From: an uncultured Alphaproteobacteria bacterium
Lineage (GTDB): Bacteria > Pseudomonadota > Alphaproteobacteria > HIMB59
Reading direction: 5' to 3'
DNA length: 64,000 bases
NCBI GenBank assembly: GCA_902619375.1
Contig: CACNEB010000002.1
Span: 58,693-122,692, forward strand
Shown here: positions 1 through 64,000 of the stretch, piece after piece
How positions within the stretch are numbered: position 1 is the first letter of the stretch
How the letters are laid out: every line of letters begins with the position of its first letter
The notes under the pieces: model-generated
The model's database searches: none
What the model was told of the DNA's origin: nothing
Seen by the model: only the letters and a program-made list of their open reading frames with translations
Translations under genes and position numbers: made by a program

Positions 1-332
1 AGGATGAACTATCTTTATATTTGAATGTTTTTACAGATTATCTTATTAAAACAATATACAAATTAGCTAACTCAACCTCTTCTGGTTCAATAATTTTCAA
101 AGATGTCGACATAAAAGATAATATTTACATAATCAAATCAGAAATTTCTGATAAAAAGTCCTCAGCTAATCTTTATTGGAAAGTAATTGATACAGGTAAG
201 TCTTTTAAGATTATTGATGTAATAGTTGAAAATACCTCTTATTTCGTAACAAAAAAATCAGAGTTTAATAAAATATTGAGAAAAAATAGAGGAAGTTTAA
301 AAGCCTTGGTTAACGAGATTCAAAAAATTTAA
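1..332 (+). CDS. mlaC: MlaC/Ttg2D-like phospholipid-binding ABC transporter auxiliary protein, C-terminal part (truncated by window edge)
   Basis: Frame is open to the window edge upstream of the TTG at 21; contains YWKVIDTGKSFKIIDVIVE...KSEFNKILRKNRGSLKALVNEIQ, typical of the MlaC C-terminus. Confidence 0.7.
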   Translation, partial: DELSLYLNVFTDYLIKTIYKLANSTSSGSIIFKDVDIKDNIYIIKSEISDKKSSANLYWKVIDTGKSFKIIDVIVENTSYFVTKKSEFNKILRKNRGSLKALVNEIQKI

Positions 333-348
333 GGTTAATTCTCAAAAT

Positions 349-425
349 TGGTGGGCCCGGCAGGACTCGAACCTGCGACAACGGCGTTAAGAGCACCGCG
401 TTCTAACCAACTGAACCCCTTAGCC
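349..425 (-). pseudogene. tRNA remnant (att copy): T-arm, anticodon arm and D-arm match the tRNA at 3656-3732, 5' acceptor strand destroyed, anticodon reads CTT
   Basis: Reverse complement ggctaaggggttcagttggttagaacgcggtgctcttaacgccg...cgggcccacca; GGCTAAG cannot pair with CGGGCCC. Confidence 0.85.
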
Positions 426-455
426 TACAAGGCTTTTACATAACACACTCCCTAT

Positions 456-474
456 TTGGCAACGCTGTGGCAAC
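456..474. repeat. Paired TTGGCAACG/GTGGCAACA motifs, 11 bp apart (putative integrase arm-type sites, left end)
   Basis: ttggcaacgctgtggcaac; matching pair with the same spacing at 3571-3590. Confidence 0.6.
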
Positions 475-500
475 ATTCTTAAAAAAGAAAGGATGTTTTT

Positions 501-1451
501 ATGCATATTAGGAAAAGAGGAAAAAAATATTACGTAGTCGTCCAACATAAAACTCAAAGAATACAGAAAAGCTTTGCTGATAAACCTTCCTGTGTTCAAT
601 GGGGAAAAGATATTGAAAAGAAATTAAATCAGTATCGTTCACAATCTATAAATATCAAACTATCTGAACTAATTGATAGATATATAACTGATTTTACTGC
701 ACATAAAAAAGATTGTTTAAATGAGACGAGAAGATGGAGGAAGATTCAAAATGATTATAAATGGCTAGTTAATTTAAGTTTAGCTGATATTGAGTCTCAC
801 CATTTTAATAAATTTAAAAATGAAAGAGTGCATGATGGAAACATAGCTTTTAATAATGATATTACCCTACTCAAGCATTTGTTTAAAAAATGCAATTCTG
901 ATTGGGGATATAATATTCCTAACCCAACTATAAATATTTCCAAAGCTAAGAAAAATCCTTATGGAAGTTTTAGGGAATTATCTAGGAAGGAATATAAATT
1001 ATTATTAAAAAGCAAATATAAGCTATTTTTTCTTATCGGAAGAAATACAGGGATGAGACCATTTTCAGAAATATTAAACCTGAAAATAAATGATTTAGAT
1101 GAATACAATAAATGTTTTTATATTAGACAATCAAAATCAAATAAATCCCGTAGTGTCATTATTTCTGATTTTTTAATTTCTCAGATTAAAAACCATAGAC
1201 CTAATAAATCTACAGAATACTTATGCCCGTTTACAAAAGACGGCATACAGTCATTTTTTAGAAGATTCAAAGAAACAAATAATATTGAGGAATTATCTAT
1301 CTATGATTGCACAAGAAGACAATGTGCAAAAGATGTTGTAAGACGTGGAGTTCCATTACCAGATATAGCAAAAACATTTGGTTGGTCATGGAAAACTGCT
1401 CATGAAATGATTGAATTATATTCGGGAGCAAAGGCTTTGAGAAAATTTTGA
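501..1451 (+). CDS. Tyrosine-type site-specific integrase
   Basis: GMRPFSEILNLKINDLD (Arg I box), RQSKSNKSRSV (Lys), CTRRQCAKDVVRRGVPLPDIAKTFGWSW...IELYSG (box II, Trp, catalytic Tyr); lies next to a tRNA att copy. Confidence 0.85.
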   Translation: MHIRKRGKKYYVVVQHKTQRIQKSFADKPSCVQWGKDIEKKLNQYRSQSINIKLSELIDRYITDFTAHKKDCLNETRRWRKIQNDYKWLVNLSLADIESHHFNKFKNERVHDGNIAFNNDITLLKHLFKKCNSDWGYNIPNPTINISKAKKNPYGSFRELSRKEYKLLLKSKYKLFFLIGRNTGMRPFSEILNLKINDLDEYNKCFYIRQSKSNKSRSVIISDFLISQIKNHRPNKSTEYLCPFTKDGIQSFFRRFKETNNIEELSIYDCTRRQCAKDVVRRGVPLPDIAKTFGWSWKTAHEMIELYSGAKALRKF

Positions 1452-1578
1452 TATTTGATATTTTAATAATTTAATCTTTCAACTAAATTCATCTTAAAAT
1501 CCCTCCAAATTTCTCAAAACTCTAATATGGAAATCTTTGAAATTCTAGTTTAAAAATGAAAAAAAAGGGATTAGGAAT

Positions 1579-1689
1579 ATGAGTTTATTAAAAGCTCTAG
1601 TTAATATCATTAAGGAATGGGTCTTATCTATTAGTCCTTTTTTTTCAATAAATCAAAAATCAATATACCTGATAGGTGGGGGAAGCTAA
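1579..1689 (+). CDS. Possible small ORF (36 aa, MSLLKALVNIIKEWVLSISPFFSINQKSIYLIGGGS) directly upstream of the dehydrogenase gene
   Basis: ATG with AGGA-like sequence upstream; ends just before the likely ATG (1691) of the next gene; not in the ORF track. Confidence 0.25.
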   Translation: MSLLKALVNIIKEWVLSISPFFSINQKSIYLIGGGS

Positions 1690-2701
1690 AATGACAAATT
1701 CAAAAGTCATAGGAGTAATCGGCTTAGGGAATGCCGGATTACCAATCTTAAATAATTTAAATAAAACAAAAAAATATCAATTGATTGCTTATGATATTGA
1801 TGAACATAAACTAAATCTTCTTCCTGAAAATATTACAAGAGCATCTTCTATTAAAGAGTTAGCTCAAAAATGTCATGCCACCATAACTTGTTTGCCAAAA
1901 CCTGAACATGTCTTGCAAGCTGTTGAAGGAAAAGAAGGGTTATTGGAAAATGCCTCACCAGGAATGGTTTGGATTGATACTTCTACTACTGACTTTAAAC
2001 AATCTCAAGAATTAGAAAAAAAAGCATTAACCAATAATGTATCCATGTTAGAAGCTACTTTGACAGGAGGGGTTCATGCATTGCAAAATAATAATATGGT
2101 TAGTTTAGCAGGAGGCAATAAAGAGATTTTTAATGAGTGGAAAGAATTAATACAAGATGCAATTGGTGAGGTTGTTGTGCTTTGTGGAGATATCGGAGCA
2201 GGTGCGATTGCGAAGGTAGTTTCTAACATGCTTGCTTTCACTAATATGGTGGCAGCTTCGGAATGTATGATGATTGCAAAAAAAGCAGGCTTAGACTTAG
2301 AAAACTTTTTTGATGCCATCAGAGTTTCTGCTGGTAATTCATTTGCATGGGAAACAGTTGTGCCACATATTTTTAATCAAAAATATGAAGCGGGGTTCAC
2401 AATGGACTTAGCATGTAAGGATATGAAGTTATGTTATTTATTAGGTGAGCATTTAAAAATTCCATTAGATTTACATATGGAAGTGAAAAAAAAGATGGAG
2501 AAAGCCAAATCTCAATATGGAGATAATGAAGGATGTTATGTATATCCACGAACTCTTGAAGATGAATTAAATGAGCCTTTATCTCTAAATGGATGGGATA
2601 ATTGGGGTTATGACATAGAGGTAGTAGATGGCTCAATAGTTGTTAAACACAAGAATCGACCTGAATCTAAACACCCTCAATACAACACACAGTCACAATA
2701 G
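1676..2701 (+). CDS. NAD(P)-dependent oxidoreductase, 3-hydroxyisobutyrate/beta-hydroxyacid dehydrogenase family (likely start ATG at 1691)
   Basis: GVIGLGNAGLPILNNL Rossmann motif, LEATLTGGVHALQNNNMVSLAGG substrate motif, GAGAIAKVVSNMLAFTNMVAASE catalytic-Lys helix; GGGGGAAG RBS before ATG 1691. Confidence 0.85.
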   Translation: MGEAKMTNSKVIGVIGLGNAGLPILNNLNKTKKYQLIAYDIDEHKLNLLPENITRASSIKELAQKCHATITCLPKPEHVLQAVEGKEGLLENASPGMVWIDTSTTDFKQSQELEKKALTNNVSMLEATLTGGVHALQNNNMVSLAGGNKEIFNEWKELIQDAIGEVVVLCGDIGAGAIAKVVSNMLAFTNMVAASECMMIAKKAGLDLENFFDAIRVSAGNSFAWETVVPHIFNQKYEAGFTMDLACKDMKLCYLLGEHLKIPLDLHMEVKKKMEKAKSQYGDNEGCYVYPRTLEDELNEPLSLNGWDNWGYDIEVVDGSIVVKHKNRPESKHPQYNTQSQ

Positions 2702-2827
2702 AAAGCAGATGATAAATAAATGAGACAAAAAATGGAGCTGAACCTAACAGATTATCTTTTGCTTTTTAAAAAATCGTGATTAGATTTTTTTAAATGAGTA
2801 ATTTTACTAGTAAATTTGCCACACTAG

Positions 2828-2962
2828 ATGTCTACAGAAAGATATGGGGATTGGTTTGAAACAAGAGAAATCGATGACCTTAGTAGATATGAAAAAAATT
2901 TCATTAAACAGAATAAAGGTTATTACAAATTCATAGAGTCAATAAAGAAACTAGATAAATGA
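2828..2962 (+). CDS. Small hypothetical protein (44 aa), overlapping the next ORF by ATGA
   Basis: MSTERYGDWFETREIDDLSRYEKNFIKQNKGYYKFIESIKKLDK; TGA stop overlaps the ATG at 2959; not in the ORF track. Confidence 0.5.
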   Translation: MSTERYGDWFETREIDDLSRYEKNFIKQNKGYYKFIESIKKLDK

Positions 2963-3537
2963 AAACCCTCTTAGCTCTATTGTTATTAATCCCATTTAAT
3001 TTATCTGCAGAAAAGTCAGAGCGAGAGTATTTTGATAAATGGTTTTATGAATATGAAATAGATGATTTTACAGATGTTAAATCACATCTAGTCGAAAACA
3101 GAGCTATGCCTGGTGGGGATAAATTTCTAATTTATTTTAGAGAGCCTTCTGCCATGACAATAAATATAGTATTAAGAAGCAAAACTTGTTACGAAAAATC
3201 AAAACGAAAAGAAATTCCTGTTTTGTTCAGAGTAGATAAAAAAGATGTAATGACTTTCTATATGTATCCAAAAGATGATAACAAAGTTAATGATAGAACA
3301 GATTTGATTTTAGTTCCTAATCATAAAAAAAATCCTGAATTATTTGATATTTTAATGTTTTTATTTGATTTAGCAGATGGTAATAGTTTAAAAGTAAGAG
3401 TTGATGACCCTATATGTAATTATAGGCATGATACAGAGTTTTCTCTTAAGGGGTTTCTGAAAGCCTTCGAGCCAATTTTTGAAATACAATTAAAACAAGC
3501 TAAAGAAGAAATAGATAAAAGAGAAAGTGACTCTTAA
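2959..3537 (+). CDS. Hypothetical secreted protein with signal peptide
   Basis: N-terminal MKTLLALLLLIPFNLSA signal-like segment; no family recognised. Confidence 0.6.
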   Translation: MKTLLALLLLIPFNLSAEKSEREYFDKWFYEYEIDDFTDVKSHLVENRAMPGGDKFLIYFREPSAMTINIVLRSKTCYEKSKRKEIPVLFRVDKKDVMTFYMYPKDDNKVNDRTDLILVPNHKKNPELFDILMFLFDLADGNSLKVRVDDPICNYRHDTEFSLKGFLKAFEPIFEIQLKQAKEEIDKRESDS

Positions 3538-3570
3538 AATATTGAAAAACCTCTTAGCTCTAACTGATTT

Positions 3571-3590
3571 TTGGCAACGATTTGGCAACG
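3571..3590. repeat. Paired TTGGCAACG motifs, 11 bp apart (putative integrase arm-type sites, right end)
   Basis: ttggcaacgatttggcaacg, same period as the pair at 456-474. Confidence 0.6.
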
Positions 3591-3655
3591 CAAATAGTTT
3601 TTTTAATCAAAACGGATATTATGCGTTAAAAAAATTTATTGATATTTAAGGACTT

Positions 3656-3732
3656 TGGTGGGCCCGGCAGGACTCGAACCTGCGACAACGGCGTTATGAG
3701 CACCGCGTTCTAACCAACTGAACTACAGGCCC
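3656..3732 (-). tRNA. tRNA with CAT anticodon (tRNA-Ile2 or elongator tRNA-Met), CCA encoded
   Basis: Full cloverleaf GGGCCTG-TA-GTTC-AGTTGGTTA-GAAC-G-CGGTG-CTCATAA-CGCCG-TTGTC-GCAGG-TTCGAGT-CCTGC-CGGGCCC-ACCA; C4-G69 and C5-G68 favour Ile2. Confidence 0.9.
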
Positions 3733-3797
3733 ATGATTAGAGGTGTTACTATTATAATCTTATAAAAAAAAAACAAGAAATTAAATTGATGATAATT

Positions 3798-5849
3798 TTA
3801 GGAGTCCATAAATGACTTAAGCTTTTTAGACCTTATAGGATGCTTTAATTTTCTTAGAGCTTTAGCCTCAATTTGTCTAATTCTTTCTCTAGTCACACTG
3901 AATTGCTGACCAACTTCCTCTAGTGTGTGATCAGATGACATCCCAATACCAAATCTCATCCTCAAAACTCTCTCCTCTCTTGGAGTAAGAGTTGAAAGTA
4001 TTTTAGTTGTTGTTTCTCTAAGGTTTAATTGCATAACAGCGTCTTCAGGTATTACAGCATTTTTATCCTCTATAAAGTCGCCAAGAAAACTATCATCATC
4101 ATCACCAATTGGTGTTTCTAGACTTACTGGCTCTTTTGCAATTTTTAAAACTTTTCTAACTTTTTCAATAGGCATTTTTAACCTTAAAGATAGCTCTTCA
4201 GGAGTAGGTTCTCTTCCTAGCTCAAGTATTAATTGTCTACTTGATCTTACAATTTTATTTATAGTTTCAATCATATGAACTGGAATACGAATAGTTCGTG
4301 CTTGATCAGCTATAGATCTAGTAATGGCTTGTCTTATCCACCAAGTTGCATAAGTTGAAAACTTATAACCTCTTCTATACTCGAATTTATCTACTGCTTT
4401 CATTAAGCCTATATTACCCTCTTGAATAAGATCTAAAAACTGTAAACCTCTATTTGTGTACTTTTTTGCAATAGATATTACTAAACGTAAATTTGCTTCA
4501 ATCATTTCTTTTTTTGCTTGATTAGCAGTTCTTTGACCTGATTGTATTTCTCTGACTTTTTCTTTAAATTCAATTGTATTTTGATTTGCTATTTTAGATA
4601 AACTCAAAACTTCTTTATAAATGCTTTTCAATTTCTCACCATTCTTTTGAAAAAAGGCTTTGAATAACTCATCCTTGGAGATCATGTGTTTTTGATAGAG
4701 AGTATAAGTATCCTTAAGATTGTGATGTTTTAAAAATAAATCTCTGCTAATTTTATTATTAGTAGCTAAAGTAAGTAAAGACACCTCTTTTGATTGTATT
4801 TCTTTATTAATTGAATAAAGGTAGGAAATTATTTCCTCAAGTTTATACGGTTTAATTTTAATTTCATTAAAATAATTAAGTATTTCATCTTGGTATTTTT
4901 TCAGCTCTTTAAGAGATTTCGTGTCTGATATTTTTGTAATATTTTTATTTTTTTTTATTTTGGTTATTTTATCGGATAATACAAGAACTCTATCAAGTTT
5001 TTTTAAGATTTCGGGTTTATAAAATTCTTCTATTATTGATATAGAGAAACTCTCATTTTCGATATCCTCTTCATTTGATGTCTCTTGAAGTTTTTCTTTA
5101 TCAACTTCTATACCCTGTTCTTTCATAAGTTGTTGTTTTTCTTTTAAAAGAACTTTCTTTTTATCGTTAATAATTTTTTGGATCTCTTTTCTTTTAGTTG
5201 AATTAGAGTAAGGGTCATTATCTTCATTAAAGTATTCATCAAAATCGACAATCTCTCTGAGATTAATTTCATTTTTTCTAACTTGCTCAATCCATTTTTT
5301 TAAAATATCTATTGATGCAGGACATTCTAAAATTGAATTCATCATTCTATCTAAACCAGACTCTATTCTCTTTGCAATTGCAATTTCACCCTCTCTTGAA
5401 AGCAACTCGACATTGCCCATTTCTTTGAGATACATTCGAACAGGGTCATCGCTTTTTACACCAGTAGATTTTTCTTCTTCTTCTGACTCTTCTTTCGTTG
5501 AAGATATCTCTGATTCTATTGGGGAGGTATAAGCTTTAAATAATTTAAAAAGTTCTTCATCAAGATTTTCAATATAATTTAAAAAATCACTGACAGTAAT
5601 GATAGAATCCTCAATTTTAGAGTAAGACTTTATGTATGTCTTTGCTTTTGCTACTAAGTCTTTGTCAAATTCTTTCGTAATTAAGGCAATAAGTTGATTT
5701 TCATTTTCTTTATATATTAACTCCAGCGGATTATCTTTACTAACTAATTGTTTTTTTGATTTTTGTGTCTTAGGTTTTTTTTTTAAAGTAACTCTTTTTT
5801 TTACTTTATTCTTATGTGTATTTTTTTTTAAAGCTTTTTTTTTTACCAT
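3798..5849 (-). CDS. rpoD: RNA polymerase sigma factor RpoD (sigma-70)
   Basis: [60 protein letters not shown] and region 4 [30 protein letters not shown]. Confidence 0.98.
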
Positions 5850-5851
5850 TA

Positions 5852-7435
5852 TTAACTATTTATAAAACTAATTGTTTTTTCGATTTCATTATATGGATCT
5901 CCGTTAAATTTATTTGACACAAATCTACAAAGCCTTCGAACTTCATTAGAAAATAGTAAATTTTTTGTAAAATTCAATCCCTTAGAGTCTAATTCCTCAT
6001 AAATTTGAATAGTTGTTGATTTGAATAGAGTTTTTTTGATTATCAAATCACGAATTTCTTTAAATTTACCATCAAATTTAGCAGTTGCTATCAAATCATA
6101 AACCCTCTCCCTATGCGATTGGTTTTCAATATAAAAAATAATAAGCGCAGCAGAGAATTTTGATTTTAAATCAAATCTTAGTTCTAGTTTTTGATTATTT
6201 GAATTTGAGTTATTTTTCACATTTGTCTGATTTAAACTTATTTTATTAAAATGATTAGTTAAAATCTTTTTTAGATCAGTATTTGATATGTTATTTAGTA
6301 AACTTTTTAAAACTTTAGACCCTTTAAACTGACTATCGACATCATTACTTTTAAGGAACTTTTCTAAATATTTTTCTATTAATTCTTCAATTGATAATGG
6401 TTGGTCAATGAGTTTGCTTAGTTTGTCAGACATATTTGACTCTATTAACTGATCTGGATCAAAATTTTTTGGCAAAAGTACAAATTTTATTCCAAGCTCA
6501 AAATTTATATCGGCTAATAGATTATTCATCAGTCTTATAGTGGCATTTCTTCCAGCAATATCTCCATCAAGACATACTATTATTTCAAATCCTTTCTTTG
6601 TTATTTCAATTAATTTCTGATGATTTATTGACGTGCCAAGAGGAGCTAAACAGTTTGAAAAACCACTTTGTTCTAATTTAATAACGTCAAAATACCCCTC
6701 TACTATTATTATTTTTTTATTATTTTGTTTATTAAGTATATTTTCATTAAATAGTATTTGTTTTTTTTTAAAAATTTTAGTTTCAGCTGTATTAATATAT
6801 TTTGGTAAGCTATCATCTATTACTCTTCCTCCAAATCCTAAGGTTTTATTTTGCATATTAATTATTGGGACCATTATTCTATTAGAAAAAAATAATTTAG
6901 TATTGTTAGATCTACTAAAAACCCCTGCTGCTACTAAGTTATTGACTTCAAAATTATTTAAGAGTTTTTTTTGAAGTTCAAATGAATTTACTGATGATCC
7001 TAACTCAAACTTATGAATAGTTTCTATATTAAACTTTCTTTTTTTAAGTAAATAATCTAAGTGTTTTTTAGAATTTAATAAATTCTTATAAAATAATTCT
7101 TTTGTTAAAGAATTAATTTCATAGATAATGTTGTTTAATTTTGATGATTTATAACTTATTTCAATACCAGCCTTATCTGCTAGTTCATACAGAGCATCCT
7201 TAAAGCTATATCCTTTAACTTTTATTAAAAAATCAATTACATTGCCATGTTCTCCGGTGCTAAAACAATGGAATATTTTTTTTTCCTCATTTACTGAAAA
7301 AGAAGGAGTTTTTTCTTTTTTAAAAGGACTTAAACCAAAATAATTACTGCCTTTTTTCTTTAAAGGCACAGTAGAGTTTATTATCTCAACAATAGAGGTA
7401 CTGTTTATAACTTCCTTAATATTATCATCTGTCAT
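5852..7435 (-). CDS. dnaG: DNA primase
   Basis: [37 protein letters not shown] zinc/core region, [14 protein letters not shown] and CLDGDIAG; directly upstream of rpoD. Confidence 0.95.
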
Positions 7436-7890
7436 TCTTTGAAAATATTTTTGATAATTTTTGAAGCTAAATTCATATCAATTTTATTATTATAGTTTTG
7501 TTTAAGAAAACCCATTATTTTTCCAAAGTCTTTATTTTCTAGGTTATTTTCATTTATGTGATTTGATATAATTTCAGTAGTATTTTTCTCATCCATCATC
7601 GCCGGGAGAAAATCATTAAGGTAATTTATATCAAATTCCAAGTCCTCTATTCTAACTTGATCCTTAGCTTTTGTTGCGAAATCTAAGGACTCTTTTTTTT
7701 GCTTTAGTTGGGTCTTAACAATTTTGATTATATTCTCATCAGATAATTTAAGCACATCTCTATCTAGATTCTCTTTAATTAGAAAATTTTTTAACTCAGA
7801 ATAGACATACCTTGCTATTGAAAGTTTTTTCTTATCTCCGCCTTTTAAAGCACTTTTAACGTCATCAGAAATTTTTTTTGCCAAACTCAT
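7432..7890 (-). CDS. yqeY: GatB/YqeY domain-containing protein
   Basis: Size, KKESLDFATKAKDQVRIEDLEFDINYLNDFLP and GKIMGFLKQNYNNKIDMNLASKIIKNI; usual rpoD-dnaG-yqeY context. Confidence 0.88.
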   Translation of the reverse strand: MSLAKKISDDVKSALKGGDKKKLSIARYVYSELKNFLIKENLDRDVLKLSDENIIKIVKTQLKQKKESLDFATKAKDQVRIEDLEFDINYLNDFLPAMMDEKNTTEIISNHINENNLENKDFGKIMGFLKQNYNNKIDMNLASKIIKNIFKE

Positions 7891-7933
7891 TTGAAATTCC
7901 TCTCATATAATATACTAATACACATGATTTAAT

Positions 7934-9073
7934 ATGACCGTATTAGATAATAAAACTAAGCTTAATTATCAAATCGGTTATTTAATTTATAACAAAAAAT
8001 ATATTTTCAAAGGTAAGTTTCTATCAAAAGATCAATTTAAGATAGCAGAAATTTGCTTCAATACTAGTATGACGGGGTATCAGGAAATATTAACTGATCC
8101 CTCATATAAATCTCAATTTATAAATTTTACATTTCCATTAATTGGTATTGTTGGGTGTAATAATGAAGATTACGAGTCATGGAAAATACATGCATCTGGT
8201 TTAATATGTAATGAATTATTTGAAATAAGTTCTAATTGGAGATCACAAACAAATTTTACAAATTGGATCACAAGTCAAAATTCTTGTGCTTTTTTTGATA
8301 TAGATACAAGGGCCGTAACTAAAATTGTAAGAAATTTTGGACCAAAAAATATAATGCTATGTTCTGAGGAATATTTTGAAAACAAAGGAATAGAGCAAAT
8401 CTGTAAACAAATAGATCAAAGTCTTTCTTTAGAAGAGAATGATGTAATCAAAGATTTTACATCTGAACTGAACATAGAAAAACAAGAAATAGGTAAAAAA
8501 AAGTACTTAATAGCTTTTTTAAATTTTGGAGCAAAAGACAATATTAAGAAAAACTTATACTCTAGAAATTGTAAGATTGAGGAATTTGATATGAATTTTA
8601 AAGCTGAAGATATTATTAATAAGAATTTTGATGGTTTTTTTTTAAGTAATGGCCCAGGTGATCCAAAAAAAATATATGAAAATATAAAGCCTGAATTAAA
8701 TAAATTACTAAATAAAAAAATACCTACTTTTGGTATATGCCTAGGTCATCAAATATTGAGTTTAGCATTTAATGCCTCCACTGCTCGAATGGAAAAAGGC
8801 CATCGAGGTGGTAATCACCCAGTAAAAAACTTGGAAACAAACAAAGTTGAAATTACATCTCAAAATCACGGTTTTGTAGTTTTAGATGAAAATTTTCCCT
8901 CAAATCTTCAAATAACACATAAATCATTGTTTGATAAAACTATTGATGGCATGAGAGCAAATGATCAACCTTTGTTTTCTGTTCAATATCATCCAGAGTC
9001 TAGCCCTGGGCCACATGACAGCAGATATCTTTTCGATGAATTTATAAATTTAATGGAAAAGAATGCCGGCTAG
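7934..9073 (+). CDS. carA: Carbamoyl-phosphate synthase small subunit
   Basis: [55 protein letters not shown]. Confidence 0.97.
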
Positions 9074-12000
9074 AAAAGATATATCTAAAATATTAGTTAT
9101 TGGCTCTGGTCCTATCATTATAGGTCAAGCATGTGAATTTGATTACTCTGGCAGTCAAGCATGTAAGGCACTTAAAAAAGAAGGTTATGAAGTTGTTTTA
9201 ATCAACTCTAATCCAGCAACTATAATGACAGACCCAGAATTCGCAGATAAAACTTATATTGAGCCTATTGATAAAGAAATTGTAAAAAAAATAATTGATA
9301 AAGAGAAACCCGATGCAATTTTACCAACAATGGGAGGTCAAACAGCTCTTAATATTATCAGAGAGTTAAACAAAGAGAATTATTTTAAAAATTGTTCAAT
9401 CAAAATTTTAGGTGCTAGTCCAAGATCTATCGATGTAGCTGAAGATAGAAAATTATTTGCCGAAGCGATGACTGAAATTGGACTCGAGACGCCATTTAGT
9501 ATAATAGTTGATGACAAGTCTGATCTAAATAAAATAGTTAATGAAGTAAGTTTTCCATTAATTTTAAGACCTTTTTATACTCTTGGGGGAACTGGTGGTG
9601 GTATTGTATACGACAAAGATGAATTTATATCAAAGGTCAAAAATGCTATCGATTTAAGTCCTGTATCAAAAACTCTTGTTGAAGAGTCCTTAATTGGATG
9701 GAAAGAATTTGAATTTGAGGTAGTTAGAGATAATTTAGATAATTCAATAATAGTTTGTTCAATAGAGAACTTAGATCCAATGGGAGTACATACTGGGGAT
9801 AGTATTACAATCGCTCCAGCACTTACATTGACTGATAAAGAATATCAAAAACTAAGAAATCAAAGTATTGCTATTCTGAGAAAAATTGGAGTAGAAACTG
9901 GTGGTTCAAATGTCCAATTTGCAGTAAATCCAGAAAATGGAAGGATATTGATTATTGAAATGAATCCTCGAGTTAGTAGGTCATCTGCATTAGCCTCTAA
10001 AGCTACAGGTTTCCCTATTGCTAAAATAGCAGCATTGTTAGCAGTAGGTTACACATTAGATGAATTAGAAAATGATATTACTAAGGTAACTCCAGCAAGT
10101 TTTGAACCAGTTATAGACTATATCGTGACCAAAATACCAAAATTTAATTTTGAAAAATTTCAAGGGACACCTAGTGAGTTAAATACTGCTATGAAATCTG
10201 TTGGTGAAATTATGTCTATAGGTAGAACTTTTAAAGAGTCTCTTTTAAAAGCTTTCTACTCAATAGAGTCAGATAACTTTGGTTTAGATATAAGTCATGA
10301 ATTATTAAATATTAAAGATGAAAATTTAAAAAATTTACTTACAAAGCAAAGACCTGATAGATTATTAATAGTCGCAGAAGCTATAAGACGTAAGATACCT
10401 ATAACTGAAATAAACGAATTAACATATATTGATATGTTTTTTTTGAGAGAAATAAATGAGATTATAAAAATTGAGCAACAATTAGTAAAGGCAGGTAGTA
10501 GTTTAGAAAAAAATTTATTTATTTTTGCCAAAAAAATTGGTTTTTCTAATCATCATATAAGCAATTTAACAAAAATTAGTATAAATGAAATTTACGATCT
10601 TCAGGAAAAAAATAACTTAAAAACAGTATTTAAAAGAGTAGACACTTGCGGAAATGAATTTGACTCTTCTACTGCATATCTTTATTCAACATTTATCTCT
10701 GAAACAAATGAATTTAGTTGTGAGTCTAGACCAACGAATAAGAAAAAGATAATTATTCTTGGCTCTGGTCCTAATAGAATAGGCCAAGGTATAGAATTTG
10801 ATTATTGTTGTGTGCAAGCTGTAAAATCTTTTCAGAAACTTGGTTATGAAACAATTATGATTAATTGTAATCCTGAGACAGTCTCAACTGATTATGATAC
10901 TTCAGATAAACTATATTTTGAGCCTTTGGACTTTGAATATGTTAAAAATATAATTGATAAAGAAAACGAGAAAGGTGTTGTCGAGGGTGTTATTGTTCAA
11001 TTTGGTGGGCAGACACCTTTAAGAATAGCTAATAAACTTAAGGAATATGGATATAAGATATTAGGCACATCTTTCGAAGCGATAGACATATCTGAAGACA
11101 GAGAGAGATTTCAAAAATTAATTCAAAAGGTAGGTTTAAAACAACCAAAAAGTGATATCTCTTTAGGAACAAAAGAACTTGTCACTAAATCCTCTAAGCT
11201 TAAGTTTCCTATTTTATTAAGACCTTCATATGTCCTAGGAGGAAGAATGATGGAAAAAATGGCTAATTTAGATGATGTACAAGATTATATTGATCAAAAC
11301 TATTGGGCACTAGAAAATAATGTGATTCTAATCGATGAGTTTCTTCAGAATGCAAAAGAGGTAGATGTTGATGTATTAAGAGATAATCAGGGTAATACCA
11401 TGATAGCTGGAATTATGGAACATATTGAAGAGGCTGGTATTCACTCAGGTGATAGTGCTTGTAGCATACCTCCCTTTTCTCTTAATGATAAGATTATATC
11501 AGATATAAAAAAATTTAGTATCTCTCTTGTGAATGAATTGAAGATACTTGGTTTGATGAATATTCAATATGCTATCAAAGATGATGAAATTTTTATACTT
11601 GAAGCAAATCCTAGAGCTAGTAGAACTATACCTTTTTTAGCTAAGGCAATAGGAATACCATTCATTAAAATTGCAGCTGAATTAATTGTAGGTAAAACTC
11701 TTACTGAAGAGTATCAGAATTTTGATAACAATACTTTACCTTACTTTGCAATTAAGGAGGCTGTATTTCCATTCAATAAATTTCCAAACACCGATGTAAT
11801 ACTTGGCCCGGAGATGAAAAGCACTGGTGAGGTTATGGGTATAGACGAGAATTTTTATTTGGCTTATTTCAAAAGTCAAATTGGTGCAGGACAAAAACTA
11901 AATGACTTAAAAAATATATTCATCTCTGTTAAAAATGAAGATAAGCAAAGTATATCTGAAATAGCTAAATCTTTCATAGAAAATGGTTATAATTTATATA

Positions 12001-12305
12001 CAACAAAAGGAACACACGACTTTTTATTGAAAAAGGGAATTTCTTCAAATTTAATTAACAAGGTGGCTGAAGGATCACCACATGTAGTAGAGTATATAAA
12101 ACAAAATAAGATTGATTTAGTTATAAATACAACAGAAAAAAAACAGGCAATAATTGATAGTTTTACCATAAGGAGAACGTCTGTTGATCTTAATATTCCA
12201 TATTACACCAACCTAAGAAGTGCAGAAATACTGATTAAATCACTGATTACATTAAAAAATAAGCCTATTTCCGTAAAACCTATTCAAAATCATCATTCTT
12301 TTTAG
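9063..12305 (+). CDS. carB: Carbamoyl-phosphate synthase large subunit
   Basis: Duplicated ATP-grasp halves with [28 protein letters not shown] and [25 protein letters not shown]. Confidence 0.98.
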
Positions 12306-12372
12306 TAAATAATTCATTTGTAATAGCACATAAAATTCAATATTTTCTACAACTTAATAAAATACTAATAAA

Positions 12373-12846
12373 ATGGAAAAGATACCAATGACAGAAGAGG
12401 GGCAAAAAAAACTCCTCGATGAACTAAAACATCTTAAAACAGTTGAAAGGCCAATCATTATTAAGGCCATAGCTGATGCTAGAAGTAACGGTGACCTTTC
12501 TGAGAACGCTGAATATCATGCAGCTAGAGAAAAACAAAGCTTCATCGAAGGACGAGTGGCTGAGATAGAGAGCATTATTGCTCAAGCAGAACTGATAGAC
12601 GTATCAAAACTATCAGGAACGGTTGTAAAATTTGGAGCTACTGTTTCTATTATAAACTTAGACAATGATAAAGAGTCTAAGTATCAGTTAGTTGGAGAGG
12701 TGGAAGCTGACATAGAACAAAAAAAAATATCTGTAACTAGCCCTATTGCAAGAGCTTTAATTGGAAAGAAAAAGGGTGATTATATAGAAGTATCAACACC
12801 AAAAGGTATAACTTCATACGAAATTAAGTCAGTAAGATTTAAATAA
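12373..12846 (+). CDS. greA: Transcription elongation factor GreA
   Basis: IPMTEEGQKKLLDELKHLKTVERPIIIKAIADARSNGDLSENAEYHAAREKQSFIEGRVAEIE. Confidence 0.97.
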   Translation: MEKIPMTEEGQKKLLDELKHLKTVERPIIIKAIADARSNGDLSENAEYHAAREKQSFIEGRVAEIESIIAQAELIDVSKLSGTVVKFGATVSIINLDNDKESKYQLVGEVEADIEQKKISVTSPIARALIGKKKGDYIEVSTPKGITSYEIKSVRFK

Positions 12847-12852
12847 TAAAAT

Positions 12853-13794
12853 TTGAATACCTACAAAGTAATTACCATCAGTGAAGGTGCTGCTGGTATG
12901 AGAAGTCAAATAGAGGGACTCGCTAATTTAATATCTGACTCTCACGTAAATTACAATTTAAAACTTAAATCTATTTTCAAAAATTTACCTATTGAGTTAA
13001 TACCTACCAGTAATTTTGCATATACTAATTTATCTTTATTAAAGATTGAAAAAAATACAATTCTTATCAGTTGTGGTAAAAAAAGTGTCAAAGCATCTGT
13101 TTATTTAAAAAGAAAGTTTAAGGATTTAATTTTTAATATACACATACAAGACCCGAAAATAAATTATAAGCTTTTTGATCTTATTGTTTGCCCAGAACAT
13201 GATAATTTAAATTTTGATAATTGTATTTCAACTTTATTAGCCATACATAATATTAAATTCAAAAAAAATATTAGAAATAAAAATACAATAAATTTTATTA
13301 TTGGCGGACCAAACAAGTATTTTAAATTTCAACGGCAAACTCATGAAAAAATTTTAAATGAAATAAAATTTTTAAGTAATAAGTATAAAGTTAATGTTAT
13401 ACCATCACGAAGAACACCAGTAGAACTCATAAAAGAATTATCAAAAATTGATAATGAAAATGTTATTACCTTCAATGATTTATTTAATCCAAAGAAGTAT
13501 GGTGAGCTTCTATCTGAGGGTAATTTACAAGTTGTAACTTGGGACTCAATATCCATGATATCTGAAGCTATATCCTCTGAAGCTGGTACTTTTTTATTTA
13601 AGTTTGAAGAAAAATTTTGCCCAAAAAGATATCTTAAGTTTTTTGATAAAATTACAAAGCTTAATTTCGCACAATTTTATAATCAAAATTTAAAACCTTA
13701 TGAAATCTCTATTGATGAGTATAACAAAAATCTTAAAACTAAGATCTTGAATAAGATACAATCTAATTTAAGGTTTAAAATTATCGATGCTTAA
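12853..13794 (+). CDS. Mitochondrial fission ELM1-like family protein
   Basis: SEGAAGMRSQIEGLA, FNIHIQDPKI, LIVCPEHD, IIGGPNKYF, PSRRTP and VTWDSISMISEAISS pattern. Confidence 0.8.
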   Translation: MNTYKVITISEGAAGMRSQIEGLANLISDSHVNYNLKLKSIFKNLPIELIPTSNFAYTNLSLLKIEKNTILISCGKKSVKASVYLKRKFKDLIFNIHIQDPKINYKLFDLIVCPEHDNLNFDNCISTLLAIHNIKFKKNIRNKNTINFIIGGPNKYFKFQRQTHEKILNEIKFLSNKYKVNVIPSRRTPVELIKELSKIDNENVITFNDLFNPKKYGELLSEGNLQVVTWDSISMISEAISSEAGTFLFKFEEKFCPKRYLKFFDKITKLNFAQFYNQNLKPYEISIDEYNKNLKTKILNKIQSNLRFKIIDA

Positions 13795-14413
13795 GGAATC
13801 AATATTAAATCGTTGTAAAACATGCCTAGACCCTTTCATCCATTGGGAGCTAGACTCCCCTTTAACTGATGGACTTATAAACGAACTAAATGATGTAAAT
13901 ATATCTGATGCACCTCGGTCTTTTGACGGTACTAGAGCTGCTGATGCTGGTGGAGAAGGGATAGATGGTAAACTTAGAGTTTTTTTGGAAAGTGATAATT
14001 CAAAAAACTTATCAAATGGTATGCGTTTAATTGATGATTTAAGGGATAAGGATGTAATTGAGTCTATCCAAGATAAAATTAAAAAAAATTTATCAAATAG
14101 TTTTATTAGAATAGAGTATATTTCAGACCGTAAAGGTTTTTGGCTAAAACCACATTTGGATATTAAAGAAAAACTAATGACAATGATGTTATTTATTAAT
14201 ACCTATGACGAAGCAGAAAATCTTGGAACAGATTTTTATGATACTGATATGAAACTTGTTAAGACAGTTCCCTACAAACATAATACTGGTTATTTTTTTG
14301 CCTCTGGAAATAATACTTGGCACGGACTTGAAAAAAAAGAAATTAAGGTTGAGAGAAGATGTATGCAAATAAATTATGTAACCTTTCCTACTAGCTGGCC
14401 AATAAATGGGTGA
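13787..14413 (+). CDS. 2OG-Fe(II) oxygenase family protein
   Basis: KPHLDIKEKLMTMMLFIN (HxD), TGYFFASGNNTWHGLEKKEIKVERRCMQINYV distal His/Arg. Confidence 0.7.
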   Translation: MLKESILNRCKTCLDPFIHWELDSPLTDGLINELNDVNISDAPRSFDGTRAADAGGEGIDGKLRVFLESDNSKNLSNGMRLIDDLRDKDVIESIQDKIKKNLSNSFIRIEYISDRKGFWLKPHLDIKEKLMTMMLFINTYDEAENLGTDFYDTDMKLVKTVPYKHNTGYFFASGNNTWHGLEKKEIKVERRCMQINYVTFPTSWPING

Positions 14414-15326
14414 TATTAATAATGTTATTATTATAGGTTCAGGGCCTGCTGGTTATACTGCTGCAATATATGCTGCCAGAGCTAATTTAAAGCCTATTTT
14501 AGTGAGTGGTTTTCAGCCTGGTGGTCAACTCACCATAACCACTGATGTAGAAAACTACCCAGGGTATGAAGATCCTATCCAAGGGCCTTGGCTAATGGAA
14601 CAAATGCAAAAGCAAGCCGCACAAGTTGGTACTGAAATAATCAACTCACAAGTGACAGAAGTTTTTTTAAACGAAAAAATTAAAAAATTAAATTTAGATA
14701 ATGGCACAACTCTAAACTCCAAAACTGTGATAATTAGTACAGGAGCACAAGCAAGATGGCTTGGTTTAGAAAATGAGACTAAATTTCAAGGTCATGGACT
14801 ATCAGCTTGTGCAACTTGTGATGGTTTTTTCTTTAAAGATAAAGAGGTTGCAGTAATTGGTGGTGGAAATAGTGCAGCTGAGGAAGCATTATTTTTAACT
14901 AAGTTTGCAACAAAAGTTTACCTTGTTCACAGAAGGGATAAACTAAGAGCTGAAAAAATATTACAAGATCGATTGAAACAAAATTCTAAAATAGAGTTTA
15001 TTTGGAATAGTGAAGTAACTAAGTTTAATGGCAATGATGATTTAGACTCGATAGAATTGTTAAATAAGCAAGACAATAAAATTTCAAATCTCAAAATAGA
15101 TGGTGTATTTATTGCGATAGGTCACGATCCAGCAACACAATTATTTAAAGGTCAACTAAAAATGGATGAGGGTGGATACATTATTACAGATCCAGATAGT
15201 ACAAAGACCTCGATTGAAGGGGTATTTGCAGCAGGAGATGTTAAAGATAAAATTTATAGACAGGCTGTTACTGCTGCTGGTATGGGATGTATGGCAGCTT
15301 TAGAAGTTGAAAAGTATCTAGATTAA
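14406..15326 (+). CDS. trxB: Thioredoxin-disulfide reductase
   Basis: IIGSGPAGYTAAIYAARA, SACATCDGFFF redox CxxC, GVFAAGDVKDKIYRQAVTAAGMGCMAALE. Confidence 0.97.
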   Translation: MGDINNVIIIGSGPAGYTAAIYAARANLKPILVSGFQPGGQLTITTDVENYPGYEDPIQGPWLMEQMQKQAAQVGTEIINSQVTEVFLNEKIKKLNLDNGTTLNSKTVIISTGAQARWLGLENETKFQGHGLSACATCDGFFFKDKEVAVIGGGNSAAEEALFLTKFATKVYLVHRRDKLRAEKILQDRLKQNSKIEFIWNSEVTKFNGNDDLDSIELLNKQDNKISNLKIDGVFIAIGHDPATQLFKGQLKMDEGGYIITDPDSTKTSIEGVFAAGDVKDKIYRQAVTAAGMGCMAALEVEKYLD

Positions 15327-15328
15327 CT

Positions 15329-15454
15329 TTAGCCTTGTCTGGCTTTCATTCTTGGGTTGGTTTTATTGATTACATATAACCTACCCTTTCTTCTAACCAG
15401 TTGATTATTCTTATCTCTGGTTTTTGCTGTTTTAAGAGAACTTTTAATTTTCAT
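15329..15454 (-). CDS. rpmJ: 50S ribosomal protein L36 (41 aa; absent from the ORF track)
   Basis: Reverse-strand translation [41 protein letters not shown] matches the long bacterial L36 type. Confidence 0.93.
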
Positions 15455-15493
15455 AATTTAATGTATTAGTTATAAACAATAAGGCAGAAATTT

Positions 15494-15910
15494 ATGTTAA
15501 TTAATGAAAAAATCAACAAAATTAAGGAAGATTTCTCATTTTTTGATAATTGGGAAGATAAATATCAATACCTTATAGATTTAGGAAAAAAACTCCCTGA
15601 TCTTGAGGATAAATATAAAACTGAGGAATATCGTGTTCAAGGTTGTACATCAAATCTATGGATGGTGCCAAAAATCAATGATGGAAAAATCAACCTTTTA
15701 GGTTCAAGCGACTCTGTAATTGTAAAAGGCTTGTTTTATTTAGTTTATTTTGCTTATAACGATGAAACTCCTGAAACAATAATAAACACCCCATTATCTT
15801 TTTTTGAAGAAATTGGTCTTTCTTCCCATCTAGGTCAATCAAGATCTAACGGCCTTAATTCGCTAAGAAAAAAAATAACTTCTATAGCGACAGATTTATC
15901 AAATAAATAA
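15494..15910 (+). CDS. sufE: SufE family Fe-S cluster assembly protein
   Basis: KIKEDFSFFDNWEDKYQYLIDLGKKLP...YRVQGCTSNLWM with conserved Cys. Confidence 0.93.
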   Translation: MLINEKINKIKEDFSFFDNWEDKYQYLIDLGKKLPDLEDKYKTEEYRVQGCTSNLWMVPKINDGKINLLGSSDSVIVKGLFYLVYFAYNDETPETIINTPLSFFEEIGLSSHLGQSRSNGLNSLRKKITSIATDLSNK

Positions 15911-15945
15911 ATTTTATTGATAGTAAACTATGCTAATTTCAATAA

Positions 15946-16503
15946 ATGAGCTTGATTAAATTAATTATTTCAATTTCATTTTTACTATTTTCTAGCAATT
16001 TATATTCTAAGGAGGATGTCATCAATTTACAACTTAAAGACGGAGTCGTCAAAATAAAGACCTTTGAAGATAAGGCACCTAAGCATGTTAAACAAATTAC
16101 TGATCTAGTTGCAAAAGGCAGTTACGATGGGGTAGTTTTTCACAGAGTAATAGATGGTTTTATGGCCCAAACAGGAGATGTTCAGTTTGGGAATTCAAAT
16201 TCAGATACCTATGATTTAAGAAGAGCTGGCACAGGTGGTTCTGGTAATAATATTGAAGCAGAATTTAATGACATGCCACATAAAAGAGGAACTTTAAGCA
16301 TGGCACGTGCACAAGATCCTAATAGTGCTGATAGTCAATTTTTTATTTGCTTCGGTGATACTCCACATTTAGATGGACAATATACTGTTTGGGGCGAAGT
16401 AATCGAAGGAATGGAGTTTGTTGATGCAATCAAAAAAGGCGATCCTATAAAAAATGGTCTTGTAGATAATCCAGATAAGATCATCAAAATGTGGATTGAA
16501 TAA
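15946..16503 (+). CDS. Cyclophilin-type peptidyl-prolyl cis-trans isomerase, secreted
   Basis: Signal peptide; YDGVVFHRVIDGFMAQTGD, GTLSMARAQDPNSADSQFFICF, LDGQYTVWGEVIEGM. Confidence 0.95.
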   Translation: MSLIKLIISISFLLFSSNLYSKEDVINLQLKDGVVKIKTFEDKAPKHVKQITDLVAKGSYDGVVFHRVIDGFMAQTGDVQFGNSNSDTYDLRRAGTGGSGNNIEAEFNDMPHKRGTLSMARAQDPNSADSQFFICFGDTPHLDGQYTVWGEVIEGMEFVDAIKKGDPIKNGLVDNPDKIIKMWIE

Positions 16504-16505
16504 AT

Positions 16506-17789
16506 TTACTTTTGAGTAATTTTTAATTCAATTCTTCGATTTTCTTTAAGATTCTCTCTGGTATCTCCTGTGTTAATAGGTTGATATTCGCCATAACCGT
16601 TTGCTGACAATTTGTTAGCAGGGATACCTTGTTGAATAAGAAATTTTACGACCTCAAGCGCTCTAGCATGAGATAGCTCCCAATTTGATGGAAATTGAGA
16701 AGTTGAAATAGGTATTTTATCAGTGTGCCCATCTATTTGTAAAATCCAATTTAAGTCAGATGGTATTGACTCTGCAACTTCAATAATTGTTTTGGTAATA
16801 AGAGATAGAGCAATCCTACCTTCTTCTTGAATATTTGCACTTCCGGAGTCAAATAGGATCTCAGATTGAAAAATAAATCTATCCCCTTTAATTTGGATAT
16901 CGTCTCTATCAGCTAAAGCTTCAGATAACTTGCCAAAAAATTCTGATTTATACTTTTGTAATTTGAATAATTCACTTGTAAGCACTCGATTTAATCTATC
17001 TCCTAACTCTCCGAGTTCTATCTCATTTTGAGCAATTTCAGCCTCTTTAGACTCCAGTAAGTTATTTAAGAGATTAATTTCATTACTAAGTATCTCGATA
17101 TCCAAGGCTAAATTAGATATCAAATTTAGGGCCTCATTTAAATCACTTGATTGTATTGCTGACACCTCCTCTAAATCAGATAATTTGTTTTGTAATTCTT
17201 GATTTATATTCTCTGAAGAATTTAATGATTCTAAAAGATTTTCAATTCTATTTTGTGACTCGCCAATTTGTCCAACTAGCTCACTGTTTTCTCCACCAAG
17301 TTTTACTAAATCTGATTTTAATATTTCTTGTTGTTTATTTAATTCAGAGAGATTTTGCTGAAGAGTTTCTCTATCAGCTAGAGATAAAGATAACTCATCA
17401 GTAATTTTAGCAATTATCGTATTTAATTTATCTATATCAAGTGCTTGGTCTTGAATGATCGTATCTTGAGCTAAAATTTGAGATTGTTTAATAGAAATCT
17501 CTTCATCAAGTTTTTTAATTAAATTTTGTCTGTCAATTAATTCAATCTCTTTATCTGTAAGTGTTACATCTTGTTCCACAATAGTTTCGTCTTGTATAAC
17601 AATTGTCTTTTCTAAACTTTGTATTTGCTCATTTTTTCCTACAACAAGATCTCCCAAATAAACTTGAGCAACTGTAAATAGTAAAACTATAAAAATAATA
17701 ACCATCAACGTAGATGCCAATACATCTACAAATCCAGGCCATATTATATTTCCATTATCTGAACTTTGAGTTTTAGAGAGATAGCTCAC
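16506..17789 (-). CDS. MotB/OmpA-like protein: N-terminal TM, long coiled coil, C-terminal peptidoglycan-binding domain
   Basis: WPGFVDVLASTLMVIIFIVLLFTVAQ TM segment, about 200-aa heptad-rich region, C-terminal LQIDGHTDKIPI...NWELSHARALEVVKFLIQQGIPANKLSANGYGEYQPI...NRRIELKI. Confidence 0.85.
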   Translation of the reverse strand: MSYLSKTQSSDNGNIIWPGFVDVLASTLMVIIFIVLLFTVAQVYLGDLVVGKNEQIQSLEKTIVIQDETIVEQDVTLTDKEIELIDRQNLIKKLDEEISIKQSQILAQDTIIQDQALDIDKLNTIIAKITDELSLSLADRETLQQNLSELNKQQEILKSDLVKLGGENSELVGQIGESQNRIENLLESLNSSENINQELQNKLSDLEEVSAIQSSDLNEALNLISNLALDIEILSNEINLLNNLLESKEAEIAQNEIELGELGDRLNRVLTSELFKLQKYKSEFFGKLSEALADRDDIQIKGDRFIFQSEILFDSGSANIQEEGRIALSLITKTIIEVAESIPSDLNWILQIDGHTDKIPISTSQFPSNWELSHARALEVVKFLIQQGIPANKLSANGYGEYQPINTGDTRENLKENRRIELKITQK

Positions 17790-18646
17790 TTTTTGTCTAA
17801 GTCTTTGATAGACTTGCTTACAGACCTAAGTTCTGTAATAACTTCTTTCCTTAAATCGTCATTAGAATTTTTCATACTATCAACCAAATCGTCAAGCTTA
17901 GAAACAATATTTTGAGAGAAGTTGGTGCTATCGGAGTTCTGATTAAATTTATTTGTATTGGGGCTAGTTCTATAAAAAAGTCGAATTTGATTTTCACAAA
18001 ATTCATAATAATTCTGCTTAATGCCTCTAGTGATTATTTCATAAAGTCCTAAAATCAAAGAAGCTACCAAACCAAACAATGATGAGCTAAAGGCTATTGT
18101 CATACCAGATAAAGGTGATTTTAATCCATCTTTTAGATTGTTAAAAAATGCCCCAAAATCTTGTTCTTCAACTGACAAACTATCAATAACATTTGAAACA
18201 CTCCCTATAGTTAAAAGTAATCCATAAAAAGTTCCTATAAGCCCTAAAAAAATAGCTAGGTTGATAAGATATTTTGATATGTCACTACCACTTTCAACCG
18301 TAGATAAAAGATCATCTAGTATCTCATCAAGTGTTTTAGTTATACTTTTGTTAGTGATTGTTATACCAAGATTATTTGCAATAGATTTGGTAATTGGATA
18401 GTTGTTTAAAGATGAGTCGTTTAATTTTAATTTTCCAAATGCAACAGAATTCATAAATCTAAATTCTGAACTTAAGGTAAATATCTTAAAAGAATAGAGA
18501 AGGAAACCAATTATAAGCGTTAAAAGAATTATTCCATTAATATAAGGGTTAGCATCAAAATAATATTTAATTTCCTCATATCCGATTACAAGAATTATTA
18601 CTATTAAGATTGAAAATAGTAAATAAGCTAAAAAGTTTTTAGTCAT
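17786..18646 (-). CDS. MotA/TolQ/ExbB proton channel family protein
   Basis: Multiple TM segments, NLAIFLGLIGTFYGLLLTIGSV and GLKSPLSGMTIAFSSSLFGLVASLILG; paired with the OmpA/MotB-like gene. Confidence 0.85.
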   Translation of the reverse strand: MTKNFLAYLLFSILIVIILVIGYEEIKYYFDANPYINGIILLTLIIGFLLYSFKIFTLSSEFRFMNSVAFGKLKLNDSSLNNYPITKSIANNLGITITNKSITKTLDEILDDLLSTVESGSDISKYLINLAIFLGLIGTFYGLLLTIGSVSNVIDSLSVEEQDFGAFFNNLKDGLKSPLSGMTIAFSSSLFGLVASLILGLYEIITRGIKQNYYEFCENQIRLFYRTSPNTNKFNQNSDSTNFSQNIVSKLDDLVDSMKNSNDDLRKEVITELRSVSKSIKDLDKK

Positions 18647-18699
18647 TCAGCATAAAAATAAACGAATTTTTCAAATTAACAATTGGATAATTATTTAAA

Positions 18700-19185
18700 T
18701 TAGAAATTTCTATTGTAAATCAAGTAATAATTATTTGTGCCTGGATTTACGGAGGCTAAACCAGCATTAGAAATGTGATGAGATCCTAAACCAAATCTAG
18801 ATTTTTTAGATATACTATAGAATATATTAATCTCAGATTTAAATTGGAGATTATTTCCTAAGTCTTTGCCATCACCATTGCTGTATATGCCAGCAGAAGA
18901 TGAAAGGTTTAAATAAATCAAGTCTGTTCCAATATTTGTTTCAAACCCACCATAAAACATAGAGGCTCGTTCAACTGTTATGAAACCTCCAAATACTGGG
19001 TTGACAGTTAAATAATTAATCAAGTCTATTTTATTATTTGATAAATGATAATTTAGACCAAATAAATTTGTCGTATTATCATCATCGTAATCATAGGTAC
19101 CTCCAAAAATTGAGTAACTATTAGCATTTAAAGTTATATTTGAAGATAGGATAAATATTAAAAAACTAAGTATATATTTATTCAT
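18700..19185 (-). CDS. Acyloxyacyl hydrolase / lipid A deacylase PagL-like outer-membrane protein
   Basis: Signal peptide; SRFGLGSHHISNAGLASVNPGTNNYYLIYNRNF resembles the PagL H-x-S-N-A-G...NPG C-terminus. Confidence 0.7.
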   Translation of the reverse strand: MNKYILSFLIFILSSNITLNANSYSIFGGTYDYDDDNTTNLFGLNYHLSNNKIDLINYLTVNPVFGGFITVERASMFYGGFETNIGTDLIYLNLSSSAGIYSNGDGKDLGNNLQFKSEINIFYSISKKSRFGLGSHHISNAGLASVNPGTNNYYLIYNRNF

Positions 19186-19221
19186 TCATTGAAACCATAC
19201 ACCATCAATTTAAAAAGTAAA

Positions 19222-19298
19222 TGGTGGGCGTGACAGGATTCGAACCTGTGACCCCTTGCGTGTCGAGCAAGTACTCTAACCAACTGAGCTACACGCCC
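19222..19298 (-). tRNA. tRNA-Val (GAC anticodon) with unusual C33; CCA encoded
   Basis: Cloverleaf GGGCGTG-TA-GCTC-AGTTGGTTA-GAGT-A-CTTGC-TCGACAC-GCAAG-GGGTC-ACAGG-TTCGAAT-CCTGT-CACGCCC-ACCA; A73 discriminator. Confidence 0.8.
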
Positions 19299-19353
19299 AT
19301 AAAAATAGGGATAAGTACTTTTAAATTAAATTAAAAATTAGTAAATAAAATTC

Positions 19354-20874
19354 CTAATTAAATTTATTTAATTTAAATACAAGTTTTATTTCATTTAATT
19401 TAAGCCAATTTAAAATCAAAAAATATATTATAAGACCAATAAGTATTTGAATGAATAAATCTACATAAATATTTAAATTTAAAATTTGTTTAAATATTAA
19501 TATTGAAATCACCATAATAATTGCACTAAATAAGATCTTTAATAGTTTCTTAATATCAAAAATTATTAATTTTTCATAAAAACTATTAAAATTTTTTCTT
19601 AAGTAAAAAATTTGAATAAATAAATTTAGCCATATACTCACAGCACCTGATATAGCTAAACCCAAAACACCCAGAGGCCTATAAAGAAGAAAACATAAAA
19701 TAAAATTACATATAAATGTTGGGACAGCTGCTTTAACGGGATACTCAACTTTTTCATAAGAGTAAAAAACTTGATTAAAAATTCGAGCAAGCATATACCC
19801 TGGCAATGAAAAAGAGTAGACTAGTAAAATCTTAGATGTTATTAACACATCCTCATTGTTAAACTCACCCCTACCAAATAATGCCTTTATAATATCTTCA
19901 CTAAGGATAAAAATACCAAATGTGCTTGGAATGGCAAAAAGAAAGCAAAATATTACTGTTTCGTTGAAAGCTTTCGAATTTTTACTCTCATCTGAAATAT
20001 TTTTGCTTAGATAAGGCAAAAGTGTAAAAGACATAGCAACTGCAATAAGAGCAAATGGTAAGTCAATAATTCTATCAGCGTAATAAATTTGGCTTATTGC
20101 ACCATCTCCCACTAAAGACGCAAATAACATTGAGATAAAAATATTTAACTGAACGATACCAGAACCCAGTATAGAATAGAGAAATCTTCCAAAGAATTTT
20201 TTAAGCTCTTTAGACAAGACTTTTATACTCTTTAGACCAATCCCCCAAAATATTTTTATTGTACCTAAATTTATAAATAAAAGGATCAATTGAGTAAAAC
20301 CAGCTATTATCATTGACCAAGCTAGTGCAAAATGAGAGTTAGACTTGAATGACACCAAAGTTACAATCATAAAAATATTTAGAATTACTGATAAAAAGGA
20401 AGGTAAAAAAAATTTTCCTTTCACGTTCAAAACTGAGCTCAATACTGATGATAGAGTCACAAATATCAAAAAAGGAAAAGTTATAATCAATAACTGATTT
20501 GCTAATAAAAATTGACTTTTATTTAATAAAAATCCTGGTGCTAAAATTGATATTACTTGCTCAGTAAAAAAAAATATTAAAAAAGATAAAAATAAAGTAA
20601 TTACAAAAAAAAAGTTGAAAACTATCCATATAAAATCATTTGCTGATTTTGAATTCATTTTTTCTTGGTTTACATACAAAGGAATAAAAACACTATTCAT
20701 AGAACCCTCAGCAAAAATTCTTCTAAATAAATTTGGTAATCTATAAGCAAAAAGGAATGCATCTGACATTAAAGTGGCACCTAAATAATTTGCAAAAAGT
20801 ATGTCTCTGATAAAACCGGTTACACGAGATCCAAAAATATTTGATGAAATCTTTGAAAAATTACTAATTTTCAT
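19354..20874 (-). CDS. murJ: Lipid II flippase MurJ (MviN)
   Basis: SNIFGSRVTGFIRDILFANYLGATLMSDAFLFAYRLPNLFRRIFAEGSMNSVFIPLY; polytopic membrane protein. Confidence 0.96.
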   Translation of the reverse strand: MKISNFSKISSNIFGSRVTGFIRDILFANYLGATLMSDAFLFAYRLPNLFRRIFAEGSMNSVFIPLYVNQEKMNSKSANDFIWIVFNFFFVITLFLSFLIFFFTEQVISILAPGFLLNKSQFLLANQLLIITFPFLIFVTLSSVLSSVLNVKGKFFLPSFLSVILNIFMIVTLVSFKSNSHFALAWSMIIAGFTQLILLFINLGTIKIFWGIGLKSIKVLSKELKKFFGRFLYSILGSGIVQLNIFISMLFASLVGDGAISQIYYADRIIDLPFALIAVAMSFTLLPYLSKNISDESKNSKAFNETVIFCFLFAIPSTFGIFILSEDIIKALFGRGEFNNEDVLITSKILLVYSFSLPGYMLARIFNQVFYSYEKVEYPVKAAVPTFICNFILCFLLYRPLGVLGLAISGAVSIWLNLFIQIFYLRKNFNSFYEKLIIFDIKKLLKILFSAIIMVISILIFKQILNLNIYVDLFIQILIGLIIYFLILNWLKLNEIKLVFKLNKFN

Positions 20875-20879
20875 TAAGT

Positions 20880-21755
20880 TCAGGAAAATTCTTTTTCCAA
20901 AATCTCAGTAATTTTATCAGCATCGATAAAGCCTGGAATTATTTCATTTCCAATTATAGTTGCAGGTGTTCCAGTAAATTTAAATTCATCAGCATAACTT
21001 CTATGAATTGATAGAAAATCTGATACCTCTTGTGAGTCTAAATCATTCTTTAATATGTCAAGATCAACGCCTCTTAGAAATAGGTCAGCCAAAATATCCT
21101 CCATTTTTGATTTTCTCTCAGCAGAATATAAATAATTATGGACAACCTTAAATTGACCTTGCAAGGAGGAAGCTAGTGCTAACTTAGTCAATTCCTCTGA
21201 AAAATTCCCTAAAATTGGCATCTGTATAATAACAAGTTTTAATGAATTATCGTTCATTACATTTATTAATTCTTGATGGAATTTTTGACAATAACCACAA
21301 TTATAATCAACAAATTCATATATAACTTTTGCAGAATTTGTGTCACCCAAGTACATAGGATGATATGCAAGGTTTAAATTTTTTATACTGGAGATATTTT
21401 TTTGATTTGTTTTTTCTTGTTCTAATTTATTCTGCTCTAATTGATATTCTTTAAGAACATCTAAGATATAATCTGGATTTTCCTCTATAAATTTTTTAAT
21501 ATTTTGATGAAATTCCTTTTTTTTAAAATACTCATCAAAATTTACATCTTCTTTTTTTAAATAAGAGCTAAGATCTGGTTCGATAATTTGATTTGACTCT
21601 TCATCAATCTGTGTATTTACAATTTTTGATAAATCAAAATTACTTTTTTCTGAAAAAATGTAAAAATATAAAGTTGTAAGAGCTATTATTACAAACAGAG
21701 AAATCAAAAAAATGTTTAAAATATTAAATTTCTTTTTTTTAACGTAAATTCCCAT
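20880..21755 (-). CDS. DsbA-family thiol:disulfide oxidoreductase
   Basis: TM anchor; VIYEFVDYNCGYCQKFHQELINVM (CGYC), FTGTPATIIGNEIIPGFID. Confidence 0.92.
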   Translation of the reverse strand: MGIYVKKKKFNILNIFLISLFVIIALTTLYFYIFSEKSNFDLSKIVNTQIDEESNQIIEPDLSSYLKKEDVNFDEYFKKKEFHQNIKKFIEENPDYILDVLKEYQLEQNKLEQEKTNQKNISSIKNLNLAYHPMYLGDTNSAKVIYEFVDYNCGYCQKFHQELINVMNDNSLKLVIIQMPILGNFSEELTKLALASSLQGQFKVVHNYLYSAERKSKMEDILADLFLRGVDLDILKNDLDSQEVSDFLSIHRSYADEFKFTGTPATIIGNEIIPGFIDADKITEILEKEFS

Positions 21756-21810
21756 GAGAAAAATATATTATTTAACTATTACTGTAGTGTAAATAATTTA
21801 TGTATTTAGA

Positions 21811-22428
21811 CTAATCACTTTTACATATAGATATAAATTTACTATTTAAGCTGTCTTGTTTCATTAAGCTGATACTAGAGTAATTCAAAGATTTGATTGA
21901 GTTATCAAATATTATCTCTTTTGTGATATCTGATACTGAGATATGGTGATTGCTAAACTCAAATAAATAAGGATATCCCCATATTAAATAATATTCCATT
22001 TCTAAAGAACTTAAATTACTGAAACGCTTTAGATCTTTTTGTATTTCTTGTTGGTTGAGTGTTTTTCTAAATAAATCGAAATGTCTCATAATATCATTAC
22101 ACAAAAAATTAAATTTTTCATTTGTGTTCATTTCTAGAGCGAAAACATTTTTTATTTTCTTTAAACCTAAAACATTAAATGCTTCTTTATAAGATTTATT
22201 GTGATTAGATAAAAAATAATCATTAAAGGAGTTAATAAGTTCTTTCTCACTATAGAGATGACTTAAATAAAAAGGGGCTTTGACATTATAATGAAGGCCA
22301 TAATTAGATAATTCAAGACTATCAAATTTTATATCATACTTTAAAAGTAAATTATCAACTTGATCAATAAATAATTTATTAGGTATCAGGTAAATTGAGT
22401 AGCGAGGAAATTGAATATAATTATCCAT
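21811..22428 (-). CDS. DUF1045 / 2H-phosphoesterase-like protein
   Basis: RYSIYLIPN, YGLHYNVKAPFYL, EYYLIWGYPYLFEFSNHHISVS resemble the two HxS/T motifs of DUF1045 proteins. Confidence 0.65.
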   Translation of the reverse strand: MDNYIQFPRYSIYLIPNKLFIDQVDNLLLKYDIKFDSLELSNYGLHYNVKAPFYLSHLYSEKELINSFNDYFLSNHNKSYKEAFNVLGLKKIKNVFALEMNTNEKFNFLCNDIMRHFDLFRKTLNQQEIQKDLKRFSNLSSLEMEYYLIWGYPYLFEFSNHHISVSDITKEIIFDNSIKSLNYSSISLMKQDSLNSKFISICKSD

Positions 22429-23377
22429 CTGTAAGTTTATTCAATATAAATTTTTGCATTTTTGTTTCTAATAAAAACTTCATTATAAGAATTATAATAA
22501 CGGTATAAAAAAATCTAAAAAATAAAATACCAGAAATATGACTACCTAATAATAAAATTAATATTGTATCTTCAATTATGCTATGACATAGACTTAAAAA
22601 AGACAAAGACAGTAAAATATCCTTTTTTGAAATATTATTTTTTCTGGACTCTTCAATTAAAAAACCTCCACCAAATGAAATCCCCAATGTTAAGCCAATT
22701 AAAATTATATTAGCTACTTTCTCTGACATACCTAAATATGATAAAGGAATTTTCAATGTATTAATTATGAATTTCCAAATACCAATAGCTTTGAGGATAT
22801 TAATGGTTGATATAATAAAAAATATTATTAAAAAAATAAGGAAAAAATTTTGAAGTTGTAGAATAGCCCAATCAATATTTGAGACTGCTTCAATCGGGAC
22901 TTGTAAGATAGAATTATTAGGTTCGTTAAATAAATTATATTTAATGAATATTAAATTTAATATTTTTCCGGCTACTACTGCATTCACAAATCTAAAAGTT
23001 AAATTAAATATCCAAGAAATTCTTGATTTTTTTGCAATAGCTACCTCAATCGGTAGACTATGTGCAATTAATATTATTAATCCTAAAATTGTGGTTTCAG
23101 CTATTGTGTAATCAAATATGGCTTGTAAAGATGCAAAGGCAGCCAAACCTGCATATATATTTACTAATATTGCTGCCATCCAAACTAGTCCTAATGAACC
23201 ATCAATGCCAATAAAACTTGTTAAAGGCTCTAGGAATTTAGCTAAAAAAGGGATTGCTCCAATAAGCTCGAGGATTCTTATAATTATGACAACAGGCAAA
23301 ATAACTTTGAATAAAATCCAAAAAATTTTACTGGTTTCTTGAAATATATTTACTAGTATTTTTTTAGATTTTTCCAT
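22421..23377 (-). CDS. Nucleoside recognition (Gate) domain membrane protein
   Basis: Polytopic; FLAKFLEPLTSFIGIDGSLGLVWMAAILVNIYAGLAAF and GLTLGISFGGGFLIEESRKNNISKKDILLSLSFLSLCHSIIEDT. Confidence 0.75.
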   Translation of the reverse strand: MEKSKKILVNIFQETSKIFWILFKVILPVVIIIRILELIGAIPFLAKFLEPLTSFIGIDGSLGLVWMAAILVNIYAGLAAFASLQAIFDYTIAETTILGLIILIAHSLPIEVAIAKKSRISWIFNLTFRFVNAVVAGKILNLIFIKYNLFNEPNNSILQVPIEAVSNIDWAILQLQNFFLIFLIIFFIISTINILKAIGIWKFIINTLKIPLSYLGMSEKVANIILIGLTLGISFGGGFLIEESRKNNISKKDILLSLSFLSLCHSIIEDTILILLLGSHISGILFFRFFYTVIIILIMKFLLETKMQKFILNKLTDG

Positions 23378-23420
23378 TATGATAACAATCGATTAATTTT
23401 ACTTCTTTATAAAGAAATAA

Positions 23421-24890
23421 ATGGCAAGGACAAATAGTTTTACAATAAAAGCATCACTTACAACTTTAATGGTTTTAATCAGCTTTTTTTGCTTTTATAT
23501 AAGCTATTCTGATTTCGTAAAAATAAACAATGATTATGCTTATATTTATGATGATGTAGATATTAATTATTTTGATAAAAAAAAATTTCAAAAATATTAC
23601 GATGTTATTAGCATTGAAAGTCTAGACGACCCAATATTTGACAAAGAAAAATCGAAAAATTATTTTGAAAATATAACACTTGAAAATTTATCAAATATTT
23701 TTGATAAAGACTTAACCAAAAAAGAAGACAAAATTGAATTTAAAAAAATAGATGACTCCACACCAATTGAAAATAAGGTAGATGAAGAATTAAATGATAA
23801 TTTTGATGAAATCATAGTCTCTAAGGGAGATAATTTTGCAAAAGTTTTAAAAAAAGGAGGTCTCAAAGGAAGAGATATAGACTTAGTAATACTCAACGGA
23901 AAAGAATATTATGATTTTTCTAAATTATATATTGGGGATACCATAAAAATATTAAGTGAATATGATGCTGGGAGTTTAAAAACTTTTGATCTAATTTATA
24001 GATATTCTGATACCAAAGAATTAATTATATCTTACCTAGATGATAATTTTATTTATGAGATTAATGAAATTCCTCTGAATTCTGAAGAAATTTTTGTAGC
24101 CGGGGAAATTAAATCAAGTTTATATAAAGCTATGAAAGATCAGGGGTTATCTGAAATAGTAATTAATGAAATTATTAGGATTTATAGTTTTGATGTTGAT
24201 TTTCAGAGAGATATTTATGAGGGTGATAATTTTGAAATGCTATTTATCAAAAAGGTAAACAATAACGGTAAGACAATTCAAATCGAAGATCCAAAATACT
24301 TAATGCTTTCATCACGAGGCACTCCATTAATTTACTATCTTTATGATAATGGAGAATTCAGCGAATATTTTGACGAAAAAGGTAAAGGAATGACAAAAAG
24401 CTTAATGAAAACTCCAATTAATGGTGCAAGGCTTAGTTCCAGTTATGGTATGAGAAAACATCCTATCTCAGGTTATAATAAAATGCACAAAGGAGTAGAT
24501 TTTGCTGCGCCAACAGGAACTCCAATTTTTGCTGCTGGAAATGGTATTGTAGAGTATGTAGGTAGAAATGGAGGGTATGGAAAATATATTAGAATTCGTC
24601 ACGATAGTACTTATAAAACAGCTTACGCGCATCTTAATGGTTATAAAAAAGGAATATCAAGTGGTGTAAGAGTTAAGCAAGGTGATGTTATTGGCTATGT
24701 AGGCTCAACAGGAAAATCAACTGGACCTCATTTGCATTACGAAATAATTGTTAATGGAAAACAAATAAACCCGGCTACACTTAAATTACCTTCAGGAAGA
24801 AAGCTTAACGAACAGCAACTTAATGAATTTCAAATATTAGTTTCTAAAATAGATGAAGAAGTTAATATTTACAAAAATAAAATGAATTAA
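23421..24890 (+). CDS. M23 family metallopeptidase (murein endopeptidase)
   Basis: GMRKHPISGYNKMHKGVDFAAPTGTPIFAAGNGIVEYVGRNGGYGKYIRIRHDSTYKTAYAHL...GYVGSTGKSTGPHLHYEI. Confidence 0.95.
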   Translation: MARTNSFTIKASLTTLMVLISFFCFYISYSDFVKINNDYAYIYDDVDINYFDKKKFQKYYDVISIESLDDPIFDKEKSKNYFENITLENLSNIFDKDLTKKEDKIEFKKIDDSTPIENKVDEELNDNFDEIIVSKGDNFAKVLKKGGLKGRDIDLVILNGKEYYDFSKLYIGDTIKILSEYDAGSLKTFDLIYRYSDTKELIISYLDDNFIYEINEIPLNSEEIFVAGEIKSSLYKAMKDQGLSEIVINEIIRIYSFDVDFQRDIYEGDNFEMLFIKKVNNNGKTIQIEDPKYLMLSSRGTPLIYYLYDNGEFSEYFDEKGKGMTKSLMKTPINGARLSSSYGMRKHPISGYNKMHKGVDFAAPTGTPIFAAGNGIVEYVGRNGGYGKYIRIRHDSTYKTAYAHLNGYKKGISSGVRVKQGDVIGYVGSTGKSTGPHLHYEIIVNGKQINPATLKLPSGRKLNEQQLNEFQILVSKIDEEVNIYKNKMN

Positions 24891-25276
24891 GCTAACTGAC
24901 TAGCTAAGTCGTCAAAATCAGAAGTTGGGTTACGTTCTGACTTATTATCATTATTCAAATCGCTGTTATTATTTTCAGTTTTGTTTTTACTAATAATTTT
25001 TCTAGCAACAAAACTTCTATTTGAATTGTCTGTTTGTCTAAAAAAATGTTCAGCGTGTTGAAGGTAAAACTGCTCTAATACATCATCACCTTGTCCCTTA
25101 GCATCCTTTGCTTTGTTAAGATAATCGTTATATTGATCTTTTGGATTTTTTCCGTTTCTTTTAAATCCGTTGGAATTTCCATTGGCTTGCAAATATGGAG
25201 AGTCAGCAACACCAGATCTAGATGAGTTTATTTTTCTTTGACCACCGTAAGGCTTTCTTTTAACAAAGTTTTTCAT
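24887..25276 (-). CDS. DUF4167 domain-containing protein
   Basis: NPKDQYNDYLNKAKDAKGQGDDVLEQFYLQHAEHFFR; adjacent to prmC-prfA as usual in alphaproteobacteria. Confidence 0.85.
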   Translation of the reverse strand: MKNFVKRKPYGGQRKINSSRSGVADSPYLQANGNSNGFKRNGKNPKDQYNDYLNKAKDAKGQGDDVLEQFYLQHAEHFFRQTDNSNRSFVARKIISKNKTENNNSDLNNDNKSERNPTSDFDDLASQLA

Positions 25277-25314
25277 TAATTTTTTATCGATTATCTCAAA
25301 AAAAAGCCCATCAA

Positions 25315-26181
25315 TTAAAGAGTAGGGAATTTTATCTTTATCAGTCTATCTAAATTAAGATAATCAGTTTTCTTATAAACTATTTTTATTCCTTTTTCTA
25401 ATAGTAAATTATACATATTTTTAGTGATAATTGGATCAATTTCAAAATAGACGAAACCTTTAAATTTTACACTTATCAAAAAATTAATAATTTTAACATA
25501 ATAATCCATGCCTAATTTTCCACCATCAAGTGAAATTCTTGGATCATGCAAAGTCTCTTTATTTAAATTTAAATAATTTCTTGTTGGTATATAAGGTGGG
25601 TTACAAACAATAAAATCAATATTTTTTAGTCTATTTATTGGATAGTTTTCAAATAAATTTGAGTGGAATATTTTTGTTTTTTGTTGCTGTTTAAATTTTA
25701 TTATATTTTTTTTACAAGCATTAAGAGCATGCTTAGAAACGTCAATAAAATCACAAAATGCATTATCTAACTCATCTATAATAGAAATACCAAGGCACCC
25801 AGTCCCGCAACACAAATCAAGCAACTTCAAATTTTTTTGATTTTTATTTTTTTTATAATCAATTAATAAATGTTCGACTAATATTTCAGAATCGGCTCTA
25901 GGATCTAAAGTGTAATCATCTGTGTAGAAAACTTTTTTCCAAAAGCCTTTTTCATTGATTATTTTTGCTAATGGCTTTCCTTTTACTCTTTCATTTAGGA
26001 TCTTATTAATTAATACTTGATCAAATTCACTATCATTAATATCTAAATTTTTTTTACTTTTAGATGTAAAAGAAATCATTATTTGTGACTCTTGTTCAGC
26101 TTGAGATCCAGAAATTGAGTTTAAATTTTCAAGTAATATTTTTTTTATATCTAATTTGCTTAAATAGTTATTAATTAGCAT
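25315..26181 (-). CDS. prmC: Peptide chain release factor N5-glutamine methyltransferase
   Basis: [37 protein letters not shown]; overlaps prfA. Confidence 0.95.
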
Positions 26182-27277
26182 TAAGTTGACTTAATTTTTC
26201 GGCTTGTTCACTGGCTGACAAAGCTGATATCATTTCATCTAATGCCTCGCCAGTTAAAAACTGGTCTAATTTATAGAGCGTTAAGTTAATTCTATGATCT
26301 GATACTCTACCCTGTGGAAAATTATATGTTCTAATTCTTTCAGATCTATCTCCAGAACCAACTTGATTTTTTCTATTGGATGAAACCTCTTCTTGTTTCT
26401 TAATTCTTTCAACTTCATATAATCTAGATCGTAGAATTTTTAATGCTTTAGCTTTATTTTTATGTTGAGATCTCTCGTCTTGTTGAGTTACAACTATGTT
26501 TGTAGGTAAATGTGTTATTCTTACAGCGCTATCTGTTGTATTTACCGATTGACCTCCCGCCCCTCCTGACCTATAAACGTCTATTCTTAAATCAGTATCT
26601 TTTATCTCTAAGTCAACATCCTCAGCTTCTGGCAAAACAGCAACAGTGGCAGCCGAAGTATGTATCCTACCCCCAGACTCAGTTTCTGGTATGCGTTGAA
26701 CTCTGTGGACACCAGACTCATTTTTTAAAAATTTAAATACACCGTCTCCTTTAATTTCTATAATTGCTTCTTTTATCCCCTTTAATCCTGTCTCGCTCTT
26801 CTCCATTGGCTGAAACTTCCAACTTTTTAACGAGGAATATCGTTCATACATTCTATATAAATCTCCAGCAAATAATGCAGCCTCATCTCCTCCGGTACCA
26901 GCCCTTATTTCTAATATTACATTTTTTTCGTCAGCCTCATCTTTTGGCAGTAGAGCAATTAGTAATTCTTTATTTTTAATTTCTAAATCTTTTTCATACA
27001 AAGGTAATTCTTGTTTTGCTAAATTTCGGAGCTCTTCATCGCTTTCATTTTCAAGTATTTCTTTATAGCCTTTGATTTCCTTATCTAAATTTTTAATAGT
27101 GTCTGATAAAGCAATTATTGGCTCCAATTTTGATAAATCTTTATTTATTTGAATAATTTCCTCATTTTTTAAATTTTGAGAATTTAAAAGTTTCTCATTT
27201 AGTTGATTAAATTTGTTTTTTAAATCAACGATTTGTTTATCTAATTTCATTTTTAAGCTCGAATTTGGAAATTTCAA
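26171..27277 (-). CDS. prfA: Peptide chain release factor 1 (likely start at 27250)
   Basis: [69 protein letters not shown]. Confidence 0.97.
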
Positions 27278-28484
27278 AAGATTTTTGATTTTTATTTTTT
27301 AAATCTTTTAAAATAATTTTTTTATTTTTGATCTCTTCTTCACCAATAAGAAGAATAAAACTAAAATTATTTTTATCTGCATAACTAAAAAGTTTTTTAA
27401 TATTTTTACTAACTCTAACTTCATGATTATATCTTGACATGTAAATTTGTTTTAAAATTCTATTATTATTTAAATAAGACTCATCTTGAACAGCAAATAA
27501 TATCTTTATAGGTAATTTTGATTTTTCGTCTTTTATAGAAATCAAATCCATTAATCTTTCTATACCGGCTGCCCAGCCAACTCCTGGAATATCTCTAGAA
27601 GAAATCATACTAATTAAATTGTCGTACCTGCCACCAGCTAATATCGCATTTTGTCTTTTTTCTTCATTTGTTTGAAATTCAAAAGCAGTATGTGAATAAT
27701 AATCTAATCCTCTAACTAATTTTGGGTCTTCAAAAAATGTAATTTTATTATCATTTAAAAATTTTTTAACTTGATTAAAATAATTTTTACTCACTTCAGA
27801 TAAGTGTTCGCTGATTTTTGGAGCATTTACTAATATTTCAGAGTCTTTTGGATCTTTACTATCTAGAATTCTAAGTGGATTTTTATCCAATCTAGATTGT
27901 GAGATTTCTGATAAATGTTCTTTAAAATCACTTAAATATTTTTTTAATAAATTTGCATATTTGATTTGGTCCTCTTTTGATCCTAAAGAATTAATTAATA
28001 ACCTATATTTATTTTCTTTAATTCCAAGGTCATCAAATAATAACTTTGCAATTAGAATTAATTCAAAATCTACATAAGGACTTTTTTCACCAATTGTTTC
28101 AATATTTATTTGATGAAACTGTCTATATCTCCCTTTTTGGGGTCTTTCTCTTCTAAACATTGGGCCGTGCGTAATTAATTTTAGTAAGCCAGATTGATAG
28201 TTTGAAGCAGCAAACCTAGCTAAGCTACTTGTAGCCTCAGGTCTTAAACAAATATATGCTTCTCCTTTATCTAAAAATGAATACATCTCTTTGGAGACAA
28301 TATCTGTCTGCTCACCTACAGTCCTAGAGAATAAATCTTGTTGTTCTATAATAGGAGTTTGTATAGATTTAAAATTGAAATTCCTACATAATGAATAAAA
28401 TTTTTCAATAATAAATTCAAACTTTTCCATTTCAGCTCCATGAATATCATGTGTGCCTTTTACTAAACTAATATTTCTTTTCAT
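27237..28484 (-). CDS. hisS: Histidine--tRNA ligase
   Basis: [64 protein letters not shown]. Confidence 0.97.
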
Positions 28485-29575
28485 TTTAAATGATGAATCT
28501 GATCAACTTTATTTTCTATAGTTTTTACTAAGTACTCAACTAAATCTTCGTCTTGAATTCGATGGCTTTTTTCTCCATCGACGTATACCATATGTGTGTT
28601 ATTTCCACCACCAGTTATGCCTATGTTAGTCATTGTAGCTTCACCTGGCCCATTAACAACACATCCAATAATTGAAACTGTTATAGGTTTTTTGATGTGA
28701 GAAAGTTTTTTCTCAACATTTTTAACAGTCTCAATAACATCAAATTGTTGTCTTGCACAAGATGGGCAAGATATTATTGTTACTCCATAATTTCTCAAAT
28801 TAAGTGATTTTAACATTTCAAACCCTACTTTAACCTCCTGAGTTGGATGATCTGAAAGTGAAACTCTCACTGTATCGCCAATACCATCATAAAGAAGCAT
28901 ACCAAGACCTATAGAAGATTTTATTGATCCACTAAAATAACTTCCTGCTTCAGTAATACCTAAATGAAGAGGGTAATTACAAAAATTAGATAACATTCTA
29001 TATGACTCTACTGCTGTAAAGACATTAGAAGCTTTCACACTAATTTTAAAATTATCAAAATTTAGATCCTCTAAAAGTTTTATATTTAGCTTAGCACTTT
29101 CAAATAATGCATCAGAGGTAGGGCTTTTATATTTTTCTAATATTGATTTTTCTAAGCTTCCAGCATTAACACCTATTCTTATGGGTATTTTGTTCTGCTT
29201 GGCAGCTTCTACAACCTCTTTTACTTTTTCCTTAGAGCCAATATTACCTGGATTTATTCGAAGACAATGTGCTCCATTTTCTGCGGCCTCGAGTGCTCTT
29301 TTATAATGAAAGTGAATATCAGCGACTAAGGGGATATTAATTTCAGGAATTATTTTTTTTAATGCTTTTGATGATTTTTCATCAGGAACTGAAACCCTGA
29401 CTATGTCACATCCCTCTTGTTCAATAAGAGATATCTGCTCAAGAGTTGCGTCTATGTCATGAGTAAGGGTATTGGTCATTGTCTGAACTGTAATTGGAGA
29501 GTCTCCACCGACATAAATATTTCCAATTTGTATTTTTTTAGTTTTTTTTCTCTTTATTGTGTGAGAATATTTCAT
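28481..29575 (-). CDS. ispG: 4-hydroxy-3-methylbut-2-enyl-diphosphate synthase
   Basis: [57 protein letters not shown]. Confidence 0.97.
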
Positions 29576-30291
29576 AATAGAGTTTCTAAATTTTTAATAT
29601 CAAAGTTTACTAAATAAGAATTTAATTCTTTATTAAGTTTAAGTTCAATACCTCTGTATATTATTTTATCGACATTATCTATATTAGATAAATCAATCAA
29701 AAAATCATCGTCTAATTCAAGACTAAGTTCTTTAGAGTGTAATATTTCGCCAAATTGTATAGTTTTTTTATTCAAATTATGAATCTTAAAATAAATAGTA
29801 CTATTAGTTTTTGAAAAAATTGATAATTTTTGAGAATAATTTTTTCTATCTTTCAAAATAAGACTGTTAATAAATTCTTCATGACTTAACTCACTTAAGT
29901 CATACTGAGAGGATAAATTTACAATATCCAAATAAATCTGATCTTTTTCTATATCTTTTACAAATATTTGATTATTAAATTTATTATAAATATTAAAAGA
30001 CAGTAGTGTCAGAATAGTAAAAGTAAGTAATAAAAAGAAATAAGTTAATGAAATTTTTGTATAATCTTCTGGAATATCACTGGTTATATTTTTATATTTT
30101 ATCTCATAACCTAAATATCGATATATAGATTTTTTATAAGTCGACTGATAAGCTCTGTATTTTTTGGGTAGCTTTAAATTATCATCTAATAGCCGAATTA
30201 TCTCTATATCTAGTTTTAGAGCTTTGGATAAATCATTTATTGAAAATCCTTTCTGAATTCTTGCTTCTTTGATTGATATTAACTTATCCAA
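29572..30291 (-). CDS. RodZ-like helix-turn-helix membrane protein
   Basis: N-terminal HTH ([27 protein letters not shown]...[19 protein letters not shown]), single TM, C-terminal periplasmic region; next to ispG. Confidence 0.75.
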
Positions 30292-30295
30292 AAAA

Positions 30296-31510
30296 TTATT
30301 TATGTAATTTAAAGGCTTGATGTAATTTTTGTACAGCTAAGTCAGTGTGTTCTTCATTTATTAATATACTTATTTTTATTTCTGAAGTAGTAATAACTTG
30401 AATATTTATTTTATTTTTTCCAAGAGTATCAAATAATGTTTGGGCAACTCCAGCATGAGATCTCATCCCTACTCCAACCACTGAAATTTTTGAAATATTA
30501 TTAGATGAAATAATTCTTTTATATCCAATTATAGATTTCTCTTTTTTAAGTATTTTTAATGCTTTTTCTAAGTCTAGTCTTGGCAAAGTAAAAGATAAAT
30601 TTGCAAACTTTCCATCTTGTGAAATATTTTGGAGTATCATATCAACATTTATATTGCCTTTAGCTAATGGGCCAAAGATTTTTGAAGAGACTCCAGGTTT
30701 ATCTTGTACTCTTGAAAGTGTAATTTTTGCTTCATCTTTGGAGTATGTAATTCCACTCACAGTATTATTTTCTAAAACACTTTTTTCGTCAGTAATCATG
30801 GTACCAATTTTTTTGGGTTTGAAAGAGGATCTTACACTTAATTTAGTATTTTTTCTCATAGCTAACTCAACAGAACGAGTTTGAAGAACCTTAGCCCCTT
30901 GTGAGGCTAATTCAAGCATTTCTTCATATGAAATTTTATTAATTTTTTTTGCTTTAGATACTATGTTTGGATCAGTGGTAAATACACCTTCAACATCAGT
31001 ATAAATTATACATTCTGTTTCCATCGCTGCTGCTACAGCAACAGCACTAGTATCAGAACCACCCCTACCTAGGGTAGTTAATTCTCCATTATTGTTAATA
31101 CCTTGAAAACCAGGAATTACTAGAACTTCAAATTTTTCTAATTCATCATATAAAAATTTTTTGTTAATAGACAAAATTCTAGACTTCATATGCTCTGATG
31201 ATGTTATAATAGGTATTTGCCAACTAAGTAGCGATTTAGCTTTAATCTTTTGATTATTGAGACATATCGACATTAACGCGCAAGATACATTTTCACCTGT
31301 TGAAATGGCGTTATCAAAATCAATTGGATTTGGATTTTTTGAAAAAGATTTTGTTAAATTTATTAAACGATCAGTTTCACCTGACATAGCAGATAACACA
31401 GCTATAACTTTTGATTTTTTTGACCAATCATGAATAATATCTGCTGATCTTTTTATAGCTTCAATACTCCCAACGGATGTACCACCAAATTTTAAAACTT
31501 TAATTTTCAT
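30296..31510 (-). CDS. lysC: Aspartate kinase
   Basis: KVLKFGGTSVGSIEAIKR, TLGRGGSDTSAVAVAAAM, IYTDVEGVFTTDPNIV, two ACT domains. Confidence 0.97.
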   Translation of the reverse strand: MKIKVLKFGGTSVGSIEAIKRSADIIHDWSKKSKVIAVLSAMSGETDRLINLTKSFSKNPNPIDFDNAISTGENVSCALMSICLNNQKIKAKSLLSWQIPIITSSEHMKSRILSINKKFLYDELEKFEVLVIPGFQGINNNGELTTLGRGGSDTSAVAVAAAMETECIIYTDVEGVFTTDPNIVSKAKKINKISYEEMLELASQGAKVLQTRSVELAMRKNTKLSVRSSFKPKKIGTMITDEKSVLENNTVSGITYSKDEAKITLSRVQDKPGVSSKIFGPLAKGNINVDMILQNISQDGKFANLSFTLPRLDLEKALKILKKEKSIIGYKRIISSNNISKISVVGVGMRSHAGVAQTLFDTLGKNKINIQVITTSEIKISILINEEHTDLAVQKLHQAFKLHK

Positions 31511-31552
31511 GAATTACGGTAATATACTCTTAACATTTATGATGTAAAGAAC

Positions 31553-32209
31553 ATGGACACTTATAATAGCAAGTATTACGAACCATTAGAGCAAATGATG
31601 GCAATAAGACATCAGTATATGTCAAAAATATTAAGAGATCATAGCGGTCAAGATATTTATGAATTCTTCAAGAATAAGAAGATTTTAGATCTTGGATGTG
31701 GAACTGGCGAATTCCTTAATAATTATTATGGTATGGGTGCAGAGTGTTCAGGTATTGATATCGAGAACAATTTTAAAATAAAAAACAAAATAAATTTTAA
31801 ACTCATTAATATAGAAGCTAATAAATTTTTAAAAAATTGTAAAAAAAAATTCGATGTTATTTTTTTGTTTGAATTCTTAGAACATTTAGAAGAACAAGAT
31901 AAGTATCAACTTTTTGAAAACTTAACTAAAAATCTCAATAAAAATGCATATATATTTATATCTACACTTAATAAGAATTTATTATCAAAATATTTAGCAA
32001 TTGATATTGCTGAGAAATTCTTAAAGCTACTTCCTAAAAAAACCCACAATTTTAATCTTTTTTTATCTCCCTCTAAATTACAATCAATTAGTCAAAAATA
32101 TAATTTAAATTTAATGAATATAGAGGGCATGCAATACAATCCAATTTTTAAATCTTTCAAACTAAGTAAATTTGATTTAGTAAATTACTTTGGTACTTTG
32201 AAATACTAA
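31553..32209 (+). CDS. ubiG: UbiG-like 3-demethylubiquinone/polyprenyl-dihydroxybenzoate O-methyltransferase
   Basis: KILDLGCGTGEFLNNYYGMGAECSGIDIE; ends VNYFGTLKY; divergent from lysC as often in alphaproteobacteria. Confidence 0.75.
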   Translation: MDTYNSKYYEPLEQMMAIRHQYMSKILRDHSGQDIYEFFKNKKILDLGCGTGEFLNNYYGMGAECSGIDIENNFKIKNKINFKLINIEANKFLKNCKKKFDVIFLFEFLEHLEEQDKYQLFENLTKNLNKNAYIFISTLNKNLLSKYLAIDIAEKFLKLLPKKTHNFNLFLSPSKLQSISQKYNLNLMNIEGMQYNPIFKSFKLSKFDLVNYFGTLKY

Positions 32210-32211
32210 TT

Positions 32212-32640
32212 TTAATTTTTTTCTTTTTTACTAAATGGAAGTCTTACTAAACCTATACCTTCATCGACCAATTCTTGACTTTCTTTTTCAGTTGCCTCTC
32301 CATAAATAGGTTTATCTTTCGCTTCACCATAATGTATTTTTCTAGCCTCTTCTGGAAATTTTTTTCCAACATATTTAAAATTTTTTTCTATTTCAGATTT
32401 AATTTTATTTAATTGTTTATTATAATTTGAAAATAATTTCTTTTTTTCACGATTTATTTTAGCTGAACTTGTTGATTTACCAGAAATGTTTGGTGCCATA
32501 ACTGACTTTGATATTGTTGATGAATTACAGAAAGGGCATTCAATTTGTTTTTTCCTTTTTTGTTTTTCAAAAGAGTTTGAGTCATCAAAACTAGCTTCAA
32601 ATATGTGTTGATTTTCACAAATTAAATCAAATTTTATCAT
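32212..32640 (-). CDS. DUF1178 family protein
   Basis: MIKFDLICENQHIFEASFDDSNSFEKQKRKKQIECPFCNSSTISKSVMAPNI. Confidence 0.88.
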   Translation of the reverse strand: MIKFDLICENQHIFEASFDDSNSFEKQKRKKQIECPFCNSSTISKSVMAPNISGKSTSSAKINREKKKLFSNYNKQLNKIKSEIEKNFKYVGKKFPEEARKIHYGEAKDKPIYGEATEKESQELVDEGIGLVRLPFSKKEKN

Positions 32641-32679
32641 TCTTTATATTTGGTCATTCAATGAAAATTTTCAATAATA

Positions 32680-33468
32680 TTAATCAAAATTTCTATCGTT
32701 ATCTAATACAGGTATTGCGTTTTGACACTCTCTAACTCTATTTAAATCAAGATCAGCAGCAATGATCTTTTCACCATCTTTGGCTTCAGCTAATGTCTCT
32801 CCCCAAGGGTCTACTATTAAAGTATGCCCATAAGTTACTCTTTTTTCATTATTTACTCCCCATTGATTAGGTGCCAATATAAAAACTCCATTCTCAATTG
32901 CTCTTGCCTTAATAAGAGAATGCCAATGAGCCTTGCCTGTTGTGTGCGTAAATGCTGAAGGGACAACAATAATTTGTGAACCTTTTTTTGCCAAAGCTCT
33001 GTACAATTTAGGATACCTTAAATCATAACAAATAGTATGACCAACTGAGTGACCCAATACTTTAGTGATTTTTAATTCACTTCCAGGTGAGTAAAAATTA
33101 CTTTCTTTGTATGACTCACCATTTTTTAATGTAATGTCAAACATATGAATTTTGTCATAAATTGAAATTATATCTCCGTCAGGATTAATTAAAATTGACC
33201 GATTAAATAATTTATCATTTTCGGTTATGGGAATTGATCCCAAAAGTAAATATACATTATTTATCTTTGAAAAATTTTTAAAATATTTTACAGAATCATG
33301 ATTCATTTCAATCAAAATTTTTGATTTACTTGATAAAAAGAGAAAACACTCCGGTAATAAAATGAAATCTGGACTTGAATTTAAACTATCTTGTAAAAAT
33401 TTTTTTGATTTTTCGAAATTTTCATCAAAGTTTGAACCGACTGTAATTTGAATCAGTGCAACCTTCAT
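32680..33468 (-). CDS. Carbon-nitrogen hydrolase (nitrilase superfamily)
   Basis: LLPECFLFL (Glu), YDKIHMFDI (Lys), VGHTICYDLRYPKLYRALAKKGSQIIVVPSAF (Cys). Confidence 0.92.
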   Translation of the reverse strand: MKVALIQITVGSNFDENFEKSKKFLQDSLNSSPDFILLPECFLFLSSKSKILIEMNHDSVKYFKNFSKINNVYLLLGSIPITENDKLFNRSILINPDGDIISIYDKIHMFDITLKNGESYKESNFYSPGSELKITKVLGHSVGHTICYDLRYPKLYRALAKKGSQIIVVPSAFTHTTGKAHWHSLIKARAIENGVFILAPNQWGVNNEKRVTYGHTLIVDPWGETLAEAKDGEKIIAADLDLNRVRECQNAIPVLDNDRNFD

Positions 33469-33777
33469 TTAATTATTTAGCTTATAAATAATATAATTTG
33501 AAACGTCTTTAATCGCTTTATGAATTTTTATTTTTTCTTGAGGTAAAATAGAAATACTATGGTTTGAAAATAATATATACTCTAATTCCTTGTTATCTTT
33601 TACTAGGGTTAATTTTAAAGTCTTATCTTTATTTAGAACTACAATTGGTTCTTCAGTAGAATACAAAAATTCATTATCATTATTTGAAGATATTAATTCA
33701 GTAAATTCATTATGAAATAATTCTGGATTTTCATAAAATGTAAGCCTTTTTTGATCTAAATTAAATCTCGATATCAT
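33469..33777 (-). CDS. Hypothetical protein
   Basis: 102-aa ORF filling the gap, abutting the nitrilase gene; no family recognised. Confidence 0.5.
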   Translation of the reverse strand: MISRFNLDQKRLTFYENPELFHNEFTELISSNNDNEFLYSTEEPIVVLNKDKTLKLTLVKDNKELEYILFSNHSISILPQEKIKIHKAIKDVSNYIIYKLNN

Positions 33778-33798
33778 GGTAAGTTACTTTAGCACATT

Positions 33799-34506
33799 AT
33801 GAATGAATTTAATTTAAAAAAGAGGGATATAAGAAGAAACGCTTATTTTGACAAAAATAATTTAATTGCAAAAAATGGGTCAGATTTAATAAATGATAAA
33901 TTAAAGTTCATGTCAAAAAAAATAGAAAACTGTCTAATTCTAGATGAGGATCTTTGCATAGAGGAGTCCAATTATACAAATACAAAAATTATAAATATCA
34001 ATGATATTAACGCAGTTGAAGGTAAGTTTGATGCTGCTATATCAAATTTTTCTCTACAAATACCATTGTTTTTGAATAGCAATGATATTTTTAATAAAAT
34101 TATATCTAAATTAAATGATAACAGTTTATTTTGCTTCAATACCATAACATCAAATTCAATGAGGACACTTCAAAATATTTTTTTAGAAATTGATGAAAAG
34201 ATTTTTGGTGGAGTTTATAGAAGATTTGGGCCATTTTTAGAAACTACGAAATTGATAGAAGATTTAAATAAAAGTAAATATAAAGATGTTGTAGTAGGTA
34301 TAGATAACTTAGAAATAAACTATAATTCTTTTAACAAAATTAGAAGTGATTTTAGAAAGTTTGGGATTTCAAATTTTTTTAATGAAAAACATAGATTTAA
34401 AAAAGATTTTTTAAAATTAACAAATAATTTATTTTCAAAATTAATAGATAATCATAAATATATTCCATTAGAAATAGAGATTGCTACATTTACATCATGG
34501 AAATAA
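33799..34506 (+). CDS. BioC/NDUFAF5-like methyltransferase-fold protein with degenerate SAM motif
   Basis: DAAISNFSLQ, GGVYRRFGPFLETTKLIEDLNKSKYKDVVVGIDNLEINYNSFNKIRSDFRKFG pattern of the NDUFAF5 family; N-terminal Gly-rich motif I absent. Confidence 0.6.
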   Translation: MNEFNLKKRDIRRNAYFDKNNLIAKNGSDLINDKLKFMSKKIENCLILDEDLCIEESNYTNTKIININDINAVEGKFDAAISNFSLQIPLFLNSNDIFNKIISKLNDNSLFCFNTITSNSMRTLQNIFLEIDEKIFGGVYRRFGPFLETTKLIEDLNKSKYKDVVVGIDNLEINYNSFNKIRSDFRKFGISNFFNEKHRFKKDFLKLTNNLFSKLIDNHKYIPLEIEIATFTSWK

Positions 34507-34532
34507 TATAAATTTAGTATATTTGTAGTTAA

Positions 34533-37001
34533 ATGTTCGAAAAAATTAATAATTTTTTTTCCTCAAAAAAAAATTCAAATTTAATTAAAGAAATTACAGA
34601 TAAATATATAAATAATATAAATCAATTAGAAGCACATATTTCAAATTTATCAAAAGAAGAAATGACTGATAAAATTGAAAACTTAAAAAAAAATTATATT
34701 TCTAATCAAAAAGAGGAGTTGTCAGATGAGGATATAAGTTTCGTATGTGCTCTATTGAGAGAAATATCAAAAAGAACTATTGAACTCAGACATTATGACT
34801 CACAAATAATTGGAGGTATTGCTCTTTATCATGGATTTGTTGCTGAAATGAAGACAGGAGAAGGCAAAACACTTGCCGCAACAATTCCAATCACATTAAA
34901 TTATGTCTTAAATAAAAAAGTTCATGTAATTACTGTTAATGATTATTTAGCAAAAAGAGACTCTCTTTGGATGAGGCCAATTTTTGAATACTTAAACATA
35001 AGCTGTTCATACATTCAAAACAGCCAAACTATTGAAGAAAAAGTAAGTAGCTATCAATCTCATGTCGTATATGGAAATAATAATGAATTTTGCTTTGATT
35101 ATCTAAGAGATAATTTAAGAGGTATCAATCAACCAAAAATGCAAAATGAGCATAATATAGCTTTAATTGATGAGGCTGACTCTGTACTAATCGATGAGTC
35201 TAGGTCACCTTTAGGTATTTCAGGACCTGTCAAAACCCCCATTCAACTATTTAAATTATGTTATGAAATTACTCAAGACCTCACAAAAGATGACGTTGAG
35301 GTAAATGAAGAAAGAAAAAATGTTTTACTTATAGATAGCGGTATTAAGAAAATAGAATTCAACCTAAAAAAAATTAATTTTTTAAAAGGAAATAGTTTGT
35401 TTGATAATGAAAATTTAGAAGCTTATCAAATTATAAATCAATCACTTAAGGCTCGTTTTTTGTATGAAAGAGACAAGGATTACGTTGTAAAAGATGGTCA
35501 AATTATTGTCATTGATGAGTTTTCAGGCAGATTAGCAGAAGGAAGAAGGTTTGGTGAAGGTCTTCATCAATCTTTGGAAGCTAAAGAAAATCTTAAAATA
35601 CAAGAAGAGAGTATTACTTTAGCAAGTATAACTTTTCAAAATTATTTTAAAAAATATCAAAAGTTATCTGGAATGACTGGTACCGCTCTTACTGAGTCAG
35701 AAGAGTTTTTGGAAATATATGGCTTGAGTGTAATTGAAATACCTACTCATAAACCTATGATCAGAATTGATCAAAATGATCAAATTTATAAAACTCCGGA
35801 CGAAAAATACAAAGCTGTTTTAGACTTAGTAAAAGAAAAATATGAAAAAGGTCAACCAATATTAGTTGGTACAACTTCAATTGAAAAATCAAATTTTATT
35901 TCAGATATATTAAAAACTAACAATATTCCTCACAATGTTTTAAATGCAAAAAATCATGAGAATGAGGCTGAAATTATTGCTTTAGCAGGCAAACCGTCAC
36001 AAGTAACGGTTGCTACTAATATGGCAGGTAGAGGTACCGATATTAGATTAGGTGGTAATCCAGAAATAGATAAAAATTTTAATGAGAATGATTACCAAAA
36101 GGTAATTGATTTGGGTGGGTTATGTATTTTAGGTACTGAAAGGCACGAGAGTAGAAGAATAGATAACCAATTAAGAGGAAGGTCTGGAAGACAGGGAGAT
36201 CCTGGACAAAGTATATTTTTTGTCTCATTAGAAGATGACCTAATGAGAATTTTTGGATCAGAGAAACTTCAATCTATGCTTTCAACATTGGGTCTTAAAA
36301 AAGGAGAAGTTATTGAACATAAATGGTTAACTTCATCAATTGAACGAGCACAAAAAAGAGTTGAGGGTCATAATTTTGACATTAGGAAACAATTATTAGA
36401 GTTTGATAATATTATTGATAAACAAAGAAATATAATTTACTCCAAAAGAGAAACTATTATTAATGATGATATAATAAATTTTGTTCAAGAAACTGAGGAT
36501 GAATTCATATCTAATTTGTTAGAAAGTGAAAAAGAAGAAATTAAGAATTTCTCAGACTTGTTGTCTTTTATTAAACCAGATGAAAATGATAATAAAGAGC
36601 ATTATCTATCTTCATTTAAAAAAATTAAAGATGAAAATTATGCAAAACATACAAATGCTTATATTTTTATACTAAGACAAGTAAGCCTTTCTATTTTAGA
36701 TAAAAATTGGCATAACCATATTCAAGAACTTACAAATATACGTATGTCTGTTAGTCTTAGCGGATACGGAGGGAAAGATCCAGTTAATGAATTTCGTAAG
36801 GCTTCTTTGAGTGCATTCAATCAACTAATATATGAAATACAAAAGCAAATGGTGTTAGTCTTAAATAATATTAGGGTTGAAAAAAAGAGTGAAAATCGAG
36901 AGAACAAAAATATTGAACCCATTACTAAAAAAATTGGAAGGAATGATCCTTGTCCTTGTGGATCAGGAAAAAAATATAAACAATGTCATGGAAGAAATTA
37001 A
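34533..37001 (+). CDS. secA: Protein translocase subunit SecA
   Basis: MKTGEGKTLAATIPITLN, GMTGTALTES, TNMAGRGTDI, C-terminal NDPCPCGSGKKYKQCHG. Confidence 0.98.
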   Translation: MFEKINNFFSSKKNSNLIKEITDKYINNINQLEAHISNLSKEEMTDKIENLKKNYISNQKEELSDEDISFVCALLREISKRTIELRHYDSQIIGGIALYHGFVAEMKTGEGKTLAATIPITLNYVLNKKVHVITVNDYLAKRDSLWMRPIFEYLNISCSYIQNSQTIEEKVSSYQSHVVYGNNNEFCFDYLRDNLRGINQPKMQNEHNIALIDEADSVLIDESRSPLGISGPVKTPIQLFKLCYEITQDLTKDDVEVNEERKNVLLIDSGIKKIEFNLKKINFLKGNSLFDNENLEAYQIINQSLKARFLYERDKDYVVKDGQIIVIDEFSGRLAEGRRFGEGLHQSLEAKENLKIQEESITLASITFQNYFKKYQKLSGMTGTALTESEEFLEIYGLSVIEIPTHKPMIRIDQNDQIYKTPDEKYKAVLDLVKEKYEKGQPILVGTTSIEKSNFISDILKTNNIPHNVLNAKNHENEAEIIALAGKPSQVTVATNMAGRGTDIRLGGNPEIDKNFNENDYQKVIDLGGLCILGTERHESRRIDNQLRGRSGRQGDPGQSIFFVSLEDDLMRIFGSEKLQSMLSTLGLKKGEVIEHKWLTSSIERAQKRVEGHNFDIRKQLLEFDNIIDKQRNIIYSKRETIINDDIINFVQETEDEFISNLLESEKEEIKNFSDLLSFIKPDENDNKEHYLSSFKKIKDENYAKHTNAYIFILRQVSLSILDKNWHNHIQELTNIRMSVSLSGYGGKDPVNEFRKASLSAFNQLIYEIQKQMVLVLNNIRVEKKSENRENKNIEPITKKIGRNDPCPCGSGKKYKQCHGRN

Positions 37002-37943
37002 TCAAACAATATAATTTAAATATCGATTATTTCTTTTCTCTATCAATTCATCTTTTGATAATAATTTAAGATCCTCAATACTTTTTATCAAAGCAACTTT
37101 AAGATCATTTGAGACCTTTTCAAAATGCCTATGAGCTCCTCCTACTGGCTCTTCAATAATTCGATCAATAATTTTTAATTCTAGGCAATCTGTTGCAGTT
37201 ATTTTTAGAGAATTAGATGCTGTCTCAGCAAAATCAGAAGATTTCCATAGTATTGACGAACAACCCTCAGGAGATATAACAGAATAAATCGAATTACTTA
37301 GCATTATGACAATATCACTTGTGGCTAGAGCAATTGCGCCACCTGATCCACCCTCGCCTATGACAATTGAAATACATGGTGTTTCACAATTTAGGGATAC
37401 TTTCATTGATTGGGCAATTGCCTCAGCTTGTCCCCTTTCTTCAGCGTCCTTACCAGGGTAAGCTCCAGATGTATCTACAAAACAAATTAAAGGTAAATTT
37501 AATTTTGAGGCTAATTTCATAATTCTTTGGGATTTTCTATAACCTTCGGGTTTTGCCATACCAAAATTATGTTTTAATCTCGTATTCATATCATTGCCCT
37601 TTTCAGTGCCTAGTATTATGACAGGTATGTTATCTAAAAAAGCAAAACCTGAAATAATGGCATTATCTTCAGAATAAAGTCTATCGCCATAAAGAGGTGT
37701 AAAATTTGTAAAAATACTATCTATATAGCCTTTTGTTTTAGGTCTATTTGGATGTCTTGCAAGTTTGACAATTTGCCAAGGTGATAAATTAGAGTAAATT
37801 CTATTTAACTCTGTTTGTTTTTTTTTCTCAATATCTTTAATTTTTCCATCAACATCTATATCACTTTCTTTTGAAAGCTTAATCAAAGATTGTATTTCCA
37901 TATCAAATTTTTCTAATTTTTCTTCAAAATCTAAGTAAAACAT
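37002..37943 (-). CDS. accA: Acetyl-CoA carboxylase carboxyltransferase subunit alpha
   Basis: GRPKTKGYIDSIF-like PNRPKTKGYIDSIF, NFGMAKPEGYRKSQRIMKLA, FVDTSGAYPGKDAEERGQAEAIA, SVISPEGCSSILWK. Confidence 0.97.
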   Translation of the reverse strand: MFYLDFEEKLEKFDMEIQSLIKLSKESDIDVDGKIKDIEKKKQTELNRIYSNLSPWQIVKLARHPNRPKTKGYIDSIFTNFTPLYGDRLYSEDNAIISGFAFLDNIPVIILGTEKGNDMNTRLKHNFGMAKPEGYRKSQRIMKLASKLNLPLICFVDTSGAYPGKDAEERGQAEAIAQSMKVSLNCETPCISIVIGEGGSGGAIALATSDIVIMLSNSIYSVISPEGCSSILWKSSDFAETASNSLKITATDCLELKIIDRIIEEPVGGAHRHFEKVSNDLKVALIKSIEDLKLLSKDELIEKRNNRYLNYIV

Positions 37944-37951
37944 TTTTAGGA

Positions 37952-38809
37952 CTATAATTTATTTTTTAATGGATGATAAGAGTCTAAAACTCTCTTTTTC
38001 ATTGACTTTGCAACTTTAGTATAAATTTCTGTTGTTGAAATGCTTGAGTGACCTAATAACTTTTGTATATGTCTAATATCAGCGTTATTTTCTAACATAG
38101 TGGTAGCAAATGAGTGCCTAAAAACATGAGAAGACAATTTATCTTTAATTATTGAGTCGTTATAACAATTTTCAAGAAATTTATTTACCGATCTAGCAGA
38201 AATCTTTTTATTTTTTAACGTAAATACAAATTGATTTTTTTTAACTAAATTTTTCAAAAGCTCCAAAAAATCTTTAATTATATATACTTTTCTTTCTTTG
38301 GAACCTTTTCCAAAGATGTAAATAGAATTATCTTGATGGTTAATATCAGACCATTTTATATTGAGTGCCTCTGATATTCTCAATCCTGATAAATAAATTA
38401 ATTTTAATACTAAAATATAAAGCTCTTTATTAGTCTGTTTTGAATTATATAAATTCATGAATATTTGTTCCATTTGTAATTTTGATATGGATTTTGGAAT
38501 TTTTTTTAAATTTGATAAGCTTTCAAATTCTTGAAAATCAATTTTTTCTATTATTTTTTCAGTTTGGAGAAACTTCAAAAAATTTTTTAAAGTTGATATT
38601 TTTCTATTTACACTCGATATTTTCAAATTTTTTTTTCTTAAATTAGTAATATATGTTTTTATATTAGTATTAAGATCACCAATTTTTACATTCTCAATAT
38701 TAAAAAATTGATTTAAATCAACTAAATAATTATTTACAGAGTTTCTTGAAAGATTTTTTTCAGAGATTAAAAATTGTGTGTATAAGTCTTTATATTTTTC
38801 ATATTTCAT
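37952..38809 (-). CDS. xerD: Tyrosine recombinase XerD-like
   Basis: LSGLRISEALNIKW, FGKGSKERKV, SSHVFRHSFATTMLENNADIRHIQKLLGHSSISTTEIYTKV. Confidence 0.92.
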   Translation of the reverse strand: MKYEKYKDLYTQFLISEKNLSRNSVNNYLVDLNQFFNIENVKIGDLNTNIKTYITNLRKKNLKISSVNRKISTLKNFLKFLQTEKIIEKIDFQEFESLSNLKKIPKSISKLQMEQIFMNLYNSKQTNKELYILVLKLIYLSGLRISEALNIKWSDINHQDNSIYIFGKGSKERKVYIIKDFLELLKNLVKKNQFVFTLKNKKISARSVNKFLENCYNDSIIKDKLSSHVFRHSFATTMLENNADIRHIQKLLGHSSISTTEIYTKVAKSMKKRVLDSYHPLKNKL

Positions 38810-40263
38810 AAATTAATTAAATGTGCTCTGAAGGCTAATTTTATCAATTCATTTTTTAAATATTCATTATCTATGATATAATTATTTAAGAAGTATAAAT
38901 CGAATTCATTTATCGAGTAAAATTTTTCACTTAAATTGACATAGTATATATATGAGTCAATCAAATTTAAATTTTCAGCTAAACTTGCCAAGTACACAGG
39001 ATTAACTGAGATTGTATCTGTCTCCGTTATTTTTAAATTGTCACTCTCTATAAAATTAATATTTCTATTCAAAAATAAAAATTTCATCAAAGGACTGTCT
39101 ATATTCTGATCGTTATCTGCATAGTATTTATTTTCGAAGTTTTTAATTAAATAATTCTTTAAAGCTGTTGCTATATCATTATTTTCGACTACACCTTTAG
39201 GAACATCCTTCAATAAAATAATCAAATTTTCTAAAAAACTTGAGTTTTCATAGAGTGATAAAAGCATTAAACCATTAATGTAATTTAAATTTCTTGAGGT
39301 TATTCTCATTTCACTAAATTGATCATTAACTAATCTGGATACATCATATAAATCCAGTTGTAATAGAGGAATATAGTTTTCTAAAATTTCAAGTTTTTTA
39401 TTATAGTTAATATTTTTTTGCATTTCTTCATACATAGCTAACTCTTTAGGTTTTACATTTAGCATTTCTAGCATAGATAAATATTGTGATTTATTTATGA
39501 CTCTATTTTTAAAAAGGTAATTTATTTGATAAAGATCAATTATATTTGATTTGAGATATATCTCTAATTCAAGAGTATTATTAATTTCATCCACATTGAC
39601 TTTTATACTATCAGAAATCAAAGTGATATATTTATCAATTAATCCTAATTCACTTAAGTTGTAATTGATTTCAATTGTATTATTTTTGAGAAAGTCTAAT
39701 AAAAATTTTGTGTTTAATTTATCAAACTCTTTTTGATCATAAATTTCAATTATAAAATTAATCTGCTCAAATTGATTATCTTTTAATAAGCATAAGATAT
39801 TATAGATCAAAATATTATCAAAATTTTTTTGATTATTATCCAATTCAAATAAATATCGACACAATTCATTAAATTGATTTGAGTCAAATAAATAAGCTAA
39901 ATAAGACTCATTGTGATTTGGGTTTTGAAATTCTTCAAAAATAACTTTTTCAAACAAATTTGAGTTAATTTGGTATCTATAATTTTTTTTATTGAATAAA
40001 TTTATTTTTTCGAAAAAAAAATCATTTTCATTTGAATATTCAGGATAAATATTACTATTTGTCAAAGGGTCAAATAGAGAATAAAAAAAATTGTTATTAT
40101 TTTCTGTGGTGTTTATAAGTTTTAAAAGAATTTCTTCTGATTTAATTGATGAAATTATATTGTTTTGTGAGAATGATTTTTCTTGAAATATGATTTCCTC
40201 ATTAACTACGTTGGCCTTCAATGGCAGAACTAATATTAGCAAAAAAAAAATGAGATATTTCAT
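38806..40263 (-). CDS. Hypothetical secreted protein (485 aa)
   Basis: Signal peptide MKYLIFFLLILVLPLKA; no recognised domain; ATGA overlap with an upstream 43-aa ORF. Confidence 0.6.
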   Translation of the reverse strand: MKYLIFFLLILVLPLKANVVNEEIIFQEKSFSQNNIISSIKSEEILLKLINTTENNNNFFYSLFDPLTNSNIYPEYSNENDFFFEKINLFNKKNYRYQINSNLFEKVIFEEFQNPNHNESYLAYLFDSNQFNELCRYLFELDNNQKNFDNILIYNILCLLKDNQFEQINFIIEIYDQKEFDKLNTKFLLDFLKNNTIEINYNLSELGLIDKYITLISDSIKVNVDEINNTLELEIYLKSNIIDLYQINYLFKNRVINKSQYLSMLEMLNVKPKELAMYEEMQKNINYNKKLEILENYIPLLQLDLYDVSRLVNDQFSEMRITSRNLNYINGLMLLSLYENSSFLENLIILLKDVPKGVVENNDIATALKNYLIKNFENKYYADNDQNIDSPLMKFLFLNRNINFIESDNLKITETDTISVNPVYLASLAENLNLIDSYIYYVNLSEKFYSINEFDLYFLNNYIIDNEYLKNELIKLAFRAHLINL

Positions 40264-40391
40264 GTGAACTGATCTATTGGAATGTCATAAACCTTTTCTT
40301 TTGTTGGTGCTGGTATTTTTATAGAATTGATTAAAACAAAACCTAATAAAATTAGTATAATAATCGTTGATAGTAATGCTATTTTTCTCAT
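40260..40391 (-). CDS. Small single-TM protein (43 aa), absent from the ORF track
   Basis: MRKIALLSTIIILILLGFVLINSIKIPAPTKEKVYDIPIDQFT; TGA overlaps the ATG of the 485-aa gene. Confidence 0.6.
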   Translation of the reverse strand: MRKIALLSTIIILILLGFVLINSIKIPAPTKEKVYDIPIDQFT

Positions 40392-40445
40392 TATTATTAA
40401 TTTATTGGTTTTTCATATTATATATTTAAAACATATCAAATAACA

Positions 40446-40949
40446 ATGGTGAAAAAAAAATTTGAAAAAATATGTATAATTGGTATGCCTGGATCAGGTA
40501 AATCCACGATTGGTAAGGCTTTATCTGATTACTTAAAATTTGATTTTTATGATACTGATGAACAAATTGAAATAGAAAGTCAATCTAAAATAAAGGACAT
40601 ATTTAATAAAGAGGGCGAGGAACATTTTAGAAAATTAGAAAGATCAATATTCAAAAAATTGATTTTGAAGAAAAAGATTGTTGTTTCTACAGGTGGGGGA
40701 ATAATTTTAAAAAATAAAGACCTTTTAAAGCAGACATTTAATATATATTTAAAATGTGATTTAGAAACTTTAATTAAAAGAACTTCGCGAAATAAAAATA
40801 GGCCCCTATTAAAAAATAATGTTGAGAAAAATATAAAAATACTTTTCAATAACAGAAAAGAAATTTACAATGAAGTTTCTGATTTTACAATTAATGCAAC
40901 AAGCAATACTCAAAAAACTATAAAAACCATATTAGAACATTTAAAATAA
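40446..40949 (+). CDS. aroK: Shikimate kinase
   Basis: IIGMPGSGKSTIGKALSDYLKFDFYDTDEQIE, STGGGIIL, RNRPLL-like NKNRPLLK. Confidence 0.96.
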   Translation: MVKKKFEKICIIGMPGSGKSTIGKALSDYLKFDFYDTDEQIEIESQSKIKDIFNKEGEEHFRKLERSIFKKLILKKKIVVSTGGGIILKNKDLLKQTFNIYLKCDLETLIKRTSRNKNRPLLKNNVEKNIKILFNNRKEIYNEVSDFTINATSNTQKTIKTILEHLK

Positions 40950-42001
40950 TGAAGATAAGAAAGATAATTGATAAACACACACACGAAATTGAATTTTTAA
41001 AAATTGCTCAATTAGAAAAAAAATTAATAAATAATATTTCAAATAACGATATTTTAATTTTTGATAGGAATATTGCAGAAATTGGATTAATCAAAAAGCT
41101 TTTAAAAAGATTTCCTAAACGTAGTATTGTTATTAAGGGCCATGAGAAAATTAAAAATATACACAACTATTCGTCTATAATTGAGAAAATAATTAAATTA
41201 GGAGTTCAACGTAAAACTATAATTTACTCATTTGGTGGTGGAACACTCGGAGACCTCTCAGGCTTTTTAGCATCTACAATATTAAGAGGAGTTGAACACG
41301 TAATGATACCTACTTCTCTTTTAGCAATGGTAGATAGCTCAATTGGTGGTAAGACAGGAATTAATAGTAAATTTGGTAAAAATTTAATTGGTACTTTTTA
41401 TCTTCCAAAGAAAGTATTTATATGTTCAGATTTTCTTAAAAGTTTACCAAAAAGGGAAATTGCATGTGGATATGCAGAAATAATAAAATATAGCCTTATT
41501 AACTCGAAGCAGCTTCATAAACTTCTTATTAAAAAATCGAAGGGTGACATAAATAAAATTATTAAACTTTCAATTAACTCGAAATTAAAATATGTCAGTG
41601 ATTTTAGGGAAAAATTAAAATCTAAAAATTCTAGAGCTATTCTAAACTTTGGACATACAATTGGTCATGCTATTGAAAATTCAAATTTTTATAAAGGTAA
41701 TCTAAAACATGGAGAGGCGATATCTTTAGGAATGATTGTAGAATTAAAAATTTCTAGTTTATTAAATTACTATCCTAAAAGAGTTGATGATTTAATTGAA
41801 ATTTTAAAAAAATATAATTTACCAGTAAACTACAACAAATATGTAAATAAAAAAACTATTCCATCATTAATAAAAAAAATTACATTTGATAAAAAAGTTA
41901 TAAACGAAGATGTTAATATTGCTCTCGTTGGAAAAAATGGAGGTTTTATTAAAAAGATTTCAATTAGAGATCTTAAATCTACTCTTAATCAAATAAAATA
42001 A
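40949..42001 (+). CDS. aroB: 3-dehydroquinate synthase
   Basis: FGGGTLGDLSGFLASTILRGVEHVMIPTSLLAMVDSSIGGKTGINSKFGKNLIGTFYLPK, NFGHTIGHAIE. Confidence 0.97.
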   Translation: MKIRKIIDKHTHEIEFLKIAQLEKKLINNISNNDILIFDRNIAEIGLIKKLLKRFPKRSIVIKGHEKIKNIHNYSSIIEKIIKLGVQRKTIIYSFGGGTLGDLSGFLASTILRGVEHVMIPTSLLAMVDSSIGGKTGINSKFGKNLIGTFYLPKKVFICSDFLKSLPKREIACGYAEIIKYSLINSKQLHKLLIKKSKGDINKIIKLSINSKLKYVSDFREKLKSKNSRAILNFGHTIGHAIENSNFYKGNLKHGEAISLGMIVELKISSLLNYYPKRVDDLIEILKKYNLPVNYNKYVNKKTIPSLIKKITFDKKVINEDVNIALVGKNGGFIKKISIRDLKSTLNQIK

Positions 42002-43245
42002 TGACTTTAATTGTTATTATAAAAATTTTAGCGATAATTATTTTACTCTTATTATCAGCCCTTTCCTCTGGTTCGGAAACAGCTTTAACTGCAGTATCGA
42101 AACAGCGAGCACATAGACAAAAAGATAAAGGAGCTAAAAACGCGAATTTCATTTTAAAAATTAAAGAATTCAAAGATGAATTTATTACGGGTATCTTACT
42201 TGCTAATAACTTATTTAATATTTTAGCTACAGCTTTAATGACAGAATTACTTGTTTCAGAGTTTGGCGGTTTAGGAGTTTCCGTTGCTACAATTTTTATG
42301 ACACTAATGATTGTAATATTTTCTGAAGTTACTCCCAAAATTTTTGCAATTAACAAACCAATGACCTTTGCACTAAAAGTTTCTAAGTTTTTTTACTTTT
42401 ACACGAAATTAATTAAACCAATTGTAAATCTTATTAATAAAGTTTCTAACAAAATTATTAAATTAATTGGATTAAATTTAAATGCAGACCAATCAAAAAT
42501 TATAGAAGAGGAATTTGAAGGAGCTGTTCAACTGCAAAAACAATACTCAAAAGATGGTGAATATGAGGCTGATTATATGAGTAATATTCTTGAGTTAAAA
42601 AAATTAAAAGTTGATGAGCTAATGACTCACAGAAATGAAATTATATTCATTAACCTGGATGATCCCTATAAGCAAAATTTTAAAGCTATAAGTTCATCAA
42701 CATTCACAAGAATACCAGTTATTAAGGGAGATTTTAATAATCTGGTTGGTATTATCGATATCAGAGATTTTTTAAAAGACTCCTCTTTAGAGGAGTCAAA
42801 TGAAAGTATTCAAAGAAATACTTTTCAGCCTGTTTTTATTCCCCAAAACAAACTTGCGATGAAACAACTTATTGATTTTAAATCTTCCAGAGAACATATG
42901 GCTTTAATAGTAGATGAATATGGAGAAATACAAGGCTTAATTACATTAGAGGATATTATTGAAGAAATAATTGGGGAAATTTTTGATGAAACTGACACTG
43001 ATGAAACATATCTAGAGAAAATTGACTCTAATAATTATTTATTTAATGGAAATGCTAGTGTAAGAGAAATTAATAGAAGTCTAGATATTAACTTACCTGA
43101 TCAATTTGTAACATTATCAGGCTTAATTCATGATTTAGCAAAAGAAATCCCTAAAGTTGGAAAGGTTTTCTTTATTGAGGATGTAAAATTGCAAATTATC
43201 TCTAGATCAATAAACAAAATTAATAAGGTTAAGCTATCTATTTGA
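42001..43245 (+). CDS. CNNM/CorC-family hemolysin-like protein with CBS domains
   Basis: N-terminal CNNM TM domain (LSALSSGSETALTAVSKQR, EVTPKIFAINKP), CBS region EYGEIQGLITLEDIIEEIIGEIFDE. Confidence 0.93.
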   Translation: MTLIVIIKILAIIILLLLSALSSGSETALTAVSKQRAHRQKDKGAKNANFILKIKEFKDEFITGILLANNLFNILATALMTELLVSEFGGLGVSVATIFMTLMIVIFSEVTPKIFAINKPMTFALKVSKFFYFYTKLIKPIVNLINKVSNKIIKLIGLNLNADQSKIIEEEFEGAVQLQKQYSKDGEYEADYMSNILELKKLKVDELMTHRNEIIFINLDDPYKQNFKAISSSTFTRIPVIKGDFNNLVGIIDIRDFLKDSSLEESNESIQRNTFQPVFIPQNKLAMKQLIDFKSSREHMALIVDEYGEIQGLITLEDIIEEIIGEIFDETDTDETYLEKIDSNNYLFNGNASVREINRSLDINLPDQFVTLSGLIHDLAKEIPKVGKVFFIEDVKLQIISRSINKINKVKLSI

Positions 43246-43494
43246 TATTTTTATTTCTAAGGAATGTAGGCCAGATTTAAAAACCGGTTCTAATTTTTCA
43301 TGAATTGTTCTATGAATATCTATTTTCTTCAGATTATTTTTATTCAATATTCTGAGTTCAACATGAGTTAACATGGCTTGCGTATTTTCAACACCAGCAT
43401 GTCCAATATGTTTGTCACTGTTATCAATAATTTCTAAAATTTTAAATTCATTAATATCTTGTAAAAGGATTTTAATATTATTTAAATTCATCAT
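43234..43494 (-). CDS. bolA: BolA family protein
   Basis: DNSDKHIGHAGVENTQAMLTHVELRI...HRTIHEKLEPVFKSGLHSLEI. Confidence 0.9.
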   Translation of the reverse strand: MMNLNNIKILLQDINEFKILEIIDNSDKHIGHAGVENTQAMLTHVELRILNKNNLKKIDIHRTIHEKLEPVFKSGLHSLEIKISNR

Positions 43495-43504
43495 TAAATC
43501 TTAA

Positions 43505-44014
43505 ATGAATAAAAAAAATAAAATAGAAAATTTATGCAATCATCCAAATTGTACAGAGGAAGGTGTTTATAAAGCGCCTTTAGACTATGATAATTTAGGT
43601 AATTATCAGTGGTTTTGTTTTGAACATATTAAAGAGTTTAATAAAAAGTGGAATTACCATAAGAAAATGGATGCAAATGAAATTGAAAACGATATTCGTT
43701 TTGATACAATCTGGAGAAGACCCACAAGCTCTTTTGGATCGGGGAGAAAGTTTTATAATTTTTCAATCAATGGTGAGGATATGGGCACATTTGATAACCC
43801 TGCTGGATTTCAGCCTAAATCAAATAAATTGTTAAAATCCCTTAGTATTTTAAAATTAGATATAAACACAGATTTAAAATTGGTAAAGAAAAGGTATAAA
43901 GAACTGGTCAAAGTGCATCATCCAGATGTAAAGGGTGATAGTAAAAAAGTTATTGATAAATTTAGAGAAATAGTAGAAGCATATAACTACTTAATTGAAA
44001 GATACAAAAAATGA
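43505..44014 (+). CDS. J-domain (DnaJ-like) protein
   Basis: C-terminal J domain with KVHHPDVKGDSKKVIDKFREIVEAYNYLIE (HPD motif); alphaproteobacterial N-terminal Cys/His region. Confidence 0.93.
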   Translation: MNKKNKIENLCNHPNCTEEGVYKAPLDYDNLGNYQWFCFEHIKEFNKKWNYHKKMDANEIENDIRFDTIWRRPTSSFGSGRKFYNFSINGEDMGTFDNPAGFQPKSNKLLKSLSILKLDINTDLKLVKKRYKELVKVHHPDVKGDSKKVIDKFREIVEAYNYLIERYKK

Positions 44015-44967
44015 ATAAAATCGAGGCTCTTAAAAAAAAGGATAATTTACAAATATCTGAAGTATCATCCAAAGAAGTCTTTGACATTCAAACAGATATA
44101 AAAGTTCCAAAATTTAATGAAGCTAGTGAATATTGCCCTAAATTAGATACAAACTACGTATTTGATGAAAGTACAACGATTGCTATTTTGCTTGGTCTAA
44201 AATTCAATAAACGAGTTTTCTTACAAGGTTTGCATGGAACTGGAAAGTCCTCTCATATTGAACAAGTTTGTGCAAGATTAAACTGGCCGTGCATAAGAGT
44301 AAACTTAGATAGTCATGTATCAAGAATCGATCTTATTGGAAAAGATGCAATAGTTTTAAAAGATAACAAACAAGTAACAGAATTTCAGGAAGGTATCCTT
44401 CCTTGGGCATTTCAAAATAACGTGTCTTTAGTTTTTGACGAATACGATGCAGGTCGACCAGATGTAATGTTTGTTATTCAAAGAATACTTGAAGCTGAGG
44501 GAAAGTTAACTCTTCTTGACCAAAGTAAGGTGCTCTCACCTCATCCTTATTTTAGGCTATTTGCTACTGCCAACACAGTAGGTCTTGGGGATACCTCTGG
44601 GATTTATCATGGAACAAATCAGATCAATCAAGGTCAAATGGATAGATGGAATATAGTTGCAAAATTAAACTACCTTGATGAGGATAAAGAAATAGAAATT
44701 ATTTCAAAAAAAGTTTCTGCAAATACTGAAGAGAAAAAAATAATAGCTTCTATGGTTCAAATGGCAAATTTAACTAGAAAAGGTTTTGAACAAAAAGATA
44801 TATCTATTGTCATGAGCCCTAGAACTGTAATTATGTGGGCAGAAAATTATAAAATTATTAGAGATATTAAAAACTCTTTGAATTTTACTTTTTTAAATAA
44901 ATGTGACGAAAGTGAAATAGATATATATAAAGAATATTTCCAAAGAATCTTTGCAATTGATATCTAA
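44011..44967 (+). CDS. cobS: CobS-like AAA+ ATPase (cobaltochelatase subunit family)
   Basis: FLQGLHGTGKSSHIEQVCARLNWPCIRVNLDSHVSRIDLIGKDAIVLKD; LFATANTVGLGDTSGIYHGTNQINQGQMDRW. Confidence 0.94.
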   Translation: MNKIEALKKKDNLQISEVSSKEVFDIQTDIKVPKFNEASEYCPKLDTNYVFDESTTIAILLGLKFNKRVFLQGLHGTGKSSHIEQVCARLNWPCIRVNLDSHVSRIDLIGKDAIVLKDNKQVTEFQEGILPWAFQNNVSLVFDEYDAGRPDVMFVIQRILEAEGKLTLLDQSKVLSPHPYFRLFATANTVGLGDTSGIYHGTNQINQGQMDRWNIVAKLNYLDEDKEIEIISKKVSANTEEKKIIASMVQMANLTRKGFEQKDISIVMSPRTVIMWAENYKIIRDIKNSLNFTFLNKCDESEIDIYKEYFQRIFAIDI

Positions 44968-46758
44968 TTGTCCGAGAAACAACTAAATATTCCCAGGCAA
45001 ATTTCAAATACACTCAATTCTGTTAATAAAACAATATCGGAAAACAAAGAATTAAAAATAAATGTAAATTCAAATATCGTTTTAGAGAAAGATGATACTT
45101 TAAACCTTCCCTCAATCTCAAATATTTTCAATTATGAGGATATGCGTGGTGCAGCAGACTCATTTGCTCTTAAAAAAAAATACCATGATGAAAAACTCTT
45201 AAACCAAATAACATCTAAGAATATTGATATTAGAGAAGAAATAATTTTCTTAGAGCGTTTACGATATGAGACATATGGCTCAAAACCCTTCAAAGGTATT
45301 ATAAAAAACATTGAGAATAAATGGTTTAAGAGATTAGAGGTATTAAAATTAAAAAAACAAAAAGACTCTAAAGATTTATTTTATTTTACCTTAACGCATT
45401 TTTTCATTGATTTAGTAAACAGTAAAATGTGGAAATCAAATAATAATCATTTAAAGAATATAACTTCTAAAGACAACATATCAAAATTTTATAACACACT
45501 TCAAAAATTACCTCGAAATATTCAAGACCAAAAAGAATATTTAAACTTATCGGTAGATTTACTCAGAATTATTTTTCCATCGGTTGAGGATGAAAGCCAA
45601 CCAGATGATAAAGATCTCGATGAGGGAAATAATGAAGAGGATTTTAATCAAAAACAAAACCAAGAGGATAATCAAGCCCAAAAACCTGAAGAAAGCCAAT
45701 TAGAGGAAAATATGCATACTCCAGAAAATGACTCAGATAGTAGTCAATCTAGTGTTCAAGGAGAAGAAATTGATATTGAAATTTCAGACCAACAAATTGA
45801 AGATATTTTAAAGTCAATTGATAGTTATAGAAACCTTAATCAAAATTATAAAGCAGCTACTAATCAATATGATGAAATCATAGAAGCAATTAAACTATGT
45901 GATCATGAAGAGTTAGTGGCCTTAAGAAGGCAACTTGATGAAAAATGTGATTTATATCAAAAGCAAATATCAAGGTTAGCAAATAAATTGTATCGAAAGC
46001 TTCAATCAAAACAAAATAGGTCATGGAATTTTGATTTAGATGAAGGTGTTCTAGATACTTCAAAACTTACCAGGGTTATAACTAATTCAAATAGTTCTCT
46101 CTCTTTTAAAAAAGAAAAGGAAATTAAATTTGAAGATACAACCGTAACTTTGTTAATTGATAATTCAGGATCAATGAGAGGAAAACCGATTATGATAGCT
46201 GCTTTAACAACTGATATGATAGCTGCTACTTTAGAAAAATGTAAAATCAAAGTTGAAATTCTTGGTTTTACAACAAAAGCATGGAAAGGTGGAAAAACTC
46301 GAGAGCATTGGCTTAAAAATGGAAAGCAGAAAAACCCTGGAAGACTTAATGACCTAAGACATATTATTTATAAATCTGCTGACCAAAACTCAAAAAAATC
46401 TAAAATAAATCTAGGCCTAATGTTAAAAGAGGGTCTTTTAAAAGAAAATATTGATGGCGAAGCTCTTCTTTGGGCTAGTTCTAGAATTTCGAAAAGGCCT
46501 GAAAGTAGAAAAATACTAATTGTGATATCTGATGGCGCACCTGTAGATGACTCAACACTGTCAGTAAACAACAGTAATTATTTAGAAAAACATCTAAAAA
46601 GCACTATTCTTGCGATTGAAGAGAAATCAAACATTGAACTATTGGCAATCGGTATAGGTCATAACGTAGGTCAGTATTACAGTAAAGCAATTACCATTCA
46701 TGATGTAGAGGAGTTAGGTGGAATTATGTTTGAAAAAATAGAGTCATTATTCGACTAA
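44968..46758 (+). CDS. cobT: CobT-like VWA-domain protein (cobaltochelatase subunit family)
   Basis: Acidic middle region; [51 protein letters not shown]. Confidence 0.93.
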
Positions 46759-47949
46759 ATTAGAAAAAATTTTATTCTTATACTCTTCAAATCTATCCTC
46801 ATTTATTGATGATCTTATTTCTTCAAAAAACTTATTCATAAACCAAATATTATAAATTGATAAAATGGTCATACCGAGCATCTCATTAGCTTTAAACAAA
46901 TGATGTATATAAGATTTTGAAAATTTATTTATTTCCTGTAATTCACATCCTTCATCAATACTAGAATGATCGTTTTTAAATTTTGAGTTGTTTAAATTAA
47001 TTCCTTTACTACTTAATTTTGACATCATAATACCATGTCTAGCGATCCTTGTAGGCGATACACAATCAAAAGTGTCATATCCAGAACTTACACCTTGCAA
47101 AATATCATCTAGTCCTCCAATTCCTAGAATATGAATAGGTTTGGATTTATCTATATAATTTTCACAGATAGAAAAGATATCGTACATCTGATTTTTTGTG
47201 CTCCCCAAAGAGCCACCTATTGAAAGTCCATCAAAATTTTTTGAGCATGTTTCTTCACATGCGATCTTTCTTAAATCCTCATAAACACCGCCTTGTATAA
47301 TACCATATAGTGACTGTTTTCCTGAGGAACCAAAGGTTGAGTTATACTTTTTAAATTTTGAGTCGAAAGAATTTTTACATCTTGCTGCCCAGCGATGACT
47401 CATATACATAGACTTTTCCGTATATTTTTTTGAAACATTAAAGGGCGTACATTCATCTAAGACAAAAATCAGATCAGCGCCAAAGTCACGTTGTAATTCA
47501 ATTGATCTCTCAGGTGATAAGAATACTTTATCTCCATTTATATAATTTCTAAATGATGCACCATCCTCGGTTATTTTTATGAGTGATTTTCTCTTTGCAT
47601 TATTGTTTTTTCCTTTAATTTCCTCTGAAACTGACCCATATCCTAGTGAAAATATTTGATATCCCCCACTATCAGTCATCATAGGTCCATTCCAATCAGT
47701 AAAACTCTGTAAACCCCCTTCTTTTGATATGACCTCTGGACCAGGTTGAAGCATTAAATGGTATGTATTTGAAAGAATAATTTGTGTTCTTGCTAATTTT
47801 AATTGAGAGGGGAGTACAGATTTGACAGTGGCCTTAGTACCACAAAAGATAAATGAAGGTGTATTGATTTTACCATGTGCTGTATTAATTAATCCAAGTC
47901 GAGCATTTGATAATTTTGACTTTTTTTTTACTTGAAAAAAATTAGTCAA
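46747..47949 (-). CDS. tgt: Queuine tRNA-ribosyltransferase
   Basis: [80 protein letters not shown]. Confidence 0.96.
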
Positions 47950-48709
47950 GTTTAGATGGCAAAAAGATCTTCACTAAATATATAAATATTGTGTCAAATA
48001 GACTTAATAGAATTCTAAGTAAATAAATACCTATTCCATAAGAAATAATTAAGTCAAATAAAGGCACTGGGTTAGAAGATAAGATATTAAATGCAAGAAC
48101 ACTAAATATAATATTATCAATAAATTGCGATACAATTGTTGATGCGTTATTTCTAAACCAAAGGTTAGTATTTTTATTTTTTAAATAAGAAAATATAAAA
48201 ATATCAATTTTTTGACTTATAAAAAAAGCACAAATACTTCCAACTATTATTGGAAACTGTGGAAGGAAGATAGTCATAATTGACTCATGCATACCATAGC
48301 TCCAAGACCATGCAGGATGTTCATCAGGATTAATTGGAGCCATAGATATTGTTAAAAACATAAGAACTGTTGAAAATAAGTATGCTGCAATACCGAGGTA
48401 TATACATTTAGTTGCAGATTTTTTATCAAAATATTCATTCAATATGTCAGTACAAAGAAATATAGAAATAAACAAAACAGTTCCTAAGGCCATAGGTTCA
48501 GGAAAGAAGGGAAATTCTACAACTTTAAGAACTTGAATATTAGCTAATATGATTGCAATAGCTACGTAAACATAAATACCTGTTTTTCCGAAGAACTTAA
48601 GTGAAAGTAAAATTGAAAGGTAACAAAAGATAATTTGAAATAACCAGATAATTACTACTGAAGAATTATTTAAGTTATTTGATAAATTTAAAAATAATTC
48701 TTGAAACAT
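47942..48709 (-). CDS. VUT-family queuosine precursor transporter
   Basis: Polytopic; ISIFLCTDILNEYFDKKSA, NASTIVSQFIDNIIFSVLAF; overlaps tgt. Confidence 0.88.
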   Translation of the reverse strand: MFQELFLNLSNNLNNSSVVIIWLFQIIFCYLSILLSLKFFGKTGIYVYVAIAIILANIQVLKVVEFPFFPEPMALGTVLFISIFLCTDILNEYFDKKSATKCIYLGIAAYLFSTVLMFLTISMAPINPDEHPAWSWSYGMHESIMTIFLPQFPIIVGSICAFFISQKIDIFIFSYLKNKNTNLWFRNNASTIVSQFIDNIIFSVLAFNILSSNPVPLFDLIISYGIGIYLLRILLSLFDTIFIYLVKIFLPSKLD

Positions 48710-49003
48710 TTAGCTAGCTTTTTTGCTAACGTTTTTTTCGATTTGTTTTTTTATTTTTAGGGCTTTATCAGTTAAAGATCGTGAGCTAGTTTTATTTAAA
48801 TATTGATCTAAACCGCCATGTTTATCAATAGTTCTAAGTGTAGACGAAGCTATTCTTACTCTGAATTTTCTTTGTAAAGACTCACTGAATAGAGTTACGT
48901 TATTTAAATTAACCATAAAACGCCTTTTGGACTTTATATTTGAATGGCTAACATTATGGCCAGTTTGGTGTTTTTTTCCAGTAATATCGCAAGATCTAGA
49001 CAT
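48710..49003 (-). CDS. rpmB: 50S ribosomal protein L28
   Basis: MSRSCDITGKKHQTGHNVSHSNIKSKRRFMVNL. Confidence 0.97.
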   Translation of the reverse strand: MSRSCDITGKKHQTGHNVSHSNIKSKRRFMVNLNNVTLFSESLQRKFRVRIASSTLRTIDKHGGLDQYLNKTSSRSLTDKALKIKKQIEKNVSKKAS

Positions 49004-49050
49004 GAAATGAGTTTATAATATAAAAGTTCCTTTTTTACAATGATAGTTTC

Positions 49051-49872
49051 TTATATTTTAAGGTCACTTATTGCGTATTTTGGTTTGTACTGTTTGATTA
49101 AATCTTTGATTTCTGCCTCATTATTCAATTGAGATCTATGAATACCATTTTTAATCCAAAGTGTATCAAATTTCATCTTGTTGCCTCCATCTATATCGTG
49201 CCAAAGAGAGTCCCCAATTACTAAAACTTTTTTGGGATTTTTTATTTTAATTTTCTTTATTATATTCTCATAAATAGGTTTATAGGGTTTACCATATCTA
49301 AATACTATTCCACCTAAATCTGAGTATAAGTTTGCGATAGTGCCGCCACACATTGAGAGTTTATTTTTATTATGAACTAAATAATCTGGGTTAGCGCATA
49401 GCAAAGGTAAATTAAATTTTAACATTTTATCTAGTTCTTCTGCAAAGTCTAAAATTGTTAAACCATCTTTTAAATCTGCAATCATCGCGAAATTTGCTTT
49501 TTGAATGTTATTAGTACAGTCCAAATTAAAATATTTTATTTTTTCTTTTGGTAATTTAAGAGGGAAACATTTTTTTCCATATTTATTATAAATATCTTTT
49601 TTTAAAAAATTCAATGCTATTTGCCCACTAGTAATACAATAATCATACAAATTATTGTCTATACCTAATTTATCTAAATTATTTATAGAAAATTTTGTTG
49701 GTCTTGAGGAATTGGATACTAAGATAACACACTTATCTTTCTTTTTTAAAAAACTTAAGCATTCCTCTGCCATAGGGAACTTACTACTTCCATTATGTAA
49801 AACACCCCATTGGTCAAAAAGAAAATAATCATAATTATTAACAACTTTTTTAAAAGAGGAAATTGATATCAA
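49051..49872 (-). CDS. HAD superfamily class IIA hydrolase (TIGR01459-like)
   Basis: DYFLFDQWGVLHNGSSKFPMAEECL, VSNSSRP, YGKPYKPIYENII, VIGDSLWHDIDGGNKMKFDTLWIKNG. Confidence 0.9.
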   Translation of the reverse strand: MISISSFKKVVNNYDYFLFDQWGVLHNGSSKFPMAEECLSFLKKKDKCVILVSNSSRPTKFSINNLDKLGIDNNLYDYCITSGQIALNFLKKDIYNKYGKKCFPLKLPKEKIKYFNLDCTNNIQKANFAMIADLKDGLTILDFAEELDKMLKFNLPLLCANPDYLVHNKNKLSMCGGTIANLYSDLGGIVFRYGKPYKPIYENIIKKIKIKNPKKVLVIGDSLWHDIDGGNKMKFDTLWIKNGIHRSQLNNEAEIKDLIKQYKPKYAISDLKI

Positions 49873-50912
49873 GAATATTGTCCTATTACTTCAGAGATAT
49901 TTCTAAACCCTTGTTGTTGAATTAAATTTTTCAAATCATAAGTCATTTTTTTAACATGGTAAGGACCTTCATATGTAAAGCTACTGTAAATTTGAATTAA
50001 TGAGGCTCCTAATTTCATTTTAGTTAAGATATCATTAGCATCAAAAATACCCCCTACTCCTATAATTTTAATTTTTCCTGAAGTCAGTGTATAAAAATCT
50101 CTAATTAATTCATTTGACTTAAGGAATAATGGTCTACCACTTACTCCCCCCTCTAACTTTTCATTAACCATCGATTTATTAATTGTTGTGTTAGTAAGTA
50201 TTAGCCCATCTACATCATTTGCCAGTGAAATTAATGAAATATCCTTTTTATCCTGATCAGAAATATCTGGTGAAATTTTGAATAAAATAGGGATTTTTGA
50301 GTTATTCTCATTTCTTAGCCTATGGATATTAGTAACGATCTTTTCAAAATTTTGAGATTTAAGATTATCTCTCAATCCAGGTGTATTTGGTGAAGATAAA
50401 TTGATCACAATGTAATCACCAAGTCTATATAGCCTATCGAAAAGCTTTTTGAGATCATCTAAAATTTCTACGGTATCCTTGTTATTACCTATGTTTATAC
50501 CAATGATTTTATCTTGAAAATTTTCTTTTAGGTTTGAGTTATTAATATTTCTTTCAAATACATCCATGCCTTTATTATTAAAACCTAAAGAATTTATTAA
50601 TGCTTTTTGTGCAGGGAACCTATGAATTCTAGGCTTTGAGTTGCCTTTTTGAGGCAAAGGAGTCACTGTTCCTAACTCAGTAAAACTAAATCCTAAATTT
50701 AATATTGGATTTATTACTTCTGCATTTTTATCAAAACCTGCTGATAACCCTATAGGAGTTTTGAAAGTTCTTCCCCATATTGTTTGTTCAAGGATTTCTG
50801 TATTTTTACAAATAATTTTTGGATAAATACCTAATTTGAGAGCTTTTATAGATATATTATGTGATAATTCTGGATCTAGCTTTTTGAGAATACGATGTGC
50901 TAAATTATACAT
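49869..50912 (-). CDS. pyrD: Dihydroorotate dehydrogenase (quinone)
   Basis: TPIGLSAGFDKNAEVI, ELGTVTPLPQKGNSKPRIHRFP, VINLSSPNTPGLRD, GGVSGRPLF. Confidence 0.97.
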   Translation of the reverse strand: MYNLAHRILKKLDPELSHNISIKALKLGIYPKIICKNTEILEQTIWGRTFKTPIGLSAGFDKNAEVINPILNLGFSFTELGTVTPLPQKGNSKPRIHRFPAQKALINSLGFNNKGMDVFERNINNSNLKENFQDKIIGINIGNNKDTVEILDDLKKLFDRLYRLGDYIVINLSSPNTPGLRDNLKSQNFEKIVTNIHRLRNENNSKIPILFKISPDISDQDKKDISLISLANDVDGLILTNTTINKSMVNEKLEGGVSGRPLFLKSNELIRDFYTLTSGKIKIIGVGGIFDANDILTKMKLGASLIQIYSSFTYEGPYHVKKMTYDLKNLIQQQGFRNISEVIGQYS

Positions 50913-52452
50913 TTAGCTTCGAGTTGAACAACTCCAGAGTTTTATCTTTTGTATAAATTTTAGTAAATGATCCCAATCTTGGTCCATTCTCTTGACCAAA
51001 AACAACTTGATAAATAAGTTTAAAAAATTCTTTAATATTCTCTTTGTAGACAGAATTTTTTCCGACACTAAAAATTGCAGTTTGAAATTCATCTGCATCA
51101 GCCGAAGACTCTACTTCTTTTAATTTTGACACAACTTCTTTAAGTATAATTAATTCTTCAGAATTTGGAATTTTAAATTTTAAATTTGGTTGTATAAAAT
51201 CCCTAAAATAATTAATACCACAATCAATCATTCTATTAATAAGGTCAGTTTCCGCTTTACTAAAATTAGATTGATAATTTTTTATTAAACCAAAAATCAC
51301 ATTAGAGTCCTCAGACTTACAAACTGATATAATATTTAGGATTAAACTATAATTAATTTTAGATTTATATGATGGGTTTTCAGCTTTATGAATATGCCAA
51401 GCAGGGTTATCTGGATTCAGATCGTCGGACTCTAATTTGTTAACATGCGATAAGTATTCATCAGTGTTTTTAGGTATTACATCAAAATAAAGTTTCTTTG
51501 CAGTTGTTGGTCTCTGATACATAAACATGGCTAAGCTCTCTTCAATAGAATATTTGAGCCAATCATCAATGCTTATACCATTGCCTTTTGACTTACTAAT
51601 TTTTTCAGCATTTTCATCGAGAAATAGTTCATAAATTAAATTTTCAGGAGGCTTAGAACCAATTATCTTACATATCTTTGATGATAAGGTATAGCTCTCT
51701 GTTAAATCCTTACCACACATTTCATAGTCCACACCGAAAGCAGCCCACCTCATTGCCCAATCAACTTTCCACTGGAGTTTACAATTGCCATCTAAAACTG
51801 ATTTGGACTTCAATACACCGTCCTCATAATATGAAACAGAAAATTCTTCATTATTAATTTCTTCAATTGGAACTTGTAATATTTTACCAGTTATTTCACT
51901 GATTGGAAAAAATGGACTATAAGATTTTCTTCTTTCTTCACCAAGTGTTGGAAGGACTACATTAATAATTTCATCATAATTTTTTATGATTTTCTTTATT
52001 GTTTCATTAAACAATCCTGATTTATAAGCATCTGTTGAACTTTGAAAAGAAAAAGGCAAATTAAATCTATTTAAAAAATCTTTAAGTTTTGAATTATTAT
52101 GTTCACCAAAACTCTTAAACAACTCAAAAGGATCTGGGACGGATGTCAAAGGGTAATTAAGGTAGTTAGATAATTTTTCTTTGTTCGGGATGTTATCAGG
52201 GACTTTTCTAAAGCCATCCATATCATCAGAAAATGCTATGAGGTCAGTCTCTTTACCAGTCAATTTTTCATAACAAAATCTTACCATATTTGTCCTTAGC
52301 ACTTCCCCAAAAGTACCTATATGAGGTAAGCCGGATGGGCCGTACCCAGTTTCAAAGATTATTTTGTCTTTGGTATTATTTTTTTCAAAGCGTTTTATAA
52401 TTTTTTTTGCTTCATTAAATGGCCAGGATTTGTATGAGTTATAATCAGTCAA
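50905..52452 (-). CDS. lysK: Class I lysyl-tRNA synthetase
   Basis: TGYGPSGLPHIGTFGEV (HIGH-like), EKISKSKGNGISIDDWLKY (KMSKS-like), YMYQRPT-like MFMYQRPTTAKKLYFD. Confidence 0.95.
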   Translation of the reverse strand: MTDYNSYKSWPFNEAKKIIKRFEKNNTKDKIIFETGYGPSGLPHIGTFGEVLRTNMVRFCYEKLTGKETDLIAFSDDMDGFRKVPDNIPNKEKLSNYLNYPLTSVPDPFELFKSFGEHNNSKLKDFLNRFNLPFSFQSSTDAYKSGLFNETIKKIIKNYDEIINVVLPTLGEERRKSYSPFFPISEITGKILQVPIEEINNEEFSVSYYEDGVLKSKSVLDGNCKLQWKVDWAMRWAAFGVDYEMCGKDLTESYTLSSKICKIIGSKPPENLIYELFLDENAEKISKSKGNGISIDDWLKYSIEESLAMFMYQRPTTAKKLYFDVIPKNTDEYLSHVNKLESDDLNPDNPAWHIHKAENPSYKSKINYSLILNIISVCKSEDSNVIFGLIKNYQSNFSKAETDLINRMIDCGINYFRDFIQPNLKFKIPNSEELIILKEVVSKLKEVESSADADEFQTAIFSVGKNSVYKENIKEFFKLIYQVVFGQENGPRLGSFTKIYTKDKTLELFNSKLNV

Positions 52453-52766
52453 AATTTAGGTGCTAATGTTAGAGTAATACCATTGAGCTCTTCTGTAAAT
52501 GGAATTTGACATGAGAGTCTTGAATTTTTTTTTATATCCATAGCTTGGTCAAGCATAGATTCCTCATCGTCATCAGCTTTTGATATTTTTTCTAACCAAT
52601 TTTCATCGACATAACAATGGCAGGTAGCACAAGCGCAACAACCCCCACATATAGCTTCAATATCTAATCCAGCGTCTCTAATAATCTCCATTATTGAAAA
52701 ACCAACTGTTGCTTCAATTTTATGAGGTGAACCCTCATGATCTATAACGTTAATATGATATGTCAT
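52449..52766 (-). CDS. [2Fe-2S] adrenodoxin-type ferredoxin
   Basis: IEAICGGCCACATCHCYVDENW plus distal Cys SRLSCQIPF. Confidence 0.94.
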   Translation of the reverse strand: MTYHINVIDHEGSPHKIEATVGFSIMEIIRDAGLDIEAICGGCCACATCHCYVDENWLEKISKADDDEESMLDQAMDIKKNSRLSCQIPFTEELNGITLTLAPKF

Positions 52767-52874
52767 TTTGAAATTTATAAATATTTAGACTATAAGATCT
52801 ATCAGTTAGACAGGCTTAATGCGACTAAAATTAATATACTAAATATATTCTAAAAAATTATAAATTTAGATTAG

Positions 52875-53894
52875 ATGTATAAATCCGAGAATTTTCAGAT
52901 AAGTCTTTGGCTTGTAAGTCTCATGTCAATTATATTGCTGATGATCATTGTTGGTGGTTTGACAAGATTAACTGAGTCTGGTTTGTCCATGGTTGATTGG
53001 AGATTATTTATGGGAACAATACCCCCTTTATCCCATGGTGATTGGTTAAAAGTTTTTGAAGACTATAAGCAATATCCTGAATATCAAATAAAAAATATAA
53101 ACATGACACTATCAGAGTTTAAATACATCTTTTGGTGGGAATATGGACATAGAGTATTGGGAAGACTAATAGGAATTATTTTTATCATCCCTTTTATTTA
53201 CTTTACTTTGAAAAAATACTTTTCTAATGAAGAGTTATACTCATATTCATTCCTTCTTTTTCTTGGAGGGGCACAAGGTATTATCGGATGGTGGATGGTA
53301 AAAAGTGGATTAGATGTTAATCCATACGTTAGCCATTTAAGACTTGCCGTTCACTTAATCATAGCTCAAATAATTCTCTCTTTAATTGCTTATCTTTTCT
53401 TGAAAAGGCTTGATATTGGAATTTATAAAAATAATTTTAGCTCACATAAAACTTTTTTTATTTTTTTTAATATAATAATTTTTTTTACAGTAATTTACGG
53501 TGCTTTTATGGCTGGTTTAGATGCTGGAAAATCATTTAATACTTGGCCCAAAATGGGAGATAATTACATTCCTGAAAATTTAATTTTTATTGAGGATCGA
53601 CTTTTTGGTTTTTTTGATAACAGTGTCTTCATACATTTTTTTCATAGAGCCTTAGCTTATTTATCATTTTTAACAATTCTTTATATATGCTTTAAACATT
53701 TTAAGGGAATTGAAAATAAATATCAAAAAATCCATTTCCTGATTGTGCTATTTCTAGTTTTAATTCAGTTATTTATTGGTGTTTTTGTTGTTTTGAGTAA
53801 TGTTCAAGTCTCTTTGGGTTCTATCCATCAAATAATAGGCACTTTATTGCTTGTATCAGCTACTTGTTATAGCCTTCAAATACTTAAGAATTAA
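52875..53894 (+). CDS. ctaA: Heme A synthase (COX15/CtaA)
   Basis: GGLTRLTESGLSMVDWRLFMGTIPPL, EYGHRVLGRLIG, GGAQGIIGWWMVKSGL, HFFHRALAYL, LGSIHQIIGTLLL. Confidence 0.96.
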   Translation: MYKSENFQISLWLVSLMSIILLMIIVGGLTRLTESGLSMVDWRLFMGTIPPLSHGDWLKVFEDYKQYPEYQIKNINMTLSEFKYIFWWEYGHRVLGRLIGIIFIIPFIYFTLKKYFSNEELYSYSFLLFLGGAQGIIGWWMVKSGLDVNPYVSHLRLAVHLIIAQIILSLIAYLFLKRLDIGIYKNNFSSHKTFFIFFNIIIFFTVIYGAFMAGLDAGKSFNTWPKMGDNYIPENLIFIEDRLFGFFDNSVFIHFFHRALAYLSFLTILYICFKHFKGIENKYQKIHFLIVLFLVLIQLFIGVFVVLSNVQVSLGSIHQIIGTLLLVSATCYSLQILKN

Positions 53895-53926
53895 ATCTAA
53901 TTAGGGTTACATTTTGTATAAACTGC

Positions 53927-54628
53927 ATGGGTAAAATTCTAGTTATTGGTGCAAATGGCTCTGTTGGCAAATCATGTGTTAACAACCTAAAAAATGATAA
54001 TGATTTAGTTCTAGTATCAAGAAGTGAATTTGATAGTGATGTTGAAGGTAATTTTGAAAAAAATGTTCTAGATATTAATGATTACACGAATACAGAAAGT
54101 TTCATACAATCTATTAACTATGAAATATCTGGTATAATTTTTGCCATTGGCTCGATAAACTTAAAACCTTTCTCAAGCACCTCTGTTGATGATTTTAAAA
54201 AAATAATGGATGATAATTTTTATAATATCGTTCATTTCCTCAATCACTGCATAACTAAGATGTCGGATTCATCTTCAGTAGTATTTTTTTCATCAATAGC
54301 AGCTGTTAGGGGTTTTAAAAATCATACAGCAATCTCCTCTGCAAAAAGTGCATTAATTGGTTTATCAAATTCTTTAGCCGCAGACTATGCTCCGAAGATA
54401 AGATTTAATACAATATCTCCTAGCCTATCTTTTTCCAAAATGTCAAATTTTATGGTTTCTAATGAAAAGGTTGCTGAAGGAATTGGAAAACTTCACCCTA
54501 TGTCAAGACTTGGAACAGGTGATGACATAGGTAATTTGGCTTCTTTCTTGGTATCTAAAAAATCATCATGGATTACAGGACAAAACTTCCAACTTGATGG
54601 TGGAAGATCAACTTTAATCACAAAATAA
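53927..54628 (+). CDS. SDR family oxidoreductase
   Basis: LVIGANGSVGKSCVN; SAKSALIGLSNSLAADYAPKIRFNTISP; GQNFQLDGGRS. Confidence 0.88.
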   Translation: MGKILVIGANGSVGKSCVNNLKNDNDLVLVSRSEFDSDVEGNFEKNVLDINDYTNTESFIQSINYEISGIIFAIGSINLKPFSSTSVDDFKKIMDDNFYNIVHFLNHCITKMSDSSSVVFFSSIAAVRGFKNHTAISSAKSALIGLSNSLAADYAPKIRFNTISPSLSFSKMSNFMVSNEKVAEGIGKLHPMSRLGTGDDIGNLASFLVSKKSSWITGQNFQLDGGRSTLITK

Positions 54629-54638
54629 TAAAAACAAA

Positions 54639-56126
54639 ATGAAGGAATGCTTTGTAGTTCTTGGAAATCAACTATTTGATAAGAAGTACTTAACAGAATT
54701 TAAAAACTCATGTGATTTTTTTATACAAGAGGATATGGGCCTTTGTAGTTATTTTAAACATCACAAACAAAAAATTTATTATTTTTTGGCATCAATGAGG
54801 GAATACAGGGACTATCTAAAAAAAAATAATTTTAAAGTAAATTATATTTCTCTTGATAAAAATATTTCTAATTTCAAAGACTATTTTGCTGGTCTAAAAA
54901 ACTTCTTAAGTAAAAAAAATATTTCTAAAATTAATATCTTCGAAATAGAAGACTTAGAATTTAGAATTAAATTTGAGCAATTTTGTAAAAATAGCAAAAT
55001 TGAACTAATTTTTCATAAATCTCCTATGTTCCTTGTTAGTAGAACCGATTATAAAGATATGGTTACTACAAAAAAACCTCAACTTGCTAATTTTTATAGC
55101 AATGTTCGGAAAAGTTTTCAAATATTTGTAAAAGACAATAAACCTATTGGAGATAAGTGGAGTTTCGATGAGGATAATAGAAAAAGAGTTCCTAAAGGTT
55201 ATCAAAGTCCTAAATCTTATACATTTGAGTCAAAATATTTTGAGGAAATAAAAAAATTAATTGATAAATTTTTTTCAAAACACTTTGGAAATTTGGAAAA
55301 GAAAATAATATTTCCAATGAATTTTAAAGACTCATCTAAAGTTCTTGATAATTTTATTAGCAGTAAACTTGAAAACTTTGGACATTACGAAGATTTTGTG
55401 AGCACCAGTGATCCATACATTAATCATAGCATAATTAGTGCACCATTAAATATAGGTTTAATAACACCAGAACAAGTGCTCAATAAATTGAGTTCTATTT
55501 CTTATTCTAAAGTTGGCATCAATAATTACGAAGGGTTTATTAGACAAGTTTTTGGTTGGAGAGAATTTATGAGATACTTAAATATTCACTATTATAAAGA
55601 TTTTAATAAAGGTAACTTTTTTGGAAATGACAGAAAATTAACAAAACATTGGTATGAGGGTACAACAAACATTCCTATTTTAAATGACATGATATTAAAT
55701 TTAAAAAAAAGTGGATATGTTCACCATATCCCGAGATTGATGATAATTAGTAATATAATGAACTTAGCTGGATTAAAGCCATCTGAAGTTTATAAATGGT
55801 TTATGGAGACATTCATTGACTCATCTGATTGGGTTATGACGCCAAATGTCTATGGAATGGGGATGTTTAGCGATGGAGGTATTTTTGCAACAAAACCATA
55901 TTTATGTGGTTCAAATTACTTACTAAAGATGAGTAATTATAGTCGGGGAGATTGGACACAAACATTAGATGGTTTATATTGGAATTTTATATATAAAAAT
56001 AAAAATTATTTTAAAACTAATCAGAGACTCTCTATGATGTACTATACTGTAAATAAAATGGACAAGTCTAAAATTAGTACTCATATATCTAATGCAAAAA
56101 AATTCATCAAAGAATACACAAGATAG
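54639..56126 (+). CDS. PhrB/FeS-BCP-type cryptochrome/photolyase family protein (Fe-S cysteines apparently absent)
   Basis: VVLGNQLF...YYFLASMREYRDYLK, GFIRQVFGWREFMRYL, HIPRLMIISNIMNLAGLKPSEVYKWFMETFIDSSDWVMTPNVYGMGMFSDGG. Confidence 0.85.
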   Translation: MKECFVVLGNQLFDKKYLTEFKNSCDFFIQEDMGLCSYFKHHKQKIYYFLASMREYRDYLKKNNFKVNYISLDKNISNFKDYFAGLKNFLSKKNISKINIFEIEDLEFRIKFEQFCKNSKIELIFHKSPMFLVSRTDYKDMVTTKKPQLANFYSNVRKSFQIFVKDNKPIGDKWSFDEDNRKRVPKGYQSPKSYTFESKYFEEIKKLIDKFFSKHFGNLEKKIIFPMNFKDSSKVLDNFISSKLENFGHYEDFVSTSDPYINHSIISAPLNIGLITPEQVLNKLSSISYSKVGINNYEGFIRQVFGWREFMRYLNIHYYKDFNKGNFFGNDRKLTKHWYEGTTNIPILNDMILNLKKSGYVHHIPRLMIISNIMNLAGLKPSEVYKWFMETFIDSSDWVMTPNVYGMGMFSDGGIFATKPYLCGSNYLLKMSNYSRGDWTQTLDGLYWNFIYKNKNYFKTNQRLSMMYYTVNKMDKSKISTHISNAKKFIKEYTR

Positions 56127-56862
56127 AGTAGTTTTTATAACAGGTGCTAGTAGTGGGATTGGCTACGCACTATGTGAAGAGTATCTCAGACAAGGCTGGA
56201 ATGTGATAGGCTTAGCAAGAGATGATACCAAAATACCAAATGAAACAATTGATAATCCAAAATTTGAGTTTGTAAAAACAGATTTATCAAATTTTGATTC
56301 AAGTAAGCTAATTATAGATGAGGTATTTAAAAAAAATGCAAATATTAGTACATTTATTTTAAATGCAGGTATTTATATCCCCGATAGTCTAAATGATTTT
56401 AACTTTGAAAATGCAAAGGCAACTTTTGATACCAATGTTTTAAGTATTTATTTATCAATAGAGCTAATAAAAAAAAATTTCGAGCTAAATTCAAATTATA
56501 CCTTGGCAATAATGTCCTCCACAGCTGGATATAAGGGTCTCCCAAAATCTATTTTATACGGACCCTCAAAAGCGGCTTTAATTAATCTAGCCGAGGCTAT
56601 AAAATCTGAAATGCATGATAATCTCAATGTAAAACTTATCTGTCCAGGATTTGTAGAAACTCCTGCTACAAAAGTAAATTCATTTAAAATGCCATATTTA
56701 ATGTCACCCAAAGATGCAGCTAGGATTATTTATAGTAAAATATATAAAAAAGGTTTTGAAATATCCTTCCCTTTTCCTTTTAATTCTATAATGAAATTTG
56801 GTAAAGTATTGCCTTATAAACTTTACTTCAAAATCACTGAAAAAAAGTTTTCAAAAAAATGA
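56092..56862 (+). CDS. SDR family oxidoreductase
   Basis: VFITGASSGIGYALCEEY; STAGYKGLPKSILYGPSKAALINLAEAIKSE. Confidence 0.9.
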   Translation: MQKNSSKNTQDRVVFITGASSGIGYALCEEYLRQGWNVIGLARDDTKIPNETIDNPKFEFVKTDLSNFDSSKLIIDEVFKKNANISTFILNAGIYIPDSLNDFNFENAKATFDTNVLSIYLSIELIKKNFELNSNYTLAIMSSTAGYKGLPKSILYGPSKAALINLAEAIKSEMHDNLNVKLICPGFVETPATKVNSFKMPYLMSPKDAARIIYSKIYKKGFEISFPFPFNSIMKFGKVLPYKLYFKITEKKFSKK

Positions 56863-57347
56863 AAATATCTACCCCAAAAATCTCAATTGTAATGGGAAGC
56901 CAAAGCGATTGGTCCACACTTAGGCATACGGGTAAAATTCTAAAAGAATTAAAGATTGTCCATGAAAAAAAAATAGTTTCAGCTCACAGAACTCCCAAAA
57001 GACTCTATGAGTATGCTGAACAAGCTTATGACAGAGGTATTAAGATTATTATTGCTGGAGCTGGTGGGTCTGCTCATTTACCAGGCATGATAGCAGCTAT
57101 AACTCATATTCCAGTAATCGGGGTACCAATTGAGTCAAAAACACTAAAAGGCTTAGATAGTTTACTTTCAATAGCTCAGATGCCTTTTGGCATTCCAGTT
57201 GGAACTGTGGCTATTGGTGAAAATGGAGCCAAAAATGCTGCTTTATACGCAGCTTCAATTATTAGTAATTATGACCCCAATATTGAAAGAAGTTTAGTAA
57301 AATGGAGACTGGCTCAAACAAAAAAAGTTAAAAAGACACCTAGATAA
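56859..57347 (+). CDS. purE: 5-(carboxyamino)imidazole ribonucleotide mutase
   Basis: IVMGSQSDWSTLRHTGKIL, SAHRTPKRLYEYAE, IAGAGGSAHLPGMIAAITHIPVIGVPI. Confidence 0.97.
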   Translation: MKISTPKISIVMGSQSDWSTLRHTGKILKELKIVHEKKIVSAHRTPKRLYEYAEQAYDRGIKIIIAGAGGSAHLPGMIAAITHIPVIGVPIESKTLKGLDSLLSIAQMPFGIPVGTVAIGENGAKNAALYAASIISNYDPNIERSLVKWRLAQTKKVKKTPR

Positions 57348-58378
57348 TGATCATCGGTATCTTAGGTGGAGGTCAATTAGGTATGATGTTATGCCAAGTG
57401 GCTAGTAAATTAAATATTCAAACTTTTATATACTCTGATACTGATGACTCCCCAGCAATTAAATATGCAAATCACTTCTTAATAAAAAAGTATGATGATT
57501 TTCACGAGATAGATAATTTTATTAAAAAATGTGATTTTGTGACTTATGAGTTTGAAAATATCCCTTTTAAAACTTTATCATATATTGAACAAAAGATTAA
57601 AATTTCACCTAGTTCTGAAATTAATCAAATTATTCAAGATCGATTAACTGAAAAAAATTATGTAAATCAGATTAATATCCCTACTGTTCCCTATATAGAA
57701 ATTAACAATACATCTGATTTAAAATCAGTTGATCCTAAATTTTTTCCTGCAATATTGAAGACTCGCAAACTTGGATATGATGGTAAAGGCCAAATAGTAA
57801 TTAATAGTTATAAAGATATATCTGACATACCAACTAATGAGTATATTTTGGAAAAAAAAATTAATTTACAACAAGAAATCTCTATCATTGCTGTCAGGTA
57901 TAAAGATGGTACTATTTTTACGTATCAACCAATTGAAAATATTCATAAAAATCAAATTCTTTTCAAATCATTTTCACCAGCTAACTCAGAGAAATCGATC
58001 ATTTTAGAAGCGACAAACCATGCTTATAATTTTGCAGAAAAAATAAGCTATGTTGGAACTTTTTGTTTAGAATTTTTTATAAATGAAGAAAAAAAATTAT
58101 TATTAAATGAAATAGCTCCCAGAGTTCACAACTCAGGACATTTAACTATTGAGTCATACAATGTTAGTCAATTTGAGTCTCATATCAGATCTGTATGTGA
58201 TCTTGAAAAGGTAGAGCCTTCATTAAAATCTAAATCTGAAATGATAAATATTCTAGGGGACGATATTTATAACTATCGTGGGAAATCATTCAAAGAAAAT
58301 GAATATTTTCATGATTATCACAAAAAAGAGTCAAAAACTGGCAGAAAAATGGGCCATTTTACAAAAGTTCTAATCTAG
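57347..58378 (+). CDS. purK: 5-(carboxyamino)imidazole ribonucleotide synthase
   Basis: IGILGGGQLGMMLCQVASKL, LKTRKLGYDGKGQ, LLNEIAPRVHNSGHLTIESYNVSQFE. Confidence 0.96.
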   Translation: MIIGILGGGQLGMMLCQVASKLNIQTFIYSDTDDSPAIKYANHFLIKKYDDFHEIDNFIKKCDFVTYEFENIPFKTLSYIEQKIKISPSSEINQIIQDRLTEKNYVNQINIPTVPYIEINNTSDLKSVDPKFFPAILKTRKLGYDGKGQIVINSYKDISDIPTNEYILEKKINLQQEISIIAVRYKDGTIFTYQPIENIHKNQILFKSFSPANSEKSIILEATNHAYNFAEKISYVGTFCLEFFINEEKKLLLNEIAPRVHNSGHLTIESYNVSQFESHIRSVCDLEKVEPSLKSKSEMINILGDDIYNYRGKSFKENEYFHDYHKKESKTGRKMGHFTKVLI

Positions 58379-59391
58379 TTTTTAGACCAGTAATTTTTAA
58401 AGTGATTATAGTTAATTAAACTATCGTTTTTGAATTTAGAGTATTTTTTAAATGTGAAATCTTTTTTTCTGGAATATGAAATTAGCGTGTTATCAAACTT
58501 AAGGTTATAATGTTTACATCCATTAATTGTCAAAAATTTATTTAAATTATTTGACTTTTTTGAGGTGTAAAAGAGCTCCAATATATTTGAGACAGAATAT
58601 TTTGTTGAATATACACCAGCACAACAAAACTCATTAAATTTGCGATTTTTAAGATGTGGAGCTGAGTCAGAACCAAAGAAAAATTTTGAATTGCCAGAAA
58701 GAGCAGCATTTAATAATGATTTTTGGTGATTTACACTTTTAATTACAGGTTTACAAAATATTTCTGGTCTTAAAAAATTTCCAAGAAAAGTGTTTGTATT
58801 TTCAAGTAAATGATGTGTTGTTATAGTAGCTGCAATGTTTTTGTGCGATTTTACAAAATCTACAGAATCTTTAGTTGTTATATGTTCTAAAGTTATCTTT
58901 AAACCTTTAAAATTTTTTACTAACCAAGATAACTCAAAATCAAGAAATCTTTTTTCACGCTCATAAGGATCATCATTTTCATGAATGTGTTCACCATGCA
59001 AGCATAATGGTATTTTATTATTTTCTAAAAATTCGAAATATTTAGACATTTTTTTGATGTCTTTTACTCCTGATGAAGAATTAGTAGTGGCATGAAGAGG
59101 ATATAATTTAGCTGCAAAAAATAATTTTTCATTAACCATATTTTTTAAATCAATAATAGAGCAGTCTTGGTTTAAATAGATTGTAAAAAGAATTTCAGTA
59201 TTGTTATTATTATTATTTAAAACGAAGGATCTATACTTTGATAAAATATTTTTATTAGTAATTGGCTTTATTAAATTAGGCATAACTAAAATTTTTTGAA
59301 AATTTTTATTATTTTCTTTTAATACGTATTTTAAAAGTTGGCCCTCTCTTAGATGTACATGAAAATCGCAAGGCTTAAAAATTTTGAGCAT
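58375..59391 (-). CDS. pyrC: Dihydroorotase
   Basis: FKPCDFHVHLREGQLLKYVL, AAKLYPLHATTNSSSGV, CLHGEH, ITLEHITT, ATITTHHLLENTN, FFGSDSAPH. Confidence 0.93.
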   Translation of the reverse strand: MLKIFKPCDFHVHLREGQLLKYVLKENNKNFQKILVMPNLIKPITNKNILSKYRSFVLNNNNNNTEILFTIYLNQDCSIIDLKNMVNEKLFFAAKLYPLHATTNSSSGVKDIKKMSKYFEFLENNKIPLCLHGEHIHENDDPYEREKRFLDFELSWLVKNFKGLKITLEHITTKDSVDFVKSHKNIAATITTHHLLENTNTFLGNFLRPEIFCKPVIKSVNHQKSLLNAALSGNSKFFFGSDSAPHLKNRKFNEFCCAGVYSTKYSVSNILELFYTSKKSNNLNKFLTINGCKHYNLKFDNTLISYSRKKDFTFKKYSKFKNDSLINYNHFKNYWSKN

Positions 59392-60337
59392 TTAAAATAT
59401 TATCTATTTTATCAATTACTTGATTATAAGACACATCATTCATTAAACAATTATTTAAAGTATAGTTTTGAGTTTTACTAACAAGGCTTTCATATGACTC
59501 TGATGACCTAACAAGATGACAATGATCAAAAATTTTAGGAAAATAAATATTATCATTTGTGGGACCAAAAAGACCAATTGTTGGAGTTTTACTCAATGAA
59601 GCCATATGCATCATGGATGAGTCATTTCCGATAAATAACCTTGATTTTTGAAGTAAACCATAATCATTGAAAATATGTTGCTTACCACATCTATTAATTA
59701 CTTTATCGCCTAGTTCTGACTCAAAGTGATGAAATTTTGAACTTTCATTTTCTGATCCTAAAATAAATATTTTATCAATGCCTTTTTCAATTAGATATTT
59801 TGCTATTTTAACAAATTGTTCTGAAGGCCATTCTTTTGGTGGCCAATTTGTAAATGGTGCTAAACACGCATAATTTGAATTTGGAAAAATATTACGAACT
59901 CTATCGATCATTATTTTAAAATCTTTTTTTAGATCAGTATCAAATCTGTGATGGATTTGTTCATAAATATTTTTACCCTTTTTCATTTTGAATATATTTC
60001 TTTTTTTTACTCTCAAAAAATAACCAATGATTGAGGATCTAAAATCTACTATTTCATCGAATTTAAGTGTTGAAAGTTCTTTATAGAGTTTTAACCAATG
60101 TAGATTATATTTTTGTTTAGTAAGATTAATCCTTCTAGAAATCATAGAATAATCATCATAAATAGGCATTGGTAAAGGACCAGAAACTAATGTTACCTCA
60201 ATATTTTTCTTATATTTTCTGATGTATTTATTTAAAACTTGAAGGTTAATTAAGGAGTCACCTATTCTATTTGAAGAAATAAATAGTAAATGCATATATA
60301 TACATATAGATAATATATTACATGCAAATTGAAACAC
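59375..60337 (-). CDS. Glycosyltransferase family 9 / heptosyltransferase-like (likely start M15, 60295)
   Basis: FISSNRIGDSLINLQVL, APFTNWPPKEWPSEQFVKIAKYL, LFIGNDSSMMHMASLSKTPTIGLFGPTN. Confidence 0.85.
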   Translation of the reverse strand: MFQFACNILSICIYMHLLFISSNRIGDSLINLQVLNKYIRKYKKNIEVTLVSGPLPMPIYDDYSMISRRINLTKQKYNLHWLKLYKELSTLKFDEIVDFRSSIIGYFLRVKKRNIFKMKKGKNIYEQIHHRFDTDLKKDFKIMIDRVRNIFPNSNYACLAPFTNWPPKEWPSEQFVKIAKYLIEKGIDKIFILGSENESSKFHHFESELGDKVINRCGKQHIFNDYGLLQKSRLFIGNDSSMMHMASLSKTPTIGLFGPTNDNIYFPKIFDHCHLVRSSESYESLVSKTQNYTLNNCLMNDVSYNQVIDKIDNILNAQNF

Positions 60338-60900
60338 TTAATCCAATAAAAATTAGAGTATTTGGGGAAGAAAGATTTGATTTCCTTCAAAATATAATTA
60401 CCAATGACTTAACTAAATTAAAGGAAGAGTTAAAGAGCTATATACTATCTCCACAAGGAAAGATTCTATATGAAATAATAATTACTAAATCAGACGAGTC
60501 ATATGAATTAGTTTGCTCGAATGATCAAAATGATTTGCCTACATTCTTAAATAAATATGCATTGTTATCTGAAGTAAAACTCAGTATTGAAAAAGTTGAT
60601 AAAAGAGAATTTGATAAAAATTATATTTTAGATCAACTTTCAACTGGAATAATTGACTCAAACCTGCTTAAACAATCCTCTTTACTTCCATCTGAAGTCA
60701 ATGATGAATTAGTAGACTATTCGAAAGGATGCTTTGTAGGTCAAGAGGTAGTTTCGAGGATTAAACATCGACAACTAAATAAAAAAAAACTTTCAATTAA
60801 AGTTTTTGAGAAAAAACCTCAAAAACTTCCAACTAATTCAGAAATATTATTACAAATAAATAATTATTACATACTTAGGGAACCTAGAGTTAATAAATAA
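60322..60900 (+). CDS. YgfZ/GcvT-like folate-binding protein (short form)
   Basis: FLQNIITNDL, ILSPQGKILYEIII, DYSKGCFVGQEVVSRIKHR. Confidence 0.88.
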   Translation: MQIETLNPIKIRVFGEERFDFLQNIITNDLTKLKEELKSYILSPQGKILYEIIITKSDESYELVCSNDQNDLPTFLNKYALLSEVKLSIEKVDKREFDKNYILDQLSTGIIDSNLLKQSSLLPSEVNDELVDYSKGCFVGQEVVSRIKHRQLNKKKLSIKVFEKKPQKLPTNSEILLQINNYYILREPRVNK

Positions 60901-60901
60901 A

Positions 60902-62251
60902 TTACTTAAAATATTGAGAGTAATAATTTGCTATTTCAGAGAGTGATACTTTTTCTTGCTTCATGGTATCTCTATCTCGCACCGTAACTGTTTGATTTTC
61001 TAAAGTTTCAAAATCAATAGTAACACACAAAGGTGTCCCAATCTCATCATGTCTACGATAATTTTTTCCAATATTTCCTGTATTTTCAACCATAACTCTT
61101 CCTAAACCAAGTGATTGTAACTCTGATTTGACATTATTTGCTGTATTGACCAATTCAGAATTATTTCTCTTAAGAGGAATGACTGCAGCTTTAATTGGCG
61201 ATAAATGAGGTTTGAGTTTTAACAATGTTCTCTTATTTTCTTCATCTGAGGTATAAGCTTCGTTTAAAATTGCCAAAACACCCCTTTCAACACCTGCTGA
61301 GGGCTCAATAACGTATGGTATAAACCATTCATTATTTTCTAAATCTTGAATAGCTAATTTTGTTGTAGAATTTTTATTTTCTTGAACTTTAGCTTTAATA
61401 TTAAAATCTTTTTGATTTTTAGAATGTGATCCTAAATCAAAATCAGTTCTATTTGCAATACCCTCAAGTTCCTCAAGGCCATGTGGAAAGTCATACATAA
61501 TATCAAAAGTTGCTTTGGAGTAATGTGATAGATCTTTTTTTTCTACCTCGAGTAATTTTAATTTCTCTGATTTGACACCTTGATCAACCCACCAATTTAA
61601 ACGTTTATCTACCCAATATTTATGCCAACTCTCATCAGAGCCAGGTTTAACAAAATACTCAAGTTCCATCTGTTCAAATTCTCTAACTCTGAAAATAAAG
61701 TTTCTTGGAGTGATTTCATTTCTAAATGCTTTTCCAATTTGAGCTATACCAAAAGGAGGAACCCTACTGGTTGAGTCGACAACATTTTTGAAATTTACAA
61801 ATATTTGCTGAGCAGTTTCTGGTCTCAAATATGCAAATGAACTCCCGTCATCCACAGGACCAATAGCTGTTTTAAACATTAAATTAAATGGTCTAGGATC
61901 AGTTAAATCAGTTGATTTGCAATTTGGACATTTTCCGTCTTCAAGTTGATCTGCTCTCCATCTTGATTTACATTTCTTGCAATCAACTAAAGGATCAGAA
62001 AATGTATCTTCGTGGCCTGAATATTTTAAAACAGTAGGTGAGGTTAAAATAGTTGAGTCCAATCCCTCGACATCATCTCTTTCATAGACTATTGATTTCC
62101 ACCAAGCTGATTTTAAATTTAATTTTAGCTCTACACCCATAGGTCCAAAATCATAGAGACCTTTCATGCCACCGTAGATGTCATTTGATTGAAAAATAAA
62201 CCCTCTTCTCTTACACAGAGATACTAAGTCTTCCATATTTTCTGCTGTCAT
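60902..62251 (-). CDS. glyS: Glycine--tRNA ligase, single-chain (alpha2 dimeric) type
   Basis: [102 protein letters not shown]. Confidence 0.96.
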
Positions 62252-62392
62252 TTATCAGATACCAAATTTGTTAAAAAGAAACTCTTCTTTTAATTTAGTA
62301 ATTAAATCCTCACTATTTAAAGAATTAATACCAAGACCAAGTTTTTGTTTGAGAGACTTTGGTTGTTTTATTTTTTTAATTTTAGTCTTTTC

Positions 62393-63049
62393 TCAAAATT
62401 TACTTTTAAAGAAAGACGACTCAGATGCAATGCCATCAATTAAACCTAAGTCTTTTGCATCATTAGCTAACCAAAAGGAACCAGAGAATATAACTTTTTT
62501 ATTTTTTTCGCTAAGTTTCTTTTTTCTTCTCGAGGACACCCAATCAATAAAATTTTGGTGTATTAACTTTTGAAGTTTTTTTAATTTTTCCTCATCTTTT
62601 TTATTAACTTTTAAAAATGGATCTAAAAAGCTTTTGTTCTCTCCAGCTGTAAATATCCTTCTTTCTATTCCAATTTTTTTAATAAGATCAGTAAATCCAA
62701 AACCACCTGATATCACACCTATTGAACCAACAATAGAATTTACATCTGCGTATAACTCATCTGCTGCACATGCAAGCCAATACCCTCCAGATGCAGCTAC
62801 ATCCTCAACAAAACAATAACATTTCACTTTTTTCTTATCTGAAATTTCTCTTATTTTTTGTGCAATTAAAGATGATTGCACCGGAGAACCGCCAGGAGAG
62901 TTAATGACAATTGATAGTGCATCAATTTTTATTTTCATTACCTTTGAGAAAAGTCCATTCAAATTATCCATATTCAATGGTGCTCTACTTCCAGATGCAA
63001 TCATTCCTTTGAGATCAATTGAGATTACTGTTTTGTATGGACTGAACAT
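62393..63049 (-). CDS. sppA: S49 family peptidase (SppA/SohB-like), ended by an in-frame TGA; open frame continues to 62255
   Basis: INSPGGSPVQSSLIAQKIRE, VEDVAASGGYWLACAADELYADVNSIVGSIGVI. Confidence 0.92.
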   Translation of the reverse strand: MFSPYKTVISIDLKGMIASGSRAPLNMDNLNGLFSKVMKIKIDALSIVINSPGGSPVQSSLIAQKIREISDKKKVKCYCFVEDVAASGGYWLACAADELYADVNSIVGSIGVISGGFGFTDLIKKIGIERRIFTAGENKSFLDPFLKVNKKDEEKLKKLQKLIHQNFIDWVSSRRKKKLSEKNKKVIFSGSFWLANDAKDLGLIDGIASESSFFKSKF

Positions 63050-63756
63050 TATTTAAACCAATTTTCTATATCTTTAGAATACTTTGATAAATTATCGTGG
63101 ATTATAATTGCATTTGATGTTTTCTCTATAAAATAATTACTTTTAGTGATTTTTAGAAGGGCATTTTTAGGTTTTCTACCCTCAAAGGGTAATAAAGGTG
63201 TTGTTGTCACTTCTAGATTAAAATTTCTCAATATATCTAACATAAAATCCATGTTTTCAAATCTATTTATGATAAAAGCTGTTCCTTTTATTTTTAAATA
63301 AAGAATTATGTTGATAATCCATTTTTTCAAATTTGACTCAGTTATATATTTTGAGGCCATTATGGAAGGATTTTTGGACTTTAGTACTTTATTTGCAAAA
63401 TAAAAAGGAGGGTTTGATAAAATTAAATCAAAGTAATTCTCATATTTTTTATCAAAAATGCAATTGTCTTGAACTTTAAATTTTAAATTTTTTAAGTTAT
63501 TTTCTTTGTGATTTAAAATTGAAATTTTATGATGAGTTTCATTTTTTTCAAAACCAATGACTTCAGATTCTGGATTTCTATAAGCAACAATTAGGGAAAT
63601 AGAACCACAACCAGAACCCATATCTAAAATTTTATTGTGCTTTTTTTTTGCATTAGAAGCCAGAATAATAGGCTCTATACCGCTCCTATAGCCTTTCTTT
63701 AATTGATAATATACAATTTTACCATCTAGTAGAAAATCTTTGGAGTATAAATTCAT
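63049..63756 (-). CDS. tRNA1(Val) (adenine(37)-N6)-methyltransferase-like (TrmN6 family)
   Basis: YRSGIEPIILAS, LDMGSGCGSISLIVAYRNPESEVIGFE, DLILSNPPFYFANK. Confidence 0.85.
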   Translation of the reverse strand: MNLYSKDFLLDGKIVYYQLKKGYRSGIEPIILASNAKKKHNKILDMGSGCGSISLIVAYRNPESEVIGFEKNETHHKISILNHKENNLKNLKFKVQDNCIFDKKYENYFDLILSNPPFYFANKVLKSKNPSIMASKYITESNLKKWIINIILYLKIKGTAFIINRFENMDFMLDILRNFNLEVTTTPLLPFEGRKPKNALLKITKSNYFIEKTSNAIIIHDNLSKYSKDIENWFK

Positions 63757-63761
63757 AGTTA

Positions 63762-64000
63762 ATGCAAAAAATTAATTTTGAACAAACCATAAAGTTAATT
63801 CATAAAGAAATTAATGTAAAGTTAGTTAAAGCTAATAAAGAGCTTGATAGATTTCTAGTAAGTACCGTCCCCATTATTCCAAAATTAGGTAATTATTTTT
63901 TCAAAAAAAGGGGAAAGCAATTACGACCAGTTATATGTTTGCTATCAAGTAAAATGATAAATAAAAATTATTCACAAATATCAAGCGATATTGATATGTC
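63762..64000 (+). CDS. ispB: Polyprenyl diphosphate synthase (IspB-like), N-terminal part, truncated by window end
   Basis: Translation MQKINFEQTIKLIHKEINVKLVKANKELDRFLVSTVPIIPKLGNYFFKKRGKQLRPVICLLSSKM; divergent from trmN6. Confidence 0.85.
   Translation, partial: MQKINFEQTIKLIHKEINVKLVKANKELDRFLVSTVPIIPKLGNYFFKKRGKQLRPVICLLSSKMINKNYSQISSDIDM

Follow-up and report, generated by a model that had tools for sequence, protein, structure and literature searches.

The analyzed window is a stretch of 64,000 nucleotides (contig CACNEB010000002.1) from an alphaproteobacterial genome of 1.11 Mb, 79% complete, belonging to the genus of the isolate HIMB59, a group of ocean bacteria. The window starts inside mlaC, and the stop codon of this gene is followed by a fragment of a tRNA gene. 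An intact tRNA gene with the anticodon CAT lies before rpoD, and the 3.3-kb segment between the two tRNA copies contains genes encoding a tyrosine integrase and a beta-hydroxyacid dehydrogenase, as well as orf44 and orf192, the latter predicted to be secreted (Table 1). The first-pass annotation had described a complete tRNA and a 69-bp copy enclosing one integrase, one dehydrogenase and small ORFs between core genes, with no phage structural, toxin or conjugation genes. This description was borne out by ARAGORN, by the repeat alignment, by the Pfam matches of the enclosed genes and of mlaC and by the alignment and ORF of rpoD; no structural, toxin or conjugation genes were found in the 3.3-kb element.

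Table 1. Features of the tRNA-bounded element and its flanks (positions in the window).
Feature	Position	Strand	Basis or remark
mlaC, C-terminal part (left chromosomal flank)	3–332	+	Pfam MlaC, E 9.8e-15
Displaced tRNA fragment (left att site)	348–416	-	69 nt with a single mismatch at 390
Left pair of ~11-bp direct repeats (TTTGGCAACGC TGTGGCAAC)	455–474		Probable integrase arm sites
Tyrosine integrase, 316 aa	501–1451	+	Pfam Phage_integrase, E 2.7e-14; PHROG integrase, 2.8e-27
Betaine/homocysteine-methyltransferase-like gene, codons 1–8 (left edge of captured piece)	1469–1492	-	Alignment
Putative ORF 5' of the dehydrogenase, 36 codons	1579–1689	+	Region kept in other copies; no Pfam match
NAD-dependent beta-hydroxyacid dehydrogenase, 336 aa	1691–2701	+	3-hydroxyisobutyrate/tartronate-semialdehyde reductase superfamily
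dddP-like M24 gene, codons 1–9 (MSNFTSKFA; right edge of captured piece)	2794–2820	+	Alignment
orf44, 44-codon ORF	2828–2962	+	3' end recurs in the genus; no Pfam match
Recurrent signal-peptide DNA (MKTLLALLLLIP...)	2951–2993	+	Multi-copy in the genus, beside tRNA genes
orf192, predicted secreted protein, 192 codons	2959–3537	+	No Pfam match
20-bp relic of the signal-peptide sequence, 19/20	3543–3562	+	Repeat family D3
Right pair of 11-bp direct repeats (TTTGGCAACGA TTTGGCAACG)	3570–3590		Also kept in the G052 element
Intact tRNA(CAT) (target gene and right att site)	3656–3732	-	ARAGORN, anticodon CAT
rpoD (right chromosomal flank)	3798–5849	-	Alignment and ORF

The tRNA copies form a direct repeat of 69 nt (348–416 and 3655–3723, spaced 3307 bp) with 68/69 identical positions. 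The sole difference (390 vs. 3697) falls on the middle base of the anticodon, which changes CAT to CTT in the left copy. ARAGORN called a tRNA-Lys (CTT) at 348–418, but a functional tRNA was rejected here because the left copy is devoid of the 5' acceptor strand and so cannot work as a tRNA. The sequence of the intact tRNA(CAT) is identical in nearly all relatives. Judging by its pairs C4-G69 and C5-G68 and by its similarity to tRNA-Ile(GAT), it is probably the AUA-reading tRNA-Ile2 and not tRNA-Met.

The empty site that the first-pass annotation had proposed to look for was found in 36 congeneric genomes. In these genomes, the mlaC stop is followed by 6–21 bp (39 bp in one of the 36, where the mlaC match was shorter or partial), the intact tRNA, 64–70 bp and rpoD. 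The 3.3-kb segment is a real insertion into the tRNA(CAT) site and displays the features of tRNA-integrated islands, namely a displaced fragment with a regenerated tRNA, an internal integrase and an uninterrupted site in relatives. The idea of a tRNA-integrated element, which would have been abandoned if all relatives had carried both copies, thus survives with 36 single-tRNA sites.

The mlaC–tRNA–rpoD site is a hotspot, and other elements were indeed found there, as the first-pass annotation had suggested checking. G052 contains a 3.0-kb element with the same repeats and layout as the window element, different cargo and no integrase; over 234 bp comprising its right end, the tRNA and the rpoD edge, its identity to the window is 95%, compared with about 84% for a core gene. 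A 6.9-kb element with a related integrase occupies the same tRNA in G058, and no structural or packaging gene was found in it. G045 and G046 retain relics with integrase remnants of the G058 type, and G023 carries 0.75 kb on the opposite side of the tRNA. In G058 and both relics, the mlaC/integrase side holds the intact tRNA. On the rpoD side of G058 and G045, a 40-bp 5' half of the tRNA remains, which starts at the anticodon loop. The arrangement is reversed in the window and G052, with the intact tRNA on the rpoD side and the fragment on the mlaC side.

Inside the ends of the window element, matching blocks of paired repeats were found, namely TTTGGCAACGCTGTGGCAAC at 455–474 and TTTGGCAACGATTTGGCAACG at 3570–3590. 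The G058 element contains TTTGTCGCCA pairs at the corresponding positions, and elements of G006, G001, G066, G041 and G053, located at tRNA-Ala, -Thr and -Gly genes, have their own pairs with a period of 11–12 bp. A shared paired motif lying no more than 200 bp from each of the two inner ends was present in 7/7 elements examined and in 0/3000 random window pairs. The Tn916-type and lambda-type arm-site architecture likewise has direct repeats of about 11 bp arranged in pairs inside each end; here, unlike in those systems, every element has a repeat sequence of its own. The pairs are probable arm sites of the integrase. The 21-mer of the arm repeat had one exact match in IMG/VR. It was rejected as a chance occurrence, because it falls within an ORF resembling a Dam methylase, on a GC-rich phage contig that has no tRNA.

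Of the catalytic R-K-HxxR-H/W-Y set, the residues R186, K212, R272, W295 and Y307 are present in the integrase, as read by eye from its sequence. In both members of the family, i.e., the window and G058 integrases, which share 53% identity at the same tRNA, box II begins with Asp and not with His. The protein falls into the broad phage integrase group phrog_1 of PHROG, and distant relatives (23.5% identity) are held by Mannheimia phages. A search against the genome contig collection gave pattern matches only and no relative, and no relative was found in IMG/VR with either the integrase alone or an alignment of the two sequences. Distant relatives were revealed in 29/162 genomes of the order, with the genus itself counted in; those beyond the genus are detectable at the profile level only, and a tRNA was located within 1.5 kb at 8/15 such loci examined outside the genus. 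No recognizable excisionase was found in the 3.3-kb element, and no circular excised form was seen.

The dehydrogenase has Pfam matches to NAD_binding_2 (E 1.8e-29) and to NAD_binding_11 (E 4.6e-28). It is predicted to oxidize or reduce a small beta-hydroxyacid with NAD; in sequence, it comes nearest to 3-hydroxyisobutyrate dehydrogenase and tartronate-semialdehyde reductase, but reaches no NCBIfam cut-off. Homologues that are more distant, sharing about 80% of residues, occur widely in SAR11, where the gene forms an operon with a hydratase-like gene and frequently has a TctC/TctA-type transporter nearby (gene names read by eye from the sequences).

The spread of this gene between species is recent. 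In five species (G000, the genome of the window, G006, G008, G020 and G062), the dehydrogenase DNA is 97.7–99.8% identical pairwise. The G000 copy shares 98.3–99.0% with the other four, compared with 82–83% for rpoD in the three of them that were compared; for the pair G006–G020, the values are 99.2% vs. 86.1%. Most differences between the copies are synonymous, so the dehydrogenase appears to be kept functional. Contamination was considered as a source of the near-identical copies and rejected, since each copy sits on a contig of its own, within continuous flanking sequence that differs from copy to copy. No match to the dehydrogenase was found in IMG/VR.

A tRNA gene or a tRNA fragment lies near five of the six copies, and three tRNAs are involved: tRNA-CAT, tRNA-Ala(GGC) and tRNA-Arg(TCT); the fragments were seen in G006 and G062. 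In G006, the gene is located in a 2.2-kb integrase-less segment that runs from a full tRNA-Ala to a 52-bp fragment and has identical arm repeats at both ends. The G008 copy adjoins the same tRNA-Ala; a second copy of this tRNA is missing there, and the unit directly borders core DNA. HAD and SDR genes accompany the dehydrogenase in G020 and G062, where its neighbour is tRNA-Arg(TCT) or a fragment of it; the fragment in G062 is 45 bp long and is accompanied by another integrase. The occurrence of the dehydrogenase at several tRNAs, the repeat pairs at the ends, the changed anticodon and the compact tRNA elements throughout the genus were all absent from the first-pass annotation.

The sixth copy, in G044, is found at a non-tRNA locus between a betaine/homocysteine-methyltransferase-like (bhmT) gene and a dddP-like gene, beside the remains of a third gene. 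In HIMB59 and G009, these two genes are adjacent and no dehydrogenase lies between them; the intact HIMB59 dddP-like gene matches NCBIfam DddP at 7.8e-113, which is below the curated cut-off. Alignments with HIMB59 (G040, locus L144) and G009 (L147) revealed the first codons of both genes at the edges of the dehydrogenase piece in the window, and the bhmT remnants vary among the copies (about 5, 8 and 30 codons). The piece derives from this locus or from one like it.

The remaining cargo consists of orf44 and orf192. Part of the orf44 region (query 1–56) was matched in G005, G051 and G060. For orf192, no family was found, and one weak match, confined to the N-terminal half, was obtained among 162 genomes of the order. 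The 5' end of orf192 is the DNA coding for MKTLLALLLLIP and is located at a cargo junction. Parts of this signal-peptide DNA of about 40 bp open otherwise unrelated ORFs of the genus, with largely the same leucine codons; the query was matched in 39/52 genomes, with up to six matches per genome. With 1.5-kb flanks, a tRNA was present at 18/26 of these loci vs. 1/36 same-genus controls (Fisher p about 1e-8), where several loci are orthologous and the independent cases are therefore fewer. A tRNA or tmRNA was located within about 6 kb in all eight clusters viewed more widely, and none was found within 7 kb of the single HIMB59 copy (L224). Relics of the sequence lie at cargo junctions in the window (3543–3562) and in G052. 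It may be a place where recombination joins cargo. The 23-mer of the signal peptide had no match in IMG/VR.

Taken together, these results make it very likely that the window contains a compact integrative element whose integrase recombined attP with the chromosomal tRNA(CAT), with cargo that is swapped and circulates. The attP would have carried most of the tRNA(CAT) gene, and the crossover would have occurred in or near the anticodon loop, where it is placed because the G058 boundary starts there. The tRNA would thereby be regenerated on the rpoD side, leaving the displaced fragment on the mlaC side, and the integrase would bind the paired 11-bp repeats as arm sites. With such a crossover, the CAT/CTT mismatch would fall in the overlap and hinder excision; the window copy may hence be hard to excise, its att cores differing in the middle of the presumed overlap. 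The CTT base could have come either from attP or from a later mutation. Note that the regeneration of opposite halves of the tRNA in G000 and G058 goes beyond a single simple attP model and counts against this explanation. So do the lack of a visible excised circle and of a recognizable excisionase, the absence of integrase relatives among viral contigs and their remoteness outside the genus. Elements with these ends could swap cargo and lose the integrase, being mobilized in trans; the dehydrogenase would have been captured from the methyltransferase-like/dddP-like locus of the HIMB59 group and would then circulate between elements at different tRNAs. A more far-reaching version, which we regard as only tentative, is that these are modular minimal elements of HIMB59-group bacteria, with short element-specific ends (a tRNA att site and paired 11-bp arm repeats), that are mobilized in trans and swap cargo among tRNA sites via shared hinge sequences, of which the signal-peptide DNA would be one. 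If so, single metabolic genes and secreted proteins would circulate throughout the genus on carriers of 2–7 kb, some of them integrase-less.

The nearest kinds of elements, as far as the descriptions in the cited reports extend, are Islander-type islands, tycheposons and satellites (PMC4383910, PMC10872708, PMC11389934). Islands of the Islander catalogue of tRNA-integrated genomic islands (PMC4383910) likewise have a regenerated tRNA and a displaced fragment at the ends and a tyrosine integrase inside, by one end. The window element differs from them in its size of 3.3 kb, its same-ended relative without an integrase and the changed anticodon of the displaced copy. Tycheposons are described from Prochlorococcus and other marine bacteria with sizes of 4–200 kb and with tRNA-Met(cat) among the reported borders (PMC10872708). 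According to that description, they share with the window element a streamlined marine host, a tRNA target, a tyrosine recombinase and metabolic cargo. Because the window element is below the published range (PMC10872708), membership is not claimed, although its 6.9-kb relative in G058 falls within the range; no hallmark gene beyond the recombinase was identified in the window element. Our best reading is a tRNA-targeting, possibly locked element near the tycheposons.

Phage satellites (PICI, P4-like) are similarly compact, integrase-bearing, tRNA-integrated and free of structural genes. However, Pfam and PHROGs revealed no replication, packaging-redirecting, capsid-remodelling or terminase-related genes in the window element, and no helper phage is known. 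Of the first-pass proposal of a satellite or genomic islet, the islet with metabolic cargo stands, while the element may or may not be a satellite: no packaging or capsid gene was found in it and no integrase relative in IMG/VR. The broader idea that the element is a degraded prophage or satellite, which picked up the dehydrogenase while a larger phage-derived element decayed, is unlikely in our opinion. It would accord with the phrog_1 assignment, the Mannheimia relatives and the endonuclease-VII-like HNH protein, T7-type SSB and T5orf172-domain protein carried by larger elements of the genus. Against this, neither the window nor the G058 element has a structural or packaging gene and nothing similar was found in IMG/VR; moreover, the same-ended G052 element is of much the same size, which suggests that 3 kb is a working size rather than a single product of decay.

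Two tRNA copies around a gene-bearing spacer could also result from an ancestral tandem duplication with unrelated genes drifting in between. The 36 relatives with one tRNA and no spacer refute this and exclude chance as well; the integrase by the repeat, the arm repeats at both ends and the different inserts at the same site argue likewise, and the probability left to a duplication is negligible. A less clear-cut case is that of the dehydrogenase as an independent cassette, spread by homologous or illegitimate recombination and landing by tRNAs by chance, with the element being incidental. The differing edges of the copies, the non-tRNA locus in G044 and the core DNA abutting the G008 unit are consistent with such a cassette. 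Yet five of the six copies are near three different tRNAs or their fragments, and those of G000 and G006 lie inside tRNA-bounded, arm-flanked segments, which makes a cassette a possible but rather doubtful explanation.

Gene exchange is widespread among streamlined ocean bacteria such as HIMB59, and its vehicles are poorly known. No tRNA or IS boundaries were found for phosphate islands of HIMB59, and homologous recombination was invoked for them (PMC10734472). A laterally transferred phn operon common to Pelagibacterales and HIMB59 adjoins tyrosine recombinases and tRNAs (PMC12416821), so the general route was already known. New here are the minimal size, the integrase-less sibling with swapped cargo and a gene traced via three tRNA sites to a chromosomal locus. 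Since sequence shows the vehicle, the empty site, the cargo-swapped sibling, several destinations of one gene and the kind of locus that probably donated it, the capture and exchange of cargo at tRNA hotspots become directly testable. The empty site in most relatives and the nearly unchanged dehydrogenase beside the tRNAs of other species indicate that tiny tRNA-hopping elements appear to move single genes between marine bacteria.

Unrelated secreted proteins across the genus were found to start with the same signal-peptide DNA of about 40 bp (see the table). Loci carrying this DNA clustered with tRNA genes: with 1.5-kb flanks included, a tRNA gene was present in 18 of 26 loci versus 1 of 36 same-genus controls, several of the loci being orthologous.

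Signal-peptide DNA in the window and the dddP-like chromosomal locus of HIMB59
Feature	Position	Content	Further copies
Signal-peptide DNA, ~40 bp	window 2951–2993	codes MKTLLALLLLIPSLSWG	L215–L222 and genus-wide search matches
HIMB59 locus (L144)	9494–15413	dddP-like, two homocysteine-methyltransferase-like, an oxidase and dapA-like genes	

In the related genome G001 (locus L145), the intergenic spot matching that of the HIMB59 locus is occupied by a 370-codon ORF, which appears methyltransferase-like by eye.

Elements were also observed at other tRNA genes. A tRNA-Ala bounds a 2.2-kb element (L071, 6586–8859) with the dehydrogenase and arm repeats and without an integrase. The tRNA-Thr element of L045 (4357–9245) encodes two proteins of note: one is a single-stranded DNA-binding protein of the T7 type (PF21265), and the other, 505 aa long, had no Pfam match but by eye resembles a polymerase. 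The elements of L046 (2115–8278) and L047 (6190–13563) each have two complete tRNA-Gly copies, the latter also a partial third; these copies suggest an attP with a whole tRNA, and tandem integration perhaps lies behind them.

At the tRNA(CAT) gene used by the window element, the G058 element (L044, 3256–10224) regenerates the opposite tRNA half, despite an integrase with 53% identity to that of the window. The tRNA(CAT)–rpoD interval of G023 holds a 0.75-kb insert (L049, 12007–12755), possibly an old relic, with an ORF judged CIA30-like by eye. The two tRNA copies of the window differ solely at the anticodon middle base (390 versus 3697; CAT to CTT), presumably the centre of the recombination overlap.
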